Both the position numbers and the translations under genes were made by a program. The notes beneath the pieces were generated by a model. The model did no database searches. It was not told where the DNA came from and worked only from the letters and a program-made list of their open reading frames with translations. 64,000 bases of DNA, from positions 434,001-498,000 of the forward strand of contig NZ_CP063164.1 in assembly GCF_014931715.1 (NCBI RefSeq). Direction: 5' to 3'. Source of the stretch: Sulfurovum indicum (GTDB lineage Bacteria > Campylobacterota > Campylobacteria > Campylobacterales > Sulfurovaceae). Shown here piece by piece: positions 1 through 64,000 of the stretch; positions within the stretch are counted from its first letter, which is position 1, and each line of letters starts with the position of its first letter.

Positions 1-312
1 CTCTTTTTCTGAAAAACCCTGATAGTTTTTGACAAACAAGCCTCTATTTTTCCTATGTAATATTATGCTTCCACTATCGCAGATATTATCCGGTTTGTCT
101 AATATCCAATTATTCTATTATTATGGTTTCCGGGAGTTTTCAGGAGGTATCTGTATGTGAAATGAAAGTCCTCTGATTTATGTGGATTATATGCTATATA
201 CACTTTTCAATATTTTTAAATATTTAATCAAAAAAATAAAATTTTTATGGTATTCTATAAGGAGTACATTCGAAAGAAATGTAAAATCTTCGTAATAAAC
301 AAGGGAGTTAGA
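1..312. other. Left-edge non-coding stretch
   Basis: No convincing gene is visible. A TTGACA at 29-34 lies upstream of TATGTA/TATTAT words at 54-66 and could be a weak promoter. A strong AGGAGG at 142-147 precedes ATG-TGA, a start immediately followed by a stop. A TGGTATTCT extended -10 at 248-256 probably drives the barrel gene that starts at 313. The stretch is A+T rich with T runs. Confidence 0.4.
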
Positions 313-852
313 ATGTTAAAAAAAGTAATGGTTTCATGTTTTGCAATGGTTTTGGGTACATCTTTGCATGCAAAAGATTTTTCAGTCAGTGAAAAGATCA
401 TCGGTATTGAAATAGGTGCAGCAAGTATTCAGGCAGATACTAACGGTTATCTATTTGGTGAGCCGGAGCATGACGGATCTGATGTGGAGTACGGCTTAAG
501 AATAGGTGCACAGATGAATGAATGGCGTACACTATTGGTTTTGGATTATTTTGATAGCAAAGATGATGATCAAAACTATGAAAAATTTATGATCACTGTC
601 GATAACATGTTTAACAATACTGAAAAAGATGTGAAAGGCCTCCAGCCTTATATCGGACTGAATATAGGGTATATGAACTATGAATCAACAAATATTAATG
701 AAAGCGGATTTCTTTATGGAGGTCAGGCAGGACTATTTTATAGAGTAACAGATAACGTTGGCGTTGATGTAAGTTACCGCTATTCTCTAACTGATGCGGA
801 CAGAACAGACCATATAGCAAGTTTCGTTATGGGTATTAATTATATTTACTAG
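313..852 (+). CDS. Small outer-membrane beta-barrel protein
   Basis: The 179-residue product has a signal peptide (MLKKVMVSCFAMVLG, likely cut after HA at about 20) and then alternating hydrophobic/polar strands with aromatic residues, ending in a tyrosine, as in 8-stranded OmpA/OmpX-type porin-family barrels. I chose the ATG at 313 over an upstream in-frame ATG at 247 because AAGGGAG sits 7 bases before it and the signal peptide starts there. The lipoprotein gene follows after 18 bases, so the two are probably co-transcribed. No specific function can be read. The barrel fold is inferred from composition and pattern, not from a diagnostic motif. Confidence 0.75.
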   Translation: MLKKVMVSCFAMVLGTSLHAKDFSVSEKIIGIEIGAASIQADTNGYLFGEPEHDGSDVEYGLRIGAQMNEWRTLLVLDYFDSKDDDQNYEKFMITVDNMFNNTEKDVKGLQPYIGLNIGYMNYESTNINESGFLYGGQAGLFYRVTDNVGVDVSYRYSLTDADRTDHIASFVMGINYIY

Positions 853-870
853 AGTTATAAAGGACCTTTA

Positions 871-3800
871 ATGAAAAAAAATATAGTAGCGATCCTCACA
901 TTTGTATTTGTGTCTGTTCTTGCATTGACTGGATGTGGAAGCACAAGTGGTACAAGTAGTGGAACTGAAACTACGGTTGTGGTGGAGATGCAGGAAAATG
1001 AAATAGTTCTTCAGCCAAATGGTACTGACTTTACTTTATCTCTGCCATTTACCAAGAAACTGGATAGTACGTATCATGTAGAGTTGAATAATTTTACATT
1101 GGCTGTAAGTGAGTGTTCTGTCAGTGTAGGCAGTGTAAGTTTTGCACCAATACCTTTAGTGTTGGACGGGGCATTAAATACACAGGAAATATTGACGATC
1201 AATGGTTCTTTTGACCAAAATTGTACACCGACAGGGTATTCTCTGACCGCAATACAGACTGTGAGTAAAGATAGTCAAACAACAAGTGGAGATATTTCAT
1301 TCACCTATACATATTCCGGTTCTTCCGGAATTGTAGAAAACGGGTATGCCTTTATTAACGCAACAACACCGTTGAATATCGGAGCGTCAAATACAGACTA
1401 TACGATCAGTATGCAGCTGATCAAAGATGGTTTTGTAGCATCCGGTGAAACCGTAGAGCTGAAAGCATTCAGTAATGTGTACGGAAGTATCAAAACAACT
1501 ACAACGTATACTGTTGCAACAGATGCAAACGGTATCGCTGTATTTGATTATGTCTCTCCGGGTACTTTGCCTGCAGACGGTACTACAGCAACTATTACAG
1601 CAGTATTAAAAGATGAAAATGGAACTATAGTTCCAGGTATAGAACAAAATATTGAATTAATTTTTGACCAGAACAGCAATAACAGCGGTATTGACTATAC
1701 TAATTATACGTTTACGGCTATACCATCTGAAATCAATATTACAGAAGGAGGGGCATCAAGGGTTATAGATGTTTATGTCGGGAATAATAATCAGCCGGTT
1801 GCCAATGAACTTGTGAAAGTTGATTACACCTTTACTGCTGATGGTAACGGAACAGTAAACAGCTATGAAGGGTTTACAGATGCAAACGGACATGTAGCGT
1901 TTAATTATACGGCACCGTCAGACATCACCTCTCTTATAGGAACCAGTACTGCTGTAATATTGAGACTTGACGGTAATAGCAGTATTTACAGTACAACCAC
2001 AGTCAACTTTAATACTCCGTCAGGAACCAGCACAGACTACAGTAATTATACGTTTACGGTTATACCATCTGAGATTAATATTACTGAAGGTGGAGTATCA
2101 AGGGTCATAGATGCTTATGTCGGGAATAATAATCAGCCGGTTGCCAATGAAACAGTCACTGTAGATTATGCATTTACTGCAGACGGAAATGGAACAATGA
2201 GCAGCTATACGGCTACCACAGATGCCAACGGACACGTAGCGTTCAACTATACGGCACCGTCAGACATCACCTCTCTTATAGGAACCAGCACAGCAGTGAC
2301 TCTGAGACTTGATAACAATACAAGCATTAACAGTACCACTACGGTTAACTTCAATACCGTGCCTGGAAGTGTTGTTGATTATTCAGGATATACATTGACA
2401 GTACTTTCCAATGAAATGAATATCTCTGAGCCGGGGCAGCAACAAACGATAGACGTATATCTGGAAAATGACAGTAATGGACCGGCAGCAGGTGAGGTTG
2501 TTCTTGTAGACTTCTTTGATGGAACAAAAGGTACAATGAACAGCTTCAGCGGTATAGTGGATGATACGGGACATGTTGCATTTACCTATACTGCTCCTCA
2601 AGATATCAGTGTACTGGATGGCTTTACGATCAGAGTAAGCATGGAGAACAATAGCAGCAAAGAGCAAAATATTGTTATTAATGTGGATACAGCTGTCTAT
2701 ATGATTTATCCGGATGCAAATATAACCGTCACGGATATTTCACAGGTTCATACAATCAAGGTAGCGCTGACAAAACAGGAGGCGGGTGCTACAAGTACCC
2801 TGCCTGCTGTTGGAAAAACGGTGGTAGCCGAATTTATTCAGCCTATATATGGTACTTTGTCTCAATATGAAGCGGTAGTAGGTACTGACGGATATGCAAG
2901 ATTTACCTATACTTCGCCAGAACGTATTCAGGATGTCAATGATACAAATATAACATTCTACTATAAAGAGAACCAGGCTGTTACAGCAAATACGCTTCTT
3001 GTCTATGAAGCACAGAATATAAATATAGTGGAGCAGCTTTTTGTTGTTCCTGATTCGGTGACTATTACAGAAGCGGGAGAGGAGAAAAACATCACCATCA
3101 TTACTGTCAATGCAGATAATGTTGGTATCAGCAGTACTGTAACTATAGAGCAGCCTTTTTATAATGATACGGATTACGGATACTTTACACCAGCCGGACC
3201 GATTACAACAGATGCAAGCGGTAAAGCTGTGATTGTGTATACCGCCCCATCCTCTATAAGCGGATTGAGTGAGAGAAATATTACCATTACAGAGACGAAT
3301 CAAAGCTTGTCCAAAGAGCTTAATATAAAGTATAATCAGGCGACTGGTCCCGGGATTGATTATGCAATTACAGTCCACATACCGGATTCGCTGAGTGTAG
3401 ATAATCTGGATCAGATCACAGTAGTGATACATGAACTGGGTGATGAGACAAGAGTGATAGATGATTCAAATGTGCATGAAGTAAACCTGACAAGCATATT
3501 TACAAATATGCTAACATTTGGCAGCGGTGCAAGTACTGCTACATATGCCAATGCAGGAACACAACCGATAGCGGTAGAAACAAAAACACTCTCGGGTACC
3601 GCAGTCATAGAGGTTAATGCTTCAATCTTTAACGGTGACCAGAATGTCACTATTAATACATTAGTACCGGTCACTATACTTTCCGGACCTGTAAGTGCTA
3701 TGTCACTTGTCTATGTCGGAACAGATATAGATGGTAACACTGGACTGTATAAAAACTACTATACGATTCATGCCGTAGACAAGTATGACAACCCTGCAAG

Positions 3801-4593
3801 AGAGGGGATAACGCTGCATCCTTCTATTATTAACGGTACGAAAGTGATAAAATCTGCCGCAACAACAGGTCAGATTACACAAGGAACACCGGATACTTTT
3901 GATGATGCCACACCAACTGTTTTCAGTACGGTAGACACAAATGATCTATTGGCTATTGTTCCAAATTCCAGCAGTGTGGATAAGCTTTATCTTGGAAACT
4001 GGAGTATTGCAAATGTTATAAGTGACAATCAACTGGAACTGGCAGAAGAGTATACTGGAGCAACTACCAATTCTCTTAGCTATGTTATAGGTAATTCTAA
4101 CAGATATATAGACGGTTATGGTATCGCAACTGTTGATGTCAGAAGCAGGGATGCAGGGTATGTGACAGATGCTGACGGAAATGTCCGACTGGAAGTTACC
4201 TTTGATCCGGTTCTTGCCGGGCATACGGTCACCATTAGTGCAAATGCATATGATGTAAACCGTACAGGTGCAGCAAAAATTGCCGGATTAAGATGGGATG
4301 ACTTCAGCTCTACAACAGAACTGGTACCTAATGATGGAAATGATCATAATGTAACACTTACATTGGGTATCTCTAATTTTCAAGAACTACTGGTTGGTTT
4401 AGATATTGTTCCGTCAAGTATTATAAGCAGTGATGCAGCCTGTGATCTGAATGAGTCTGCTGTAAATGATTTAAGTACTGATGCCAATGGGCAAATAAGA
4501 GTACAGATCTCAACAGGCCTAAGTTCAAGCACGGCAACAGAATGTGAAATCAGCTGGAGTAAAAGTATAAGCGGTATTTACCGGGAATACTGA
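871..4593 (+). CDS. Large surface lipoprotein with Ig-like repeats
   Basis: This 1240-residue protein opens with a lipoprotein signal (lipobox LTGC, Cys at about 22) and a Ser/Thr/Gly-rich linker. Most of the rest is built from Ig-like domains resembling the bacterial Ig group 1 (invasin/intimin) type: each has a P-S-E-I-N-I-T-E opening, a V-A-N-E-turn, a D-A-N-G-H-V-A-F-N-Y-T-A-P core and a closing strand. Three 114-residue units are clear at about residues 275-615, and more diverged ones follow to about 830. The C-terminal third is Ig-like but irregular. Expected location is lipid-anchored at the cell surface, as an adhesin or scaffold. It follows the barrel gene by 18 bases, with AAGGA before the ATG. 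The composition is very Thr/Asn/Ser-rich and low in Cys. Confidence 0.8.
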   Translation: MKKNIVAILTFVFVSVLALTGCGSTSGTSSGTETTVVVEMQENEIVLQPNGTDFTLSLPFTKKLDSTYHVELNNFTLAVSECSVSVGSVSFAPIPLVLDGALNTQEILTINGSFDQNCTPTGYSLTAIQTVSKDSQTTSGDISFTYTYSGSSGIVENGYAFINATTPLNIGASNTDYTISMQLIKDGFVASGETVELKAFSNVYGSIKTTTTYTVATDANGIAVFDYVSPGTLPADGTTATITAVLKDENGTIVPGIEQNIELIFDQNSNNSGIDYTNYTFTAIPSEINITEGGASRVIDVYVGNNNQPVANELVKVDYTFTADGNGTVNSYEGFTDANGHVAFNYTAPSDITSLIGTSTAVILRLDGNSSIYSTTTVNFNTPSGTSTDYSNYTFTVIPSEINITEGGVSRVIDAYVGNNNQPVANETVTVDYAFTADGNGTMSSYTATTDANGHVAFNYTAPSDITSLIGTSTAVTLRLDNNTSINSTTTVNFNTVPGSVVDYSGYTLTVLSNEMNISEPGQQQTIDVYLENDSNGPAAGEVVLVDFFDGTKGTMNSFSGIVDDTGHVAFTYTAPQDISVLDGFTIRVSMENNSSKEQNIVINVDTAVYMIYPDANITVTDISQVHTIKVALTKQEAGATSTLPAVGKTVVAEFIQPIYGTLSQYEAVVGTDGYARFTYTSPERIQDVNDTNITFYYKENQAVTANTLLVYEAQNINIVEQLFVVPDSVTITEAGEEKNITIITVNADNVGISSTVTIEQPFYNDTDYGYFTPAGPITTDASGKAVIVYTAPSSISGLSERNITITETNQSLSKELNIKYNQATGPGIDYAITVHIPDSLSVDNLDQITVVIHELGDETRVIDDSNVHEVNLTSIFTNMLTFGSGASTATYANAGTQPIAVETKTLSGTAVIEVNASIFNGDQNVTINTLVPVTILSGPVSAMSLVYVGTDIDGNTGLYKNYYTIHAVDKYDNPAREGITLHPSIINGTKVIKSAATTGQITQGTPDTFDDATPTVFSTVDTNDLLAIVPNSSSVDKLYLGNWSIANVISDNQLELAEEYTGATTNSLSYVIGNSNRYIDGYGIATVDVRSRDAGYVTDADGNVRLEVTFDPVLAGHTVTISANAYDVNRTGAAKIAGLRWDDFSSTTELVPNDGNDHNVTLTLGISNFQELLVGLDIVPSSIISSDAACDLNESAVNDLSTDANGQIRVQISTGLSSSTATECEISWSKSISGIYREY
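1693..2034 (+). repeat. 342-bp coding repeat, unit 1
   Basis: First of three in-frame 342-bp units in the lipoprotein gene. It starts at a GAC-TAT codon pair and carries TACCATCTGA at 1721-1730. Unit 2 has the same word exactly 342 bases later and is near-identical over long runs. Confidence 0.85.
2035..2376 (+). repeat. 342-bp coding repeat, unit 2
   Basis: Second unit, near-identical to unit 1 over the strands around TACCATCTGA (2063-2072) and the ACGGCACCGTCAGACATCAC core. This suggests recent duplication or gene conversion. Confidence 0.85.
2377..2718 (+). repeat. 342-bp coding repeat, diverged unit 3
   Basis: Third unit in exact 342-bp register (Asp-Tyr at 2377). It is clearly diverged in sequence and carries Ser-Asn-Glu-Met-Asn in place of Pro-Ser-Glu-Ile-Asn. 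Confidence 0.6.
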
Positions 4594-4604
4594 TTCTAAA
4601 ACAT

Positions 4605-4634
4605 TTAAAGGAGTACAAAATTGTACTCCTTTAA
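4605..4634 (+). terminator. Perfect 14-bp hairpin after lipoprotein gene
   Basis: TTAAAGGAGTACAA and its exact reverse complement are separated by AA, 12 bases past the lipoprotein stop. The 3' arm ends CTCCTTTAA and is followed by a modestly T-rich stretch. It probably ends the barrel-lipoprotein transcript; the U tract is weak. Confidence 0.6.
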
Positions 4635-4657
4635 CCATATCTTCTTAAACTTTCTAC

Positions 4658-4663
4658 TATAAT
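4658..4663 (+). promoter_or_regulatory. serS -10 box
   Basis: TATAAT lies 33 bases before the serS ATG, preceded by T-rich DNA typical of Campylobacterota promoters. No clear -35 box is seen. Confidence 0.5.
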
Positions 4664-4686
4664 TCCTTAAATATTTTACTTATTAG

Positions 4687-5940
<1,254 letters not shown>

Positions 5941-6018
5941 ATATGTAGAGGTACCCTCGAGGGTGCCCAATAAAATATTTTAAATATAAGGGCAGCCACA
6001 AGGGATGCCCCTACATAT
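5941..6018. repeat. GTAGGGGC-type inverted repeat, copy 1
   Basis: The left arm (5941-5968, starting ATATGTAGAGG and ending GGGTGCCC) and right arm (5990-6018, GGGCAGCC to CCCCTACATAT) are imperfect inverted copies around a 21-bp A/T spacer. Each arm also folds on itself. The element starts directly after the serS stop and ends on the first base of the leuA stop codon, so it probably acts as a two-way transcript end. A related copy lies at 57382-57478. Confidence 0.75.
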
Positions 6019-7574
6019 TAAACCGTTATAGAACTATCTGTATATCTGGCTTTCAATTTACCTTCCATGCTCAAATAGCTGTTGAGTGCTCCAATATAGG
6101 CTCTGGCACTTGCCAGCATCGTATCAATATGAAGCCCGTGACCGATAACAGCAGGTTCATTATTGAAACTGACTTTGACTGTAACATTGGCAAGGGCATC
6201 TTTCCCTTCACTGACAGATTTGACCTTATATTCATCAAGCCTTCCTGTATAGCCGGTGATGCGGTCTATTGCTTTGAATACTGCATCAATCGTACCGCCG
6301 CCGATGCTTGCATCCATTGTCTCATCTTCACCTTTTCTGATCTTGACTGCTGCGCTCGGTACCCCTTCACTGCAATCCATTAACTGGAGTGAAACGATTT
6401 CGAAGACTTGTGCTGCTTTAGTCATTTCATTTGTGACAAGCGCACGAATATCATCGTCACAGATCTCTTTTTTACGGTCTGCCAGGATCTTGAAACGTTC
6501 AAAGGCTCTGTTAAGAGCCTCATCTTCAAGAGTGAATCCAAGTTTGGACAACTTGTCTTTGAATGCAGCACGTCCTGAGTGTTTCCCTAAGACCAAAGTA
6601 TCGTTCAGGTCAAGTCCGATATCCTTGGGACTGATGATCTCGTAGGTCTCTTTGTGTTTTAAAACACCGTCCTGATGTATCCCACTCTCATGTGCAAAAG
6701 CATTTTTCCCCACAATAGCTTTGTTCGGCTGTGGTTCTATTCCGGTGATGTTGGCGATCAAACGGCTGGTAGGATAGATCTCTTTGGTATTGATGTTGGT
6801 CACAAAATTACTGAAAACATCGTTTCTTACCTTTAAGGCCATTACAATCTCTTCAAGTGCGGCATTTCCGGCTCTTTCACCCAGACCGTTAATGGTGCAC
6901 TCTACCTGTCTGGCACCGTTGACTACAGCTTCAAGAGAGTTGGCAACACCCAGGCCCAAATCATTGTGATTGTGTACGGAAATGATTGCCCGTCCTCTGA
7001 CATATTCACTCATCTCCTTGACCATGGCACCGATCTCAAAAGGGAGTCTGAATCCTACTGTATCTGGTAAATTGATTGTCGTTGCACCTGCTTCAATGAC
7101 AGCATCACTGATCTCTTTCATGAAAGAGATATCAGAACGTCCTGCATCTTCGCAGCTGAACTCAACATCTTCTACAAAAGTACGAGCATACTCAACTGCA
7201 CGTACTGCACGTTTGATGACTTCATCCGGTTTCATTTTAAGTTTGTATTCCATATGAATGGGACTGGTGGCGATGAAGGTATGAATACGCTTCATCTTTG
7301 CCTTGGCAATGGCTTCTCCGGCTGCTTTGACATCTGCATCCACTGCACGTGCGAGAGAACAGACAGTGGACTTCTCCACACGCTGTGCGATCTTCTCAAT
7401 AGCATCGAAGTCTCCGGGACTTGCCGCGGCAAATCCCGCCTCAATGATGTCTACCCCCAAACGCTCTAATTGTGCAGCGATCTGTATCTTCTCTTCAGTG
7501 TTCATAGAAGCGCCAGGGCTCTGTTCACCATCTCTTAGTGTTGTGTCAAATATTTTAATGGTCTCTTTGCTCAT
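6018..7574 (-). CDS. leuA: 2-isopropylmalate synthase
   Basis: First committed step of leucine synthesis: acetyl-CoA + 2-ketoisovalerate to 2-isopropylmalate. The 518 residues match the long LeuA form. The TIM-barrel has [13 protein letters not shown] at 12-24, the metal-binding HNHND at 201-205, and NGLGERAGN at 229-237. A linker leads to the C-terminal LeuA regulatory domain (about 385-510), the site of leucine feedback in the family. Citramalate synthase is the main alternative, but this N-terminal motif and length fit LeuA. AAGG lies 7 bases before the ATG. Upstream is a 260-base leader with a strong promoter and a Leu-rich leader peptide, so expression is probably attenuated by leucine supply. 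Confidence 0.95.
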
Positions 7575-7592
7575 TATGTTTACCTTATAATA

Positions 7593-7602
7593 TATACATA
7601 CC
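7593..7602. promoter_or_regulatory. Palindrome just upstream of leuA
   Basis: ATACCGGTAT is a perfect 10-bp palindrome about 20 bases before the leuA start, near a TATATTATAA word that could be a second -10. It may be an operator or an internal promoter element. Function is inferred only from position. Confidence 0.3.
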
Positions 7603-7621
7603 GGTATATCTTATTTTGGAA

Positions 7622-7643
7622 CTTGACCTGAATAACTGTCAAG
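7622..7643. promoter_or_regulatory. CTTGAC-N10-GTCAAG inverted repeat
   Basis: A perfect 6-bp inverted repeat with a 10-bp spacer (22 bp overall) lies 48-69 bases upstream of the leuA start. The spacing suits a dimeric regulator, but I cannot name one. The minus-strand arm also reads TTGACA, so it could overlap a secondary -35. Confidence 0.35.
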
Positions 7644-7730
7644 AAATGTTTATGGTGCAAGTTCAGGATGACAAACGGTATGAAAATTGTCTAATTTTAC
7701 CCAAATAGTGGTTAATTTAGAAACGCAAAA

Positions 7731-7833
7731 GTTATTTGTGGTTTTCAGCTCTAAACGCAATCAGTTGTATGAGTAACTGCTGAAGAAGCAGCTTCCATGA
7801 CAAGAGCGCTTTTTGAGCTTTGCTTAAGCAGTG
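7731..7833 (-). promoter_or_regulatory. leuA attenuator region
   Basis: Reading toward leuA after the leader-peptide stop, the RNA has ACTGCT immediately downstream and then CTGCT-TCTTC-AGCAG about 45 bases later. The later hairpin (about 7 bp with a wobble) competes with pairing of the early ACTGCT to AGCAGT, an attenuator-like choice of structures. A clear U tract is missing, so Rho-dependent or translational control is possible instead of an intrinsic terminator. Confidence 0.4.
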
Positions 7834-7905
7834 TTATATGACAGGCAGCAGCAGGAGAGAATCGTCTTGTGTGAAAATAGTATGCTGTCGAATGATCGTT
7901 TTCAT
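7834..7905 (-). CDS. leuL: Leucine-rich leader peptide of leuA
   Basis: A 23-codon ORF with AGGAGA shortly before its ATG, directly downstream of a consensus promoter and 259 bases ahead of leuA on the same strand. It ends Ser-Leu-Leu-Leu-Leu-Pro-Val-Ile: four consecutive Leu codons (CTC CTG CTG CTG) then Val and Ile, the composition of branched-chain attenuator peptides such as enterobacterial leuL. The peptide itself probably has no function; ribosome stalling at the Leu codons when Leu-tRNA is scarce would change folding of the downstream RNA. What is seen: promoter, ribosome site, Leu run and spacing. What is inferred: regulation. The symbol is by analogy. Confidence 0.75.
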   Translation of the reverse strand: MKTIIRQHTIFTQDDSLLLLPVI

Positions 7906-7931
7906 GATCTCTCCTTTTATGATTTTTGGGA

Positions 7932-7960
7932 AGTATACTCTATTTGGATGTTTGTGTCAA
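7932..7960 (-). promoter_or_regulatory. Consensus sigma-70 promoter of leuL-leuA
   Basis: On the minus strand TTGACA (7960-7955), a 17-base spacer and TATACT (7937-7932), an almost perfect sigma-70 promoter and the best in the window. Transcription would start about 20 bases before the leader-peptide ATG. Confidence 0.8.
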
Positions 7961-7968
7961 GCAGATGT

Positions 7969-8001
7969 TGCAGGTCAGAGTGTTTTTTATCTTGACCTGC
8001 A
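7969..8001 (-). terminator. Hairpin after ftsH
   Basis: TGCAGGTCA and TGACCTGCA form a perfect 9-bp stem with a 15-base A-rich loop, 7 bases past the ftsH stop. It lacks a U tract. It may end the his-prmA-ftsH transcript before the leuA promoter, whose -35 starts only 8 bases further on. Confidence 0.45.
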
Positions 8002-8008
8002 GGCAGCT

Positions 8009-10012
8009 CTATGCCTCTTCGTCCCTGTTTTCTTCTTCAGATATCTCTTGTTCTTTCGCTTCTTTTTCTTTCTGTGTTTGGGTTATCTTCTCCTGGTGGG
8101 CAAGACGGCTTGGCATACCGTGCTCTTTCTCATAGGTCTCTATGATCTTGCGAACAGTTTTTCCTTCGATCACTTCTGCTTCAAGAAGTTCTTTTGTCAT
8201 ATTCTCTATGGCCCCTCTGTATGTTTCCAGGGTCTCTTTTACATAGGCATAACGTTCATTGAGTGTAGAACGGATATATTCATCCATCTGTTCTGCCATC
8301 TTTTCACTGTAGTCGGTACTTACTGCCCCGCCGCCAAGGAAAGAGTTCTGACTTCTTGAGAGAACCATCAGTCCGGCAACATCGGTCATTCCATAGACAG
8401 AGATCATATCTTTGAGTATTGCAGTGGCACGGTCAAGATCATTTCCTGCACCGGTAGAGATCTCACCGATGAAGAGCTCTTCTGCAGCTCGTCCGCCAAG
8501 CAGTACATCGACTTCAGCCAGGAGTTCATGTTTTTGTTTCAGGAAACGCTCTTCGTCTTCAGGGAGATGCAGAGTGTAGCCCAGAGCACCAAGTCCTCTT
8601 GGGATAATGGAAACTTTGGTTACACGTGTAGCACCTTTGCTGAGCTCTGCCATCAGTGCATGTCCGCTCTCATGGTAGGCAACGATCTTCTTCTCTGTCT
8701 CATTGATCTTACGGTTCTTCTTTTCCAGTCCGACAAAGGAACGCTCGATCGCTTCAAGCAGGTCTTCCTGGTCGATCTGTTTTTTATTTTGCCGTCCGGC
8801 GAGCAGGGCGGCTTCGTTAATAATATTGGCAAGGTCCGCACCGGCCAGTCCTGCAGTCTGTTTAGCCACGATTTCAAGGTCAACGTTCGGTGCAAGTTTG
8901 ACATCTCTGGAGTGGACCTTAAGGATGGCTAGACGTCCTTCATAGTCAGGTTTGTCTACAAGTACCTGGCGGTCGAAACGGCCGGCACGCAGCAGGGCGG
9001 CATCGAGTGTTTCAGGTCGGTTGGTCGCAGCCAGAACGATGACAGGTGTATTGGTACCAAAACCGTCCATTTCGGCAAGGAGCTGGTTGAGGGTCTGTTC
9101 TCTTTCATCGTTCCCCCCGATCTGGCCGCCTGAAGCTCTTGACTTACCGATAGCATCGATCTCATCTATAAATATGATGGAGGGTGCTTCTTTCTTTGCC
9201 TGGGCAAAAAGATCACGTACACGGCTGGCACCGACTCCGACGAACATTTCAATGAACCCTGAGCCACTTACTGAGAAAAAAGGTACGGAGGCTTCACCTG
9301 CAACTGCTTTTGCCAGTAGGGTCTTCCCCGTACCCGGAGGGCCTACAAGCAGTACACCTTTGGGGATCTTTGCTCCAAGTTCAATATAGCGTTCAGGGAA
9401 TTTAAGGAAATCAACGATCTCTTTGACTTCGTCTTTAGCCTCCTCGACTCCCTGAACATCATCAAATCTGGTGTCCGGTTTTTCGGAGTTGATGAGTTTG
9501 TCCGCTTTTCCTGCACCAAGAATGCCTCCACCCATTCCTTTTGACATTTTCTTTGCAAGGAAGATCCAGATAGCAAAGAAGATGAGGATAGGAAGCAGCA
9601 TACTGAATAGCTCTGACATGAAACCATTTCCTATGACCCCTTCATAAGGGATCTTTTTCTCTTCAAGCAACGGAATGAGTTTCTCATCATAGGTTGGGAC
9701 ATTCTGGGCTACATAACGGATTTTCCGTCCGTTCTCTTCAGCGATCGCCTCGACACTTGCAGGTGTAAGTTTGACACTTTTGACAACACCCTGCTTGATC
9801 TTCTCCTTGACCTCCGAGTACTTCACCTGTTTGGTCAGAGAGATATTCTGATTATTCATCATTGTGCTCAGGCTGCCGCCACTGTCTCCTACGAATGATT
9901 TGAAGATCAGTATAATGACGATCGAGAATATAGCAAATGCCAAAAGCGGATTGTCATTGAAAAAATTCTTGTTGTTATTGTCTTGATTATTATTGTTCTG
10001 GTTGTTAGCCAT
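8009..10012 (-). CDS. ftsH: ATP-dependent zinc metalloprotease FtsH
   Basis: Membrane-anchored AAA+ protease that extracts and degrades damaged membrane proteins and short-lived regulators. The 667 residues start with an Asn-rich tail, then TM1 (about 22-42), a periplasmic FtsH-extracellular domain, TM2 (about 132-153), the AAA domain with Walker A GPPGTGKT (224-231) and Walker B IIFIDEID (279-286), an SRH with RAGRFDRQ, and the M41 zinc site HESGH (447-451) with a downstream Asp in [13 protein letters not shown] precedes the ATG. It is the last gene of the hisH-hisA-prmA-ftsH run, 61 bases after prmA, a linkage common in Campylobacterota. Confidence 0.97.
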
Positions 10013-10073
10013 TGTTTTCCTTCTTTATAGACTAGGGTAATCTACTCTCACCTAATTATAGCGATTAATTGTT

Positions 10074-10892
10074 TCACTTTTTTCTATAGATGAGTGTAAC
10101 CCACTCATCCTTAAGTATGCGTTTTTCCAGTACAAGATCCCCAAAAGAGTCTTGTACGAGTTTCTCTTTTTTATCCAAAATACCTGAAAGTATCAAAAAT
10201 CCGTCTTTTTTGGTGACCTTTTTGAGATCGGTTGCGATAAATCTTAACACATCTGCAATGATATTGGCAATAACGACATCATATTTGCCTTCAGCTTTAT
10301 CTGCTGATCCTTCCCAGAGTTTATCATAGGATTCTTCATTGAGTCTGAAGTTCTCTTTACAGCTTTGAACAGAGATTGGATCGGTATCACAAAGCTCGAC
10401 TGTTGCTCCCAGCTTCTTGCAGGCAAGCCCCAGGATACCTGAACCGCATCCCACATCTATGATATGATCAGAGGGCTTGATATAGTCACTGATCGCTTCA
10501 AGACAGGAAAAGGTCGTAGCGTGATGTCCTGAACCAAATGCCAGTGCCGGGTCGATTCTGATGTTGATCAGGTTCTCTTTGGGTGCATGCCAGCTTGGAA
10601 AAATATAAAATTTTCCTGCTTCAATAGGCTGGATAGACTCCTGATAGGTTTTGATCCAATCGATATTCTCTTTCTCTTTCAATGTAAAATCCATATGGAT
10701 ATCACTCTCAAGATCCTGCTGCAACGATAGCAGTGCATCTTTAACGAAAGTTAAATCAGATTCGCTTCTGATAATAATCCTGTCCGTACCGAACTCTACG
10801 CCCTCATCGTAGATATTCATAATAAAGTCGGCAATAAGATCGACATATTGTTCATTGAGAGTAATGGTCAGTTCATAGTATCTATTTTTCAT
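10074..10892 (-). CDS. prmA: Ribosomal protein L11 methyltransferase
   Basis: Trimethylates lysines of ribosomal protein L11 using S-adenosylmethionine. The 272 residues have the PrmA N-terminal substrate-recognition domain, [14 protein letters not shown] (about 114-127), the SAM loop DVGCGSG (146-152) and VIANI at about 207. The start lies inside the end of hisA (11-base overlap), so translation is likely coupled. Together with ftsH downstream this forms a conserved epsilonproteobacterial block. Confidence 0.93.
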
Positions 10893-11595
10893 CTACTGCC
10901 TTAAATGCCTCTTCAAGATTGAGTGTTCCTTCGTAAAAAGCTTTTCCTACGATTGTTCCGTCGATTCCGGCATCAAGGAGCGCGTTGATATCGTTCATGT
11001 CTTTGAGTCCGCCGCTGGCGATCGTCTCAAGTCCTGAGGCCTTTTTGACGGAAAGCGTAAAGTCGATATTTACACCGGTCATCATTCCGTCACGGCCTAC
11101 ATCGGTGCAGATGATCGCTTCTACTCCGGCATCTGCAAATTCTTTGGCAAGATCAGTCGCTTTCATATCGGAAGTTTCTGCCCAACCCTCGACGGCCACC
11201 ATTCCATCAATGGCATCAATGCCTACAACAATAGGATATTTGGCTGCCATCACTTTGACAAAATCTGGGTCTTTAACGGCGATGGAGCCAAGTATCAGTC
11301 TGTCGATTCCAAGATCCAGATACATCTTTATGGTCTCTTCATCACGGATACCACCGCCGAGTTCAAGTTTGAGGTTGCAGTTTTGGCGGATCTTTTTGAT
11401 CTGTTCAAGGTTTTCCGGTTTTCCGGCAAAGGCACCGTTGAGGTCAACGAGATGGACCCATTCACTTCCAAGTTCTTCAAAACGTTTGGCGACCTGCCAA
11501 GGTTCATCAGAATAGATCTTGGCAGAATCCATCAAACCTTTGCTGAGTCGTACGGCTTTGCCGTCTTTAAGGTCTATAGCCGGCAGTATGGTCAT
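10882..11595 (-). CDS. hisA: Phosphoribosylformimino-AICAR isomerase HisA
   Basis: Amadori isomerase of histidine synthesis, acting just before the HisF/HisH step. The 237-residue TIM barrel shows [15 protein letters not shown] at the N-terminus with the catalytic Asp at 8, LELGGGIRD, the second Asp region [16 protein letters not shown], and the C-terminal phosphate-binding GGLKDMND and GTIVGKA. GGAG lies 6 bases before the ATG. hisH is upstream on the same strand; the 103-base gap holds a heptamer array and a hairpin. Confidence 0.95.
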
Positions 11596-11617
11596 GATGC
11601 ACTCCTTGTGTCATAAA

Positions 11618-11647
11618 GTGAGGAGTGAAGAGTGAAGAGTGAAGAGG
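11618..11647. repeat. Heptamer array (GTGAAGA)
   Basis: About four 7-bp units: GTGAGGA GTGAAGA GTGAAGA GTGAAGA. It sits between hisH and hisA and is followed by the hairpin GTATTGC-TCT-GCAATAC at 11656-11672. Confidence 0.8.
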
Positions 11648-11655
11648 GTTGGTAT

Positions 11656-11672
11656 GTATTGCTCTGCAATAC
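11656..11672. repeat. Hairpin beside heptamer array
   Basis: GTATTGC-TCT-GCAATAC, a 7-bp perfect stem preceded by GGTAT. The same arrangement of array, GGTATGC-like word and hairpin recurs near 42292 and 54728. Confidence 0.6.
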
Positions 11673-11698
11673 TTTTATTGTTTTTTGCATGGTTTTTC

Positions 11699-12328
11699 CT
11701 ATAGTTTTATAAAATTCTCAATGATCCTGAGTCCATTCTCATGGCTCTTTTCCGGGTGTGGTTGGATACCAAAGACGTTCTCATTTTGTACGGCAGAGAC
11801 GAACTCATAGCCGTAATAGGTTTTTCCGATGGCATAAGCATCGTTGCATACCGCATGGTAACTATGCACAAAATAGAGGTAGAATTCATCGGGCAAGCCT
11901 TCAAAAAGTGTTGAACGCTTAGCATCGGGCGTTGAGGTTTGGACGAAAAGTTCGTTCCACCCCATGTGCGGGACTTTTAGCGGATGGTCGAAACTCTTTT
12001 CCTCAAAGGCAACTATTTTTCCCGGGATAAGCCCAAGTCCTTGGTGTGTGCCAAACTCTTCGGAGCTTTCAAAAAGCAGTTGCATGCCAAGGCAGATGCC
12101 AAGCAGCGGCTTGCCCGATGCGGCAAAGGCTTTAACGGCTTTATCCATGCCGTTGCTCTGTAAATGTGCCATAGCATCACCGAATGCTCCAACGCCGGGA
12201 AGGATGAGTTTGTCATACCGGTCCAGTTTTGCAGGGTCGCTTTCCAGTACTGCAGCTGCCCCGACTTTTTTGAAAGCGTTGATAACGGAGGCAAGGTTGC
12301 CCATATTGTAGTCGACAATGCCGATCAT
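11699..12328 (-). CDS. hisH: Imidazole glycerol phosphate synthase glutaminase subunit
   Basis: Class I glutamine amidotransferase that releases ammonia from glutamine for HisF in histidine synthesis. The 209 residues carry the nucleophile Cys79 in GICLGMQ, the oxyanion-strand LPGVGAFGDAM, and the His-x-Glu pair in QPHPEKS near the C-terminus. AAGGA lies 8 bases before the ATG. hisF is not in the window, although HisH needs it as partner, so the his genes are scattered here. The gene is divergent from the acyltransferase gene. Confidence 0.95.
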   Translation of the reverse strand: MIGIVDYNMGNLASVINAFKKVGAAAVLESDPAKLDRYDKLILPGVGAFGDAMAHLQSNGMDKAVKAFAASGKPLLGICLGMQLLFESSEEFGTHQGLGLIPGKIVAFEEKSFDHPLKVPHMGWNELFVQTSTPDAKRSTLFEGLPDEFYLYFVHSYHAVCNDAYAIGKTYYGYEFVSAVQNENVFGIQPHPEKSHENGLRIIENFIKL

Positions 12329-12374
12329 TTGAAATTCCTTTCAGAAAGCAGGGTGAAATAATACTCTTTTCGGT

Positions 12375-12408
12375 TGCTCACTATTCATTACTCGTTACTT
12401 ATTAATTT
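12375..12408. repeat. Heptamer array (TTACTYR/CTATTCA)
   Basis: Degenerate 7-bp units CTATTCA TTACTCG TTACTTA TTAATTT in the divergent gap between hisH and the acyltransferase gene. Confidence 0.55.
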
Positions 12409-12501
12409 TCGTGATTATAGCAAATTAAATTGAAAGGGGTTATCCTCCTTTAGGCAATTTGGGTAAAATAAGGGTTCAATATATTTGTCATTAGGATGTT
12501 T

Positions 12502-13380
12502 ATGAGAGAGAAGATAGAGTACTGGCTGGTAAAACTGTTTTTGGGCTTGGCCAAAATAGCCCCTGTCTCTTTTGTTTATATATTTTTTAAAATGCTTGCG
12601 TGGCTGCTCTATTATCTTGACAGTAAACGAAGAAAACTGACGATTGCCAATCTGAGCTCTGCTTTTCCCCAAATGTCAAAAAAGGAGATTGAACAACTCT
12701 CCAAACAGGTCTATGTGGGACTTTCAAAAACGGTGGCCGAGATACTGCTTATGTTCGTAGACAGATTCGATATTGACAATGCCGTTGTCAATAGAGAAGA
12801 GACGATTGAAAAACTTGAGAGTCTTGCAAAACACAGTTCCAAAGGCATTATTGCTATGACTGCGCACTTCTCCAACTGGGAGTTGCTGGCACACTTTTTG
12901 GCAAAACACGGATTTCCGATGCTGGTTATTGGCAGAGAAGGGAACAATAAGCTGATCGAGGACAATATTACCACTCCCTTCAGGCGTAAATACGGTAACG
13001 ATTCGGCATTTAAGAGCAAAGCTATGCTCTCAATGGTAAAGCGTTTGAAAAAGGGAGGGAATGTCGGGATCCTGATTGATCAGAAAGTAGGAAAACAGAA
13101 CAGTGTTATGGTTGATTTTTTTGGTCAAAAAGCGGGAACAACGACTTCCATAGCCTTTTTGAAACAGAAGCTTGATCCTTTGGTTGTACCCTTTTTCATT
13201 GCCCGGATAGATGATGGGAAATACCGGATCATTATCGAAGAGCCGATAGAATCAGAAGAAGCACTGACAAGTGAGAGTGTTTTGGAAACAATGACGGAAC
13301 AATATAACCAGGTTATGGAGTCTGTCATCAGGAAGTATCCGGCACAGTGGTTCTGGATGCATAACAGGTGGCGCAGATGA
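12502..13380 (+). CDS. Lipid A biosynthesis acyltransferase (LpxL/HtrB family)
   Basis: Probable late acyltransferase adding a secondary fatty acid to Kdo-lipid A at the inner membrane. The 292 residues have one N-terminal membrane segment (about 15-40) and the HX4E catalytic motif HFSNWE within MTAHFSNWELLAH; LIDQKVGK and AQWFWMHNRW near the C-terminus are also family hallmarks. I prefer the ATG at 12502 to that at 12496 because AGGA at 12493-12496 is correctly spaced for it. It overlaps the next gene by 4 bases (ATGA), opening a glycan operon. Whether it is LpxL or LpxM cannot be told by eye. Confidence 0.9.
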   Translation: MREKIEYWLVKLFLGLAKIAPVSFVYIFFKMLAWLLYYLDSKRRKLTIANLSSAFPQMSKKEIEQLSKQVYVGLSKTVAEILLMFVDRFDIDNAVVNREETIEKLESLAKHSSKGIIAMTAHFSNWELLAHFLAKHGFPMLVIGREGNNKLIEDNITTPFRRKYGNDSAFKSKAMLSMVKRLKKGGNVGILIDQKVGKQNSVMVDFFGQKAGTTTSIAFLKQKLDPLVVPFFIARIDDGKYRIIIEEPIESEEALTSESVLETMTEQYNQVMESVIRKYPAQWFWMHNRWRR

Positions 13381-14273
13381 GCTGTGTGTTGATCCTCAGT
13401 GATGGACGGGCAGGTCACTTGAACCAATCGGTTGCATTGGCTGAATATTTGAAGACATCGTATGAGATAGTAGAGGTACTTCCCAAATATCGTTGGAGTA
13501 AATGGGCAAGTTATCTTTTGGATAAAGTCGGGGTGTGTACAGACTCTTTGTTTCAAAAACCAAAATTGGAACATGATGACTACGATCTTGTCATAGGAGC
13601 AGGGTCAAGAACCTATTATATGCTAAAAGTACTTGCAAAGCAGTTCAGTGCTAAGTCTGTGACCATGATGCTGCCGAGAGGATACCGGTATGATTATGAT
13701 CTGATCTTCGCACAAAGCCATGACAAACCGCCAAAAGAGAAGAATATCATTGAACTCCCTGCCAATTTTGCCTATGTGGAACCGCGGGGAATCTATCGTG
13801 CTTCAAAGAACGCTATCGGGGTTGTAATTGGCGGGGAGAACAAGGTTTTTCGTATGAACCGAAAGAGGTTAAAAGAACAGCTGGATCTGATTGTAGAGGA
13901 GTTTAAAGGATATGAGGTTGCCGTAACCACTTCACCAAGAACTCCCAAGGAAATAGAGTCGTTGATCAGGGAATATCAATTTGATTATGAGGTGGTCTAC
14001 TCTGACAATCCGGTCAATCCTATCCCGGATTTTCTTGATCAGTGTGAAACAGTATTCCTCACAGCTGATAGTACTTCTATGATCTCCGAAGCGATCTCTT
14101 ACGGGAGTGCCAATGTAGTTGTGCTGCCGCTTGAAGCTCAAAAAGAGAATAAATTTACCCGCTTCATAGATGCTTTGGAACAAGAGGGGTACCTTGCTGT
14201 CATTGGGAGCAGCTTCAAGAGAGCCAATAGAAAGATCGATTTCTCAAAATATGCGGCAAAGGCGCTATGGTGA
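13377..14273 (+). CDS. ELM1-family (DUF1022) protein, copy 1
   Basis: A 298-residue protein of the family named after the plant mitochondrial fission factor ELM1; in bacteria these resemble GT-B glycosyltransferases and sit in lipopolysaccharide clusters. Marks: LILSDGRAGHLNQS at the N-terminus, VVIGGENK in the middle (sugar-nucleotide-type loop), TTSPRTPKEIE, and TADSTSMISEAI near 225-240. I chose the ATG at 13377, which overlaps the previous stop, over an in-frame GTG at 13368. It is coupled to the next GT4 gene by overlap. The substrate is unknown. A second copy lies at 17865-18887. Confidence 0.8.
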   Translation: MSCVLILSDGRAGHLNQSVALAEYLKTSYEIVEVLPKYRWSKWASYLLDKVGVCTDSLFQKPKLEHDDYDLVIGAGSRTYYMLKVLAKQFSAKSVTMMLPRGYRYDYDLIFAQSHDKPPKEKNIIELPANFAYVEPRGIYRASKNAIGVVIGGENKVFRMNRKRLKEQLDLIVEEFKGYEVAVTTSPRTPKEIESLIREYQFDYEVVYSDNPVNPIPDFLDQCETVFLTADSTSMISEAISYGSANVVVLPLEAQKENKFTRFIDALEQEGYLAVIGSSFKRANRKIDFSKYAAKALW

Positions 14274-15358
14274 AGATCGTACAGCTTTTACCGGAACTCA
14301 ATGAGGGTGGTGTAGAACGGGGTGTAGTAGAGCTTAACCGGGAGCTAGTCAAGCTGGGGCATGAAAGTGTTGTGGTTAGTGCCGGAGGAAAGCTGGCGTC
14401 ACAGATAGACAAAGATGGCGGGAAACATATTGTGTCGGATATCTGTTCCAAAAATCTTTTTACTGCACCTTTGCGTATGATAAACCTACGTAAAATACTG
14501 ACAGGAGTTCAGCCTGATATCATTCATGCCAGAAGCAGGGTTCCCGCATGGCTGGCATACTGGGCGAACCGTACATTGAAAATACCGTTTGTGACGACAG
14601 TGCACGGCTTTAACAGTGTCAGTGCCTACAGTGCTATCATGACTAAAGGTGACAGAGTAATTTGCGTAAGCGGTGCGATCAGGGAGTACATACAGAAGCA
14701 TTACAATACTCCTGAAGAGAAGATCAGTATTATCCCAAGGGGTATTGACCTGGATAAATTCAACCCTGAGAAGACTGATCATGTTTTTATGGAGAGTTTC
14801 AAGCAAAAGTATGGACTGAAAGAGAAGTTCATTGTGACAACAGTAGGACGCATTACACAGCTTAAAGACCTTGAAACATTTATTAGAGCGATCGCTCTTT
14901 TAAAAAAAGAGATGCCGCATATTACAGGAGTGATCGTTGGAGGTGTCCGTGAAGATAAAGAGAGCTATTTTGAATCCCTGAAAGATCTGGTAGAAAGGCT
15001 TCATTTGGAAGAACACATTGTTTTTACCGGAAGTCAAAGTAACGTGGCAGAGATATATGCCTTGAGTGATGTTGTGGTAAGCAGTTCCAAAAAACCAGAA
15101 AGCTTTGGCAGAAGTGTTGCAGAGGCTATTGCGATGAATAGACCGGTGGTCGCTACGGGGCATGGCGGGGTGCTTGATATTGTGAAAGAAGGCGAAAACG
15201 GTTTTTTCTATGCTGTGGGAGAGCATAAGGGGCTGGCTGAGAATATTGTTCTGGCAAGCAGGCTTTTTTTTGACGGGTATGGATATATTGCCACACATTT
15301 TTCATTGGCACAGATGGTAGATAAGACTCTCAATGTCTATAAGGCAGTACACAAATGA
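14267..15358 (+). CDS. GT4-family glycosyltransferase
   Basis: A 363-residue GT-B enzyme. The N-terminal domain begins with LLPELNEGGVERGV, the usual GG-x-E loop of GT4 enzymes; SIIPRGIDLDKFNP and VGRITQLKD open the nucleotide-sugar domain, and the EX7E-type motif is PESFGRSVAEAIA. It probably adds a sugar to a lipopolysaccharide or exopolysaccharide precursor at the cytoplasmic membrane. Its start lies 7 bases inside the ELM1 gene and its stop overlaps the deacetylase start, so three genes are translationally linked. Donor and acceptor cannot be inferred. Confidence 0.88.
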   Translation: MVKIVQLLPELNEGGVERGVVELNRELVKLGHESVVVSAGGKLASQIDKDGGKHIVSDICSKNLFTAPLRMINLRKILTGVQPDIIHARSRVPAWLAYWANRTLKIPFVTTVHGFNSVSAYSAIMTKGDRVICVSGAIREYIQKHYNTPEEKISIIPRGIDLDKFNPEKTDHVFMESFKQKYGLKEKFIVTTVGRITQLKDLETFIRAIALLKKEMPHITGVIVGGVREDKESYFESLKDLVERLHLEEHIVFTGSQSNVAEIYALSDVVVSSSKKPESFGRSVAEAIAMNRPVVATGHGGVLDIVKEGENGFFYAVGEHKGLAENIVLASRLFFDGYGYIATHFSLAQMVDKTLNVYKAVHK

Positions 15359-16176
15359 TGTGGTCAATTCTAGGTATTGTCATGATTTTGGCAGCATATT
15401 TCTCCTACCGCTATGCATGGTGGAAACCGGCAGTAGATTACCGCTATCCGCGTATCTTGATGTATCATATGGTACGAGATCCGATTAAAGGCAAAAAGTT
15501 CAATTCTCTGAGGGTTTCACCGGTTGACTTTGATGTACAGGTTCGCTATTTGGCTGAAAACGGATGGCACTCTTTTACTATGGATGAAGCATATGAACAG
15601 CGAAGAAGCCTGCCTGAAAAAAGTGTGGTGATCACCTTTGATGACGGATATAGAGACAACCTGACCAATGCTTTGCCGATACTGAAAAAGTATGGTTTCA
15701 AAGCAACTATCTACCTGGTCAATGACAGGCATAATCGTGACTGGTCAGGCTACCGTAAAGCAAAGAATGAAGGTGCCGGACTTAAAGATGAGCCAAAACT
15801 GAGTGATGATGAGGTCAGGGAGCTGCTGGCAAGCGGTTTGATAGAGATTGGCGCCCATACACAGACCCATGCCAATCTGAACAGCCTGGATGAAAAACAA
15901 AGCAAAAAAGAGATCTGTCACTCAAAAGAGCAGATCGAAATGCAATTTCAAACACTCTGCAGGAGTTTTGCATATCCTTTTGGACTTTATGGGGAGAAGG
16001 ACAAAAAGATCGTTGCTGAATGCGGGTACAGCAATGCTGTAACTACGAAGGCAGGCATTGCAGATCTAAAAAGATGTGACCCGTTTGAGATACCCCGTAT
16101 AACAGTGAGTGGTAAAGATCATTTTTTTGTTTTTTGGTTGAAGCTGCGTACCGGAAAACGGGGGGTGAAAAAATGA
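15355..16176 (+). CDS. Polysaccharide deacetylase (CE4/NodB)
   Basis: A 273-residue membrane-anchored carbohydrate esterase. An N-terminal hydrophobic segment (about 3-22) precedes the NodB domain with motif 1 TFDDGYRDN (catalytic Asp and metal Asp, about 95-103), motif 2 HTQTHANL (two metal-binding His), and SFAYPFGLYGE as motif 3. It probably removes N- or O-acetyl groups from a surface glycan outside the cytoplasmic membrane. Its ATG overlaps the stop of the upstream glycosyltransferase, and its stop overlaps the start of the next one, so it belongs to the glycan operon. Confidence 0.9.
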   Translation: MMWSILGIVMILAAYFSYRYAWWKPAVDYRYPRILMYHMVRDPIKGKKFNSLRVSPVDFDVQVRYLAENGWHSFTMDEAYEQRRSLPEKSVVITFDDGYRDNLTNALPILKKYGFKATIYLVNDRHNRDWSGYRKAKNEGAGLKDEPKLSDDEVRELLASGLIEIGAHTQTHANLNSLDEKQSKKEICHSKEQIEMQFQTLCRSFAYPFGLYGEKDKKIVAECGYSNAVTTKAGIADLKRCDPFEIPRITVSGKDHFFVFWLKLRTGKRGVKK

Positions 16177-17186
16177 GAGTATGCCAGGTTTTGGCCGGGG
16201 ATGAAGAGGGTGGTCTGGAAAAACACTTTGAGGAGCTGTGTAACCGATTGGTATCTTATCATGAAGTTCATGTGATCGCCCATGAGAAGTATAGAGAACG
16301 TTTTGATGAAAAAATCGTCTTTCATTCGCTTGATCTTAGCAAAGGACGTAAAAATATCTTTATTTTATTCTGTCTATTCCGACTGATCAAGATCATAGAA
16401 CCACAGATCCTCCACGCCCATGCCAATAAAGCAGTGGACATGATTGCAACCATTAAGCCCTTTTTATCAGGGAAGATCAAACTGGTTGCCTCACTTCACA
16501 GCCAAAAGCGCAAACTTTCCTCTTTTGAAAAGTTTGACCATGTGATCGGTGTATCACATACGGTGCTTCAAGGGCTGAAAAACAGACATAAAAGTGTGGT
16601 TTATAATGGTGTTGCATTACAGGATATAAAAAAAGACCCTTCATATCTGGATCAGTTTGGTATTTATGATGGGTTTGTGATTTGTGCCGTAGGCAGACTT
16701 GAGAGTATTAAAAATTTTTCTTTACTTATAAGAGCAGTCAAAGAGCTGGATGTGAAACTTCTGATTGTTGGAGAAGGAAGTGAAAAGGATAAGCTTCAGA
16801 AGCTTGTAAATGAACTTAATATAGAGGAAAAAGTGAGATTCGCAGGTTTCAGAAGGGATGTACCGGAGATTATTATTAACTCGGATATTTGTGTGATCAG
16901 TTCTGACCGGGAGGGTTTCTCTTATGTAATGGCTGAAGCTTTACTGCTGGGTGTACCGGTTTTATCCACGGAAGTAGGAGATATGAAGAAGATACTGCCG
17001 ACTTCTTTTGTTGTTCCCGTTAATGATTTGGAAAGCCTTAGGTCAAAGATATATTTTTTACAGGAACACTATATGGAGGTTTTAGCACAATATGAAAAAA
17101 GTTTTCAGTTTGCAAAGAAGCATTTTACTCTGGATGCAATGGTGGAGAGCGTTCTTCACATTTATAGTAAAATAGTGAAAGTATAA
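16173..17186 (+). CDS. GT4-family glycosyltransferase
   Basis: A 337-residue GT-B enzyme: N-terminal VCQVLAGDEEGGLEKHF, ILHAHANKAVD, HVIGVSH, a nucleotide-binding half starting CAVGRLESIKNF, and the motif SSDREGFSYVMAEALLLG (E-G-F-x6-E). The ATG at 16173 has GGGGGT ahead of it and overlaps the deacetylase stop, so I reject the longer in-frame start at 16134. It is the last tightly coupled gene of the first half of the glycan operon; the next gene follows after 16 bases. Substrate unknown. Confidence 0.88.
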   Translation: MRVCQVLAGDEEGGLEKHFEELCNRLVSYHEVHVIAHEKYRERFDEKIVFHSLDLSKGRKNIFILFCLFRLIKIIEPQILHAHANKAVDMIATIKPFLSGKIKLVASLHSQKRKLSSFEKFDHVIGVSHTVLQGLKNRHKSVVYNGVALQDIKKDPSYLDQFGIYDGFVICAVGRLESIKNFSLLIRAVKELDVKLLIVGEGSEKDKLQKLVNELNIEEKVRFAGFRRDVPEIIINSDICVISSDREGFSYVMAEALLLGVPVLSTEVGDMKKILPTSFVVPVNDLESLRSKIYFLQEHYMEVLAQYEKSFQFAKKHFTLDAMVESVLHIYSKIVKV

Positions 17187-17202
17187 TGGAAGGGTAAATG
17201 AA

Positions 17203-17868
17203 ATGGCACAAGTTTTAGCCTTGGGTGACTGTAATATGTCCGGAGATGTAAAATTCAAAAACAATTCCTATCCGGAACGCTTTTCTGGATGTATCGGAAA
17301 AAGTGTTAAGAATGCAGGTTATACTATGTCAACCACAAGAGAAATGCAGTATCTTTTCAAAGATCACTATACAAAAGAGTGTGAAATTGTTCTTATACAG
17401 TATGGGCTGGTAGATTCCTGGAAAACCTTTAAGTATGCACCTTACGTTCTCTATTATCCGGATAACCCTTTGCGTAAGATATTTCGTAAAATAGTCAAGA
17501 AATATAAAAAAATTGCAAAAGCGCTAAAGTTAAATGACCTTCTTGGTACCCAAAATGTAGTTGGGATAGAGGAGTATAAAAAAAATATTGAACAGATCAT
17601 ATCGACTGTATCAAAAAAAACTGTGATATTAATTGACACAGTACCCAATCATCAATTATTTAGGAATGATGAAATCGTCAAATACAATGATGTGCTTGAT
17701 AAACTTTCAAAACAATATAATTATTGCTATAAACTTGATATTTATAACGAATTTTTGGAAAATATGGATAAGTACTATCTGGACGAAACCCATATAAATG
17801 ATGAAGGTTATGAAGTCATTACGCAAAAACTTGTCTCGTTATATCAAAGTATTGAAGAAAGCTCATGA
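17203..17868 (+). CDS. SGNH/GDSL-hydrolase-like protein with Cys at the nucleophile position
   Basis: A 221-residue cytoplasmic-looking protein. The N-terminal LALGDCNMSGD aligns with block I of SGNH hydrolases (G-D-S) but has Cys where the catalytic Ser is expected. IQYGLVDSW could be block III (G-x-N-D-like) and LDETHINDEGYEVI matches block V with the Asp-x-x-His pair. The fold call therefore rests on blocks I and V. Esterase or acyltransferase activity on a glycan is plausible, but the Ser-to-Cys change makes it uncertain. AAGGG lies 8 bases before the ATG. It overlaps the second ELM1 gene by 4 bases (ATGA). From here the DNA becomes noticeably A+T richer. Confidence 0.6.
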   Translation: MAQVLALGDCNMSGDVKFKNNSYPERFSGCIGKSVKNAGYTMSTTREMQYLFKDHYTKECEIVLIQYGLVDSWKTFKYAPYVLYYPDNPLRKIFRKIVKKYKKIAKALKLNDLLGTQNVVGIEEYKKNIEQIISTVSKKTVILIDTVPNHQLFRNDEIVKYNDVLDKLSKQYNYCYKLDIYNEFLENMDKYYLDETHINDEGYEVITQKLVSLYQSIEESS

Positions 17869-18887
17869 CAAAAAATATTCTATTGATAACTGACGGAAAA
17901 CCGGGACATGAAAATATTTCTAGAGGGATTGTAGAGACTATCAGAAAGCATCAAGATATCAATCTTATCGAAGTGAATGCAACATTAAGAAGTTCCCTGT
18001 TTAAGCGTCTGATCAAAAATATTTTAAATCAAAGCAATATTTGGCAGGGAAGAAAGCTCTTTATAGATATTTTTTATAAAGGTCGCGTTATTCCTCAGAA
18101 AATAGACTGTGATCTTATTGTTTCAACGGGTGGAGCAACCTCGTTTTTAAATGTTATGCTAAGCAGGTATTTGAAATGTCCAAATATCTACTGTAGTTCT
18201 CTAAGAGGTTTGAAACATACACTGTTTACCTACCTTGTTTCCCTGGATGAGAACCATTATGATAATGAGATTATTGTGGATGTCGCACCGCTGGTATTGC
18301 CTACTGATGCTCTCAAGCTCGAATTATTCAGACGTGAAAACAGTATTGATGAGAGAGAGCGTATCTGGAGTATTCTGATCGGAGGACCGACAAAAGACTA
18401 TCCTTTCTCTGCTGATGATATTGAACAAATGATGGCAGGTATGATTGCGTTGGCAAAAAGAGAGAGAGCAAAACTTTGTGTTACTACTTCAAGAAGAACG
18501 ACCGTCGAGATGGAAAAGAAACTTTATGATATTTTTAAACAGGAAAAAAATACTATAAAAAAATATGTTCTATATAATCAAAAACCAGAAAAGGTCATGG
18601 GTATGTTCCTTGCTGCTGCAGAGAGAGTATTTGTGACTGAAGACAGCGGTTCGATGATCACTGAAGCTGTTTTGAGCAAGAAGCCTGTATATACGATTCG
18701 AACAGATAATGCCCACCCAAGAGGAATTTATAAGAAGTTTATGGATAAGCTAATTAAAAATAAAATGGTTATTTCCGTTGAAATAGATGGTATTCCGCTG
18801 ATTAGACCGGATGAAGTAACCGTATGTTTAAAAGAGTCTCCTGCTGAAAAAGTATATGATAAAATAAAACATCTTTTGGAAGATTAA
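17865..18887 (+). CDS. ELM1-family (DUF1022) protein, copy 2
   Basis: A 340-residue homologue of the protein at 13377-14273: LITDGKPGHENISRG at the N-terminus, LIVSTGGATSFLN, ILIGGPTKDYPFS at about 165-180, TTSRRTTVEME, and TEDSGSMITEAVLSKKP near 250. As with copy 1, a GT-B-like role in surface-glycan assembly is the best guess. It starts inside the stop of the SGNH-like gene and is 13 bases from the next glycosyltransferase. The two copies differ enough to suggest distinct substrates rather than recent duplication. Confidence 0.78.
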   Translation: MTKNILLITDGKPGHENISRGIVETIRKHQDINLIEVNATLRSSLFKRLIKNILNQSNIWQGRKLFIDIFYKGRVIPQKIDCDLIVSTGGATSFLNVMLSRYLKCPNIYCSSLRGLKHTLFTYLVSLDENHYDNEIIVDVAPLVLPTDALKLELFRRENSIDERERIWSILIGGPTKDYPFSADDIEQMMAGMIALAKRERAKLCVTTSRRTTVEMEKKLYDIFKQEKNTIKKYVLYNQKPEKVMGMFLAAAERVFVTEDSGSMITEAVLSKKPVYTIRTDNAHPRGIYKKFMDKLIKNKMVISVEIDGIPLIRPDEVTVCLKESPAEKVYDKIKHLLED

Positions 18888-18900
18888 AACAAGGGTTTAT

Positions 18901-19968
18901 ATGAAAAGAATAGGGGTAGTAGTTACAAATCTGGCCGGAAGCGGTGCAGAAAAAGTAGCATTGACACAAGCAAAACTGTTCAGAGAAAAAGGTCATGAAG
19001 TAGCACTTTTTTTACTTGACAATATACAAAAATATAATACGGATGACTGTGACTTTCCTATAGTACCATTATCAAACGGGAAAGATACCTATAAGTTTTT
19101 AGGGAGGTTGGGAGACTTCATATATGCTAAGATTTTAGAGTCAAAAATGAAAAAAATAGGAAAGTTTGATTTGGTGATCTCCAATCTGCCAAGAGCAGAC
19201 AGAGTCGTTAAACTTTTAGCACACCACAATAAATATTTTGTAATACATATATCCTACAAGGCGGAGTTGGAAAAATTTAGTAAAAAAAGAGCAAGAAAGA
19301 AATTAAAACTTTACAAATTTTTATATGAGAATGAAAATATCATTACTGTAGCAAATGATATTATAAAAGATTTTGATGTATTAGATATCAAATATAAAAG
19401 TGCAACCACCATTTACAATCCTTTTGATTTTGAAGAGATAAAAAGCAAGGGTAATGAAGCCATAGAGATAGGGTATGAATATATCATCTCACCTTCTGCT
19501 TTCAGGGAACAGAAAAGATATGATGTCATGTTGGACGCTTTTAAAATGATAGAACATGATATAAAGCTTGTGATTTTAGCGAACAGTGATGATAAGCTTA
19601 CTAAAATGATACAAGAACGGGACTTGGAAGATAAGGTGGTTGTTTTAGGTTTTCAGCAGAACCCCTATAAATATATGAAAAATGCCAAATTAATGATTAT
19701 GGGATCAGATTATGAAGGGTTTGGTATGGTAATAGTTGAGTCTCTTATCTTGAATACTCCTGTTGTCAGTACAGATTGTCCCACAGGTCCAAGGGAAATT
19801 CTGACAGGTGATCTGTCCAAATGGCTTGTTCCTGTAAACAATCCTAAAGCTTTGGCTCAGAAGATTGATCATGCATTGGAGAGTAATATTTTGATAGATG
19901 AAGAGAGTATTAACAAGTTTAATAAAGAGTATATTTATAAGGAATTTGAAGCATTATGGGAAAAATAA
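18901..19968 (+). CDS. GT4-family glycosyltransferase
   Basis: A 355-residue GT-B enzyme opening with VVTNLAGSGAEKVALTQAKLF, the typical acceptor-domain loop. TIYNPFDFEEIKS marks the hinge, and GSDYEGFGMVIVESLIL with DCPTGPREIL the donor site; the DCPTGPREIL string is shared with the following gene and common in N-acetylhexosamine or galactose transferases of O-antigen loci. It ends 13 bases inside the next gene. A+T rich and Lys/Ile-rich, like its neighbours. Donor unknown. Confidence 0.88.
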   Translation: MKRIGVVVTNLAGSGAEKVALTQAKLFREKGHEVALFLLDNIQKYNTDDCDFPIVPLSNGKDTYKFLGRLGDFIYAKILESKMKKIGKFDLVISNLPRADRVVKLLAHHNKYFVIHISYKAELEKFSKKRARKKLKLYKFLYENENIITVANDIIKDFDVLDIKYKSATTIYNPFDFEEIKSKGNEAIEIGYEYIISPSAFREQKRYDVMLDAFKMIEHDIKLVILANSDDKLTKMIQERDLEDKVVVLGFQQNPYKYMKNAKLMIMGSDYEGFGMVIVESLILNTPVVSTDCPTGPREILTGDLSKWLVPVNNPKALAQKIDHALESNILIDEESINKFNKEYIYKEFEALWEK

Positions 19969-21059
19969 AAGTTGCACATATTATATGTGATCTGCTTCCG
20001 GGCGGAGGACAAAAAAGTACCACAGATCTTATTAAGAGTACAGAAGGCAAAGTTGAAAACTATCTTGTTTTATTAGAGAATAAAAGAAGTTATGAGGTAG
20101 AAGGTATTAAAACTTTTTTTATCTGCGAAGATAAAAAAATCTATAAAAAGCTGGATATACTCGGAGATTATTTATTATCATTAAAACTGCGAAAATTATT
20201 GCAGGAATTAGAAATTGATATTGTGGTATCCCATATGGAAGTAACGGCAAAAGTATTGAGGTTTATAAATATTCCTAAAATTTATTATATGAGAGTTGAT
20301 ATTACCCAGGAGCTAAAAGTACTCGAAAAGAACTCCTTTACAAGGTATAAAAAAAGAGAATACCTGTATAAGAAAATTTTTGATGGTCAAAACCTAATTA
20401 CTATTTCGCAGGATACTGAAAAAAATCTGTTACATTTTTTATCTCCCAAAAAAATTCAAACTATCTATAACCCTTTTGATCTGGAAAATATTCCTCAATT
20501 GGCCAATGAAGCAGCGAATGTACCGGAGGAAGATTACCTCATACAAATAGGAAGCGATATAAAAAGAAAAAGACAGGATATCCTATTGGAAGCTTTTTCC
20601 AAAATAAAAGATAGGAATATCAAACTGTTGCTTCTGGGTACAGAGGAAAATGAAGAAATTCTGAATCTGATTGAAAAGTTCAATATTCAACGAAACAGAA
20701 TTATTTTTCATCCGTTCACTACGAATCCTTATCCTTTTATCAAGAATGCAAAAATACTCATTATGAGTTCACAAAGAGAAGGTCTTCCCCGGGTCATTGT
20801 TGAAAGTCTGGCATTGGAAACACCGGTAGTCAGTACAGACTGTGATACGGGACCAAGAGAAATATTGATAGGTGAACTTAAACCGTATCTGGCAAAAGTT
20901 AATGACCCGGATGATCTGGCAGAAAAAATAGATCTGGCACTTGAGAGGTACCCGGAAATTACAGACAGATATATTGAAAAGTTTGATAAACGAGAGATAT
21001 CCGAAAATTTTTTACTATATGTAAAATCAATAATAGCTAACCAACCGGAGCAACAATGA
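19956..21059 (+). CDS. GT4-family glycosyltransferase
   Basis: A 367-residue GT-B enzyme paralogous to the preceding one: HIICDLLPGGGQKSTTDL, TIYNPFDLENI, IGSDIKRKRQD, SSQREGLPRVIVESLAL and DCDTGPREIL. The start overlaps the upstream gene by 13 bases and the stop overlaps the next start (ATGA), so these genes are translated in series. The two neighbouring transferases probably arose by duplication, since they share the whole motif set. Confidence 0.88.
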   Translation: MGKIKVAHIICDLLPGGGQKSTTDLIKSTEGKVENYLVLLENKRSYEVEGIKTFFICEDKKIYKKLDILGDYLLSLKLRKLLQELEIDIVVSHMEVTAKVLRFINIPKIYYMRVDITQELKVLEKNSFTRYKKREYLYKKIFDGQNLITISQDTEKNLLHFLSPKKIQTIYNPFDLENIPQLANEAANVPEEDYLIQIGSDIKRKRQDILLEAFSKIKDRNIKLLLLGTEENEEILNLIEKFNIQRNRIIFHPFTTNPYPFIKNAKILIMSSQREGLPRVIVESLALETPVVSTDCDTGPREILIGELKPYLAKVNDPDDLAEKIDLALERYPEITDRYIEKFDKREISENFLLYVKSIIANQPEQQ

Positions 21060-22081
21060 AAAAAATTTATATTCATACAGGCCAACATAAAACCGGGACA
21101 ACATCATTACAGCAAATGTTATTTGATAATCGTCTAAAACTTAATGAAGAAGAGAATATTTCATTTTTTACAACAGATACCAAGAATAGAGTAATAAAAA
21201 ACGGCAATACTTGTTGTTGGATAAAAATTAATAAACGTAATGTAGAAAATGATGCAAGTATAGTTTCTCCTGAAGTTTTAGCACAAAATCTTGCTAAACT
21301 TCCAAACGATGTTATTATGTCTGCTGAATGTTTTAGCTGGATATTTGATAAACAGGAACTACTTAGATTCAAAGAAGAATTATCAAAGTTTTTCGATGAA
21401 ATCATTATCATAGTATATATCAGAAGACAAGATAAACAAATTGTATCTCTTTATCAACAACGTTCTAAAAAGCGTCGTCCCCCTTCAAACTTTTTTTATG
21501 GCAATGAGCCAACTGCTATACCGATGTATAATAAAAACCTTGATTATTATTTTGATTATAACAAACGTATTTCTAACTGGGGTGATGTTTTTGGAGATGA
21601 TAATATTATCATTAGGGTTTTTGACAAAAAAACACTTTATAAAGGGGATATAGTTTCAGATTTTTGTAATTTACTTAATATAAAAAATATTACATCATCT
21701 ATGAAAAAAAATGTTTCAAATGGTTTTGAAAAAACTAAAGTTTCCCACTTGATGTCTTCTTTAGGAATGAGAAATGATTTAAGGAAAATAATTAATCAAA
21801 ATCTTGACAATAATGGTAAACTTATGCCATCAAAAGAAGAGGCTAAAAATTTTTATTTAAGGTATAAAGAGAGTAATAAAAAATTGAATGAAAGATTTAA
21901 GATTAATAAATTGGAATACATATTTGACGAAGATTTTTCAATGTATAGTGATACTTCAATGGATGTATGGACTGAAGAGTCTGCAAATCAGGCCATTATT
22001 CATATACTTCAATCAATAAATGACTTACAAGCAATCGACTACTTTAAACTTGGAATAAAATCATTAATGAAAAAAGTATGA
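21056..22081 (+). CDS. Sulfotransferase-like P-loop protein
   Basis: A 341-residue cytoplasmic protein. The N-terminal HTGQHKTGTTSLQQML matches the PAPS 5'-phosphosulfate loop (K-T-G-T-T) and IVYIRRQDKQIVSLYQQ the 3'-phosphate-binding segment of sulfotransferases. It would transfer sulfate from PAPS to a glycan. It is joined by ATGA overlap to the last glycosyltransferase, so it belongs to the glycan operon and ends it. The rest of the sequence is unfamiliar, Lys/Asn-rich and of low G+C, as in horizontally acquired glycan loci. The downstream sulfotransferase on the opposite strand converges on it. Confidence 0.75.
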   Translation: MKKIYIHTGQHKTGTTSLQQMLFDNRLKLNEEENISFFTTDTKNRVIKNGNTCCWIKINKRNVENDASIVSPEVLAQNLAKLPNDVIMSAECFSWIFDKQELLRFKEELSKFFDEIIIIVYIRRQDKQIVSLYQQRSKKRRPPSNFFYGNEPTAIPMYNKNLDYYFDYNKRISNWGDVFGDDNIIIRVFDKKTLYKGDIVSDFCNLLNIKNITSSMKKNVSNGFEKTKVSHLMSSLGMRNDLRKIINQNLDNNGKLMPSKEEAKNFYLRYKESNKKLNERFKINKLEYIFDEDFSMYSDTSMDVWTEESANQAIIHILQSINDLQAIDYFKLGIKSLMKKV

Positions 22082-22107
22082 ACCATTGGATCACCCAAAG
22101 TTTAAAA

Positions 22108-23049
22108 TTATAGTTTTAAACGTTTTTTCCATTTATTGAGGAATCTTTTATATTTTTGAGTTAGTACAAAAGTAATGCGCTCATGCCGCTTTTCTCTTCC
22201 TGGTTTTGCAAAGAGGGTCTGGTAGCCAAGCAGGTGCAACATATTTCGTGTTTTGTATTCAAACAGTTCGATTTCTCTTTCTGACAATGTTTTTGCCCAT
22301 GCCTTTATTCTTGATTTGTCCGCTTTTTGACCAACCAGTTCATGTTGATGTTTTGTGTAAGTTGGTACTATTAACCCGTTGGCTTCCAACATATTTGGTT
22401 CATAGTCAATACCGATGAAGTCTGTGATCTTTTTTATAGTATTTTCAGTATTTTCCAATATATCTTCATATCGAACAGATAAGATGTCTTGTGGATACTT
22501 ACGTTCATATGCAAAGCCATAAGCCAGTTTTGTTAGCCAGAAATTGGCAATATCATACATGGATTTAGGTCCCCACGTAACATTTTTAAAAGAAGCAGCA
22601 ACACCTCTTCCATCTCTAATGATATGTAAAAATTTTGCATTTGGATAAAAACTTTTTAGAAGATCAACATATTCTACATTTATAGGAGTGTGATCGACCC
22701 AGAATTTTACTGACTTTTTATGTTGTTTATTTATATTATATTTCTCTACGATCTTTAATATTAGATCAGGGTAGTTTTTGATCTTATCATACTCTGTGTC
22801 TGTAAATGAAATATCAGCATCCCATATTTTAAAACGTTTTGTTTCTTTAATCTTTTGAAAAGTTTTTTGGGGATTAAAAAATGATTGCTCTTCTTCGGAA
22901 TAACAATCTGTCTTAAATTGGCTTTCCGGAGTAACAATACATTGGGAATGGGCACCGATCAAAGAACCGAGAAAAGTTGTTCCACTTCTATCGCATCCTA
23001 TAATAAAGATAGCATTTTCAATTTTTTGATCTTTGTTTAATGTACTTAT
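22108..23049 (-). CDS. Sulfotransferase with no canonical start codon before the PAPS loop
   Basis: The open frame encodes the sulfotransferase PAPS loop GCDRSGTTFLGSLIGAH, the 3'-phosphate segment HIIRDGRGVAASF, and FWVDHTP with YEDILENTE further on. The first ATG/GTG/TTG is a TTG at 22962, inside the essential loop. Upstream, the frame is open to a TAA, and AAGGA is followed 8 bases later by ATA-AGT-ACA, exactly where ATG would be expected. I therefore place the start at that ATA (23049), giving 313 residues. The gene either uses a rare ATA start or has lost its start codon and is decaying. It stands 127 bases from the next minus-strand gene. Confidence 0.65.
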   Translation of the reverse strand: MSTLNKDQKIENAIFIIGCDRSGTTFLGSLIGAHSQCIVTPESQFKTDCYSEEEQSFFNPQKTFQKIKETKRFKIWDADISFTDTEYDKIKNYPDLILKIVEKYNINKQHKKSVKFWVDHTPINVEYVDLLKSFYPNAKFLHIIRDGRGVAASFKNVTWGPKSMYDIANFWLTKLAYGFAYERKYPQDILSVRYEDILENTENTIKKITDFIGIDYEPNMLEANGLIVPTYTKHQHELVGQKADKSRIKAWAKTLSEREIELFEYKTRNMLHLLGYQTLFAKPGREKRHERITFVLTQKYKRFLNKWKKRLKL

Positions 23050-23176
23050 TTTTAAATCCTTATAGAGTTTTTATTTTGATATTTATAATAGAAAATTTAG
23101 ATCGTATCAGTTAAAATTGTATCTATAAATGTATTCAAAAAGACTTATTCTTTAATATAAATAGAAAACGTTAATA

Positions 23177-24046
23177 CTAAGACAAAAGTCTTTTTAGCAA
23201 CACTTTACTGTGTGTAAAGATATAGTACTTTGTTCGGTGTATATATATAATATATTTTCTTTTTTTAGTTAAGTGTTTATTTTCCTTACTCAACAGCCAT
23301 TTATAGTAGCGTGGTATTGTTCTGCGTTTTCTGGCATCACTGTGAAAATCAAATGGATCAAGTCTGTTGTGAATAAATGATATTAATGTTTTTTTCAACA
23401 TATTCATTTCTTGTAAATGCTTTGGCATACTGTGTCCCACACCAGGTACTTTTAAATGTATTAAATTTTGATATCGTTGTGCATGCTTTTTATCCAGGTC
23501 AAATAAGGGATCATAGATAATATAGCCTGAAGCAAGAGCCTGTGCCCCGTCAAATACTTCTCCGGACTCCCAGTCCAGATTTTCTCTATCATGTGTAAAT
23601 CTATATTCCCAAGGAACCAAACTTTTATTCAATGTCGAAATAGGGTTAATAATTAATATTCGATCCAACTTTAAAATATTACAATAAGAAGATACTCCAT
23701 ATCCACCCATACTACCGCCATATCCTAACCGTTCTGGAAATACTTCCAATTCAGAAGACAGTTGCATCATGAAGTGATATAATATGTTGCTTCTATACCA
23801 TGTATTTTTATTAATGGATGAAAAAGATATTATATTTAATCCCTGTTTTTTAACGAAATCATAACCCCATGGTGAAATACCATTTTCAATTTCGGTTTGA
23901 TCTAAAAAACTATTTAAACTTGCAAATGTTACCATAATAGGTTTTTTTATATCATGAATATAATATTTACATATAACATCATCAATTACATGCCAAGATT
24001 CCGTTTGTCGGGTAAGTATGAACTTTTTATTGGATTCTGTTTGCAT
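23177..24046 (-). CDS. Alpha/beta-hydrolase-like protein
   Basis: A 289-residue protein with a nucleophile elbow GYGGSMGGYG (G-x-S-x-G), an Asp-containing YDPLFDLDKKH and a late His in VPGVGHSMPKHL, giving a plausible Ser-Asp-His triad. The C-terminus is strongly basic (KRKYIIYIHRTKYY). I cannot assign a substrate; such proteins occur in capsule and exopolysaccharide loci. The ATG at 24046 has AGGA 6 bases ahead; an in-frame TTG two codons upstream is badly spaced. A+T-rich composition matches the neighbouring sulfotransferases. Confidence 0.65.
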   Translation of the reverse strand: MQTESNKKFILTRQTESWHVIDDVICKYYIHDIKKPIMVTFASLNSFLDQTEIENGISPWGYDFVKKQGLNIISFSSINKNTWYRSNILYHFMMQLSSELEVFPERLGYGGSMGGYGVSSYCNILKLDRILIINPISTLNKSLVPWEYRFTHDRENLDWESGEVFDGAQALASGYIIYDPLFDLDKKHAQRYQNLIHLKVPGVGHSMPKHLQEMNMLKKTLISFIHNRLDPFDFHSDARKRRTIPRYYKWLLSKENKHLTKKRKYIIYIHRTKYYIFTHSKVLLKRLLS

Positions 24047-24123
24047 ATACAATCCTAGTATGGGTAAACTTCTTTATATTCTTTGGAGTAGAAATGGTTT
24101 CTTGTAAAGACAAGAGACTCTTT

Positions 24124-24924
24124 TCATAGATTTCCTACAGTTAACTGATGGCTTTTTACTAAAAACATTGGATTTAAAAGATCCTTTTTATTATATCTAA
24201 GGGCCTCACGGTTTTGTGTTTGGAGGCTGGGATAGTATTGGTATGTCATCTTTCCGCTTTCTCTGACGATGGCATCAGCTGCAGCCGTATCCCACTCCAT
24301 TGTTGGTGCCAATCTGGGGTAAATGTCTGCTACACCTTCAGCCACCATACAAAGTTTGAGCGAACTTCCCTTTGAGACTTGTTCTATGGACTCTGCTTCA
24401 AGCGCATCTATAAAAGTCTGCGTTTCTTCAGAAAGGTGGGATTTGGATGCCACCACTCTCAGTGTCTTTTCTGGTGTTTTGTTGACCTTTAGTGGTAATT
24501 TCTGTTCATTCTTGAATGCACCGCTGCCTTTTTTGGCTTTGTACATATCACCAAGTGCAGGGGCATAGACCACACCAAGGACAGGAGTGTCTTTATGTAT
24601 CAGTGCGATGTTGACTGTAAATTCTCCGTTCTTCTTGATGAACTCTTTGGTTCCATCGATGGGATCGATACACCAATAGTACTCCCACGTTTTTCGAACT
24701 TTATAGGGGACTTCTTTGTTCTCTTCTGAGAGCAACGGGATATCAGGATAAGCCTCCTGCAGTGCAGTACAGATGATCTCATTGGATTTTATGTCTGCTT
24801 CTGTGAGAGGAGATTTGTCATCTTTATACGCAACACGAAAGTCTTTTTCATATATCTGCATGATAGCATCACCTGCCTTTTTGGCAATGACTACGACTTC
24901 GTTCAGATCAATCTTATCAAGCAT
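24124..24924 (-). CDS. cysQ: 3'(2'),5'-bisphosphate nucleotidase CysQ
   Basis: Hydrolyses PAP (the by-product of PAPS use) to AMP. The 266-residue inositol-monophosphatase-fold protein has LLSEENKE (metal-binding Glu), [12 protein letters not shown] (the DPIDGT metal motif, about 86-97) and the C-terminal [10 protein letters not shown]. It overlaps cysC by 8 bases and has AAGGA ahead of its ATG. Its place at the end of the sulfate-activation operon, next to sulfotransferases, fits recycling of PAP produced by sulfation. Confidence 0.93.
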
Positions 24925-25519
24925 ACAGATATCCTTTGGTTTCTAAATGGTCTATGATTTGTCGCACGACCTCTTCTACAGATATTTTATCATTTTTAAT
25001 AGCTATTTCCGGCTTTAGGGGAGCCTCGTAAGGGGAGTCTATGCCTGTGAAGTTTTGGATCTCTCCTTGACGGGCTTTTTTGTAAAGCCCTTTGGGGTCT
25101 CTTTGTTCACATACTTCCAGGGGAGTATCGATAAAAACTTCAATGAACTCTCCTTTCTCTACAAGGCTGCGTACCATATCGCGCTCATTTCGGAACGGGG
25201 AGATGAATGCCGTCAGCACAATCATCCCCGCATCTACAAAGAGTTTTGCAACCTCACCGATACGCCGGATATTCTCTATACGGTCCTCATCCGAGAAGCC
25301 AAGTCCTTTGTTCAGTCCCATACGGATATTGTCTCCGTCAAGCAGGTAGGTGTGTTTGCCGCGTTTATGCAGCACTGATTCGACAGCATTGGCGATGGTC
25401 GACTTCCCTGAACCGCTTAAACCGGTAAACCAGAGGATACAGGGTTTTTGATCCTTGATTGCTGCACGCTCTTCTTTATTGACATGATGCGGGTGGAAGA
25501 CAATATTTTCATTCAACAT
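24917..25519 (-). CDS. cysC: Adenylylsulfate kinase
   Basis: Phosphorylates APS to PAPS with ATP. The 200-residue protein has Walker [10 protein letters not shown] (about 33-41), [18 protein letters not shown], the APS-binding [21 protein letters not shown], and the lid [11 protein letters not shown]. It lies between the DUF2061-APS kinase fusion and cysQ on the minus strand; its stop is inside cysQ. This is the complete, orthodox APS kinase of the locus, so the fusion upstream is a second, divergent copy. Confidence 0.95.
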
Positions 25520-25543
25520 TCAGTATCCATCATTTAAAATTCC

Positions 25544-26269
25544 TTATTTGACATAGTGTTTACGCACGTATTTTACAATCTGGCTGGCCGCCTCATCGGC
25601 ACTCACGGTGTCCGTATCGATCACGATCTCGGCATGCTGTGGCTCTTCATAGACATCGTTAATGCCTGAGAAGTTCTCAAGTTCACCCCTGAGGGCTTTT
25701 TCATAGACACCTTTGTAGTCTCTGCGTTTGCAGGTCTCTATGTCAGCCTTGAGATAGACAACGATATTGTTCTTGACCATCTCTCTGATGGCTTTGCGTG
25801 ATTCTCTGTAGGGAGAAACGAAAGAGGCAACCGTTGAAATAGAGTTGTTCTGCAGGGTTTTGATCAGATGGGCGATACGCAGCATATGGCGGTTGCGGTC
25901 CTCTCTGCTATACCCTATGTTGGGTACCAGTTCTCTGATATCTTTGGAGTCGATACGTTCTATGGGGATATGGAGTTTTTCAAGCTCCTTATAGACTTTG
26001 TCAGCAATAGTAGACTTTCCCGAAAGAGGAAGTCCGGTAAACCAGAGATTAAAGGGTTCTATTTTCTTTTTCCCCCAATGGATCTTGTGCCAGATCTTTT
26101 CATGCCCCCAGTAGAGGACGACCTTCAGGACAGTCTCAATGAGCCCGGCAGCGATGGCAAGATCGAGTCGTCCGAAGAAGATATAGACAATAATGATGGT
26201 AGTCGTCGTCGCTACAACCCTCCAGCTTATGCCTTTGACAATAGAGCGGGTATTTGTTTCTCTGAACAC
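25544..26269 (-). CDS. DUF2061 membrane domain fused to APS-kinase-like domain
   Basis: A 241-residue fusion. Residues 1-62 carry the DUF2061 signature RSIVKGISWRVVATTTT with two membrane spans and WGHEKIWHKI. Residues about 70-241 form a cysC-like kinase with Walker A GLPLSGKST, IERIDSKDIRELVPNIGYS, FVSPYRESRKAI and FSGINDVYEEPQ. The usual APS-kinase DGD is IDSKD here, so activity on APS is doubtful. A membrane-tethered kinase could hand PAPS to membrane-bound sulfotransferases, or act on another nucleotide. The start is GTG with AGGA 7 bases ahead. Confidence 0.85.
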   Translation of the reverse strand: MFRETNTRSIVKGISWRVVATTTTIIIVYIFFGRLDLAIAAGLIETVLKVVLYWGHEKIWHKIHWGKKKIEPFNLWFTGLPLSGKSTIADKVYKELEKLHIPIERIDSKDIRELVPNIGYSREDRNRHMLRIAHLIKTLQNNSISTVASFVSPYRESRKAIREMVKNNIVVYLKADIETCKRRDYKGVYEKALRGELENFSGINDVYEEPQHAEIVIDTDTVSADEAASQIVKYVRKHYVK

Positions 26270-26285
26270 TAGGTGTTCCTTGAAA

Positions 26286-26320
26286 GAATGTTGAATGTTG
26301 AATGTTGCATGTTAAATGAC
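26286..26320. repeat. Heptamer array (GAATGTT)
   Basis: GAATGTT GAATGTT GAATGTT GCATGTT AAATGAC, five 7-bp units just upstream of the DUF2061 fusion gene. It pairs with the array at 26352-26381 across a short core containing AAAAGCATTGTATGG. Confidence 0.8.
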
Positions 26321-26351
26321 AATATTTTTGTAAAAGCATTGTATGGTTGAG

Positions 26352-26381
26352 CATCGACCATCGACCATTGGCTATTGACTA
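26352..26381. repeat. Heptamer array (CATCGAC)
   Basis: CATCGAC CATCGAC CATTGGC TATTGAC TA, ending 7 bases before the last base of cysN. Its word family is the same as the arrays at 27800 and 28225. Confidence 0.8.
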
Positions 26382-26387
26382 AATCTC

Positions 26388-27857
26388 TCAACACTTCTTG
26401 CACTCCCACTCAGGAAAGTTCTCTCTGATATACTGGTTCAGTGCGCGTTCTGCATCGGTGTACTCACGGGCAGAGAGTTTTTTTACATCCTCTTCCCTGC
26501 GGCTGACACCGATGATCATACCGGCACCGACAGTGTTGTTGGTGATACGGTCGATGACGATGAAGGAGCCGGTCAGACGGTTCTCTTTGTAGGCATCTGC
26601 TGCAATGGGCTGTGTCAGTACCATTTTGCATGAAGCGATATCATTGAGGCCTAGTTTGCCGATCTGTTCCCGTTCATAGGTATTGACATCGACTTTATAG
26701 TTGATATGTTCGAAATTCCCAGTTACGACGGAGGTGGCACGTTTGATATCGTAGGTAGTACCTGGCTCCATAGGGGTCTCATCCATCCAAACAAGCATGA
26801 CCTTGAGGGAGTTGGAGACTCTAGGGAGATTTTTGGTATGGACGATCATATTGCCTCTGGAGATATCCACTTCATCCTCGGTGGTAATGGTAACGGCCAT
26901 AGGAGCATAAGCTTCCTCTGTGACGACTTCTCTGTTTGCTTCGGTGATATCGCCTGCATTGATGATATTTTTAACTTTGGTAGTTTTTCCCGAAGGCAGT
27001 ACTGTGATTTCATCGCCTACTTTGACACTGCCTGCAGCAATGGTGCCACAGAAACCTCTGAAATCAAGGTTGGGACGGTTGATATACTGTACAGGAAAAC
27101 GGAAGTCTTCTGTACGCTGTTTTTGAGAGATATCCATCGTATCGAGCAGTTCAAGTAAAGGTTTTCCTTCATACCATGGTGTTTTTTCACTTTTGTCGAC
27201 GACATTGTCTCCGTCAAGAGCGCTGAGGGGGAGATAGTAGGTATATTTAATGCCAAGCTCTTCTGCCAGCTCACTATAGGATGCTTTGATCTCATTGAAT
27301 ATCTCTTGACTGAAATCTACAAGGTCCATCTTGTTGATGGCGACGATAACATGTTCGATACCAAGCAGGTTGACGATGTAGCTGTGTCTTCTTGTCTGAG
27401 TCAAGATACCTTTTCTTGCATCGATGAGGATAATAGCGACATCAGCGGTGGAGGCACCCGTAACCATATTTCGTGTGTACTGCTCATGACCGGGAGTGTC
27501 TGCGATGATGAACTTTCTCCTCTCTGTAGCAAAGAAGCGGTAGGCAACATCAATGGTGATTCCCTGTTCTCGTTCACTTTGAAGACCATCGACAAGCAGA
27601 GCCATATCGATCTTCTCGCCTGTCGTACCGTACTTTTTGCTCTCACCTTTTACGGCTGCAAGCTGGTCATCAAAGATCATCTTTGAGTCATACAGCATAC
27701 GACCGATCAGGGTACTCTTACCATCATCGACCGATCCGCAGGTAAGGAAGCGGAGCATATCCTTGTTCTCGTGCTCTTTGAGATAACCGATGATATCGGA
27801 GTCGATGGTTGATAGTCGATGGTCGTTGGTAATATTGGTTTCTTCTTCTGTTCTCAT
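26388..27857 (-). CDS. cysN: Sulfate adenylyltransferase GTPase subunit
   Basis: Regulatory GTPase of ATP sulfurylase, which with CysD makes APS from sulfate and ATP. The 489 residues follow the EF-Tu-like layout: G1 GSVDDGKST (41-49), G3 DTPGHE (121-126), G4 NKMD (176-179), then beta-barrel domains. It is not fused to CysC. The first ~20 codons are unusual: conserved homology begins at about DIIGYLKEHENKD, while residues 8-20 (NITNDHRLSTIDS) are encoded by a heptamer array (27800-27830) running in frame. The start overlaps the stop of the four-helix-bundle gene (ATGA), so the two are translationally coupled. Confidence 0.95.
   Translation of the reverse strand: MRTEEETNITNDHRLSTIDSDIIGYLKEHENKDMLRFLTCGSVDDGKSTLIGRMLYDSKMIFDDQLAAVKGESKKYGTTGEKIDMALLVDGLQSEREQGITIDVAYRFFATERRKFIIADTPGHEQYTRNMVTGASTADVAIILIDARKGILTQTRRHSYIVNLLGIEHVIVAINKMDLVDFSQEIFNEIKASYSELAEELGIKYTYYLPLSALDGDNVVDKSEKTPWYEGKPLLELLDTMDISQKQRTEDFRFPVQYINRPNLDFRGFCGTIAAGSVKVGDEITVLPSGKTTKVKNIINAGDITEANREVVTEEAYAPMAVTITTEDEVDISRGNMIVHTKNLPRVSNSLKVMLVWMDETPMEPGTTYDIKRATSVVTGNFEHINYKVDVNTYEREQIGKLGLNDIASCKMVLTQPIAADAYKENRLTGSFIVIDRITNNTVGAGMIIGVSRREEDVKKLSAREYTDAERALNQYIRENFPEWECKKC
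27800..27830. repeat. Heptamer array inside cysN N-terminus
   Basis: GTCGATG GTTGATA GTCGATG GTCGTTG, four 7-bp units within the 5' coding part of cysN. Words are the reverse complement of the CATCGAC family at 26352 and the CGACCAT family at 28225. Confidence 0.75.
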
Positions 27858-28207
27858 GACTCCATATCCTTTTTAATGGAATTAATCAGTGCACTTAGCA
27901 TTTTACCGATTATTTCAAGTTCTGTAATCCAAGTTTGACCTTTTTCTTTAGGAATATAATATATTTTGATACCTATATAAATTTGTGTTTTTGCTTCAGC
28001 AAGGGAAGCTCTGGCTATATCTAAAAATCTTATCTTTTCTTGATCAGATATACGTTCCAACCCCTCTGCAATATTACTGGGAATAGAAAGTCCTGATCGA
28101 GTTAATTGATCCCTAAAGCCATAATCTTTAAGTTCAGATAAATTCAAATAGATATCTGCACTTAATGCAGCTGATTTTTTCCAAACATCTAAACTTTCAC
28201 ACTTCAT
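27854..28207 (-). CDS. Four-helix-bundle protein (S23/Avd-like)
   Basis: A 117-residue all-helical protein of the family first known from 23S rRNA intervening sequences and related in fold to the Avd accessory protein of diversity-generating retroelements. Marks: LDVWKKSAALSADIY, FRDQLTRSGLSIPSNIAEGLER (the family's most conserved segment, about 32-53), FLDIARASLAEAKTQI, and a final amphipathic helix. Members form positively charged pentameric barrels thought to bind nucleic acid. It sits between cysD and cysN, normally adjacent, and is bracketed by oppositely oriented heptamer arrays (27800-27830 and 28225-28255), suggesting insertion as a unit. AAGGA precedes its ATG. Confidence 0.88.
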   Translation of the reverse strand: MKCESLDVWKKSAALSADIYLNLSELKDYGFRDQLTRSGLSIPSNIAEGLERISDQEKIRFLDIARASLAEAKTQIYIGIKIYYIPKEKGQTWITELEIIGKMLSALINSIKKDMES

Positions 28208-28224
28208 TTTTTTCCTTTAATATA

Positions 28225-28255
28225 CTAACGACCATTGACTAATGGCTGTCGACTA
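28225..28255. repeat. Heptamer array (CGACCAT/TGACTAA)
   Basis: CTAACGA CCATTGA CTAATGG CTGTCGA CTA. It lies between cysD and the four-helix-bundle gene and supplies the cysD stop codon (TAG on the minus strand at 28253-28255). Confidence 0.7.
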
Positions 28256-29167
28256 AAAATAGCCTTCAATTTTTTTCAGTTCCATTGCACCTTCCTGGTC
28301 CTTGTCAATAAGACGTCCCTCTCTTTCAGAACTTGTCGAGAGCAGCATCTCACGGATGATCTCAGGCAGCGTGGTGGCTGTGGAGTTGATAGCACCGGTG
28401 AGGGGGTAGCATCCGAGGGTTCTGAAGCGTACCATCTCTTTTTTCGCTTTTTTACGAAGTTCCTCAGGCATTCTTTCATCATCTACCATTATTTTGGTAC
28501 CTTCATACTCTACCACATCACGCTCTTTGGCGAAGTAGAGGGAAGGAATGGGGATGCTTTCCAGGTAAATGTACTGCCATACATCAAGCTCGGTCCAGTT
28601 ACTGATAGGGAAGACTCGGACACTTTCTCCTTTGTCAATACGGGTGTTATAGATATTCCAGAGTTCTGGACGCTGGTTCTTTGGGTCCCATCGGTGGTGT
28701 TTGTCTCTGAAGGAGAAGATCCTCTCTTTGGCACGGCTCTTTTCCTCATCACGTCTTGCTCCTCCTATGACGGCGTCATAGCCGCCTGCATTGAGGGCCT
28801 GTTTGAGCCCCTCTGTTTTCATAATGTCGGTGTGGACTTTGGAACCGTGTTCAAAAGGGGAGATATTCATCTCTTTCCCCTTGGGGTTGGAGTGGACTAC
28901 AAGGTCAAAGCCAAGCTCTTTGGCACGCTGATCTCTGAACTCGATCATCTCACGGAATTTCCAAAGGGTATCTACATGAAGCATAGGAAAGGGTGGTTTG
29001 CCCGGAGCAAAGGCTTTCATGGCAAGATGGAGCATAACCGAAGAGTCTTTGCCTACGGAGTACATCATTACAGGATTGGTGAACTCTGCTGCCACCTCAC
29101 GCAGGATATGGATGGACTCAGCTTCGAGCTGTTTGAGATGGGTCAGGCGTGCTTGATCAATTTTCAT
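28253..29167 (-). CDS. cysD: Sulfate adenylyltransferase catalytic subunit
   Basis: PP-loop ATP pyrophosphatase that forms APS from sulfate and ATP, driven by CysN GTP hydrolysis. The 304 residues include SVGKDSSVM (37-45), [28 protein letters not shown] and [12 protein letters not shown], all standard for CysD. The ATG uses GAGGAAT overlapping the epimerase stop 3 bases away, so cysD belongs to the ugd-epimerase-cys transcript. A heptamer array reaches into its stop codon at the 3' end. A long antisense open frame over it is a reading-frame shadow. Confidence 0.96.
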
Positions 29168-29170
29168 ATG

Positions 29171-30223
29171 TTATTCCTCATAAAAAGTTCTATACCATGT
29201 CACAAACTTACTGATCCCGTCAGAAAGTTTGGTATCAGGTCTATAGTCAAAGTCTTTCATCAGACCGCTTACATCAGCATAAGTAGAAACCACATCTCCA
29301 TCCTGCATTGGCAAAAAGTTCTTCTCTGCTTTTTTCCCCAGGGCATTCTCCAGTGTTTCAATGAACTCCATTAAAGCCACAGGAGCATTGTTTCCAATGT
29401 TATAGAGGCGATATGGGGCTGATGAACTTTCCGGTGCAGGGTTTTGGGCATTCCAGTCCGGATCGGGAGCGGATGGATGATCTATGACTTGTACAATGCC
29501 ATTGACAATGTCGTCAATATAGGTAAAGTCACGGCTCATTTTCCCATGGTTGAATACTTTGATAGGTCTGTCATTTAAAATGGCGTCTGTAAAAAGCATA
29601 GGTGCCATATCTGGTCTCCCCCATGGTCCATAGACGGTAAAAAAGCGCAGTCCTGTAGTCTGAATACCATAAAGGTGTGCATAGGTGTGTGCCATCATCT
29701 CATTTGATTTTTTGGTAGCAGCATAAAGGCTTACAGGATGATCAGTATGGTTAGAGGTCTTAAAGGGCTGTGATCTGTTCAATCCATACACTGATGAGCT
29801 TGAAGCGTATGATAAATTCTTAACACCGTTATGGCGACAACCTTCCAGGATATTCATAAAGCCTGCAATGTTACTCTCTATGTAGGCATGGGGTTTTTCC
29901 AAAGAGTAGCGGACACCTGCCTGTGCTGCCAGGTGCATCACTGCATCGAACTTTTCTTCTTGAAAAAGTTTTTCCATTCCTTCACGGTCCGAAAGATCAA
30001 GTTTAATGAATTTATGCTTTGGGTATTTGGTTGAAACAGTAAAGCTGTTCTCTTCTATATTTTCTCTGGCTATACCAAGTTCATTAAGGCGGCCATATTT
30101 TAAATTGACATCATAATAGTCATTGATATTATCAAGCCCTGTCACTTCATCGCCACGTTCCAGCAGCTTTTTGGCTAAATGAAAGCCAATGAAGCCAGCT
30201 GTGCCTGTTACTAAGATTTTCAC
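29171..30223 (-). CDS. NAD-dependent epimerase, probable UDP-glucuronate 4-epimerase
   Basis: An extended SDR enzyme of 350 residues: NAD-binding GTAGFIGFHLAKKL (7-20), DNINDYYDVNLKYGRL, which is typical of UDP-glucuronate epimerases, SSSSVYG (catalytic Ser region), YAATKKSNE (the Y-x3-K pair) and TVYGPWGRPDMAP. It would interconvert UDP-glucuronate and UDP-galacturonate, which fits the ugd gene 12 bases upstream. It starts with GTG, AAGGA 9-10 bases ahead. UDP-glucose 4-epimerase is less likely given the N-terminal and GRPDMAP motifs. Confidence 0.88.
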   Translation of the reverse strand: MKILVTGTAGFIGFHLAKKLLERGDEVTGLDNINDYYDVNLKYGRLNELGIARENIEENSFTVSTKYPKHKFIKLDLSDREGMEKLFQEEKFDAVMHLAAQAGVRYSLEKPHAYIESNIAGFMNILEGCRHNGVKNLSYASSSSVYGLNRSQPFKTSNHTDHPVSLYAATKKSNEMMAHTYAHLYGIQTTGLRFFTVYGPWGRPDMAPMLFTDAILNDRPIKVFNHGKMSRDFTYIDDIVNGIVQVIDHPSAPDPDWNAQNPAPESSSAPYRLYNIGNNAPVALMEFIETLENALGKKAEKNFLPMQDGDVVSTYADVSGLMKDFDYRPDTKLSDGISKFVTWYRTFYEE

Positions 30224-30235
30224 TTTTTTCGTTCC

Positions 30236-31450
30236 TTAACTGTCACTGTTAAATATATCTCTGGTGTAGACTTTGTTCTCAACGTCTTTTAACTTCCCGG
30301 AAAGTCTGTTTGCCACGATGACATCTGATACTTTCTTGAACTCATCCAGGTCTTTGATGACTCTTGAATGGAAGAATTCATCTTCTTCCAATACAGGTTC
30401 ATATACAACTACCTGTATCCCTTTTGCTTTGATACGTTTCATGATCCCCTGGATAGCAGAAGCTCTGAAGTTGTCTGAACCAGCTTTCATGACAAGACGG
30501 TAGATACCGACTGTTCCGCTTGGAGATACTGATTCCTGATCCGTGATTCGTGACTGGAGTTTTTTGATGATCTGGTCTGCTATGAAGTCTTTTCTCGTGC
30601 TGTTCGCATCGACAATGGCACGGATGATATTGCTTGGAACATTCTGATAGTTGGCAAGCAGCTGTTTGGTGTCTTTTGGCAGGCAGTAGCCGCCATACCC
30701 AAACGAAGGGTTGTTGTAATGTGAACCGATACGCGGGTCCAGTCCAACTCCCTCAATAATCTGGCGGGTATTCAGCCCGTGTGATTCTGCATAGGAGTCA
30801 AGCTCATTGAAAAAAGCAACTCTCATGGCAAGATAGGTGTTGGAAAAAAGTTTGATGGCTTCTGCTTCGGTACTGTCGGTAAAGAGCACGGGTATATCTT
30901 TCTTAATGGCACCTTCAGCCAATAGCTTTGCAAAAGTCCCGGCACGTTCGGATTTTTCACCTACGATGATTCGTGAGGGATAAAGGTTGTCATGCAGTGC
31001 TTTACCCTCTCTGAGGAACTCCGGAGAGAAGATGATGTTCTCTGTGCCAAATTTCTCTTTGATGGATCTTGTATAGCCAACGGGAACGGTTGATTTTATG
31101 ACTATAACTGCATCAGGGTTGATATTTAGAACATCTTCAATGACGGCTTCAACCGACCGTGTATTGAAATAGTTTGTTTCAGGGTCATAATCCGTTGGGG
31201 TGGAGACAATGACAAAATCTGCTGCACAGTAAGCTTCCTCTTTCTCAAGCGTAGCTCTAAAGTTCAACGGCTTTTCACGCAGATATGCCTCAATCTCGGC
31301 ATCTTCTATGGGAGAGACTTTGTTGTTAAGCATCTCTATCTTTTCAGGGATGATGTCGAGTGCCACTACTTCATTGTGCTGTGCCAGTAAAAGACCATTG
31401 GATAGACCAACATAACCGGTTCCTGCTATTGCTATTTTACAGTGTGACAT
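30236..31450 (-). CDS. ugd: UDP-glucose 6-dehydrogenase
   Basis: Oxidises UDP-glucose to UDP-glucuronate using two NAD+. The 404 residues show [15 protein letters not shown] (10-24), [35 protein letters not shown] and the catalytic Cys256 in [14 protein letters not shown]. Between the central helix and the C-terminal UDP-binding domain, residues 299-311 ([13 protein letters not shown]) are largely encoded by a heptamer array (30528-30557). It interrupts a usually short hinge just before [19 protein letters not shown]. It is the first gene of the minus-strand uronate and sulfate-activation run. Confidence 0.95.
30528..30557. repeat. Heptamer array inside ugd
   Basis: On the coding strand AGTCACG AATCACG GATCAGG AATCAGT, four 7-bp units translated in frame as part of a 13-residue insert in UDP-glucose dehydrogenase. 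Confidence 0.75.
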
Positions 31451-31571
31451 AGATGCCTTTGGGTCTGGAATAGTTTTACATCAATTAAAGAACTTAACTA
31501 TGCAGATACTATTTTAACATTTATAATATGAAACCTAATTTGTTCTGATGTTTTTTATATTGCATATAGGG

Positions 31572-31577
31572 TATAAT
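31572..31577 (+). promoter_or_regulatory. msbA -10 box
   Basis: TATAAT preceded by GG and a T-rich stretch, 36 bases before the proposed GTG start of the ABC transporter gene. Confidence 0.5.
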
Positions 31578-31613
31578 CACAGAATTAATTATAGTTTCAA
31601 GGAAAATTTGAAC

Positions 31614-33320
31614 GTGAAACAGCTATTTAAATATTTCTTCCCATATATGAAGGAGTATAAACGAGAATTTATTTTTGCTATATTTGGAATGATAGCAGTG
31701 GCAGCCGGTACAACAGGCTCGGCACACTTGCTCAAACCTGTATTGGACGAGGTGTTCATCAACAAAGACAGGGAAATGCTTACCTTGATCCCTTTGGCAA
31801 TTATCGGGGTATTCCTGCTCAAGTCTGCAGGTAAATATGTGCAAACCTACTATACGATCTATATAGGCAATGATATTATTCGCAAGATACGCAATAAACT
31901 TTCGATGCACCTGATGTATCAGGATATGGCTTACCTGAACAAAATGCGCAGCGGAGAGCTTCTAAGCCGTACAACCAATGATATAGCACGTATCCGGAAT
32001 GTAGTATCCACGCTTATTCCGAGTGTATTGATCAATGCGATGCTGATCGTATCACTGACAGGATATGTGATCTACCAGAATCCAAAATTGGCTTTTTATT
32101 TTCTGGTAGTGATGCCATTGGCACTGTTACCATTGCAAATGCTGGCGAAGAAGATGAAAAAGTACTCAAGACGCTCACAGGAGAGTGCGGCAGATCTTAC
32201 CTCCAGGCTTACAGAGATATTCAACAATATCGAGATCATCAAGTCCAATTCGTCCCAACAATATGAAGCGCGTAAGTTCAGTAATGAGAATATGAATTTC
32301 TTCAAGCTTACCATGAAGCAGAGCAAGACCAATGCTCTGGTCAGCCCGGTATTGGAGCTTTTCGGTTCTGTCGCGATCGCAGTTGCGATCTACATCGGGG
32401 CAAATGAAGTGATCGATGGAGAGATGACAGTGGGAAGCTTCTTTGCATTTATGACAGCGCTCTTTATGCTCTATGATCCCATAAAAAAGTTCTCAAATAT
32501 TCATAATAAGATGCAGGATGCCATTGCTGCGACAGAACGGATTGACGAACTTTTCCGGACACAGTCCAAAATTGTTTCTGGCTCTAAAGTATTGGAGCAT
32601 ATAGACTCTATCCGGTTTGAGGATGTTTCGTTGAAATATGATGATAAAACAGCACTTGAACATATCAATATCAATGCAGCCAAAGGGAAAGTGTATGCAT
32701 TGGTAGGGGACAGCGGGGCAGGCAAGAGCAGTCTGGTAAACCTTCTGGTGCGTTTTTATGATACGACTTCGGGGACGATCTATGTCAACAGTGATGATAT
32801 CAAAGACTATACCCTGCAATCACTGCATAAAAAGATCGCATTTGTGACCCAGCGTATTTTTATTTTTCAGGATACTATAGCCCAGAATGTTGCCTACGGA
32901 GAGGAGATAGTAGAGGAGCGGGTGATAACTGCGCTTAAACGTGCATATGCCTGGGATTTTGTCCAGGCACTGCCCAAGGGTATAGAAACAGTGCTTGATG
33001 AGTTTGGGACCAACCTGAGCGGAGGGCAGCGCCAGCGTATTGCTCTGGCACGTGCACTCTATAAAGATCCGGATGTACTTATCCTTGACGAAGCGACCTC
33101 GGCACTGGATAATAAAAGTGAACAGGCTATCAAAAAGGCACTTGAAGGACTAAAAAGCGAAATGATCACTTTTATTGTGGCACACCGTCTTACCACTATT
33201 GAAGATGCTGATGAAATACTTGTATTCAAAGAGGGGAAAATAGAGAACAGAGGTACCTATGAAAGACTTTTGGAGACCTCTGAGGAGTTTAGAAAATTGG
33301 CACAGAAAAACAGTCCCTGA
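31614..33320 (+). CDS. msbA: Lipid A export ABC transporter (MsbA-like)
   Basis: Half-size ABC exporter, 568 residues from the proposed GTG. Six membrane spans occupy about 1-320, followed by the ATPase domain: Walker A GDSGAGKSS, Q-loop FVTQRIFIF, signature LSGGQRQR, Walker B VLILDEATSALD and the switch His in VAHRLTT. It would flip lipid A-core or another lipid across the inner membrane. I prefer GTG at 31614 (giving MKQLFKYF) over the ATG at 31548; AAGGA at 31599-31603 supports a start at 31608 (TTG) or 31614. It stands alone between ugd and galU, near other envelope genes. Confidence 0.88.
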   Translation: MKQLFKYFFPYMKEYKREFIFAIFGMIAVAAGTTGSAHLLKPVLDEVFINKDREMLTLIPLAIIGVFLLKSAGKYVQTYYTIYIGNDIIRKIRNKLSMHLMYQDMAYLNKMRSGELLSRTTNDIARIRNVVSTLIPSVLINAMLIVSLTGYVIYQNPKLAFYFLVVMPLALLPLQMLAKKMKKYSRRSQESAADLTSRLTEIFNNIEIIKSNSSQQYEARKFSNENMNFFKLTMKQSKTNALVSPVLELFGSVAIAVAIYIGANEVIDGEMTVGSFFAFMTALFMLYDPIKKFSNIHNKMQDAIAATERIDELFRTQSKIVSGSKVLEHIDSIRFEDVSLKYDDKTALEHININAAKGKVYALVGDSGAGKSSLVNLLVRFYDTTSGTIYVNSDDIKDYTLQSLHKKIAFVTQRIFIFQDTIAQNVAYGEEIVEERVITALKRAYAWDFVQALPKGIETVLDEFGTNLSGGQRQRIALARALYKDPDVLILDEATSALDNKSEQAIKKALEGLKSEMITFIVAHRLTTIEDADEILVFKEGKIENRGTYERLLETSEEFRKLAQKNSP

Positions 33321-33329
33321 TACAGTGTT

Positions 33330-34160
33330 CTATTGGAATGTTTTTTCATAGAAGTAGTTCGTAGCTTCTACAAACCCTTCTACAGAACCGCAGTCAAAAC
33401 GTCTTCCTTTAAATTTATAGGCGATCACTTTACCCTGTTTTGCCTGTTCAAGCAGGGCATCGGTGATCTGTATCTCACCGCCTTTCCCCGGCTCGGTATT
33501 TCTGAGAATGTCAAAAATATCAGGCGTAAGGATGTACCGTCCGATGATCGCCATATTGGTCGGGGCATCTTTTGGATCGGGTTTTTCTACCATGTTCGTG
33601 ACCCTGTAGGTATCGTCCGTATTGTCAACCAGTTTGCCTGCAATGACACCGTATTTGTTGGTTTGGTCCATGGGAACCTCTTCAATGGCCACAATGGAGC
33701 ATTGGTACTTTTCATATACTTCTGTCATTTGCTTCAGTACAGAATCATTTCCGTTATTCTCACAGAGGTCATCTGCCAGGATAACTGCAAAAGGTTCATT
33801 GCCGATAAGGGTTTCGCCTGTGAGAATAGCATGGCCGAGACCTTTCATCTGCAGTTGTCTGGTATAGGAGAAAGTACATTGGCTGATCAATGACCTGATC
33901 TCATCAAGAAGCGGTTCTTTGGATGTGCCTTTGATCTGGTGTTCCAGCTCATAAGAGATATCAAAATGGTCTTCTATCGCACGTTTTCCCCGTCCGGTAA
34001 CTACGGCCATAGTATTGATACCCGCCTCTAATGCTTCCTCTACACCGTATTGGATCAATGGTTTGGTAAGAACGGGAAGCATCTCTTTGGGAGTTGCTTT
34101 GGTCGCGGGGAGGAAACGTGTACCGTATCCTGCTGCAGGGAAAAGACATTTTGTGATCAA
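33330..34160 (-). CDS. galU: UTP-glucose-1-phosphate uridylyltransferase
   Basis: Makes UDP-glucose, the substrate of Ugd encoded nearby. The 276 residues show FPAAGYGTRFLPATKATPKEM (8-28, the nucleotide loop, with Lys after T-P), MKGLGHAILTGE, VILADDL (metal Asp), VEKPDP, GRYIL and KGRRFDCGSVEGFVEA. The start is TTG with AGGAG 5-6 bases ahead. Its ribosome site can pair with an upstream GCTCC (see the separate entry). It converges on msbA. Confidence 0.95.
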   Translation of the reverse strand: MITKCLFPAAGYGTRFLPATKATPKEMLPVLTKPLIQYGVEEALEAGINTMAVVTGRGKRAIEDHFDISYELEHQIKGTSKEPLLDEIRSLISQCTFSYTRQLQMKGLGHAILTGETLIGNEPFAVILADDLCENNGNDSVLKQMTEVYEKYQCSIVAIEEVPMDQTNKYGVIAGKLVDNTDDTYRVTNMVEKPDPKDAPTNMAIIGRYILTPDIFDILRNTEPGKGGEIQITDALLEQAKQGKVIAYKFKGRRFDCGSVEGFVEATNYFYEKTFQ

Positions 34161-34164
34161 GATA

Positions 34165-34223
34165 GCTCCTTGGTGGAGCGGTCGTTGTTAACTTGTATAT
34201 TGCTTATTGTCATACTGTGCTCC
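34165..34223 (-). promoter_or_regulatory. galU leader with SD-sequestering hairpin option
   Basis: Reading toward galU: GGAGC (34223-34219), then GCTCC (34179-34175), then GGAGC (34169-34165), which contains the ribosome-binding site 5 bases before TTG. The middle GCTCC can pair with either copy, so the leader could toggle between hiding and exposing the ribosome site. Confidence 0.4.
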
Positions 34224-34238
34224 GTTGTGATTGGAAGT

Positions 34239-34244
34239 ATTATA
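34239..34244 (-). promoter_or_regulatory. galU -10 box
   Basis: TATAAT on the minus strand, preceded by TTTTTTG. It gives a 5' leader of roughly 70 bases before the TTG start. Confidence 0.5.
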
Positions 34245-34355
34245 ACAAAAAAGTAATTAGTGACAGTGATAATAAAAGTAAAAGTTAAGTTTTAAAGAGG
34301 GGGTATGGAATATACATTATAGTTTGAAGCAGTTGGCCGGATGTATGTTTTACTT

Positions 34356-34364
34356 TGCTACAAT
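34356..34364 (+). promoter_or_regulatory. Extended -10 close to small-protein start
   Basis: TGCTACAAT is an extended -10, 7 bases upstream of the ATG at 34371. If used, the transcript would start at or next to the start codon, meaning a leaderless mRNA. Confidence 0.4.
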
Positions 34365-34370
34365 GCGTTC

Positions 34371-34631
34371 ATGAATGAAACAGTATTTTACAAATATCTA
34401 TGTCTGCTGCCTAATGGCGCCAATGATGTAACGTACAAAAACAGACGTTATCTGCTTCGTAAAGAGGCGCTGCTTGATGGGAGACTCATCAAGATCTATG
34501 CAGAAGAGCTTGGCGGAAACGATATGGTCAGCGGGAACTACTATGTAACAGTTAAAGGGGGTATGCTCAAGCCTTGTGAAATGAGTGATGCAAAAGTGAT
34601 AGACTTTGTACTTAATGCTGTACCTGTTTAA
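34371..34631 (+). CDS. Small protein of unknown function
   Basis: An 86-residue soluble protein that I do not recognise. It has no signal peptide or membrane segment. It contains YKYLCLLPNGANDVTYKN, RRYLLRKEALLDGR and YYVTVKGGMLKP, suggesting a compact alpha/beta domain. I chose the ATG at 34371 over that at 34341 because the latter has no ribosome site and lies in the promoter. No ribosome site precedes 34371 either, and an extended -10 lies 7 bases upstream, so it may be translated leaderless. It overlaps the convergent DUF3108 gene by 20 bases. Balanced amino-acid use argues that it is real. Confidence 0.6.
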   Translation: MNETVFYKYLCLLPNGANDVTYKNRRYLLRKEALLDGRLIKIYAEELGGNDMVSGNYYVTVKGGMLKPCEMSDAKVIDFVLNAVPV

Positions 34632-35370
34632 TGCGTTCGGCAACAAGGTCGCCAAACATGATAAGATCTTTCAGTACAGCTTTTTGTGTAATACCATCCT
34701 TGTCTACCGCCAGCATCAGCTCTCCTCTGTTGCTGGAAAAGATTTTTTGATGAATGATCGCTGTAAGGTACCAGTACGGTCCTTCTCCTAATGCTTCTTT
34801 GTAATATTTTAATGCTTTTTTGTCCGGCAGGACTATTTCAACCAAACCCTTTTGCCGTTCTGCACCGACAGCATGAAAACGGTAATGACCCGGTTTGTTT
34901 TTATGGGCGATCAGGCGACCGATGTTGAAATAGAGAGTCAGAAGATCATCAGTAGCAAAAAAATCCAGTACTTCTTCTCCTTTTTTGGTTACTTTTCCCT
35001 CCTTCTTGCTGTAAAAGCTCTTATAGACTTTTTTCTTTCTATGGTCGATACGGTAATGTTTATAGTGGTATTTACTCCCGTAACTTTTTATAACTTCATA
35101 ACTTTCAGCCATGAAACGCCCGTTTCTGATATATCCTGTACTGACATGTTTTTCATGTCTGTTGCGTGAGAGTGTTTTTGCAAATCCCGTTGCATAGGCT
35201 TCTATATCTATACGATAGTGTTGTTTTCGGGTAGTGAGTTTGGCATGGGCGATACCGAGTTTTCCCAAAAATCCAAAACGCACTGCATAGGTCACCTCCA
35301 GTGTTTTTGCCTCGGCGGTTTGTAGAGAGAGTATCAGCAGAAAGATTATGCATAAAAATAGTTGTTTCAT
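34612..35370 (-). CDS. DUF3108 periplasmic protein
   Basis: A 252-residue exported protein: signal peptide (MKQLFLCIIFLLILSLQTAEA), then a lipocalin-like beta-rich body with EVTYAVRFGFLGKLGIA, the KTLSRNRHEKH region, and DDLLTLYFNIGR. DUF3108 proteins are of unknown function and occur in the envelope of Gram-negative bacteria. AAGGA precedes the ATG. It diverges from the mechanosensitive channel gene and overlaps the small protein at its 3' end. Confidence 0.8.
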   Translation of the reverse strand: MKQLFLCIIFLLILSLQTAEAKTLEVTYAVRFGFLGKLGIAHAKLTTRKQHYRIDIEAYATGFAKTLSRNRHEKHVSTGYIRNGRFMAESYEVIKSYGSKYHYKHYRIDHRKKKVYKSFYSKKEGKVTKKGEEVLDFFATDDLLTLYFNIGRLIAHKNKPGHYRFHAVGAERQKGLVEIVLPDKKALKYYKEALGEGPYWYLTAIIHQKIFSSNRGELMLAVDKDGITQKAVLKDLIMFGDLVAERIKQVQH

Positions 35371-35402
35371 CGTACCAGGTTCCTTATTGGGTTATATTTT
35401 AC

Positions 35403-35408
35403 TATAAT
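35403..35408 (+). promoter_or_regulatory. mscS-family gene -10 box
   Basis: TATAAT in TTTTACTATAATATCGC, 28 bases before the channel ATG at 35437. Confidence 0.5.
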
Positions 35409-35436
35409 ATCGCAAAGAAAACGTGAAGGAACTTTT

Positions 35437-36621
35437 ATGGATGCCAATACAAGTGTGGAGCAGAATATGACACAGGTACTCAATGTCATTGATGACCTTG
35501 ATATGGGGTTGGCTCAGGAGATACAGGATTTGCTGACACCTCTGTATATTTCAAAATACGGTCAGTTTTTTCAGCAGACGGTTTTTGGGATTCCCTTTGC
35601 CAATTTGGTTTTGGCAGTATTTGTCTTTCTTTTTGTTTTGCTTTTGCGCAAGTTCTTTACGTATATTGTGTTGTCATTTTTACAAAGAGTTGCCAAACGT
35701 TCAGATACATTTTATGATGACCGTATTATCTCTGCACTGAAAGATCCTTTGCGCTTTGGCTTTATTGTGATAGGGCTGCATTTTTTCTTCCTTCTTGTTT
35801 TTATGGAAACGGACTTTGTAAAGAATGTACTTAATACACTGCTTATCTATACACTGTTTTGGGCAATTCTTTCTGTAACCGAGGCGTTGAGAGAGCTCCT
35901 TTATGGCTTAACTTCAAAATTCAACCCTGACCTCTCAAAAGAGATGGGCAACTTTATTCTGACAATTTTGAAGATCTTCATCGGGGGTATAGGGTTGGCG
36001 GCCATTCTTCAGGTATGGGGTATTAATGTGACTGCACTTATTGCCTCTTTAGGACTGGGTGGTCTTGCTTTTGCATTGGCAGCCAAAGATACTGCATCCA
36101 ATCTTTTTGGTTCATTCGCTTTGCTTGCAGACAAGTCTATTCGTATCGGAGAGTGGGTGAAAGTAGGCGGTGTGGAAGGGGTGGTTGAAGATGTCGGGAT
36201 GCGTACGACCAAGATCCGCTCTTTCCAAAAGACACTTATTACTGTACCCAATCAACTGGTTGCCAATCAACCCATCGAAAATTTTTCGCGCCGCGGCATA
36301 CGCCGTATCAAAATGCATATTGGACTCACTTACGGCACAAGTTCCGAGCAGATCGTAAACATCAAGAATGATATTGAAACGATGCTGCGTGAACATGAGG
36401 GTATCTCACAGAAAGATTCTCTTATGGTCTATTTTGACTCTTTTGGAGACTCCTCACTCAATATTTTCATCTATACTTTTACTGCTACTGCGAACTGGGA
36501 AAAATACCTTGAAACCAGAGAGGATATCCATATCAGGATCATGAAGATAGTTGAAAAGAACGGTTCAGGTTTTGCATTCCCTTCCCAAAGTATTTATGTT
36601 GAATCACTTCCGAATCCATAG
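35437..36621 (+). CDS. MscS-family mechanosensitive ion channel
   Basis: A 394-residue inner-membrane protein. Membrane spans lie at about 50-75, 95-120, 130-150 and 175-205, then the pore helix with ALIASLGLGGLAFALAAKDT, and the cytoplasmic MscS beta domain with GGVEGVVEDVGMRTTKIRSF and TVPNQLVANQPIENFSRR. It would open under membrane tension to release solutes on osmotic downshock. AAGGA lies 6 bases before the ATG at 35437; I reject the longer in-frame start at 35362, which overlaps the divergent gene. Single-gene unit. Confidence 0.93.
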   Translation: MDANTSVEQNMTQVLNVIDDLDMGLAQEIQDLLTPLYISKYGQFFQQTVFGIPFANLVLAVFVFLFVLLLRKFFTYIVLSFLQRVAKRSDTFYDDRIISALKDPLRFGFIVIGLHFFFLLVFMETDFVKNVLNTLLIYTLFWAILSVTEALRELLYGLTSKFNPDLSKEMGNFILTILKIFIGGIGLAAILQVWGINVTALIASLGLGGLAFALAAKDTASNLFGSFALLADKSIRIGEWVKVGGVEGVVEDVGMRTTKIRSFQKTLITVPNQLVANQPIENFSRRGIRRIKMHIGLTYGTSSEQIVNIKNDIETMLREHEGISQKDSLMVYFDSFGDSSLNIFIYTFTATANWEKYLETREDIHIRIMKIVEKNGSGFAFPSQSIYVESLPNP

Positions 36622-36693
36622 GCTGTTGTGCCTCCTGCCTTTTTTCGGTATACAGTCCGATGAGTCTCTGTGCACCTGCTTAAAATAATATGC

Positions 36694-36699
36694 TATAAT
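36694..36699 (+). promoter_or_regulatory. der -10 box
   Basis: TGCTATAAT (extended -10), 69 bases before the der ATG. Confidence 0.55.
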
Positions 36700-36722
36700 A
36701 CGCACAATACTATTTACCTTCG

Positions 36723-36744
36723 TTCCATTTCTCCAGAGATGGAA
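36723..36744 (+). repeat. Palindrome in der leader
   Basis: TTCCATTTCT-CC-AGAGATGGAA can form a 10-bp stem with one G-U pair in the 5' leader, 24 bases before the der ATG. It could be a leader hairpin or a DNA operator; nothing more can be said. Confidence 0.4.
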
Positions 36745-36767
36745 TGCATACAGAAAGATTTTAATCC

Positions 36768-38171
36768 ATGCAAGAACAAAACCTAAAAAAAGTAGCTATT
36801 CTGGGACGTCCCAATGTTGGGAAAAGTTCACTTTTCAACAGATTGGCAAGACAAAGAGATGCCATTACTTCCGATGTGTCCGGTACTACCAGAGATATCA
36901 AAAAGCGTATTGTGACTATTTCAGGCAATCGTGATTTCGAAGTGATTGATACAGGGGGTATAGACTACTCCTCGGAACTCTTTTCCAAAGTAGCTGAGTT
37001 TTCTATGAAAGCGGCTAAAATGGCAGATGTGATCATCTATATGGTAGATGGAAAAAGTATTCCTGATGAAGAGGACAGAGAACTCTTTTATCAGCTTCAA
37101 CAGTTGAATAAACCTCTGGCACTGGTTGTCAACAAGATTGACAATGACAAAGAAGAAGAACGCTACTGGGAGTTTCTGGAGTTTGGTGCCGATATTACCT
37201 TCCCGATGTCTGTCAGCCACAACCGGTACTTCAATGACTTTTACAAGTGGCTGGAAAGCTATATCCCTGAAAGAGAAGAGAAACCGGAGTTGGCACTTGA
37301 AGCAGCTGAAGAGGATGATCCGTTCGGTGAGTTTGTTACCGATATTAACAGTACGGTAGAGGAAGATGACAAAGAGATCAGTATTGCCATCATCGGACGG
37401 GTAAATACAGGAAAGAGTTCTCTTCTCAATGCACTGCTTGGAGAGGAGCGTTCAGTTGTTTCTGATGTTGCGGGAACCACCATCGACCCTATTGATGAGA
37501 GCATTGAATACAACGACTACAAGGTAACATTTGTTGACACTGCCGGTATTCGAAGACGTGGAAAGATCGTAGGGATAGAGAAGTATGCACTGGGACGTAC
37601 CGAAGCAATGCTTGAAAAAGCTGATATCGCTCTGCTGATGATCGACGCTACTGTCGGTGTGACTGAACTGGATGAGCGTATTGCCGGACTCATCGAGAAA
37701 TTCAGACTTGGTGCGCTCATTGTCATAAATAAATGGGATATCCGCGGAGAGAAGACATATGAGGAGGCGGTTGATGATATCCGTGACGAGCTTAAGTTCC
37801 TGCATTACGCACCGCTGATCACAATCTCCGCAAAAACCGGAATGCGTGTCCATAAAATACTTGACCAGATCGTAGCGATCTATGAGCGTTATAAACAGCG
37901 TATTCCGACCTCAAAACTCAATGATATTCTCAGAGAAGCAATGACCCGTCACCATGTCCCGTCACATAACGGTGCGGTGGTCAAGATAAAGTTCGCTACC
38001 CAGTATGAGACCAAACCGCCGAAGATAGCCCTCATTACAAACCGTCCGGATGGCTTGCACTTCTCCTACAAACGTTATCTTGCCAATTATATCCGAAGCA
38101 AATTTGATTTTGAAGGTGTACCACTGGATATTGTAGCCCGTAAACGCGGAGAACGGTTTGAGGAGGAGTAG
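36768..38171 (+). CDS. der: Ribosome biogenesis GTPase Der
   Basis: Double-GTPase needed for 50S ribosomal subunit maturation. The 467 residues contain G domain 1 (GRPNVGKSS at 13-21, DTGGID, NKID), an acidic linker (EAAEEDDPFGEF, about 180-192), G domain 2 (GRVNTGKSS at about 210, DTAGI, NKWD), and a C-terminal KH-like domain (KIKFATQYETKPPKIALITNRP split over about 400-425). Length and layout are normal. Single gene with its own promoter, before trpS. Confidence 0.96.
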   Translation: MQEQNLKKVAILGRPNVGKSSLFNRLARQRDAITSDVSGTTRDIKKRIVTISGNRDFEVIDTGGIDYSSELFSKVAEFSMKAAKMADVIIYMVDGKSIPDEEDRELFYQLQQLNKPLALVVNKIDNDKEEERYWEFLEFGADITFPMSVSHNRYFNDFYKWLESYIPEREEKPELALEAAEEDDPFGEFVTDINSTVEEDDKEISIAIIGRVNTGKSSLLNALLGEERSVVSDVAGTTIDPIDESIEYNDYKVTFVDTAGIRRRGKIVGIEKYALGRTEAMLEKADIALLMIDATVGVTELDERIAGLIEKFRLGALIVINKWDIRGEKTYEEAVDDIRDELKFLHYAPLITISAKTGMRVHKILDQIVAIYERYKQRIPTSKLNDILREAMTRHHVPSHNGAVVKIKFATQYETKPPKIALITNRPDGLHFSYKRYLANYIRSKFDFEGVPLDIVARKRGERFEEE

Positions 38172-38384
38172 AGTGTTGTTTCCTGACACGATACTCTATC
38201 TTGACATAGTGCCAGGATTTGGTATGGTGAGGGAGTATTGCACCCTATACCAAAACCCGGTTTTAAAGTTCTTGGAAGAGGAAGCTTCAGTCCCGAATAT
38301 GTAAAGTCTGTTTCAACTGTATGTTGAGAGTGAAGCCCCCGATTCTATTTAAAAATAGAAGCCTTTCAAAGAAAAGCTTATAAA

Positions 38385-38415
38385 ATTATTCATTATTCAT
38401 TACTAATTACTAAAT
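38385..38415. repeat. Heptamer array (ATTCATT)
   Basis: ATTATTC ATTATTC ATTACTA ATTACTA AAT, four to five 7-bp units ending 8 bases before the trpS -10. Confidence 0.75.
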
Positions 38416-38422
38416 CTCTTGC

Positions 38423-38428
38423 TATAAT
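38423..38428 (+). promoter_or_regulatory. trpS -10 box
   Basis: TTGCTATAAT (extended -10), 26 bases before the trpS ATG, which has AGGAGAG ahead of it. Confidence 0.6.
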
Positions 38429-38454
38429 TTCTCCAAATTACAGCAGGAGAGATT

Positions 38455-39417
38455 ATGCGTGTACTCACAGGAATTCAGGCTTCAGGAAAACTTCATATCG
38501 GAAATTACTTTGGTGCCATGAAACCGATGATCGAATTGCAGGAAGAGCATGAACTTTTTACCTTCATTGCCAATTATCATTCATTGACCAGTTCCAAAGA
38601 TGCTGAAATGCTCAGGCAGTATACACTGGATGCAGCAGTGGACTATCTTGCAATAGGTATTGATCCGAAAAAAACAACATTTTGGGTACAGAGTCAAGTA
38701 CCACAGGTACTTGAACTCTACTGGATTCTTTCCAAGTTTACACCGATGGGACTGCTTGAACGAGCACACAGTTATAAAGACAAGGTGGCAAAGGGGATCC
38801 CTGCGTCACATGCACTCTTCAGTTATCCTGTACTGATGGCAGCGGATATTCTGCTTTTTGATACCCAAAAAGTGCCGGTAGGGAAAGATCAGATCCAGCA
38901 TGTGGAGATGACTCGTGACATTGCCATCAAGTTCAATAATGAGTATGGAGAGCTTTTTGTGCTTCCTGAACATATGGTACAGGATGAGGTTGCGACCATT
39001 CCCGGTATTGATGGTCAAAAGATGAGTAAAAGCTATGGTAATGCCATTGAGATCTTTATGGATGAAAAGCCTCTGCAGAAACGATGCAATAAGATCGTCT
39101 CTTCTTCTACACCGTTGGGGGAGCCACTTGAGTGGGAAGGGTGTCACATTTACAATCTTGCAGCACTATTTTTGGATGAAGAAGCAAAAAAAGAACTTCA
39201 GGCACGTTACAAAAGTGGTAAAGAGGGATATGGCCACTTTAAAAAATACTTAAAAGAGCTGATCTGGGAAGAGCTGGCAGAAGCCAGAGAGAGACGTGAG
39301 TATTATCTAAATCATATGGATGAGGTACACGATATTTTGGCTATGGGGGCAAAGAAGGCCGGTGATATCGCCACAGAAAAAATGGAAAAGGTCAGAGAGG
39401 CAATAGGCCTTCTCTGA
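38455..39417 (+). CDS. trpS: Tryptophanyl-tRNA synthetase
   Basis: Class I synthetase that charges tRNA-Trp. The 320 residues show the HIGH-type motif as HIGN (14-17) in SGKLHIGNYFGA, the Trp-pocket segment around PVLMAADILLF, VGKDQIQHVEMTRD, and KMSKS at about 189-193. Length is normal for the bacterial enzyme. AGGAGA is well spaced before the ATG. It converges on the small membrane-anchored protein gene with an 8-base gap. Confidence 0.96.
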   Translation: MRVLTGIQASGKLHIGNYFGAMKPMIELQEEHELFTFIANYHSLTSSKDAEMLRQYTLDAAVDYLAIGIDPKKTTFWVQSQVPQVLELYWILSKFTPMGLLERAHSYKDKVAKGIPASHALFSYPVLMAADILLFDTQKVPVGKDQIQHVEMTRDIAIKFNNEYGELFVLPEHMVQDEVATIPGIDGQKMSKSYGNAIEIFMDEKPLQKRCNKIVSSSTPLGEPLEWEGCHIYNLAALFLDEEAKKELQARYKSGKEGYGHFKKYLKELIWEELAEARERREYYLNHMDEVHDILAMGAKKAGDIATEKMEKVREAIGLL

Positions 39418-39425
39418 TCTTTCTG

Positions 39426-39878
39426 TTACTCTCCAAGAATACTATCGAGCTCCGCTCCGATAGCGTCATTATTTTCTGTTTTTTCAGGTTCTACATCTTC
39501 AAGTTTTTCAGTTTTGACTCTATTATTTTCATTATCATTGTAACTCTCCAGACTTTCTAGGTAACTCTTTTTTTCATCTGTGTTCAGAGCATTATCCAAT
39601 TCATCTTCAGCCAGTTCAGAAGTCACTTTTACGGTGTTTTTATGTGTCTCTTTCGTTGGATCGACTTTGACATCTACATCAGTGTAAGATTCAAGACTTT
39701 GGAGATAGCTTTTTGTCTGTTCCTCTTTTTTTGCAGTCTGTGCCTCAACAGGTATAGCAAACTCCATATATTTTTCTGCTTTGTCTTCGATCATATTGTA
39801 TTTAATAACCAGTGCGACTACAAGAAGAAAGAGTACTACCACCATCGTTACAGCCAAATTTTCTATCAGTTTTTTCAT
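39426..39878 (-). CDS. Single-span membrane protein with acidic repeats
   Basis: A 150-residue protein that I do not recognise. One membrane segment (about 9-27, VTMVVVLFLLVVALVIKY) anchors a soluble, highly acidic and Lys-rich tail, probably periplasmic. The tail carries two copies of a motif, KSYLQSLESYTD (about 56-67) and KSYLESLESYND (about 104-115), separated by acidic linkers. It is 12 bases downstream of the two rhodanese genes and has AAGGA ahead of its ATG, so it is likely in the same transcript and could be a membrane partner for them. Confidence 0.7.
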   Translation of the reverse strand: MKKLIENLAVTMVVVLFLLVVALVIKYNMIEDKAEKYMEFAIPVEAQTAKKEEQTKSYLQSLESYTDVDVKVDPTKETHKNTVKVTSELAEDELDNALNTDEKKSYLESLESYNDNENNRVKTEKLEDVEPEKTENNDAIGAELDSILGE

Positions 39879-39890
39879 TCTTTAATCCTT

Positions 39891-40502
39891 TTAATTTGAT
39901 ACTGTTGTAAATCCAAGGATCTTCCACATCTGGAAACCTCCTCGGTAATATAGGATTTTCTCTGCAGGATACCCAAGTTTGAGAAACTCCTTAATGAACT
40001 TTGAAGATTTGGCGCACCAAAGACCATGACAGTAAAATGCAACCGTTCTTGCATTGGTTGTGTCAAGTGTGCCGTCTGCCAAACGCTTTGCTCCCAATAC
40101 TTTTAGTATCTTTTCCATTTTTTCATGGTTGTTTTTTGTAGCAAACGGAATATTGACAGCTCCGGGGATAGATTCTTTTTGATAGTACTTTTTTGTGCGA
40201 AGGTCAACTAGAAGTCCCTTTTTTCTATTGACCTTCTCTTTGAGAAAATGCAACAGTTCCACTTCACCAATGGTTTGGATATCCTTCTGCATTTTGATCG
40301 GCTGGATATCCTGTCCGGGACGATAGGTTTTGGCATATTCTCCTGTCAGTTTGTTCTTTGTATCCTGAATACGATGGATTTTTACTGCTTTCCCTTTGTG
40401 GTAGACATAGATATATGCGATTTCAGGTGTGATCTTTACTTTGTCATATTTTCCTGCACAGAGTACTATAGCCCCTGCCGTTAACATTAGTAAAAGTTTC
40501 AT
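39891..40502 (-). CDS. Exported rhodanese-like protein, copy 2
   Basis: A 203-residue secreted protein: a signal peptide (MKLLLMLTAGAIVLCAG), a beta-rich N-terminal extension (residues about 20-75), then a rhodanese domain with LLVDLRTKKYYQKESIPGA, and the active loop CHGLWC (cysteines at both ends). It could carry persulfide sulfur or act in periplasmic redox chemistry. Its start overlaps the stop of the upstream paralogue (TAATG). Both share the tail YYRGG-x-Q-x-W-x-x-LG-TT. Role in sulfur metabolism is inferred only from the family. Confidence 0.85.
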   Translation of the reverse strand: MKLLLMLTAGAIVLCAGKYDKVKITPEIAYIYVYHKGKAVKIHRIQDTKNKLTGEYAKTYRPGQDIQPIKMQKDIQTIGEVELLHFLKEKVNRKKGLLVDLRTKKYYQKESIPGAVNIPFATKNNHEKMEKILKVLGAKRLADGTLDTTNARTVAFYCHGLWCAKSSKFIKEFLKLGYPAEKILYYRGGFQMWKILGFTTVSN

Positions 40503-41119
40503 TATTTATCCTCCTCAGGTACGATCGTCGTTAATCCGAGGAGTTGCCATGCCTGCATTCCGCCTCTGTAGTATTTCATCTTTTCCTGCGGGTATCCTAT
40601 CTCCATCAAGGCATGGATCGCTGTTGGAGACTGCCCGCACCAGGCACCGTTACAGTAAAAAAGTAGTGTTTTTGCATGGCTGAAATCAAGATTGCCGTTT
40701 TTGTCATATGCAACACCCAAAGATTTTAAAATACTTTCACGTTCGGGGGTATCACTTAAAAAGATTTTGAAGGGAATATTCTGTGCTGTAGGGATCGCTG
40801 ATTTTTTATACCAGTTTGGCAGCCGTGCATCAATGAAGAGCCCTTTTTTATGTTTGATAAAGTCGAGCAGCTCAAGCTCTCCGTAAGTCTCTACTTCAGG
40901 TGCAGCCTGGAACGGTTCGATGAAAAACGGAGGTGAAGGACGTGACGTAAGTGCAAAGGTATTGGTAAGATAACTATCAGGTTTTTGTTCGCGTTCTATT
41001 CTGTAGGTTTTCCCGTTGGACTCTACCTCGATGTAGGGTACTCCTTTGACTATTTCAACACTGTTCGCATAAAGTAAACAGCTTGCAGCAGCCAGGGTAC
41101 TGAATATTTTAAAGTTCAT
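40502..41119 (-). CDS. Exported rhodanese-like protein, copy 1
   Basis: A 205-residue paralogue of the next gene: signal peptide (MNFKIFSTLAAASCLLYA), extension with VPYIEVESNGKTYRIERE, rhodanese domain with GLFIDARLPNWYKKSAIP, active loop CNGAWC, and YYRGGMQAWQLLGLTT at the end. AAGGAG precedes the ATG. It heads a three-gene unit (two rhodaneses and a membrane-anchored protein). The upstream 332 bases contain a GGAC-N7-GTCC inverted repeat overlapping the likely -35, suggesting control by an Rrf2/IscR-type regulator. Confidence 0.85.
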   Translation of the reverse strand: MNFKIFSTLAAASCLLYANSVEIVKGVPYIEVESNGKTYRIEREQKPDSYLTNTFALTSRPSPPFFIEPFQAAPEVETYGELELLDFIKHKKGLFIDARLPNWYKKSAIPTAQNIPFKIFLSDTPERESILKSLGVAYDKNGNLDFSHAKTLLFYCNGAWCGQSPTAIHALMEIGYPQEKMKYYRGGMQAWQLLGLTTIVPEEDK

Positions 41120-41295
41120 TTATTTATCTCCTTTGTTGATATTGAAATAAAAAGCCCAAGATAAACGTTAGGATATGTCCGGTTCATTACATACATAGCC
41201 TTTATGTCTAACCTGTAAATCTGTGATCTATGCAGACCAGGGAAAGATGTTGATATTCTCTCTATTCCATTCATTTAAAGTAAGGCTTTTTTATA

Positions 41296-41312
41296 ATACA
41301 GTATAACTGTAT
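41296..41312. promoter_or_regulatory. ATACAGT-ATA-ACTGTAT palindrome
   Basis: A perfect 7-bp inverted repeat with a 3-bp centre, located in the -10/-35 spacer of the proposed minus-strand rhodanese promoter. A plausible dimer-binding operator. Confidence 0.45.
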
Positions 41313-41313
41313 A

Positions 41314-41328
41314 GGACAATTCTAGTCC
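41314..41328. promoter_or_regulatory. GGAC-N7-GTCC operator candidate
   Basis: GGACAATTCTAGTCC. On the minus strand its TTGTCC is a plausible -35 with TTATAA 17 bases downstream, so a bound regulator would block transcription. The form resembles Rrf2/IscR-family sites as I remember them; the assignment is tentative. Confidence 0.45.
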
Positions 41329-41451
41329 GATTTTCCTTAGGTCGATATTAGTTTTAGTGTTTTTAAATAATAAAAAATTTTTACGTTTATTTAAAAATAT
41401 AATTAATATTATTTCTTCTTAAAGAGAAGGTAAAAACGTTAAATATAAGAG

Positions 41452-42234
41452 TTAAAGTGTAATATTTTCAATAGGAAAGGTATATCCAAGAAGATATTGA
41501 ACAGACTTCATGTCAATATCTCCTGTGGTATAAAGCTTGAGGATAAGATGTCCATTATTGCTATAACCGTTTTGCAGTCCAAGGGAGAGAAGACGTTTTG
41601 CAATGGCATCTCCAGTATGGATAAGTGTCAGTCTGCGCTCCATGATCTTCTCTATGAGATTACTGACAAGCGGATAGTGCGTACAGCCAAGTACAATTGT
41701 ATCGACATCTGTATCACGCATAGGGTGAAGCCAGTTTTCCAACATCTTCTCGGTCTCATGATGATCGCTCTTTCCTTTTTCGATCTGCTCTACCAAGCCG
41801 GGACATGCCTGTTCAAAGAGTGTGACATCCTTCTTTTTGGCATGTCTGTTGACAAGCTGCTGGTACTTTTCACTTTTAAGTGTAGCAGGTGTTGCCAAAA
41901 CTCCAACATTTCCCGTTCGTGTCTGTTTGATTGCCGGTTTGATCCCCGGCTCTGTTCCTACGATGATCAGACTAGGATAAGTCTCTCTAAGGACAGTTAT
42001 TGCGGCGGATGTTGCAGTATTACAGGCAATCACCAGTGCATCGATCTGATGGTTTTCAATAAAGTAGTCTGTAATGTCAAGAGAGTATTGAAGGATCTCT
42101 TCTGTAGTTTTCTCTCCGTAAGGTGCGTGTTTGGTATCAGCAATGTAGAAAAGTTCGGTACCTTTGAGAAGATTGAGAATAGACTTGACAACTGTAAGCC
42201 CGCCAAGACCGGAGTCGAAAACGCCGACTCTCAT
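41452..42234 (-). CDS. murI: Glutamate racemase
   Basis: Makes D-glutamate for peptidoglycan. The 260 residues show FDSGLGGLTV (6-15), the first catalytic Cys in IACNTATSAA (about 70), the second in LGCTHYPLV (about 183), and ADTKHAPYGEK. No strong ribosome site is visible, but GGGG-CTA-CCCC directly before the ATG forms a small hairpin. It lies 170 bases downstream of rho on the same strand, with a heptamer element in the gap. Confidence 0.95.
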   Translation of the reverse strand: MRVGVFDSGLGGLTVVKSILNLLKGTELFYIADTKHAPYGEKTTEEILQYSLDITDYFIENHQIDALVIACNTATSAAITVLRETYPSLIIVGTEPGIKPAIKQTRTGNVGVLATPATLKSEKYQQLVNRHAKKKDVTLFEQACPGLVEQIEKGKSDHHETEKMLENWLHPMRDTDVDTIVLGCTHYPLVSNLIEKIMERRLTLIHTGDAIAKRLLSLGLQNGYSNNGHLILKLYTTGDIDMKSVQYLLGYTFPIENITL

Positions 42235-42255
42235 GGGGTAGCCCCATGTGCGAAA

Positions 42256-42277
42256 GAGAAATGAAGAATGAAGAAGG
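42256..42277. repeat. Heptamer array (ATGAAGA)
   Basis: GAGAA ATGAAGA ATGAAGA AGG, about three units. It forms the left side of a composite element whose right side is the inverted array at 42357-42384. Confidence 0.7.
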
Positions 42278-42291
42278 AACTATTCTGGTAT

Positions 42292-42344
42292 GCATTGTGG
42301 TGCAATGCTTCTTTTTTTAAAAAAAAGCTTTTCGTATGAAAAGC
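42292..42344. repeat. Hairpin core of the rho-murI composite element
   Basis: GCATTG-TGGTG-CAATGC (42292-42308) and GCTTTTC-GTAT-GAAAAGC (42327-42344), two hairpins separated by T and A runs, between opposed heptamer arrays. Confidence 0.65.
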
Positions 42345-42356
42345 ATAGTTATGTGC

Positions 42357-42384
42357 CTCATTCCTCATACCTCATTCCTCATTT
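42357..42384. repeat. Heptamer array (CTCATTC)
   Basis: CTCATTC CTCATAC CTCATTC CTCATTT, four 7-bp units in the opposite sense to the array at 42256. Confidence 0.85.
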
Positions 42385-42407
42385 GATCAAAGCTTTTGCT
42401 TTGATCA
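42384..42407 (-). terminator. Hairpin at the rho stop codon
   Basis: TGATCAAAGC-TTTT-GCTTTGATCA is a perfect 10-bp stem that includes the rho stop codon. No U tract follows on either strand, so terminator function is uncertain. Confidence 0.4.
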
Positions 42408-43727
42408 GGCACCTTCATTCATCATTGACAAGAATTCCGTATTACTTTTGGTCTTCATCATTTTGGAGTAGAGGAATTTCAGACCCTCTACCTCTTCCAT
42501 GTTCTGCATGGCATTTCTGAGTGCCCAGACTTTTTGAAGTGTTTCCGGATCGACCATGAGCTCTTCTTTACGCGTACCGGATTTCGTCACATCTATGGCC
42601 GGGTATATACGGCGTTCAGCTACATGACGGCTGAGTACCACTTCGGAGTTACCGGTACCCTTGAACTCTTCAAAGATCACCTCGTCCATACGGCTTCCCG
42701 TCTCTATGAGTGCTGTTGCAATGATGGTAAGGGAACCTCCCTCTTCAATATTTCTGGCTGCACCAAAGAAGCGTTTTGGTTTATGCAATGCATTGGCATC
42801 GACCCCACCGGAAAGTACTTTACCTGAACTTGGTGTTACTGTGTTGTATGCACGTGCAAGTCTGGTAATGGAATCAAGTAAAATAATAACATCTTTGCCC
42901 ATCTCCACACGCCTTTTTGCCTTTTCAATAACCATTTCCGCTGTACGCACATGGTTTTGTGCGGGAAGGTCGAATGTCGAAGCGTAAACCTCACCTTTGA
43001 CCGAACGCTGCATATCGGTGACCTCTTCCGGTCTTTCATCGACAAGCAGTACCATCAAAGAAGCATCAGGGTTGTTGTGGGTTACTCCGTGTGCAAGTTC
43101 TTTGAGAAGCTCTGTCTTACCCGTTCTTGGCGGCGCAACGATAAGTGCACGTTGTCCTTTTCCAATAGGAGTGAAAAGGTCGAGTACACGTCCGGTCATT
43201 TTCATCGGATGGTACTCCATTCTAAGCTGTTCGGAAGCATACAGCGGTGTAAGGTTGTCAAAGAGCGGACGCTGCTTGGATTTTTCAGGAGGAAGATAGT
43301 TGATCGCTTCGATCTTTAAAAGAGCATAATATTTTTCCTGATCTTTTGGAGGACGTACCTGTCCGGTAACGATATCTCCGTTTCTCAAGGCAAAACGTTT
43401 TACCTGCGTTCCGCTGACGTAGGTATCATTGCTGGAGTTGGCAAAATTCCCGTCGATAGAACGAAGAAATCCGTAACCGTCATTCATGATTTCCAGAATA
43501 CCTGTATAGAGGATGAACCCGCCTTGGCTGACTTGAGACTTCAGAATTTCAAAAATGAGGTCTTTTCGCTGGAATTCGTTAGGGTTCTCTACACCGACAT
43601 CTTTAGCGATAGTAACAAGTTCATCAAGGGGTTTTTGTTGGAGATCTTCTATTTTGTACCCTTGGACCGGTACATGTGTTCTGTTTTTTTTACTGGCATG
43701 GCCATTGGATTTTTTGCTGTCGCTCAT
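42405..43727 (-). CDS. rho: Transcription termination factor Rho
   Basis: Hexameric RNA-dependent ATPase that ends transcription. The 440 residues have an N-terminal basic tail, a Rho-N segment (about 25-65), the cold-shock-like RNA-binding domain with NDGYGFLRS, Walker [10 protein letters not shown] (198-206), Walker [13 protein letters not shown], the Q-loop [14 protein letters not shown], and the R-loop GTGNSEV. Length is usual. AGAGGAA precedes the ATG. It diverges from gdhA. Confidence 0.97.
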
Positions 43728-43891
43728 AATTCCTCTTGCTTTACTGTGATTATTAATAATGGAGATATAGTAGTATTTTAACTGCTATGTAGTGGCACTA
43801 TTATATTCATTTTTTGCTGAAATGTCAAACCTGGAGAAGAGCCTTTCATTGGGATATTGCCTATTGTTAGAGCTTTTAATGCAATTGGGAC

Positions 43892-43897
43892 TATAAT
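43892..43897 (+). promoter_or_regulatory. gdhA -10 box
   Basis: TATAAT 28 bases before the gdhA ATG; AAGGAAAG is the ribosome site. Confidence 0.5.
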
Positions 43898-43925
43898 TGA
43901 CAAAACCTTTTGAAGGAAAGATCTT

Positions 43926-45287
43926 ATGTCTGTTGAAGCCCACATTAAAAAAGTCCTCCATACTATAGAGAGTCAAAGTCCAGGTCAGAAAGAGTTCTAC
44001 CAGGCAGCTCATGAAGTCCTTTACTCTCTGATGCCACTGCTGAAAGAAGATGAACGTTATGACTATTTCAATATTCTTGAGCGTATCACGGTACCTGAAC
44101 GGACAATTATTTTCAAGGTAAACTGGGTAGACGATCATGGACGTATCAAGACCAACTTCGGCTACAGAGTACAGTTTAATTCGGCTATAGGCCCCTATAA
44201 GGGGGGATTGCGGTTTCACCCTACCGTCAACCTGGGGATCGTTAAATTTCTTGGTTTTGAGCAGGTCTTTAAAAATGCACTGACCGGCCTGCAGATAGGG
44301 GGTGCCAAAGGAGGAAGCAACTTTGACCCCAAAGGTAAAAGCGACAATGAGATTATGCGTTTCTGTCAGGCTTTTATGACAGAGCTCTATCCGTATATCG
44401 GTGAAACACAAGATATTCCCGCAGGAGATATCGGTGTAGGTCCACGAGAGATCGGTTATCTCTTTGGTCAATACAAAAAGATCACCCGGCAGTTTGAAGG
44501 TGTTCTGACCGGAAAGGATATTAAGTGGGGTGGTTCCAATGCAAGGAAAGAAGCGACAGGTTACGGTTCGGTCTATTTTGCAGAAAACATACTTAATAAA
44601 TATGGCGAATCCCTTGAGGGTAAGCGTTGTTGTGTGTCGGGTTCAGGAAATGTGGCTATTTATACTATAGAGAAACTGTATGAAATGGGAGCGACTCCGG
44701 TATCATGCAGTGACAGTAAAGGAACGATCTACCATGAGAACGGAATTGATCTTAATTCACTCAAAGCGATCAAAGAGATCAATTATCAGTCACTTGAAGT
44801 TTATGCACAAGTACATCCAGATGCTGTCTATACCCCTGTAAGTCACTATCCTGACGGAAGGCACATGGTCTGGGACATACCATGCGATATCGCCTTTCCA
44901 AGTGCTACACAAAACGAACTTAATCTTGAAGATGCCAAAAAACTGGTAGATCACGGCTGTATGCTTGTCAATGAGGGTGCCAATATGCCAACCACTCCCA
45001 AAGCAATGGAATACCTGAAGGAGAAAGGCGTATGGTTCGGACCAGGTAAAGCTGCCAATGCCGGGGGTGTTACCACGAGCCAACTTGAAATGAGTCAGAA
45101 TGCCAGTATGGCTAAATGGTCTTTTGAGGAAGTTGACATCAAGTTACGTCAGATTATGCGTAACATCTTTGATACTGCCTATGAAACTTCTGTAGAGTTT
45201 GACTGTGAAGGAGATCTGGTTTCAGGTGCAAATATCTCTGGTTTTAGAAAAGTGGCAGATTCAATGATCGACCAGGGGTCGGTATAA
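43926..45287 (+). CDS. gdhA: NADP-type glutamate dehydrogenase
   Basis: Forms glutamate from 2-oxoglutarate and ammonia. The 453 residues match the hexameric small GDH: YKGGLRFHPTVN (substrate lysine), GGAKGGSNFDPKGKSD (catalytic lysine region), PAGDIGVGPREIGYLFGQYK, and the dinucleotide loop VSGSGNVAIY. The bacterial NADP-type is supported by the KGGLRFHP and GPREIGYLFGQYK forms. Own promoter, single gene, with AAGGAAAG before the ATG. Confidence 0.96.
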   Translation: MSVEAHIKKVLHTIESQSPGQKEFYQAAHEVLYSLMPLLKEDERYDYFNILERITVPERTIIFKVNWVDDHGRIKTNFGYRVQFNSAIGPYKGGLRFHPTVNLGIVKFLGFEQVFKNALTGLQIGGAKGGSNFDPKGKSDNEIMRFCQAFMTELYPYIGETQDIPAGDIGVGPREIGYLFGQYKKITRQFEGVLTGKDIKWGGSNARKEATGYGSVYFAENILNKYGESLEGKRCCVSGSGNVAIYTIEKLYEMGATPVSCSDSKGTIYHENGIDLNSLKAIKEINYQSLEVYAQVHPDAVYTPVSHYPDGRHMVWDIPCDIAFPSATQNELNLEDAKKLVDHGCMLVNEGANMPTTPKAMEYLKEKGVWFGPGKAANAGGVTTSQLEMSQNASMAKWSFEEVDIKLRQIMRNIFDTAYETSVEFDCEGDLVSGANISGFRKVADSMIDQGSV

Positions 45288-45346
45288 ATAAAATATTGAA
45301 TGTCAGGTGAAAGGTACGGCAGGTTTGACCGTATCGGATACAAATC

Positions 45347-45736
45347 CTACAATAGTGCATAATAGAGTAAAGGCGGATAGAGTACTACTCCCGTTAAAAA
45401 GAACCATGAGGGAACCTTCCATTTCAACATGGCAGCAAGATCGGAAGGAATATTCTGTTTGATGAAGAGTGTTTTGATCAGTTCTATTTTATAGAAAAGG
45501 TCGAATACTTTCATGGCAATGATGATGATCATATAGGCATTGAGTATATCGGTAGCAATGACGACAAAAAGTACGAAGTAGAACCCCGGATGTACCAGGA
45601 AGAAGAGAAAAATACTTTTTCGGTACCATACGTAAAGACGTTCTATGACTCCATACAGCGTATCGGCACGCTGTATCATCACTTCAAAAAGCTCCAAAAA
45701 TACAAGTATTAAAGTAAGAGAGAGTGCATTTTCCAT
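45347..45736 (-). CDS. Small polytopic membrane protein of unknown function
   Basis: A 129-residue protein that I do not recognise. Hydrophobic segments at about 5-22, 42-62, 64-76 and 110-128 suggest three or four membrane spans. Basic residues lie between them (ERLYVWYRK, KWKVPS). The ribosome site before the ATG is weak. It is divergent from ccoI with an 87-base gap, and convergent with gdhA. Position next to ccoI hints at, but does not prove, a link to respiratory-complex assembly. Confidence 0.65.
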   Translation of the reverse strand: MENALSLTLILVFLELFEVMIQRADTLYGVIERLYVWYRKSIFLFFLVHPGFYFVLFVVIATDILNAYMIIIIAMKVFDLFYKIELIKTLFIKQNIPSDLAAMLKWKVPSWFFLTGVVLYPPLLYYALL

Positions 45737-45823
45737 GCAGGATTTTACCCATATTTAGATAAAATCCAATGTCTGTTATCGAATAGAATAGAAAATACTA
45801 TACCAAATAACCAAGGAAAAATT

Positions 45824-48232
45824 TTGCCACAGGTCCCCTGTACCCATTGCCATCTTGAGTTTGACGAATCAGTAATGATTACTGAAGAGCAAGGGGGACA
45901 ACCTCTTTACTTCTGCTGTAAAGGGTGTCAGGGAGTTTATCATTTACTTGAGAGTGAGGGGCTGGATACCTTCTATGAAAAACTGGGCGATACCAAACTT
46001 CAACCGGCAGTACAAAAAAGTGATGATCTTGAAAAGTTCGATCTCGAAGGATTTAAGAACAAATATATTAAAGAGCATGAAGATGGGCTTTACGAGATCA
46101 ATCTTATTATCGAGGGCATTCACTGTGCTGCCTGTGTCTGGCTCAATGAAAAGGTACTGCACAAAACTGACGGAATTATTGAAGCAACGATCAACTACAG
46201 TACGAACAAAGCTAAAGTGGTGTGGGATCCAGAGGAGATCAGGCTTTCCAAAATTATTGAAACCATCCGGTCGATCGGTTACAATGCCTATCCCTACGAT
46301 CCGAAACTTCAGGAAGAACGGGCTGTCAGGGTCAGAAAAGAGTACTATTCACGTATTTTGGTAGCTGTTTTCGGTTCGATGAATATCATGTGGATAGCAA
46401 TTGCCCATTATGCCGGATACTTCAGCGGCATAGAGCAGCGTTTTAAAGATATTCTCAATGTGGCAGAGTTTATTTTGGCAACCCCTGTACTTTTTTACAG
46501 CGGCTGGGTCTTTTTCAGGGGCGCCTACTATGGTTACAGGAACAAGATTGTCAATATGGATACGCTGGTTGCTTCCGGTGCACTCTCTGCTTATATCTAC
46601 TCTATTTATGCCATGGTAGCACAGCGTGGAGAAGTCTACTTTGATTCGGTAGCGATGATCATAACCTTTGTACTGGTAGGGAAATATCTTGAGGTGCTAA
46701 GCAAAAAACATGCAGTCGATACGCTTGACTCCATTATGGGAAGTACTCCTACCGAAGTGACTGTTATACAAAACAGTGAAAAAGCACTGATCAGTGTTGA
46801 AAATATCTCTTTGGGTGATATCATTGAGCTTAAACCTGGTGAAAAGGTGGTGATAGACGGTATGGTCACTTATGGAGAAGGATCTTTTGATGAAAGTTCG
46901 CTGACAGGAGAGAGCGAACCGCTTTTTAAACAAAAAGGTGACACTATTTTAAGCGGATCGGTCTGTCTGGATTCTGTTGTGCGTTACAAAGCAACAAAAG
47001 ATGCATCTTCATCACTGTTGCACTCCATTGTATCACTTTTGGAGGAGTCCATTACCAAAAAACCGCATATTGAGCAGCTTGCCGATCTGGTATCAGGATA
47101 TTTTTCTGCTGTTATCCTCGCTGTTGCACTCTTTACATTTGCCGGATGGTGGTACTTCACAGGAGCATTTGAACAGGCACTTATTATCGCTATTTCGGTT
47201 ATTGTCATTGCCTGCCCGTGTGCTTTGGGCCTGGCTACGCCTATGGCGACACTGGTAGGTATCAGTATAGCAGCCAAACGCAATATTCTTTTCAAAGAGG
47301 CAGGCTTTCTTGAAACTATGGCCAAAAGTGATCTGCTCGCGCTGGATAAAACAGGAACGATCACCGAGGGTAAACCTTCAGTTATCCATGCAGAAGCTTA
47401 TCTGGAGTATGATGCAAGTCTGCTTTATGCGCTTGTCTCCACCTCCAACCACCCTGTCTCCAACGGGATCAGAAACTATCTGGAAAAAGAGGATGTAACA
47501 TTGACTCCGCTTCAACTTGAAAGTATAAAAACGATCCAGGCAAAAGGGGTTGAAGCCAGCTATAAAGGAGAGAAACTTATAGGTGGAAATGCCTCTTTTA
47601 TGAAGGATTTTGGTATAGCATGTAATGAGAAAGCGGAGCATACACTCTTTTACTTTGCGGTTGATGGCAAACTTGTTGCAAAATTTGAATTGAATGATGC
47701 TGTCAGAGACGGTGCAAAAGAGGCGGTCGCAAATATCAAAGCACTTGGTATCAGGGTGATCATGCTTACCGGTGATCATGAAGAGAGTGCCAAAAAAGTG
47801 GCAAGTGCAGTAGGAATAGATGAAGTGTATGCGAAGTTACTGCCTCAGGAGAAAGCCGAAAAGATAGATGAATTCCGAAAAGAGGGACATGTTATTGTCA
47901 TGGCAGGAGACGGTATCAATGACACGATCGCCCTTGCCAGATCAGATATTGCCATCGCCATGGGAAACGGTGCTGATATCGCTATTTCTGTCAGTGATGT
48001 CGTATTAATGGATGAGAAACCGCAAAGTATCTATGAAGCCTACAGGCTCTCCAAACGTACGTATCGTGCAGTCAAGGAGAACCTTGGTTTTTCACTGCTC
48101 TACAATATGGTTGCCGTACCGCTTGCCATGGCGGGGTTTGTCAACCCGTTAATTGCAGCACTCTCTATGAGCCTCAGCTCACTGGTGGTTGTAGGTAATT
48201 CGATGCGAATAAAGTTTTTGAAGTTTAAATAG
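45824..48232 (+). CDS. ccoI: Copper-translocating P-type ATPase (CcoI/FixI type)
   Basis: An 802-residue P1B ATPase that supplies copper to cytochrome cbb3 oxidase. The N-terminal metal-binding domain is PCTHCHLEF plus YFCCKGCQGVY (CxxC pairs), followed by an HMA domain with GIHCAACVW (C101, C104). Eight membrane spans include the ion-binding CPC (464-466); the phosphorylation site is DKTGT (508-512) and the hinge GDGINDTIALARSD. The domain order and the ccoS gene downstream identify it as CcoI rather than detoxifying CopA. TTG start, with AAGGA at 45813-45817. Confidence 0.9.
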   Translation: MPQVPCTHCHLEFDESVMITEEQGGQPLYFCCKGCQGVYHLLESEGLDTFYEKLGDTKLQPAVQKSDDLEKFDLEGFKNKYIKEHEDGLYEINLIIEGIHCAACVWLNEKVLHKTDGIIEATINYSTNKAKVVWDPEEIRLSKIIETIRSIGYNAYPYDPKLQEERAVRVRKEYYSRILVAVFGSMNIMWIAIAHYAGYFSGIEQRFKDILNVAEFILATPVLFYSGWVFFRGAYYGYRNKIVNMDTLVASGALSAYIYSIYAMVAQRGEVYFDSVAMIITFVLVGKYLEVLSKKHAVDTLDSIMGSTPTEVTVIQNSEKALISVENISLGDIIELKPGEKVVIDGMVTYGEGSFDESSLTGESEPLFKQKGDTILSGSVCLDSVVRYKATKDASSSLLHSIVSLLEESITKKPHIEQLADLVSGYFSAVILAVALFTFAGWWYFTGAFEQALIIAISVIVIACPCALGLATPMATLVGISIAAKRNILFKEAGFLETMAKSDLLALDKTGTITEGKPSVIHAEAYLEYDASLLYALVSTSNHPVSNGIRNYLEKEDVTLTPLQLESIKTIQAKGVEASYKGEKLIGGNASFMKDFGIACNEKAEHTLFYFAVDGKLVAKFELNDAVRDGAKEAVANIKALGIRVIMLTGDHEESAKKVASAVGIDEVYAKLLPQEKAEKIDEFRKEGHVIVMAGDGINDTIALARSDIAIAMGNGADIAISVSDVVLMDEKPQSIYEAYRLSKRTYRAVKENLGFSLLYNMVAVPLAMAGFVNPLIAALSMSLSSLVVVGNSMRIKFLKFK

Positions 48233-48308
48233 CATAGTATATTAGTTTTAATGTGTTAAGATTAAGAGAGTTAAAAGTACTGACTTGTAAAAATGCCAAA
48301 GGAAATGA

Positions 48309-48551
48309 ATGAGCGAAAACGTCATTATTGTAATGATCGGTATCTCTACACTGCTTGGAGCAACTGGTCTGGTTGCGTTGCTTTGGGGAGTAAGAACAGG
48401 ACAGTTTGATGATCAGTCAAAATTTATTGATGCTGCACGCTTTGACAATGAAGAGGAGTTGCGTGATGCTGTGATGATGGAAGAGAAAAAGAAAGCACGT
48501 CAAAAGAAAAAAGAGGATGAGAAGAAAAAAAAGTATATGCCTGTAGATTAG
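48309..48551 (+). CDS. ccoS: Cytochrome cbb3 oxidase assembly protein CcoS
   Basis: An 80-residue membrane protein: one N-terminal span (about 4-27), then the family hallmark ALLWGVRTGQFDDQ (about 22-35) and a strongly Lys/Glu-rich cytoplasmic tail. CcoS is required for cofactor insertion into cbb3 oxidase. It lies 76 bases after ccoI, the usual pairing. AAAGGAAATGA provides the ribosome site. The oxidase structural genes (ccoNOQP) are not in the window. Confidence 0.9.
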   Translation: MSENVIIVMIGISTLLGATGLVALLWGVRTGQFDDQSKFIDAARFDNEEELRDAVMMEEKKKARQKKKEDEKKKKYMPVD

Positions 48552-48610
48552 TCTCTTTCTGCCATGGATCAAAACTATTTCCCGGTACTTCCAAAAAACT
48601 TTCTGCAAAT

Positions 48611-48640
48611 TTTCAATTTTTAATTTTTAATTATTCATTT
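48611..48640. repeat. Heptamer array (TTTTTAA)
   Basis: TTTCAAT TTTTAAT TTTTAAT TATTCAT TT, four degenerate 7-bp units between ccoS and the YfaZ-like gene. Confidence 0.55.
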
Positions 48641-48689
48641 ACATGTTACTATATGAATAAATATTAAAAACAGGCAGAAAGGAATGAAA

Positions 48690-49244
48690 ATGAAAAAGAT
48701 TATTATTGGTACACTTTTAATGGCTGGACTGCTTCAGGCAGACGGTATTGGACTCAATATCAACAGTGAAGATGTTGAAGTTGAAGGAACAATAAATCTT
48801 AACTCCATTGTCGGGTATAGCAGCGGTACCAACTATTTTTTGGGACTTGACTACTTGCATACAAATGATGACAATCTGTTCAAGGTCGGATTTGGTGCCT
48901 CCAATACGCTTAAAAGTGCAGGGGGGGTGACCTTTTCTTTTGGTCTGGAATCTGTTATTGCAGACAGTTACTTTACCCTTCCGCTCTTTGGACAGGCGGC
49001 ACTTAGACTTCCGTTTGATGAAGAGATCCCCGCAACTTCTTTAAAGGCTAAAGTTGCCTACGCACCCTCGGTACTCTCTTTCTCTGATGCAGACAACTAC
49101 CTTGAGTACCGTCTTGAAGCTGATATGGAGGTGATTTCAAACATCCATATCTATGGTGGATATCGTAATATTGATACTGACTATGAAACATATAATTATA
49201 ATTTCAATGACAGTTGGTATGGCGGATTGAAGGTAAGTTTTTAA
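48690..49244 (+). CDS. YfaZ-family outer-membrane protein
   Basis: A 184-residue exported protein: signal peptide (MKKIIIGTLLMAGLLQA), then amphipathic strands with VEGTINLNSIVGYSSG, LGLDYLHTNDDN and a C-terminal aromatic residue (Phe). This resembles YfaZ-type small porin-like proteins of unknown function. I chose the ATG at 48690 because AAAGGA is 6 bases ahead; the ATG at 48684 directly abuts the ribosome site. The mutase gene follows 20 bases downstream and may be co-transcribed. Confidence 0.72.
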   Translation: MKKIIIGTLLMAGLLQADGIGLNINSEDVEVEGTINLNSIVGYSSGTNYFLGLDYLHTNDDNLFKVGFGASNTLKSAGGVTFSFGLESVIADSYFTLPLFGQAALRLPFDEEIPATSLKAKVAYAPSVLSFSDADNYLEYRLEADMEVISNIHIYGGYRNIDTDYETYNYNFNDSWYGGLKVSF

Positions 49245-49264
49245 TAAAGAATAAAGGGTTTTTT

Positions 49265-50698
49265 ATGTCTATCAGTAAATCTATCTTCAGGGAATACGAC
49301 ATCCGTGGCATTTTTGAAAAAGAGCTCAATGAAGAATCAGTTAAACTTATCGGTTACTATTTAGGAGAAAAGATCGGTGGGAACAAGGTCGTATCTATCG
49401 GTTATGATGCACGCTCGCATTCCCCAATCCTGAGAGATTATCTTACATCCGGGCTGAATGCTGCAGGGTGTATTGTGCTTGATATGGGTATGGTTGCTAC
49501 TCCGGTCAACTATTTTTCCAACTATCAAAAGATCAAGGGCCTTTATCCTGACAACGTCGCACTCCTCTCTTCCCACTTCTCATTGGAAGTATCCCCTGAT
49601 GCTTCTATTATGATTACAGGCTCCCATAATCCTTCCGAATATAATGGATTCAAGATCACTATTGACAGAGCACCGTTTTTTGGAGAACAGATATATCGTC
49701 TCGGTGATGAGATCGCAGCTGATCAGAAAAGAGTCATTCCCGATAATACTGTGAAGATCAATATCGATGTAAAGTCGCCTTATATTAACTTTATGGTCAA
49801 AGAGTTTGCACACCTGAAAGGTTTGAAAACGAAGATCGTCATTGACTGCGGTAATGGTGTGGCCGATACGGTGATCACCAGAATATTTGATGCGCTTGAA
49901 CTGGATTATAGGGGTCTTTACTGTGAACCGGACGGTACCTTCCCCAACCATCATCCTGATCCCTCTGTGGAGAAAAATCTTGTTGATGTCAAAACAGCTT
50001 TGGAAAAAGAGGGAGATATTGCCTTTGCATATGACGGAGATGCCGACCGTATTGCTGTGCTGACACATAAGCACAATATTAAAGGTGACCAGATGGCTCT
50101 GCTGTTTGCTCTCGGTATGGAAAAACCTACTGTTATCGGCGAAGTAAAGTGTTCCCAGGTCATGTATGATGAACTTGAACGTCGTGGAGCAACAGCTATC
50201 ATGTACAAGACCGGTCATTCAAATCTTAAGGTCAAGATGAAAGAGACCAATGCTGATCTTGCCTGTGAAGTAAGTGGGCATATCTTCTTTAAACATCGTT
50301 ATTTTGGTTATGATGATGCCATTTATGCAACGCTGCGTATGCTTGAACTCATTGCAGAAGGGATTGATCCGGATAAAGAGATCGAAGCGCTGCCGCAGGT
50401 TTTTTCCACTGAGGAGATTAAGATAGAAACTACGGAAGAGGAAAAGTTTGCAATCATTGATCAGGTGAAAATGCTGCTTCGAAACCCTCCATCTGATTTT
50501 CCGGCTATAAAAAATATTATCGATGTTGATGGTGTACGCATTAACTTTGAAAACGGATGGGGACTTGTACGTGCTTCCAATACGACACCGGTACTGGTGA
50601 CCCGTTTTGAGTCAACCGATGCGTCATTGGCTAAAGAGTATGAAGAGAAGGTCAACGATCTTATAGAGAGTGCCAAGAAATATCTGGCACATGCATAA
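49265..50698 (+). CDS. Phosphomannomutase/phosphoglucomutase
   Basis: A 477-residue alpha-D-phosphohexomutase of the ManB/AlgC type that moves phosphate between C6 and C1 of mannose or glucose, feeding sugar-nucleotide synthesis. Motifs: IFREYDIRGIF (9-19), active-site Ser in ITGSHNPSEYNG, the metal loop AYDGDADR, EVSGHIFF (sugar binding) and RASNTTPVL (phosphate binding). The ATG at 49265 follows AAAGGG; the longer in-frame start at 49214 would overlap the upstream gene. It is 13 bases from pgi, a logical sugar-phosphate pair. Confidence 0.92.
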   Translation: MSISKSIFREYDIRGIFEKELNEESVKLIGYYLGEKIGGNKVVSIGYDARSHSPILRDYLTSGLNAAGCIVLDMGMVATPVNYFSNYQKIKGLYPDNVALLSSHFSLEVSPDASIMITGSHNPSEYNGFKITIDRAPFFGEQIYRLGDEIAADQKRVIPDNTVKINIDVKSPYINFMVKEFAHLKGLKTKIVIDCGNGVADTVITRIFDALELDYRGLYCEPDGTFPNHHPDPSVEKNLVDVKTALEKEGDIAFAYDGDADRIAVLTHKHNIKGDQMALLFALGMEKPTVIGEVKCSQVMYDELERRGATAIMYKTGHSNLKVKMKETNADLACEVSGHIFFKHRYFGYDDAIYATLRMLELIAEGIDPDKEIEALPQVFSTEEIKIETTEEEKFAIIDQVKMLLRNPPSDFPAIKNIIDVDGVRINFENGWGLVRASNTTPVLVTRFESTDASLAKEYEEKVNDLIESAKKYLAHA

Positions 50699-50711
50699 TT
50701 CAAGGATAACC

Positions 50712-51929
50712 ATGAAGAACCGCATCTTTTTCACTACTGACTCCGAAAAAACAAAAAGAGCTGCATTTGAAGCAATTAAAGCAGAACAAGAGACAATTGG
50801 TTACTATGCCCTGCCTGACCAGAATATAGAACCGATCATTTCCTATACAGAAACAATTCCCAAAACAGTAGAAACGATCGCAGTGATCGGCATTGGAGGG
50901 AGTTCTCTTGGTGCAAAAGCCGTCTATGAATTTATAAAGCCGGTAAAAAAGCTTCAAAGAAAACTCTACTTTTTTGAGAGTACCGATCCGATCAATATTA
51001 CTACATTGCTTTCAGAAATCGACCTTGAAAATACTCACTTTCTGGTTATTTCGAAGTCTGGGACAACGATTGAAACGTTTTCCATTTATAAATATATCTA
51101 TTCACTTCACAGTGATCCGAATGCCTATACGTTCATCACAGATCCAGGTTCTCCGTTAGAGCAGTATGCCCGGAGCATCGATGCGTCTGTTCTGCATCTA
51201 CCGGAAAATGTCGGTGGACGCTTTTCGGTTCTTTCTACAGTAGGACTTATTCCGCTTGCTCTCTGTGGTATAGATATAAAGGCTCTTCTTGAAGGGGCAA
51301 AAATGATCAAAGAGAGCTTTTTTAATGCAGGTTACATGCAGAATACCCTTCTGAATAAAGCTGCATACTATGCCAAATACCATACACAATATCATATCAA
51401 CTGTCTTTTTGCCTATTCGGAATCCCTCAAGTATTTCTGCGAATGGTATGTGCAGCTGTGGGGAGAGAGTCTGGGAAAACATCAGCGCCACTCCGCCTTT
51501 CACGTCGGATTGACACCTATCGGACTTATAGGGCCAAAAGACCAACACTCCTTTTTACAGCTTATTATGGAAGGGACAAGAGATAAATCAGTGACATTCA
51601 TTAAGATAGAGGATTTCAATGATACCATTACGATCCCGGATGTCACACTCCTGCATCTTGAGTCCCTTGATACGCTCAATGGTCTTCCGTTCGAAAAGTT
51701 GATCAATATGCAGTGTGACTCTGTTATGGAGGCACTGCTTAATGAAAAAGATATTCCCATAGATGCTATTATTATTCCAAAAACAGATGAAGCAAATATG
51801 GGGTCTCTCATATTTTATTATGAACTTCTCACTTCACTGGTCGGAGAACTTATCGATGTCAATACCTATGATCAGCCTGGCGTTGAAGCGGGAAAAATTA
51901 TTTTGAAACAAAAACTGAAAGGAAAGTAA
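50712..51929 (+). CDS. pgi: Glucose-6-phosphate isomerase
   Basis: Interconverts glucose-6-phosphate and fructose-6-phosphate. The 405 residues represent the short form common in Campylobacterota: IGIGGSSLGAKAVYEF (about 62-77), ISKSGTTIETFSIY (sugar-phosphate loop), NVGGRFSVLSTVGL, GESLGKHQ, and a C-terminal DQPGVEAGK with the catalytic Lys. AAGGA is 5 bases before the ATG at 50712. Together with the phosphohexomutase upstream it links central metabolism to glycan precursors. Confidence 0.93.
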   Translation: MKNRIFFTTDSEKTKRAAFEAIKAEQETIGYYALPDQNIEPIISYTETIPKTVETIAVIGIGGSSLGAKAVYEFIKPVKKLQRKLYFFESTDPINITTLLSEIDLENTHFLVISKSGTTIETFSIYKYIYSLHSDPNAYTFITDPGSPLEQYARSIDASVLHLPENVGGRFSVLSTVGLIPLALCGIDIKALLEGAKMIKESFFNAGYMQNTLLNKAAYYAKYHTQYHINCLFAYSESLKYFCEWYVQLWGESLGKHQRHSAFHVGLTPIGLIGPKDQHSFLQLIMEGTRDKSVTFIKIEDFNDTITIPDVTLLHLESLDTLNGLPFEKLINMQCDSVMEALLNEKDIPIDAIIIPKTDEANMGSLIFYYELLTSLVGELIDVNTYDQPGVEAGKIILKQKLKGK

Positions 51930-51988
51930 GACAAAAAAGATCTTTCATTAATGGATATCTCTTGAATTTATGCTACACTTCCGCTCTT

Positions 51989-52014
51989 AAAATTAAAAAC
52001 TAAAAGTTAAAGGT
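51989..52014. repeat. Heptamer array (AAAATTA)
   Basis: AAAATTA AAAACTA AAAGTTA AAGG, about three and a half 7-bp units directly before the EamA transporter gene. The last unit overlaps its ribosome site (AAAGG). Confidence 0.65.
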
Positions 52015-52017
52015 CCA

Positions 52018-52926
52018 ATGAAAGAAAAGATCAAAAATCTTGACCGGGGTATCCTTTTTATGCTGCTTGCTTCGCTCTCTTTTGCTGCGATGGGCGGATT
52101 TGCCAAAGTGGTTTCCCAGACGCTTCCTCCGGTAGAGGTTACTTTTTTCAGAAACATTTTCGGTGTTGTACTGGTAGGCTATTCTATCTACCATATTCCT
52201 CTCAAACAAAAAGGTGGGAGGCCGCTGTTACTGCTTTTCAGAGGTTCCATGGGATTTGCTGCACTTTTGGCGTATTTTTACATCATGGCTTATATCCCTT
52301 TGGGTGAGGCAGTGACGTATAACAAGACCTCACCTATTTTTGTAGCGATCTTTGCGTATCTTTTTTTGGGTGAAAAGTTGCATAAAAGTGCGCTGCTGGC
52401 CATTGCTATAGGATTTGCGGGAATCGTGCTTATTGCTCAGCCTGAAGGCGGCAGTTTTGACAAATATGATATGCTGGGAATATTCTCAGGTATCGGTGCA
52501 GCATTGGCCTATACCTCCATCCGTGAACTTAGAGAATACTATGATACCCGTACCATTGTTCTCAGTTTTATGGGGGTGGGAAGTATTGCACCGCTTATTT
52601 TGATGCTGGTAACTCCCTATGTAACAGTACCGGAAGGTTTAGACTGGATGTTTGCTCCGTTTGTTTGGCCTGTTGGCATAGAATGGGTCTATGTGAGTGC
52701 TGTAGGAGTATTCGCAACAGCTTCTCAACTGCTGATGACCAAAGCATATGAGCTGACCAAAGCGGGGATCGTGGGAACGATCAGTTATACCAATATCGTT
52801 TTTGCCCTTATCATTGGGATACTGCTTGGAGACCCTATACCCGATTTTTGGACATTTTTGGGTATAATCTTTGTTATTGTATCGGGGCTTATTGTAGCTT
52901 TGGTAAAAGAGAAAAAAGAAGGATAA
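52018..52926 (+). CDS. EamA-family (DMT) transporter
   Basis: A 302-residue inner-membrane protein with about ten hydrophobic spans and an internal EamA duplication (about 10-145 and 155-295). AAMGGFAKV in span 1, VEVTFFRN at the first loop and [19 protein letters not shown] are typical of S-adenosylmethionine- or metabolite-exporting drug/metabolite transporters. The substrate is unknown. AAAGG before the ATG comes from a heptamer array. It is 2 bases upstream of kdsA, so probably co-transcribed with it. Confidence 0.88.
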
Positions 52927-52928
52927 CC

Positions 52929-53729
52929 ATGATACTGATCGCTGGACCATGTGTACTGGAAAGTCGTGACAATGTGATGCGTATTGCCGAAGAGTTGGGC
53001 AAATACCATGATGACTGTACAAAAGAGTTTTATTTCAAAGCAAGTTTTGACAAAGCCAATCGTACTTCACTGGAGAGTTTTAGAGGTCCGGGTCTGGATG
53101 AGGGCCTGAAGATGCTTCAGGAGGTCAAGGATCAGTTTGGGTACCGAATATTGACCGATATACATGATCATACCCAGCCGGCAGCCGCAGCTGAAGTAGC
53201 AGATGTGCTGCAGATCCCTGCATTTTTATGTCGTCAGACAGATCTGTTGGTGGCAGCGGCGAACACTTCGGCTGTAGTAAACATCAAAAAGGGACAGTTT
53301 CTGGCACCTGCAGCGATGGAACACTCTGTAGCCAAAGTGCTCAGAACAAGAGGTTTTGACGGAGAAGTAAGCTATGAAAATGCAAAAAAGTACAATGTTT
53401 GGCTGACTGAAAGAGGAACAACATTCGGGTATGGTAACCTTGTGGTCGATATGCGTGGACTTGTAACGATGAGAGAGTTTGCACCGGTCATATTTGATGC
53501 AACACACTCTGTACAAATGCCTGCAAGTGGGGGAGCAAGCAGCGGAGGAGACAGCTCGTTCGTACCGTATCTTTCACGTGCAGCAGCGGCGGTCGGAGTG
53601 GATGGTTTCTTCTTTGAAACCCACTTTGATCCAGGTATTGCTTTGAGTGATGGCCCAAATATGATAGAATTACAAAAACTGGACAGCCTTATCGAACAGA
53701 TCGATGCGATCAGGGGTATTGTCGAGTAA
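52929..53729 (+). CDS. kdsA: 3-deoxy-8-phosphooctulonate synthase
   Basis: Condenses PEP with arabinose-5-phosphate to give Kdo-8-phosphate for lipopolysaccharide. The 266-residue TIM barrel shows [10 protein letters not shown] (3-12), [45 protein letters not shown] and DATHSVQMP. The ATG at 52929 follows AAGGATAACC; the long in-frame start at 52848 lies within the transporter gene. It begins kdsA-ribH-nusB, an order also found in H. pylori. Confidence 0.96.
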
Positions 53730-53771
53730 TGTTTTTGTGATAGTGATAGAAAACAAACAAGAAGGACACAA

Positions 53772-54239
53772 ATGAAAATTGTAGAAGGAAATCTCTCCGT
53801 AGACAAGAGTAAAAAGGTAGCGATCATCAATTCGCGTTTTAACCACTTTATTACAGACAGGCTGGTAGAAGGTGCAAAAGATGCCTATGCAAGACATGGC
53901 GGCAATCCGGAAGATCTTGACCTTATTTTGGTACCGGGTGCTTTTGAGATCCCGTTTGCACTTGACAAAGCATTGGCTTCGGACAAGTATGATGCCGTAT
54001 GCTGTTTGGGTGCAGTTATACGGGGTGCGACACCACACTTTGACTATGTTTCTGCAGAAGCGACCAAGGGAGTAGCGAATGTCACACTTAAACACGGCAA
54101 ACCTGCAACATTCGGTGTATTGACTGTTGACAGTATAGAACAGGCGATCGAGAGAGCGGGAACTAAAGCTGGGAACAAGGGTGCAGAAGCAATGATCGGA
54201 CTCATTGAACTGATTAACCTTTATGGGGAACTGGATTAA
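53772..54239 (+). CDS. ribH: 6,7-dimethyl-8-ribityllumazine synthase
   Basis: Penultimate step of riboflavin synthesis, forming icosahedral or pentameric shells. The 155 residues show [11 protein letters not shown] (substrate Phe and Asn), [23 protein letters not shown] with the catalytic His, and [18 protein letters not shown] lies 10 bases before the ATG. Middle gene of kdsA-ribH-nusB. Confidence 0.96.
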
Positions 54240-54266
54240 AATTAGAAATTAGAAATTAGAAATTAG
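54240..54266. repeat. Heptamer array (ATTAGAA)
   Basis: AATTAGA AATTAGA AATTAGA AATTAG, nearly perfect, starting at the ribH stop codon and lying between ribH and nusB. It is the most regular array in the window, so perhaps the youngest. Confidence 0.9.
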
Positions 54267-54295
54267 CCGGCTTACAGCTGGCGTAAAGGAAAAAG

Positions 54296-54688
54296 ATGGC
54301 GACACGACATCAGGCACGAACAGCGGTAGTAGGGCTGCTTTATGCATATGATCTAGGTAATGAGAATATTGCCAAATTCTCCGATGAGATCCTCGAAGAG
54401 GATAAAATACGTAACAAGCAAAGGGAATTTTCCCATCAGCTTTTTAACGGAACGATCGAAAATCTTGAAATAATTGACGAAGAGATCAAAAAGCATCTCA
54501 AAGAGTGGGACTATGATGCCGTTGGAAAAGTAGAAAAAGCTATTTTGCGCCTGGGAGCTTATGAGATCCTTGTCGCAAAAACGGATAGGGCGATCATTAT
54601 TAATGAAGCTGTTGAACTTGCCAAGGCTTTGGCGGATGACAAGTCTCCAAGATTTATTAACGGTGTACTGGATGCTATTGGAAAATAA
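54296..54688 (+). CDS. nusB: Transcription antitermination protein NusB
   Basis: A 130-residue helical RNA-binding protein that, with NusE, forms the rRNA antitermination complex. ATRHQARTAVVGLLYAYD at the N-terminus, LKEWDYDAVGKVEKAILRLGAYE and NEAVELAKALADDKSPRFINGVLD are standard. AAAGG lies 8-9 bases before the ATG. It is separated from ribH by a heptamer array. Confidence 0.95.
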   Translation: MATRHQARTAVVGLLYAYDLGNENIAKFSDEILEEDKIRNKQREFSHQLFNGTIENLEIIDEEIKKHLKEWDYDAVGKVEKAILRLGAYEILVAKTDRAIIINEAVELAKALADDKSPRFINGVLDAIGK

Positions 54689-54702
54689 GTTTTCCAATAG
54701 CA

Positions 54703-54721
54703 GGTGAATAATGAATAATTG
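54703..54721. repeat. Heptamer array (GTGAATA)
   Basis: GTGAATA ATGAATA ATTG, left side of a composite element between nusB and mqnC. Confidence 0.6.
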
Positions 54722-54727
54722 AGGTAT

Positions 54728-54804
54728 GCGTTTTCCAGAACGCTTTGATTTTATAAAGGATATATAAATGACAACAGATAAAAACACTTTGCCAAAATGC
54801 AAAG
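54728..54804. repeat. Hairpin core of the nusB-mqnC composite element
   Basis: GCGTT-TTCCAG-AACGC (54728-54743), preceded by GGTAT, and CTTTGC-CAAAAT-GCAAAG (54787-54804), lying between opposed heptamer arrays. Confidence 0.65.
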
Positions 54805-54808
54805 CAAT

Positions 54809-54842
54809 ATCATTCAGCATTCAGCATTCACTATTCATCATT
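54809..54842. repeat. Heptamer array (CATTCAG)
   Basis: CATTCAG CATTCAG CATTCAC TATTCAT CATT, in the opposite sense to the array at 54703. Immediately followed by the mqnC SD hairpin. Confidence 0.8.
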
Positions 54843-54843
54843 A

Positions 54844-54862
54844 AAAACTCCAAAGGAGTTTT
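54844..54862 (+). promoter_or_regulatory. Hairpin sequestering the mqnC ribosome site
   Basis: AAAACTCC-AAA-GGAGTTTT, a perfect 8-bp stem whose 3' arm contains GGAG, the Shine-Dalgarno sequence 7 bases before the GTG start. When folded it should lower translation initiation; heat or a bound factor could open it. Four T residues after GGAG could also make it a weak terminator for nusB. Confidence 0.5.
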
Positions 54863-54865
54863 CCT

Positions 54866-55930
54866 GTGACAATAAATATGACAAAACGCATGTCAATAGA
54901 CGAAGCAGTAGAGCTTATAGAAAATGCAGACTTGAAAACTCTGGGCAGGATGGCACTGGAGAAGAAGCGTGAACTGCATCCCAAAAAAGTAACCACATTT
55001 GTGGTAGACCGAAATATCAACTATACCAATATCTGCTGGGTGGACTGCAAGTTCTGTGCTTTCTATACACATGAGAAAAAAGAGGATGCCTATATTCTCT
55101 CTTTTGATGAGATCGATCAGAAGATCGAAGAGCTGCTTGCCATCGGCGGAACACAGATACTTTTTCAGGGAGGAGTACACCCCAAGCTTGAAATAGAGTG
55201 GTATGAAGAGCTGGTGGAGCATATCCATAACAAATATCCGCAGGTAACTATCCACGGTTTCTCGGCGATAGAGATAGACTATATTGCCCGTCGTTCCAGC
55301 CTGGGCATTTCAGAAGTACTTGCCCGTCTCAAAGCAAAAGGGCTCAGTTCAATTCCCGGGGCTGGTGCTGAGATACTCTCAGACAGGGTACGTGATATTA
55401 TTGCCCCCAAGAAACTTGATAAAGATACATGGCTTGAAGTACATAGAGAGGCACATAAACTGGGCATAAAGTCGACGGCAACGATGATGTATGGAACAGT
55501 AGAGACCACACGGGAGATCGTTGAGCACTGGGATTATATACGTCAGCTTCAGGATGAGACAGGCGGATTCAGAGCATTCATTATGTGGTCATACCAGAGT
55601 GATAACACACAGCTTAAGCGTGAACTGCCGACCATTACCAAAACAACTTCCAATCAATATCTACGCTATCTGGCAGTAGCAAGACTCTTTTTGGATAATG
55701 TTCCCAATATTCAGAGTTCATGGGTGACACAGGGAAGTTATATCGGGCAGATGGCGCTGCTTTTTGGTGCGAATGATCTTGGTTCTACAATGATGGAAGA
55801 GAATGTAGTCTCAGCTGCAGGAGCAAAGAACCAAATGAACCAGGAAGAGATGATACGCCTTATTAAAGATATTGGTGAGAATCCGGCAAAGAGGAATACG
55901 GCGTATGAGATACTTGAGCGTTACTATTAA
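54866..55930 (+). CDS. mqnC: Cyclic dehypoxanthinyl futalosine synthase
   Basis: Radical-SAM enzyme of the futalosine pathway to menaquinone, cyclising dehypoxanthinyl futalosine. The 354 residues show the radical-SAM cluster CWVDCKFC (C57, C61, C64) after TNI, the SAM-binding GGTQILFQGG, HGFSAIEIDY, and QSSWVTQGSYIG, where MqnC differs from MqnE. GTG start with GGAG 7 bases ahead, within a hairpin. Menaquinone made this way fits Campylobacterota, which lack the classical Men route. MqnE is the main alternative; the absence of an N-terminal extension favours MqnC. Confidence 0.88.
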   Translation: MTINMTKRMSIDEAVELIENADLKTLGRMALEKKRELHPKKVTTFVVDRNINYTNICWVDCKFCAFYTHEKKEDAYILSFDEIDQKIEELLAIGGTQILFQGGVHPKLEIEWYEELVEHIHNKYPQVTIHGFSAIEIDYIARRSSLGISEVLARLKAKGLSSIPGAGAEILSDRVRDIIAPKKLDKDTWLEVHREAHKLGIKSTATMMYGTVETTREIVEHWDYIRQLQDETGGFRAFIMWSYQSDNTQLKRELPTITKTTSNQYLRYLAVARLFLDNVPNIQSSWVTQGSYIGQMALLFGANDLGSTMMEENVVSAAGAKNQMNQEEMIRLIKDIGENPAKRNTAYEILERYY

Positions 55931-55940
55931 CGCTCAAAAT

Positions 55941-55967
55941 GAATCATTAATAGTGAATAATGAATAG
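55941..55967. repeat. Heptamer array (GTGAATA)
   Basis: Degenerate units GAATCAT TAATAGT GAATAAT GAATAG, left side of a composite element downstream of mqnC. Confidence 0.6.
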
Positions 55968-55973
55968 CTGATG

Positions 55974-56054
55974 TATGCGGTGCAGTGGTTCCGTTTTTTA
56001 TCATATGGAGGTAAATATGAATGTAATTTTAATGAAAGCATTTCAACGAAATGC
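55974..56054. repeat. Hairpin core of the mqnC-M16 composite element
   Basis: Begins GTATGCGG and ends with GCATTT-CAACG-AAATGC (56038-56054). Position and spacing match the cores at 42292 and 54728. Confidence 0.6.
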
Positions 56055-56062
56055 AAACCGAT

Positions 56063-56094
56063 ACTATTCACTATTCACTATTCACTATTCACTA
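56063..56094. repeat. Heptamer array (ACTATTC)
   Basis: ACTATTC ACTATTC ACTATTC ACTATTC ACTA, four perfect 7-bp units, in the opposite sense to the array at 55941. Confidence 0.9.
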
Positions 56095-56136
56095 AAAAAT
56101 ATCATCGCAATGATATTTTTACTACAAGGATTATTA

Positions 56137-57375
56137 ATGGCAGAGACCGTTACAAAAATAGATTATAAAGATGCACATATACCGGTTATTTTTGAAACTG
56201 GGAACTTTGTACCTATCGTCTCCATGCAGCTGGTCTTTACCAATGCAGGACATTTAAGCAACATCAAGGATGGACAGGCGGACCTGGCTGCAAAACTTCT
56301 TAATGAGGGAACGAAAAAGGATGGGGCAGTCGGTTTTGCTGAAAAGCTCGATGCACATGCCATCGAGCTCGGCTCCCATGTAGGACGTGAGAGTTTTGTC
56401 ATTGAACTCTCTGCACTCAAGAGTGAATTTGCTTATGGTGTAGAAAGACTCAAAGAGCTTTTGAAGGATCCAAATTTTACACAGGAAGCGCTTGAACAAG
56501 TCAAACGCCAGAAACTTGGATGGCTTAAGCAAAAGGAGAGTGATTTTGACTATATAGCCGGTACGACCCTTCGCCAGATTCTTTTTAAGGATACACCGCT
56601 GGCACGTCCGTATAACGGGACCTTGAAGAGTGTACAGGGAATGACACTGGAAGAGATTGAATATTTTGTCAAGACTCGTTTGGGGTATAACAATATGATC
56701 GCTGTAGTGGGGGGCGATATTACGTTTGAGGAGGCACAAAAATACCTTGATGAGATCCTCCCTCTGTTACCCAAAGTACAGACCGAACCCATAGAATCGC
56801 TTAGAGCATCAGACAAAAATGAGACAAAACTGGTCGAGAAAGAGACACAGCAGGCCTATATCTATTTCGGAGCACCGTTTGACTACTCCTACAAGGAGAA
56901 GGAGCAGTACAAAGCGAAGATCGCTGAGTATCTGCTTGGCGGGGCAGGATTTGGAAGCCGTCTTATGGAAGAACTGCGTGTGAAGCGTGGATTGACATAT
57001 GGGGCATACGCAGCACTGAGACGTGCGAAATACGCATCTTATCTGAGTGGTTATCTGCAAACCAAGCTCTCTACCCAGGATGAAGCGGTGGAACTGGTCA
57101 GGAAGGTTGTCAGTGACTTTGTTGATAAAGGGATCACACAGGAAGAGCTGACTGCGGCGAAAAAGTTTTTGGTAGGAAGTGAACCTCTGCGCACAGAAAC
57201 ACTTTCCCAAAGACTCAGTCGGGCATATAATGAATATTACTATGAGAGACCACTTGGTTTCAGTAAAGAGCAGTTGCAAAAGATAGAGTCCGTAACATTA
57301 GAGGAGATAAATACCTTTATTCGATCTCATCCGGAACTAAAAGATCTTTCGTTTGCGATTGTGACGAAAAAATAA
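56137..57375 (+). CDS. M16-family peptidase homologue lacking the zinc motif
   Basis: A 412-residue protein with the two-domain M16 fold: N-terminal IPVIFETGNFVPIVSMQLVF and a second domain with GSRLMEELRVKRGLTYGAYA, the conserved C-terminal R/Y pair. Where active members carry HxxEH it reads ADLAAKLLNEGTKK, so no zinc site. It is probably a non-catalytic partner (like the mitochondrial processing peptidase alpha subunit) or a chaperone-like protein. I chose the ATG at 56137, with AAGGA 7 bases ahead; longer in-frame starts (55975, 56110) read through heptamer repeats. Confidence 0.82.
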   Translation: MAETVTKIDYKDAHIPVIFETGNFVPIVSMQLVFTNAGHLSNIKDGQADLAAKLLNEGTKKDGAVGFAEKLDAHAIELGSHVGRESFVIELSALKSEFAYGVERLKELLKDPNFTQEALEQVKRQKLGWLKQKESDFDYIAGTTLRQILFKDTPLARPYNGTLKSVQGMTLEEIEYFVKTRLGYNNMIAVVGGDITFEEAQKYLDEILPLLPKVQTEPIESLRASDKNETKLVEKETQQAYIYFGAPFDYSYKEKEQYKAKIAEYLLGGAGFGSRLMEELRVKRGLTYGAYAALRRAKYASYLSGYLQTKLSTQDEAVELVRKVVSDFVDKGITQEELTAAKKFLVGSEPLRTETLSQRLSRAYNEYYYERPLGFSKEQLQKIESVTLEEINTFIRSHPELKDLSFAIVTKK

Positions 57376-57381
57376 TATACC

Positions 57382-57478
57382 TATCTGTAGGGGCAACCCT
57401 TGTGGTTGCCCTTTTAAGCAGAAGCTTCAAATATTTTCATAGGTTAAAGATCGATCACAAGAGCTGCCCCTACAGATA
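57382..57478. repeat. GTAGGGGC-type inverted repeat, copy 2
   Basis: Left arm 57382-57411 (TATCTGTAGGGGCAACCC and on to GGTTGCCC) and right arm 57453-57478 (inverted, ending GCCCCTACAGATA). The left arm itself forms GGGCAACC-CTTGT-GGTTGCCC. It lies just downstream of the M16 gene, as copy 1 does after serS. Confidence 0.75.
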
Positions 57479-57526
57479 AAATATGACAATATGACATTTT
57501 TTCTTTTGTTTCTCTCCCACCTTCGT

Positions 57527-57532
57527 TATAAT
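57527..57532 (+). promoter_or_regulatory. recG -10 box
   Basis: TATAAT in CGTTATAATCATTG, 83 bases upstream of recG. Confidence 0.45.
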
Positions 57533-57615
57533 CATTGCATAGAAGAAAGCATTTTAATACAATATATACTGGAATTACTAATTTCCCGAGTTATGCATTT
57601 CGAACGGAGTGAGAC

Positions 57616-59427
57616 ATGGAAGAGGCGAAACAGCTGTTCAAAAAACTAAAGATATACTCTTTGCTTGATCTGGCACTTATTGTTCCCTCTTCCTATAGGG
57701 ACACTTCACTCTCTGAAGTACTGGAGATTGGCAAGTCCGCCACTCTGGAAGCAAAGGTCATTGAGAGCAGTGTCAATAACGGTAAACTGCGTGTCAATTT
57801 TATACTGCCGCGTTTCAACAACCGCCGTCTCTCTTCCATTTTTTTTCGTACAACACCCTACCACTATAAGCTCTTTGAGGCCGGGACCTCTCATGTCATA
57901 CAGGGAAGGCTGGAAGAGTACAGGGGATATCTGCAGATCTCTCAGCCCCGTTCCATCAAGAAGGTGGGAATGGTAACTCCCAAATACAAAACTGTACTTA
58001 AAGAGAGTGAGATACGCTCACTGATCGAACGCTATATCAGCGAGAAAAATCTCTTTTCCGAAGGGCTGGACTCGAAAGAGGTGGCAGCCCTGATGCAGAT
58101 CCATTTTCCCAATAAGATGGAGGATGTCTATGAGAACGGTAGTCTGAAACCGGAGTTCATCAGCATACTGAAATTTGTCGAGGCCTATAATCATCTGAAA
58201 AAGCTTAGAGGGAAAAGGGTTGACTTTCCTGCCCTGTATGCATTGAAAGGTGACACTGCTCCCTTTGTTGAAAGTTTGCCGTTTATGCTTACATCTCAAC
58301 AGCAGCAGGTTATAGCTGATATAAGGGAAGATCTGGCACGTACTGACAAGGCTGCCAAACGAATGGTCGTAGGGGATGTAGGATCTGGAAAAACGATGGT
58401 TATTTTAGCTTCAGTGATGATGGCACTTCCATACAAGAGTATTTTAATGGCGCCAACCTCTTTGTTGGCACTGCAGCTTTATGAAGAAGCAGGTAAATAC
58501 CTGCCGGCAAGTGTCAGGGTATCTCTGGTAATACAGGGGTATGATGACGGAAGTTATCGGGAAGCAGATTTTATTATTGGTACACATGCACTGCTTTACA
58601 AAGAGGATCTGCCTGAGGCAGCACTTGTAATGGTGGATGAACAGCACCGTTTCGGTACCAGGCAGAGGCAGATGCTTGAAACTCTGGTGAGTAAAGAAGA
58701 GAGAAAACCGCACTATATTCAGTTTTCTGCCACACCGATACCAAGAACACAGGCCATGATGGAGTCTGAGCTTCTTGATGTCTCCCTTATTACAACGACT
58801 CCTTTTGAGAGAGAAGTACTGACTCAAACGATAGGCAGAGAGGACTTCCCTGAGCTTATGAGACATATTAAAGATGAGGTTTCCAAAAATCACCAGGTGC
58901 TCATTATCTATCCACTTGTGGAAGAGAGTACAGAGGTACCCTATCAGTCACTTGATGAGAGCAGGGGATTTTGGGAGGAGCGTTTTGAGAACGTTTATGT
59001 TACACACGGTAAAGACAAGTTAAAAGAGGATGTATTGCTTGAGTTTAGAGAAAAAGGAGATATACTGCTTGCTACAACTGTAGTAGAAGTAGGTATCTCT
59101 TTACCAAGACTTACCCTTATTGTGATTGTAGGCGCAGAAAGGCTTGGTTTGGCAACACTGCATCAATTGAGAGGGAGGGTAGGGCGTAATGGATTGAAAA
59201 GCTGGTGCTATCTCTTTTCTAATACACCACAAAGTGATCGACTCTATAAGTTCTGTGAAACGACCAATGGTTTTGATATTGCCAAACTTGATTTGAAGTT
59301 CAGAGACAGCGGTGATATTATAGATGGCACTATTCAGAGTGGACAGCGCTTCAAGTGGCTGGATATGGCCGAAGATGAGCATGTCATTGAACAAGCAAAG
59401 ATCAGATTGGAGTGTATTGTCTCATGA
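57616..59427 (+). CDS. recG: ATP-dependent DNA helicase RecG
   Basis: Remodels stalled forks and branched DNA. The 603 residues are shorter than the ~690 of E. coli RecG, as in other Campylobacterota: a reduced wedge/OB region (about 40-125), Walker A GDVGSGKT (253-260), GTHALL, the DExH box as DEQH (about 338), SATPIPRT, and motif VI QLRGRVGRNG. The shortened N-terminus is probably normal for the group. AAC-GGAG lies 6-7 bases before the ATG. A MITE-like element follows 20 bases after the stop. Confidence 0.95.
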   Translation: MEEAKQLFKKLKIYSLLDLALIVPSSYRDTSLSEVLEIGKSATLEAKVIESSVNNGKLRVNFILPRFNNRRLSSIFFRTTPYHYKLFEAGTSHVIQGRLEEYRGYLQISQPRSIKKVGMVTPKYKTVLKESEIRSLIERYISEKNLFSEGLDSKEVAALMQIHFPNKMEDVYENGSLKPEFISILKFVEAYNHLKKLRGKRVDFPALYALKGDTAPFVESLPFMLTSQQQQVIADIREDLARTDKAAKRMVVGDVGSGKTMVILASVMMALPYKSILMAPTSLLALQLYEEAGKYLPASVRVSLVIQGYDDGSYREADFIIGTHALLYKEDLPEAALVMVDEQHRFGTRQRQMLETLVSKEERKPHYIQFSATPIPRTQAMMESELLDVSLITTTPFEREVLTQTIGREDFPELMRHIKDEVSKNHQVLIIYPLVEESTEVPYQSLDESRGFWEERFENVYVTHGKDKLKEDVLLEFREKGDILLATTVVEVGISLPRLTLIVIVGAERLGLATLHQLRGRVGRNGLKSWCYLFSNTPQSDRLYKFCETTNGFDIAKLDLKFRDSGDIIDGTIQSGQRFKWLDMAEDEHVIEQAKIRLECIVS

Positions 59428-59446
59428 TCTGGAAAGATTTTCATTT

Positions 59447-59719
59447 TATTACCGCACCAACTAAATACCCCAAACTTTGAGAGAGCGAGACGAGGCAAGA
59501 TGTGCGTGAAAAAATCTGAAGGACTACCCGTAGGTAATTCAAAGATTTTTTTGCGTGCAGGTTGTCTCGTATCGTTCTCCCCGAAGGGTGCAGCACTTTC
59601 GCCCACATACGGCGTTAGATTTTCTTGAATTAGCCTCCGGCTAGTCCTGCGAAAATCTGCCTTGTCTGTGAACGAAATTGCAGCATCAAAGATTGAGGTA
59701 TTTAGTTGGTGCGGTAATA
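59447..59719. mobile_element. MITE-like element with long terminal inverted repeats
   Basis: The ends TTACCGCACCAACTAAATAC... (from 59449) and ...GTATTTAGTTGGTGCGGTAA (to 59717) are inverted copies that extend inward to TTTGA/TCAAA with 2 mismatches. TA flanks both sides (59447-59448 and 59718-59719), as for IS630/mariner-type target duplication. Inside are two imperfect hairpins, one centred on CTACC-CG-TAGG (about 59518) and one on TAGCC-TCC-GGCTA (about 59635). No transposase is encoded, so it would depend on an element elsewhere. Confidence 0.7.
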
Positions 59720-59824
59720 TCGGTTGGCAGTTATAGAACATGATACAGTATCAGATGATAAATTGATTGTTTATATGGTGGAAATTTAAGATTTGGAAGA
59801 AGTATGTAAAAAGTAAGTTCAAAA

Positions 59825-59852
59825 CGCTCAGCGCTAAACGCTGAACGCTCTG
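59825..59852. repeat. Heptamer array (CGCTCAG)
   Basis: CGCTCAG CGCTAAA CGCTGAA CGCTCTG, four 7-bp units ending just before the hpf stop codon region at 59854. Confidence 0.8.
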
Positions 59853-59853
59853 A

Positions 59854-60387
59854 TTAATAGAGTCCGAATTTACCATCGGCTCTTTTGTACATGACACGCA
59901 TATTGCCGTCATAGTCATTAAAAACGATGAACTGGCGTTTTTTCTCTGCTTTGAGTGCTTCGATCGCTTCGTCAAAGTCAAGCGGCTTGTGAAGCTCCAG
60001 GTCCATTGGTACGATCTCTATATCCTCTGTTTCGATCTCGGTAACAGCTTCTGCTTCAACTCCAAGATCGGCAAAACTCATGATCCTATGATTTTTGATC
60101 TTGTCAGCATGACGTCTAAGTGCTTTCTTGACACGTTCTGCTCCAAGATCGAGTGCTGCATAGACATCTTTGTTGTGTTCAGTGATCACAATGGTGTTTT
60201 TGTCTTTGAGATTCACCAAAAATTCTACACTAAAGCCTTTTTTCCCATTCTTTTCATCGGCTGAAATGACTACATTCCCGGATATGATATCAAGATTATA
60301 TTTGTTAAATCCATCCAATAGTGCCTCTGCATACGCTTTGATGGCATCAGTCAGCTCGAAATGTCGTCCTGTTATACTTTTATTCAT
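59854..60387 (-). CDS. hpf: Ribosome hibernation-promoting factor (long form)
   Basis: Binds and dimerises 70S ribosomes in stationary phase. The 177 residues have the N-terminal HPF/YfiA domain (1-95, SITGRHFELTDAIKAYAEALL, VVISADEKNGKKGFSVE) and the C-terminal dimerisation domain (about 120-177, ending with KRQFIVFNDYDGNMRVMYKR), making it the long form. AAGGAT lies 8 bases before the ATG. It lies 91 bases after the last pilin-like gene, with a strong hairpin between. Confidence 0.93.
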   Translation of the reverse strand: MNKSITGRHFELTDAIKAYAEALLDGFNKYNLDIISGNVVISADEKNGKKGFSVEFLVNLKDKNTIVITEHNKDVYAALDLGAERVKKALRRHADKIKNHRIMSFADLGVEAEAVTEIETEDIEIVPMDLELHKPLDFDEAIEALKAEKKRQFIVFNDYDGNMRVMYKRADGKFGLY

Positions 60388-60406
60388 GATTGATCCTTAG
60401 TGTTGG

Positions 60407-60438
60407 AGTATAAAGAAAGCTTTGCCTTTCTTTATACT
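60407..60438 (-). terminator. 13-bp hairpin between pilin operon and hpf
   Basis: AGTATAAAGAAAG-CTTTGC-CTTTCTTTATACT, a perfect 13-bp stem with a 6-base loop. It likely ends the pilin transcript on the minus strand; no U tract, so read-through to hpf is possible. Confidence 0.55.
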
Positions 60439-60478
60439 TAATTGTAACTTAAGAAGCTTAATAAAGGGCAATAACCTG

Positions 60479-61159
60479 TTATGAGTTTGGTTGTCCGTCA
60501 ATGTAGGCAAAGCCTGTCTCCTCAAGAATGATAATTTTAATGTCGGAGAACGAGGAAGAGGTGAACGTAATTTCGCACTGACCGTTTTTAATATATGTTT
60601 TATAGTCATCTGTTGCACCGCTGCTTCCTCCGGCAGAACTACTGGTATCCAGTATACCTCTATGCGGTCTGCCTTTGTTGTCAAAAGCAATATGCTTTGC
60701 ACTGGTATTCAGCGTTCCCTTGCAGTTATTGAAACTAACATCAGTAATACCGTATTTTTTTGTCAGAAATATTTTAGGTGACTCATCATCATCCTCTACA
60801 GCGTCACTTGTATGAAGGTATTTGCCTGTCAGCGGATCGATTGCTGATTCAATTTGGTCTATATTTCCGCCGTTATCCATATCGGAACCGATTTTATAAA
60901 TAATATTGTTCCCATACTTCTCAAAACGTATAAGCCACAATCTCTGCTGCCAGTTATTTATATCAAATCTCTGTTTGTTGTCTATCAGTGCCAGGTGTTG
61001 GGTATATCGAATAGCAGACAATATATTGTCTGCTGCTTCCTGACGAAGATCTCTTTCCATTCTTGGAATGGCAAGTGCAGCAAGTATACCAAGAATAACA
61101 ATAACAAAAACCAGTTCCAGCATTGTAAATCCGGAGTGTGATCTATAGTGTTTCATCAT
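60479..61159 (-). CDS. Prepilin-type pseudopilin (GspH/GspG-like)
   Basis: A 226-residue protein with a classic type IV prepilin N-terminus: short leader ending SG, then FTMLELVFVIVILGILAALAI (the prepilin peptidase would cut after Gly with Phe+1 and Glu+5). The C-terminal domain is beta-rich with a possible disulfide pair (N-x-C-K-G, N-G-Q-C-E). Expected in the inner membrane and then a pseudopilus or thin fibre. Its ATG overlaps the stop of the upstream gene by one base. Confidence 0.85.
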   Translation of the reverse strand: MMKHYRSHSGFTMLELVFVIVILGILAALAIPRMERDLRQEAADNILSAIRYTQHLALIDNKQRFDINNWQQRLWLIRFEKYGNNIIYKIGSDMDNGGNIDQIESAIDPLTGKYLHTSDAVEDDDESPKIFLTKKYGITDVSFNNCKGTLNTSAKHIAFDNKGRPHRGILDTSSSAGGSSGATDDYKTYIKNGQCEITFTSSSFSDIKIIILEETGFAYIDGQPNS

Positions 61160-61644
61160 TAAATCTTTTGTAATGTACGTTTGTGGTACGTAATATATTT
61201 TGCATTGTCCGGATCTGGATGATCGGGCTCTTTGTACTTCACATAGGTATCAACCACGATATTCAAAGGTGATCCCGGAGTGACCACGGTAGTGTCCAGT
61301 TGACGTATAGCAGCACAGTTTGATATTTCTGCGGTATTTCCAATGTAGGCAATACGTACATTGATTTTATATCCGGCACCATTATCCGGATCTCCTATTG
61401 TACCGTCAATATCGCTTAGACACTGCCCTGCAACACTTCTGTCATTAGTCATGACAGCCATAATAGCATATTCTGTATAGCTTTTGGCATAAAGCATTGC
61501 CTGTTCCCTTTGAAACTGTGCAGTGGTTTCGCGTGTCATTGTTGCAGAGAGATTCAAGACAAATACACTTACTGTTGACATAAGAACAATCACAACAATA
61601 GCTGTTATCATTGAAAATGCCTTTTTGTTTCGTATAGAGTTCAT
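61159..61644 (-). CDS. Minor pilin-like membrane protein
   Basis: A 161-residue protein: basic leader NSIRNKKAFSM, then a hydrophobic helix (about 11-33) that lacks the usual Glu+5, and a soluble domain. It resembles PilX/PilW-like components of type IV pilus or type II secretion systems. It overlaps both neighbours by one base (TAATG), so it is translated in series. Its short soluble domain has two cysteines (GQCLSD and ISNCAA). Confidence 0.72.
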   Translation of the reverse strand: MNSIRNKKAFSMITAIVVIVLMSTVSVFVLNLSATMTRETTAQFQREQAMLYAKSYTEYAIMAVMTNDRSVAGQCLSDIDGTIGDPDNGAGYKINVRIAYIGNTAEISNCAAIRQLDTTVVTPGSPLNIVVDTYVKYKEPDHPDPDNAKYITYHKRTLQKI

Positions 61645-62486
61645 TAGAAGACAGCCTTTTCTTTGCAGGAGGTGATATTGTAGTCCCCGCCGATCTCTTC
61701 ATCGATACACAGTTTGAAACGTATGGTCCTGCCACTTACCTTGAACTTGAATGTAGAAACATTTTTTAAAAGCAGCTGTTTGGTGTTGCCTTTGTTTGCA
61801 GCAGGTGTTGCCGGAAAATCATAATAGAGATAGAGATCCCTATTTTCTACAGACAATGCATAAGAGCTCCATGCCAGCTTGTAATGCTCTTTGACGGTTT
61901 TACTGGCAGAGGATGCCAGGTGAATAATATCACCGGTTGTATCTGATGCTACTCGGTAAGCGGTTGTATCTAAAGGAAAATAGATATAGGCATCTCCGAT
62001 AGATTTTCCGTTTGGAGAAAGGTTGCTTATAATAGTATCTGTCAAGTCCAGGCTTGACCCCTGTGTTTTAATGTGGCTGATATCAGTACTGGGATGTTCT
62101 ACATCGGCAAAGCCGCTCCATCCGGATTTTCTGTTTGTACTACTGACTATAGACTCAAAACTGTCTCCGTCATAACCGACCCATTGAATACCCTTATAGC
62201 TGTCTCCTGTACCGGAAAGAGGCAGGTTGGTACTTTCGAGTGTATCATCGCTTTTGATACGGTAAATAGTATCGGGAATGGCGTATCGCAGCCGGTTTGC
62301 TATCTGGAGGGATGCAAGCTCTGTTTTAAGTGATGCCCTGTGTTGTGCGCGCTGTATGATATAGCTTTCATATACATTTGCAATGATTTCCGCACCAATT
62401 CCGGAGACAATCCCAAGTACAACTATGGCAAAAACAAGTTCGAGTAATGTATAGGCCGGTCTGTGTACAGATGGTTTTAAATACAT
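61644..62486 (-). CDS. Prepilin-type protein (GspJ/PilW-like)
   Basis: A 280-residue protein: leader ending PA (a variant of the usual Gly at -1), then YTLLELVFAIVVLGIVSGIGAE with Glu+5, and a large beta-rich body with IVSSTNRKSGW and YIYFPLDTTAYR. It has a C-terminal cysteine pair (LCIDEE and ITSCKE). It fits a minor pseudopilin at a fibre tip. It overlaps both neighbouring genes by one base. The Ala rather than Gly at -1 is unusual but seen in some minor pilins. Confidence 0.8.
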   Translation of the reverse strand: MYLKPSVHRPAYTLLELVFAIVVLGIVSGIGAEIIANVYESYIIQRAQHRASLKTELASLQIANRLRYAIPDTIYRIKSDDTLESTNLPLSGTGDSYKGIQWVGYDGDSFESIVSSTNRKSGWSGFADVEHPSTDISHIKTQGSSLDLTDTIISNLSPNGKSIGDAYIYFPLDTTAYRVASDTTGDIIHLASSASKTVKEHYKLAWSSYALSVENRDLYLYYDFPATPAANKGNTKQLLLKNVSTFKFKVSGRTIRFKLCIDEEIGGDYNITSCKEKAVF

Positions 62487-63217
62487 TAAAATGCCTTTTT
62501 CTCAAGTTCGTATGCACCAATATTGCATACAAAAGCATGAAGAACAATGGACTTCTCAAATTCGCTTACATTGCTTGTACTTGTAAGTGTGACACTGATA
62601 TGTTTTATATTAGTACTCCCGGCATTCGTATCTGTCAGATCATTGAACGAAATTCGTCTGTCTCCGCCTGTTGTATCGTATGGTCCTGTAGTACCGGAAG
62701 GGGAATCAAGCGCATAACTGACAGAGGTGGCAACATTGATATTTTTATCAGCAACATCTGATGTGGTTACTCCTTCGTTTATCAGAGTATAGTCCCCTAT
62801 AAAATCATCTACATCATCTTCAGGAGGCTCTCCTGCTTCCATTCCCAGTTTTGAAGGTGCAGTTGCAGCTATATTGCCTGTTCCGTCTTGACGTATGAAA
62901 GATCTGGAACTCTCCTTTGGCGTACCTATGCGCCAACTGTTTTGTACTTTGTAGGAAAGATTTGTATCTCCAGTAGCAGAAACAGTAAGTATGGGGTCCA
63001 GATAACGCTCATCTGTTGTGTTTTCATCCCAGTGGTATCCCATGATCATATTGATGTGGGAGGCAGCTTCATTAATGGACTCCTGCTGCAATGCAACAAA
63101 GGAGCTCTTTGTAGCAGTGCTGATAAGCCTTGGTGCCGACATAAGCACAATCGCCATAATAAGCAGTGCAAAAATAAGCTCTATCATGGCAACAGCATCT
63201 CGTAACCTATAGCCCAT
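62486..63217 (-). CDS. Prepilin-type protein (minor pseudopilin)
   Basis: A 243-residue protein: N-terminal helix AMIELIFALLIMAIVLMSAP with Glu+5-like acidic residue, preceded by a short leader RLRDAV (cleavage after Ala-Val is unclear). The soluble domain contains many Thr/Ser/Asp and GTGNIAATAP, and ends with a Cys near the C-terminus (FVCNIGAYELEK). It starts immediately after the stop of the partial large gene and overlaps the next gene by one base, so all five are one operon. Confidence 0.78.
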   Translation of the reverse strand: MGYRLRDAVAMIELIFALLIMAIVLMSAPRLISTATKSSFVALQQESINEAASHINMIMGYHWDENTTDERYLDPILTVSATGDTNLSYKVQNSWRIGTPKESSRSFIRQDGTGNIAATAPSKLGMEAGEPPEDDVDDFIGDYTLINEGVTTSDVADKNINVATSVSYALDSPSGTTGPYDTTGGDRRISFNDLTDTNAGSTNIKHISVTLTSTSNVSEFEKSIVLHAFVCNIGAYELEKKAF

Positions 63218-64000
63218 TTACCATCCCAGTCTTCTGTTTACAGTGGAGCTGGCGTTTGTTTCCATGACGTTTCCGGTTTTGCCATAGCCTGCCCATTCTC
63301 CTGTTCCGATAAAGTGAACACGGTAGAACGGCGATGGAATGCTGTCGTCATTTTTATTATAGATAAGCCAGCTGCTTGTACTTGTATCAAAGTCAATATC
63401 TACGATATTGGGAGCTGTACCTGAAACAAAAATGCTGTTGTCTATACCGTTGTCGCCACTGTTGATAGAAACAGAAGCAGGGGCAATACTGCCGGTTGCA
63501 CTGCTGACTGTCAAAGTAATATTGCCGTCTCCGTTTGACATGTCGTGGGAAGTGGCAATCCACCATTCATACTCATTGGTCTGTCCATTCTCTGTATCCA
63601 CATCAGGACAGTTCGCAGCAGTACAATAGACCTGCACCATGATCGGTGTGTTGAAACTGGCAGTTGTGACATTGTCATAAAAATCTTTGGACGATTTGGC
63701 TCTTGCATACAGATAGCTGATATTATGATCGACTGTGTTGCCTGTGTCTCCGTTGAAAATATTGGTTGCACCGGCATTGTTCATCCACGATGTTGAAGTG
63801 TTGGCATCTGCTACACGCATAACAAGAGGGTTGATCGGAGTATTCATACTTCTGTCAATATTGAAATATACGGTTGCCTCACCTATTCCATTCCCAAAGA
63901 ATAAAGGACCTATCCACTCTTGTACATGGTTGTTGCCGGAAGTTAGATTTTGGGATTTGTTAGGTGTCCATATAGCACCTGATGCATTATCTTCGGTATA
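63218..64000 (-). CDS. C-terminal part of a large surface or pilus-associated protein (truncated by window edge)
   Basis: The frame is open to the right edge, so only the C-terminal ~260 residues are seen. It is Asn/Thr/Ser/Gly-rich, with EWIGPLFFGNGIGEATVYFNID, NEYEWWIATSHDMSNGDGN, YCTAANCPDVDTEN (a cysteine pair) and VHFIGTGEWAGYG. Placement at the start of a pseudopilin operon suggests an extracellular, beta-rich tip adhesin or secreted protein. The family cannot be named from this part alone. Confidence 0.6.
   Translation of the reverse strand, partial: YTEDNASGAIWTPNKSQNLTSGNNHVQEWIGPLFFGNGIGEATVYFNIDRSMNTPINPLVMRVADANTSTSWMNNAGATNIFNGDTGNTVDHNISYLYARAKSSKDFYDNVTTASFNTPIMVQVYCTAANCPDVDTENGQTNEYEWWIATSHDMSNGDGNITLTVSSATGSIAPASVSINSGDNGIDNSIFVSGTAPNIVDIDFDTSTSSWLIYNKNDDSIPSPFYRVHFIGTGEWAGYGKTGNVMETNASSTVNRRLGW

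Follow-up and report, generated by a model that had tools for sequence, protein, structure and literature searches.

cysD and cysN encode the two subunits of sulfate adenylyltransferase, and in Sulfurovum indicum a third gene lies between them. What is this gene, and how did it come to lie there? We analysed a 64,000-nucleotide stretch of the genome (NZ_CP063164.1, positions 434,001 to 498,000; hereafter the window) and compared it with S23 loci from other bacteria. Profile models confirmed all three genes, in agreement with the original prediction that an S23/Avd-like four-helix-bundle gene separates cysD from cysN. The 117-aa ORF (27854..28207, minus strand) scored above the curated cut-offs of both TIGR02436 (105.6 bits, E 1.5e-30; cut-off 24) and PF05635 (106.8 bits, E 8.5e-31; cut-off 33.8). 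Upstream of it lies cysD, the small subunit (28253..29167, minus strand; TIGR02039, 493 bits), and downstream lies cysN, the large subunit (26388..27857, minus strand; PRK05124, 678.6 bits, and comparison with empty sites), whose start shares letters with the S23 stop in an ATGA overlap. Among the ORFs of the cassette, meaning S23 with its flanking arrays, there was no second ORF besides S23 and no Y1 transposase. S23 relatives with solved structures (2GSC, which is XCC0516 of X. campestris, and 2RLD) are pentameric.

The gene had been described as bracketed by opposed arrays of the GTCGATG type, and the arms did match each other in inverted orientation only. The upstream arm (28224..28254, minus strand; AGTCGACAGCCATTAGTCAATGGTCGTTAGT in transcript orientation) runs from the cysD stop codon as purine-rich, degenerate heptamers (AGTCGAC, AGCCATT, AGTCAAT, GGTCGTT, AGT), while the downstream arm (27801..27830, minus strand; ACCAACGACCATCGACTATCAACCATCGAC in transcript orientation), also reported as a TRF row, is the inverse array (ACCAACG, ACCATCG, ACTATCA, ACCATCG, AC). 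Chance was judged by 3000 dinucleotide shuffles. The downstream arm had a lag-7 score of 13 compared to a shuffle mean of 3.5 (p 3e-4); the upstream arm is decayed, and its own periodicity was not significant alone (p 0.17). The arm-to-arm inverted match was 14 compared to 6.7 in shuffles (p 3e-4), and no match was detected at this locus in direct orientation (p 0.90). As proposed, the downstream arm is read in frame as the N-terminal codons of cysN (MRTEEETNITNDHRLSTIDSD...). The companion claim, that the other array supplies the cysD stop codon, held only in part: the array overlaps the stop, but array-free relatives have TAG or TAA there, which makes the stop position ancestral, with the array placed against and over it.

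Lag 7 was the sole enriched repeat period across the window (seven arrays, with lag 14 as its harmonic), and no arrays were found window-wide at lags 4-6, 8-13 or 15. Past cysN, a GTCGATG-unit array without S23 (26352..26379, minus strand) forms the first arm of an array-only pair; its opposed partner, detected by lag scan (26286..26313, minus strand), has another unit, GAATGTT on the plus strand. This mixed-unit pair at 26286-26379 was the only gene-less inverted pair seen in the window genome. More single 7-bp arrays without a nearby S23 gene lie at 11617-11646, 38385-38413, 42356-42383, 54239-54266, 54811-54837 and 56063-56094. In a sister genome, G100, the post-cysN junction holds an S23-less GGGTTCGG pair, with an S23 gene of similar unit about 0.8 kb further on, and within cysN an array of GTCGATG units (L354:6968-6997; CCATCGACCATCGACCATCGACC when read with the transcript) lies in frame, where it replaces a short segment found in the window's copy of cysN.

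The complete 2.21-Mb window genome carries nine S23 genes, and flank inspection placed 9/9 of them between opposed arrays, with a purine-rich array upstream in coding sense and its reverse complement downstream. The weakest brackets were those of L002, L004 and L009 (inverted scores <12). Units differ at nearly each locus and include AAGTAGG, AGTGAAG, GTGAATA, GAGCGTT, GTCGATG, the 6-mer GTGATA and decayed forms.

Across phyla, inverted arrays of 6-9-bp units bracket most of the approximately 200 S23 genes examined, Campylobacterota loci among them. In a multi-phylum set of 80 loci, arrays near S23 had period 7, 8 or 9 and none was found at lags 5, 6 or 10-13; the scan behind this set was seeded with the window S23 protein, so the set is biased to near relatives. 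Unseeded HMM samples are free of this bias, and HMM-sampled Gammaproteobacteria had inverted arms at 25/29 S23 genes. As a control, we used 1951 non-S23 ORFs taken from the same DNA as 88 S23 genes. Arrays occurred on both sides of 48/88 S23 genes and 47/1951 other ORFs, and on both sides with an inverted match at 38/88 and 11/1951, respectively (odds ratio 134, p 3e-46, with S23 loci that are not phylogenetically independent). The period was equal in both arms at 32 of the 33 loci with readable arms. Identity between the upstream unit and the reverse-complemented downstream unit was 0.82, compared to 0.54 between loci (permutation p at its floor). Direct-orientation brackets were a minority (L015, L055, L062 and L086).

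We also considered inverted arrays as a general trait of small accessory genes, and rejected this since ParE toxin genes, which are small and accessory, had them at 0/29 loci. The enrichment of arrays near S23 genes that the original prediction anticipated is therefore present. That prediction had named two observations as damaging, a lack of such enrichment and relatives whose bundle gene between cysD and cysN lacks arrays; both were examined, and the association stands. Separately, GxxExxY genes (PF13366, PDDEXK_3) of Gammaproteobacteria (L388-L409, L412) resemble S23 in being bracketed by inverted short-unit repeats, at 20/28 loci and often directly behind the upstream stop codon, but the protein is unrelated and the units are about 8-11 bp (CTCTGTG, TTTGCG and CACGGATT types).

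Do arrays also accompany S23 at the level of whole genomes? Density was measured in 20-kb regions picked without regard to S23, in 14 S23-bearing and 13 S23-free genomes. Away from S23, the density of 7-bp arrays per 100 kb was 4.5 where the genome had S23 and 0.29 where it did not (p 1.4e-4), in small samples where one genome, G020, gives 18/49 of the lag-7 arrays on the S23-bearing side; within the host's family, density was also associated with S23 presence (p 0.005). An inverted partner within 250 bp accompanied 12/61 dispersed arrays in S23-bearing genomes and none at a control distance, and these pairs lack S23. Single arrays with no opposed partner were common in the same genomes. Units of dispersed arrays tended to be shared with those of resident cassettes in 5/5 genomes, a weak trend that was convincing in no single genome, and we did not carry forward the idea that dispersed arrays are copies of resident units.

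These results bear on whether S23 is only a passenger, with arrays and array hairpins arising via polymerase slippage or template switching and S23 tolerated or carried in the loops. Arrays do occur without S23, and, in the available text of PMC4679880 and PMC4692102, the heptamer excess is ascribed through cited work to polymerase footprint slippage. Such an origin is harder to reconcile with bracketing that is nearly S23-specific and missing at ParE, although GxxExxY genes show something similar, or with a period and unit that agree across a loop of ~350 bp. Array abundance also follows S23 presence and not lineage alone. We regard a passenger role as rather unlikely.

Anatomy was drawn from 149 S23 loci with a clear arm pair. 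The upstream arm was the purine-rich one at 129 loci, compared to 17 with the opposite arrangement, and it begins a median of 3.5 nt past the stop of the upstream ORF (quartiles -8 to +12). Outer length was 431-513 bp, with a median of 465 bp. Neighbours were co-directional on both sides at 75% of S23 loci and 50% of controls, and the downstream arm is often in frame with the next gene, as with cysN in the window. One arm does not repeat the other's units in mirror order (mean z 0.2). The arms therefore differ from plain inverted repeats made by copying, and we rejected the idea that they are in-register mirror copies. That the arms have unit and period in common, but not order, points to a shared unit rule over copied ends.

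Unit similarity fell from 0.96 through 0.81, 0.62 and 0.55 to 0.52 as S23 identity dropped from >0.9 to <0.5; the unit is inherited with the S23 gene and drifts, and the two arms of one copy remain alike. Since the unit tracks S23 similarity only above approximately 50% identity, there is no fixed protein-unit code, and a deep code of this kind was rejected. Purifying selection acts on S23 itself (dN/dS mostly 0.03-0.2), and Q34, R37, E48 and E71 are near invariant. Two further patterns were seen. Among the Aliivibrio S23 loci L026, L027 and L028, the latter two have near-perfect terminal inverted repeats of ~35 bp in which heptamer-like units flank a small hairpin, CGCTGCGCTTGCAG. In Gammaproteobacteria, S23 cassettes recur between an apparent rpsU and a tRNA gene, both named by eye (L319, L321, L324, L327, L331 and L333).

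The nearest known system is the S23-encoding rRNA intervening sequence (IVS), and it raises the question of whether the arms act in RNA. In Coxiella, the ends of the IVS are complementary, variable heptamers precede S23p, and RNase III cleaves the element (PMC4990558). Like the IVSs of Coxiella and Leptospira, the cassette combines the S23 family with complementary ends; around the window S23 ORF these ends are supported at p 3e-4 and by a predicted stem, and the Coxiella length of 428-444 nt compares with the cassette median of 465 bp. The S23 loci L132 and L335 lie within 23S rRNA and carry opposed arms as elsewhere. The window cassette differs in its site, a protein-coding operon and not an rRNA gene, and in a downstream arm that has turned coding. 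rRNA is only one of many cassette sites.

An RNA-level, IVS-like element would have arms that pair in the transcript, a stem cut by RNase III, selection that keeps the arms complementary, and an S23 protein that acts on or protects RNA. The resemblance to the Coxiella IVS, the like arms at S23 genes within 23S rRNA and the strong co-direction of cassette and operon all suit this account, as does the window cassette, whose RNA is predicted to close into a long stem of both arms (z -2.65). Against it, arm mismatches were not biased towards G-U compatibility and if anything ran in the reverse direction (102 vs 146, a rough test), and the idea that G-U-compatible covariation betrays pairing of the RNA was rejected. 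Single arrays, which are common in S23-bearing genomes, are unable to form an arm-arm stem for want of an opposed partner. We consider an RNA-level explanation possible, yet unlikely.

Comparison of junctions gives the history of the site. cysD and cysN are uninterrupted in most genomes of the host's family, the kind of relative that the original prediction had proposed for comparison, and the relatives L093, L095 and L099 have an array-only junction (GAATGTT type, without S23). In another genus, L104 has a cassette between cysD and cysN with the window's unit and an S23 protein 74% identical. At least four S23 branches have entered this junction (L006/L104; the Vibrio loci L014/L017; another Vibrio copy, L267; and L053), and two occupy emrA-emrB, as counted on an S23 tree in which many deep forks are weakly placed. 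Conversely, the related S23 genes L004, L005 and L236 occupy different sites. Together with the S23-specific arrays, the empty, array-only and filled cysD-cysN sites agree with the earlier proposal of a small inserted unit bounded by the arrays. Insertion sequences and MITEs have terminal inverted repeats with a target-site duplication; the cassette has inverted arms, and in comparison with empty sites, where the first cysN codons prove to be replaced, no duplication was recognisable. Neither a transposase nor a target-site duplication was found for the cassette, and no excision was observed.

Stable occupation could instead mean that cassettes are regulatory inserts, kept in operons for expression control and not through mobility. 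Orthologous sites (L005/L228/L234) keep one unit over dS 0.5-1.2, and this persistence, like purifying selection on S23, also fits a host role. Less easily accommodated are the patchy presence of S23 within a genus, the empty and array-only sites, and the several lineages in one junction. Some genomes also carry dozens of S23 copies, many of them broken; counts per genome reach 33 or more, with broken copies among them. Host benefit as the main explanation seems improbable to us.

The last alternative concerns the relationship to Avd, the diversity-generating retroelement (DGR) accessory protein, which we take to be of the same fold family as S23. The original prediction raised a link in which S23, as an Avd relative, would work with a reverse transcriptase in array growth or movement, and this did not find support. 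A profile search of the complete window genome returned no match to RVT_1 (PF00078), and no reverse transcriptase lies beside the window S23 gene, unlike in a DGR; we therefore rejected such a partner for this genome, where the link is unsupported. Within the phylum, reverse transcriptases were present in 6/15 S23-bearing genomes and 20/106 of the rest (p 0.09 only). In G128, one of the six, the reverse transcriptase adjoins the genome's only S23 match, the Avd-like L133, which TIGR02436 detects weakly. This match speaks for the link, but L133 has no opposed arrays, and overall we view reverse transcription as highly improbable here. L133 (G128:C18:17763-18089) lies ~500 bp from the RVT_1 gene, and its flanks resemble a DGR template/variable region.

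Two other repeat systems share part of this layout. Like RAYT/REPIN elements, the cassette places one gene between inverted short repeats, with gene-less pairs (the 12/61 dispersed arrays above) and singles elsewhere, mostly extragenic. It differs in having S23 as the bracketed gene and no Y1 transposase, and in repeats that are tandem 6-9-bp arrays with a unit differing at nearly every locus, whereas REP sequences are palindromic. The heptamer repeats of cyanobacteria, Beggiatoaceae and Xanthomonas (STRR, TAACTGA, GGGAATC) likewise have 7-bp units and are mostly intergenic, and the window arrays resemble them in tandem 7-bp units above chance, with lag 7 and its harmonic and a downstream arm at p 3e-4. 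Xanthomonas has about 70 opposed heptamer pairs (PMC4692102), and XCC0516 is an S23 protein of X. campestris. Text searches of the heptamer-repeat papers (PMC4679880, PMC4692102) returned no mention of S23; our S23-heptamer link comes from other genomes. Beyond the Coxiella IVS, we found no published link of this kind in the open-access journal literature covered.

Collectively, these findings suggest that the S23 cassette is probably a mobile, IVS-like element with array termini, whose mechanism of movement we infer. Such an element would be ~0.43-0.51 kb long and apparently promoterless, consisting of a purine-rich tandem array of 6-9-bp units, mostly 7 bp, then the S23 ORF and a reverse-complement array. 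It would land directly past a stop codon in an operon, within 23S rRNA or next to a tRNA gene, oriented with transcription, and at cysD-cysN its arrival would have supplied the start of cysN anew and, with it, a new N-terminus. The classical intervening sequences of rRNA that encode S23 would then be one niche of the cassette, and S23-less inverted pairs and single arrays may be its non-autonomous or decayed forms. The S23 protein may recognise or pair both arms and in this way, along with replication or repair enzymes of the host, promote insertion and maintain the arrays. S23 could drive array growth or movement, and the best support for this is that arrays and S23 go together at the level of whole genomes.

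More tentatively, S23 might be the protein of a hitherto unrecognised class of bacterial mobile elements with neither transposase nor reverse transcriptase, and a cause of the heptamer repeats in many bacterial genomes. It would recognise short tandem arrays, keep opposed arms alike while the unit drifts, and spread array-only hairpins and single arrays; GxxExxY loci could be a parallel class.

S23 proteins are widespread and their structures have been solved, yet we know of no function for them, nor of an origin for the S23-encoding rRNA intervening sequences. To our knowledge, no mechanism beyond slippage has been offered for the over-representation of heptamers in bacteria. The cassette would place S23 proteins, rRNA intervening sequences and bacterial 7-bp repeats together in one element, and a single small protein with the DNA ends of that element would suffice for a direct test of what the element does. 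In operons of the genomes that carry it, the cassette would naturally give rise to new N-termini and new intergenic sequence.

What the first reader, a model, noticed from the sequence alone, without database searches (positions are those of the whole stretch)
54703..56094. Composite elements: opposed heptamer arrays around a GTATGC hairpin core
Three loci (42256-42384, 54703-54842, 55941-56094) share a layout of about 130-155 bp: an array of GAATGAA-like units, GGTATGC or GTATGCG starting a hairpin, an A/T stretch, a second hairpin (GCATTT/AAATGC, CTTTGC/GCAAAG or GCTTTTC/GAAAAGC), then an array of the inverse sense. The loci at 11618-11672 and 26286-26381 look like partial forms. The words differ but the architecture is the same, which suggests a structured RNA or a small element with selected folding rather than selected sequence.
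Basis: partly seen in the sequence, partly recalled or inferred. Interest (0 to 1): 0.72.

Follow-up and report, generated by a model that had tools for sequence, protein, structure and literature searches.

The report
Jumping-gene remnants with seven-base-repeat ends
The three look-alike loci are gene-less short copies of a high-copy bacterial mobile element whose full-length form carries a small four-helix-bundle gene of the kind known from insertions in 23S ribosomal RNA; such genes from many phyla very often sit between the same mirror-image runs of seven-base repeats.

Summary
The three loci are ORF-less copies of an insertion element. Both ends have one design, in mirror image: heptamer array, GGTWTGC, covarying 7-bp hairpin. 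Full-length copies carry between these ends a four-helix-bundle (4HB) gene of the 23S-rRNA intervening-sequence protein family, PF05635.

Ends are high-copy but patchy in the genus: at least 84, 55, 102 and 100 in four genomes, 0-7 in nine. Mobility: empty sites in relatives, and one element found in two unrelated sites with homology running only from array to array.

The array rule is wider: PF05635 loci from many phyla, outside 23S rRNA, have opposed period-7 (sometimes 8) arrays whose words match within a locus and differ between loci. The classical Coxiella 23S insertion also has heptamers (PMC4990558).

New and unexplained: within the genus, host DNA abutting the arrays forms an extra perfect hairpin of 7 bp or more at 44% of ends, against 1% of controls.

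How it moves is inferred. The 4HB protein is the best candidate; the complete host genome has no RVT_1 reverse transcriptase, and its Y1 transposase genes lack these ends.

The parts
54673..54702 (.). left junction hairpin TGCTATTGGAAAA-TAAG-TTTTCCAATAGCA; the outer arm is the 3' end of nusB and the loop holds its stop codon
   Evidence: inner arm absent from empty sites in relatives
54703..54722 (+). left heptamer array (TGAATAA type)
54723..54743 (+). GGTATGC and its hairpin GCGTTTTCCAGAACGC
   Evidence: covariation
54787..54810 (-). mirror-image end: hairpin CTTTGC/GCAAAG followed by the GGTWTGC position in degenerate form
54811..54842 (-). right heptamer array, inverse sense (CATTCAG type)
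54844..54862 (.). right junction hairpin AAAACTCC-AAA-GGAGTTTT upstream of mqnC
55914..55937 (.). left junction hairpin TTGAGCGTTA-CTAT-TAACGCTCAA at the 3' end of mqnC
55938..55968 (+). left heptamer array (AATGAAT type)
55972..55992 (+). TGTATGC and a decayed hairpin (intact GCGGTGC/GCGCCGC in G009 and G002)
56038..56059 (-). mirror-image end: hairpin GCATTTCAACGAAATGC and GGTTTGC (reverse strand)
56063..56094 (-). right heptamer array (ACTATTC), 4.6 units, perfect
56095..56120 (.). right junction hairpin AAAAATATCAT-CGCA-ATGATATTTTT
42232..42248 (.). left junction hairpin CATGGGG-TAG-CCCCATG
42257..42379 (.). third ORF-less element: array, GGTATGC hairpin (42287 on), second hairpin, inverse array to 42383
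42384..42407 (.). right junction hairpin TGATCAAAGC-TTTT-GCTTTGATCA
11621..11680 (+). single end: AGTGAAG array, GGTATGT, hairpin
27854..28207 (-). PF05635 four-helix-bundle gene inserted between cysD and cysN
   Evidence: cysD and cysN overlap at the stop/start in G003 and G012
28224..28253 (-). degenerate period-7 array on the cysD side of that gene
27801..27832 (-). inverse period-7 array on the cysN side, read into the N-terminus of CysN
26286..26381 (.). two degenerate arrays downstream of cysN; not matched by R1; relatives G002 and G009 have a clear array pair of another word here, G003 and G012 are empty

Best explanation
The loci are short, gene-less (MITE-like) copies of a mobile element of the IVS / four-helix-bundle kind. 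SHOWN: the ends are mirror images, each a heptamer array followed by GGTWTGC and a covarying hairpin; full-length copies carry a PF05635 four-helix-bundle gene between such ends; copies are numerous but patchy among relatives, with empty sites, and one element is present at two unrelated sites; PF05635 genes in many phyla stand between mirror-image heptamer or octamer arrays whose word is particular to the locus. INFERRED: (a) the copies lie in transcribed gene junctions, where the two arrays pair in the RNA into a long stem with the hairpins or the gene in its loop, a substrate for RNase III as in 23S rRNA IVSs, so that the insertion is trimmed out of the transcript and tolerated; (b) the four-helix-bundle protein acts in trans on its cognate ends and is the specificity factor for mobility, serving gene-bearing and gene-less copies alike; (c) left and right words stay alike because slippage plus exchange between the inverted arrays homogenises them; (d) the junction hairpins of host sequence either cap the trimmed mRNA ends or are left by fold-back copying of the host strand. 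The confidence given is for the identity (mobile IVS-type element and its short forms); steps (a) and (b) I hold at about 0.5 and 0.4.
For: Ends. Full-length copies with PF05635 gene between R1 ends. Copy number and patchiness. Empty sites and nesting. Same element at two unrelated sites, homology only array to array, and tree against location. R1 ends tied to one 4HB clade (6/11 against 0/19). End counts follow 4HB gene counts within the genus (Spearman 0.82, 13 genomes, not corrected for phylogeny). Opposed arrays at 4HB genes in other phyla. IVS of Coxiella with terminal stem, RNase III cut and heptamers: PMC4990558. Folding. Codirectional setting.
Against: No step of movement or RNA trimming was observed. 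PF05635 has no recognised catalytic domain. The Y1 count also correlates weakly with end counts. G007 and G012 have 6-7 ends but no detected 4HB gene, though these assemblies are incomplete. About half of the 78 loci in other phyla do not exceed the inverted-repeat threshold. The junction hairpins are not part of any known IVS.
Confidence: 0.8

Rival explanations
1. REPIN/RAYT system: the GGTWTGC hairpins are REP-like sequences in inverted pairs (REPINs) spread by a resident Y1 (TnpA-REP-like) transposase; the arrays and 4HB genes are passengers.
For: A short conserved word 5' of a hairpin and inverted pairing resemble REPINs (PMC3116915 describes REPINs); G000 has four Y1 genes; the Y1 count correlates weakly with end counts (Spearman 0.56); other REP-like elements (GTAGGGTG..CACCCTAC) occur in relatives.
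Against: Flanks of the resident Y1 genes carry no GGTWTGC ends; one is flanked by GTAGGGG-type hairpins, as expected for its own REPs. G012 has nine Y1 genes but 7 ends, G002 one Y1 and 102 ends. The ends enclose 4HB genes.
Confidence: 0.12
2. Fixed structured RNA or regulatory operon junction, not mobile: folding is selected for mRNA processing and the similarity between loci is convergence.
For: Covariation, strong folds, compensatory junction hairpins, codirectional setting.
Against: Empty sites, patchy high copy number, nesting, and the same element at unrelated sites. Function after insertion is not excluded.
Confidence: 0.05
3. Retroelement: element RNA is copied into DNA by a reverse transcriptase with the 4HB protein as an Avd-like partner.
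For: PF05635 is related to the Avd protein of diversity-generating retroelements (weak bAvd match, E 3e-5, below cut-off); junction fold-backs would suit template switching.
Against: No RVT_1 gene in the complete host genome; G002, with the most ends, has none detected. Movement by an RT lost since, or by one outside RVT_1, is not excluded.
Confidence: 0.06
4. Ordinary slippage-made tandem repeats without any element.
For: Copy number and words vary between relatives at the same junction.
Against: Opposed orientation, fixed GGTWTGC spacing, covarying hairpins and a shared gene are not products of slippage.
Confidence: 0.01

Closest known systems
23S rRNA intervening sequences (IVS) with an S23p ORF, e.g. 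Coxiella burnetii (PMC4990558)
   Same: PF05635 four-helix-bundle ORF; terminal inverted repeats that form a stem; heptamers of variable number upstream of the ORF; the gene in the loop; inserted in transcribed DNA
   Different: Here outside rRNA, many copies per genome, gene-less short forms far outnumber gene-bearing ones, heptamer arrays at both ends with GGTWTGC hairpins, host-derived junction hairpins; RNase III processing not tested
REPINs / RAYTs (PMC3116915, PMC2817692)
   Same: Inverted pairs of short hairpins with a conserved word beside the stem; intergenic, high copy
   Different: Heptamer arrays outside the hairpins; a 4HB gene instead of a Y1 transposase inside the ends; resident Y1 genes not flanked by these ends
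MITEs of DNA transposons
   Same: Short, gene-less, mirror-image ends, many copies, a longer gene-bearing partner
   Different: No recognised transposase; no target-site duplication was identified; the end repeats are tandem heptamers whose word differs between loci
Heptamer repeats of cyanobacteria (STRR) and TAACTGA repeats of Beggiatoaceae (PMC4679880)
   Same: Intergenic arrays of period 7
   Different: TAACTGA arrays are nearly all direct repeats of one word, mostly not paired in inverse sense. Nostoc and Dolichospermum TAATTCG arrays found here do flank 4HB genes; whether STRRs in general are such termini was not tested
Avd of diversity-generating retroelements
   Same: Related four-helix-bundle protein (weak bAvd match)
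   Different: No reverse transcriptase in the host genome; template and variable repeats were not looked for

Membership tests
IVS / S23p (PF05635) element | PF05635 ORF inside | tested here: met
   Full-length copies; absent from the short copies in the window, as from ORF-less IVSs
IVS / S23p (PF05635) element | Terminal complementary sequences able to form a stem | tested here: met
   Opposed arrays pair in predicted folds; inverted flanks at 4HB genes
IVS / S23p (PF05635) element | Location inside a 23S rRNA gene | tested here: not met
   Protein-gene junctions; no 23S signatures near the 4HB loci. So it is not a 23S IVS; the claim is common kind, not membership of the rRNA class
IVS / S23p (PF05635) element | Excision from the transcript by RNase III | not testable with these tools
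   Needs RNA work
REPIN / RAYT | Cognate Y1 transposase gene flanked by the same hairpins | tested here: not met
   (four resident Y1 genes); one search found no such ends in the stretches that hold them
REPIN / RAYT | GTAG/GGAG-type tetranucleotide 5' of an imperfect hairpin | tested here: inconclusive
   GGTWTGC precedes and enters the hairpin: similar in place, different word
MITE | Gene-less copy sharing its ends with a gene-bearing partner | tested here: met
MITE | Partner encodes a transposase | tested here: inconclusive
   Partner encodes PF05635, which has no known catalytic activity
MITE | Target-site duplication | not tested
   No systematic search was made; none was evident at the nusB-mqnC and cysD-cysN sites on reading
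Diversity-generating retroelement | Reverse transcriptase gene | tested here: not met
   No RVT_1 in the 99.98% complete genome

The most novel reading that the evidence does not exclude
PF05635 four-helix-bundle genes define a widespread class of minimal mobile elements with locus-specific, self-matching heptamer ends, and in this genus integration includes fold-back copying of each host end (3-4 nt loop, arms of 7-16 bp) before the array begins: an integration route unlike DDE transposases, HUH enzymes or group II introns.
Probability: 0.22. Interest if true: 0.93.

Novelty: new variant of a known kind. Interest (0 to 1): 0.8.

Why it matters
PF05635 proteins are annotated across bacteria as 'four helix bundle protein' of unknown function, and period-7 repeats in bacterial genomes have lacked an origin. 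This ties the two together: such arrays can be the termini of an IVS-type mobile element, for which 23S rRNA would be only one landing site. It makes the old guess that IVSs are mobile directly testable, offers a candidate protein and ready-made short substrates, and poses a sharp puzzle: how do two ends keep the same word while the word itself is free to change?

Tried and rejected
(1) Rfam: nothing. (2) Y1/RAYT as the driver: flanks of the resident genes do not carry the ends; counts ambiguous. (3) RT-based movement: no RVT_1 in the host. (4) Pre-existing hairpins at gene ends as the target: stops away from elements have stems of at least 8 bp in 0.6% (2/340, one of them beside another heptamer array), and the inner arm seen at nusB-mqnC is missing from empty sites. 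(5) Junction hairpins as a general feature of 4HB elements: not supported; among loci of other phyla only L146 is a strong case. (6) A mixed 20-sequence 4HB alignment was too diverse for the genome scan, so the cross-phylum sample is the best 80 loci with the motif [VL]S[IV]PSNIAE, a biased sample of the family. (7) Several literature searches gave noise. No earlier report of opposed heptamer arrays around 4HB genes outside rRNA was found, but only open-licence PMC papers were searchable. (9) Read-through frames in the right arrays were seen but not tested against chance, because arrays free of stops make them likely anyway.

Full report
WHAT IS THERE. The window is G000:C1:434001-498000 of a single-contig 2.21 Mb genome. 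I take it for a Sulfurovum-like Campylobacterota from its gene content; that is inference and was not tested. The three loci have the layout described. Period-7 arrays are a special feature of this genome: 36 in 464 kb sampled, against 0-6 for periods 5, 6 and 8-11. Reading arrays that adjoin GGTATG or GGTTTGC shows that left and right ends are one design in mirror image: (AGTGAAT-type)n, about 3 nt, GGTWTGC, hairpin of 7 bp with a 3-4 nt loop, TTTTATT. In an alignment of 26 ends, 6 of 7 stem pairs change on both sides (36 such cells against 11.9 in shuffles; slid controls at most 16). In 84 model matches it is 7 of 7 (115 cells against 33). The first set was chosen partly by hairpin, the second by the model, so the figures lean towards the structure; but ends chosen on array plus GGTATG alone mostly show the same hairpins.

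THE FULL-LENGTH FORM. At G000:C1:314588-315077 the same two ends enclose a PF05635 (23S_rRNA_IVP, four-helix bundle, 4HB) gene. L016, L062 and L282 are further copies with an R1 end on both sides; L052 and L069 have one. R1 ends occur only beside one 4HB clade (6/11 against 0/19, p 0.0008; none of 500 label shuffles as clustered). The loci of the finding therefore look like internally deleted, non-autonomous copies. Ends per genome: G000 84, G002 102, G009 100, G001 55, the other nine of the genus 0-7, and 10 in one genome of another family (lower bounds, because at most 150 candidates were scored per genome).

IT MOVES, over evolutionary time. The nusB-mqnC junction is short in relatives such as G005, G006, G007, G011 and G012; G000 alone has this element there, while G009, G002 and G010 have other insertions. 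mqnC-M16 is occupied in G000, G009 and G002, with a second element nested in G009 and G002, and short in G006 and G012. cysD-cysN is a stop/start overlap in G003 and G012, carries a single heptamer array in G002 and G009, and a 4HB gene between arrays in G000. The strongest case: L016 (G000) and L062 (G001) are sister 4HBs (support 100/99), 77.8% identical over 1395-1897/1403-1900, which is from array to array, with no homology outside; and L062 lies at the site orthologous to L017, whose 4HB is only 61% identical to it. Tree and location disagree, as expected of a mobile element.

BEYOND THE GENUS. A scan with seven 4HB proteins gave 80 loci from many phyla. Within 160 nt of the gene, period-7 arrays occur in 28/78 upstream and 29/78 downstream flanks (period 8: 10 and 7; other periods 0-2, apart from 14, which is the double unit); far flanks give 1/73 and 1/74. 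Upstream and downstream flanks are inverted copies: 36/78 exceed the 99th percentile of mismatched pairs. Where both arrays are readable (39 loci) the word matches at 6/7 or better in 69% within a locus, against 4% between loci and 13% in direct orientation. Examples: AGACCTT/AGACCTT (L163), AGTGGTT/AGTGGTT (L132), AGTTTCAA/AGTTTCAA (period 8, L160). Six plasmid loci found with a clade-2 protein (Treponema, Euhalothece, Bernardetia, Nostoc, Anabaena, Dolichospermum) also fit, the Anabaena one weakly; Nostoc and Dolichospermum carry perfect opposed TAATTCG arrays. None of the 4HB loci lies beside 23S rRNA signatures. The 23S IVS of Coxiella, described independently, has terminal inverted repeats, an S23p ORF, RNase III cutting and GACAGAT heptamers of variable number (PMC4990558). 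I take these as one kind of element.

THE JUNCTION HAIRPINS. At 105 ends in four genomes of the genus, host DNA abutting the array forms a perfect hairpin: stem of at least 7 bp in 43.8% (controls 1.0%), at least 10 bp in 23.8% (0.2%), often ending at the first base of the array. Longest: CAAGATAAGGGTTTTC-ATT-GAAAACCCTTATCTTG|AGTGAAT (L224). Ordinary gene stops show stems of at least 8 bp in 0.6%. At orthologous places the arms change together (L234/L249: two compensatory changes; L225/L267: two, one break; L071/L072: one compensatory change and two wobble pairs), the loop varies, and at mqnC and ispG-dnaB the fold-back uses different host stretches in different genomes (alignments; counts made by eye). 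Either the hairpin is selected in RNA, the inner arm following the coding arm, or it is copied from the host strand, at integration or later. The wobble pairs favour RNA selection; exact abutment, 3-nt loops and arms up to 16 bp favour copying. I leave this open. Outside the order the feature is rare.

HOW IT PROBABLY WORKS. 19 of 22 elements in the sample lie between codirectional genes, 3 convergent, none divergent (background 258/66/60; p about 0.06). Folded as RNA, each window locus gives host hairpin, long array stem with inner hairpins in its loop, host hairpin (z -4.6 to -6.5). The right arrays are free of stop codons, and short frames run through them to the next start codon: 54768-54869 ends in a TGA overlapping the GTG of mqnC, and the frame from 56017 is fused to the M16 gene. 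So the insertion can be tolerated in operons. Trimming by RNase III and mobilisation by the 4HB protein are inferred, by analogy with IVSs and from the match of clade to ends; neither is shown. The PDB relatives (2gsc XCC0516 and 2rld) are uncharacterised; XCC0516 is a homopentamer of four-helix bundles (PMC4990558, citing Lin et al. 2006).

VERDICT. Observation confirmed; the 'small element' half of the interpretation supported and extended. New variant of a known kind (IVS/S23p elements): multi-copy, outside rRNA, with locus-specific self-matching heptamer ends and, in this genus, host-derived junction hairpins.

Noticed in passing
window 54768-54869; 56017 onward; 42200-42345 (minus strand): Short reading frames start inside the gene-less elements, run through the right-hand array and end overlapping, or fused to, the start of the next gene (mqnC; M16 peptidase; the gene at 41452-42234): possible translational coupling.
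   Followed up: partly
L028 7190-7615 (G000:C1:245190-245615): A 4HB gene between AAGTAGG/CTACTTT arrays without GGTWTGC hairpins; the distal array is read as the N-terminus of what looks like a TilS-type ATP pyrophosphatase gene.
   Followed up: no
L071, L072, L075, L077, L078, L079, L080 (nusB-mqnC-M16 region of relatives): The same gene junctions hold other insertions in relatives: GTAGGGTG...CACCCTAC and CTCGTTCCCACG...CGTGGGAACGAG inverted pairs, which look like REPINs. Operon junctions here seem to be shared landing sites.
   Followed up: no
L008 900-1450 (G000:C1:about 1046720-1047270): A CRISPR-like array (36-bp repeat ATTATAGCGTATTTGTGTGGGGAAGGGTGCTATAAC, about 30-bp spacers) ends just upstream of a Y1 transposase gene.
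   Followed up: no
L292 (Anabaena cylindrica PCC 7122 plasmid pANACY.01, 155003-156550): A 4HB gene stands between cas2 and cas1.
   Followed up: partly
L131, L140, L160, L176, L179; L175: Some 4HB loci use opposed arrays of period 8 (or 9 in L175) instead of 7, again with matching words on both sides.
   Followed up: partly
window 1693-2357: Two 342-bp tandem units (82% matches) inside the long ORF 871-4593.
   Followed up: no
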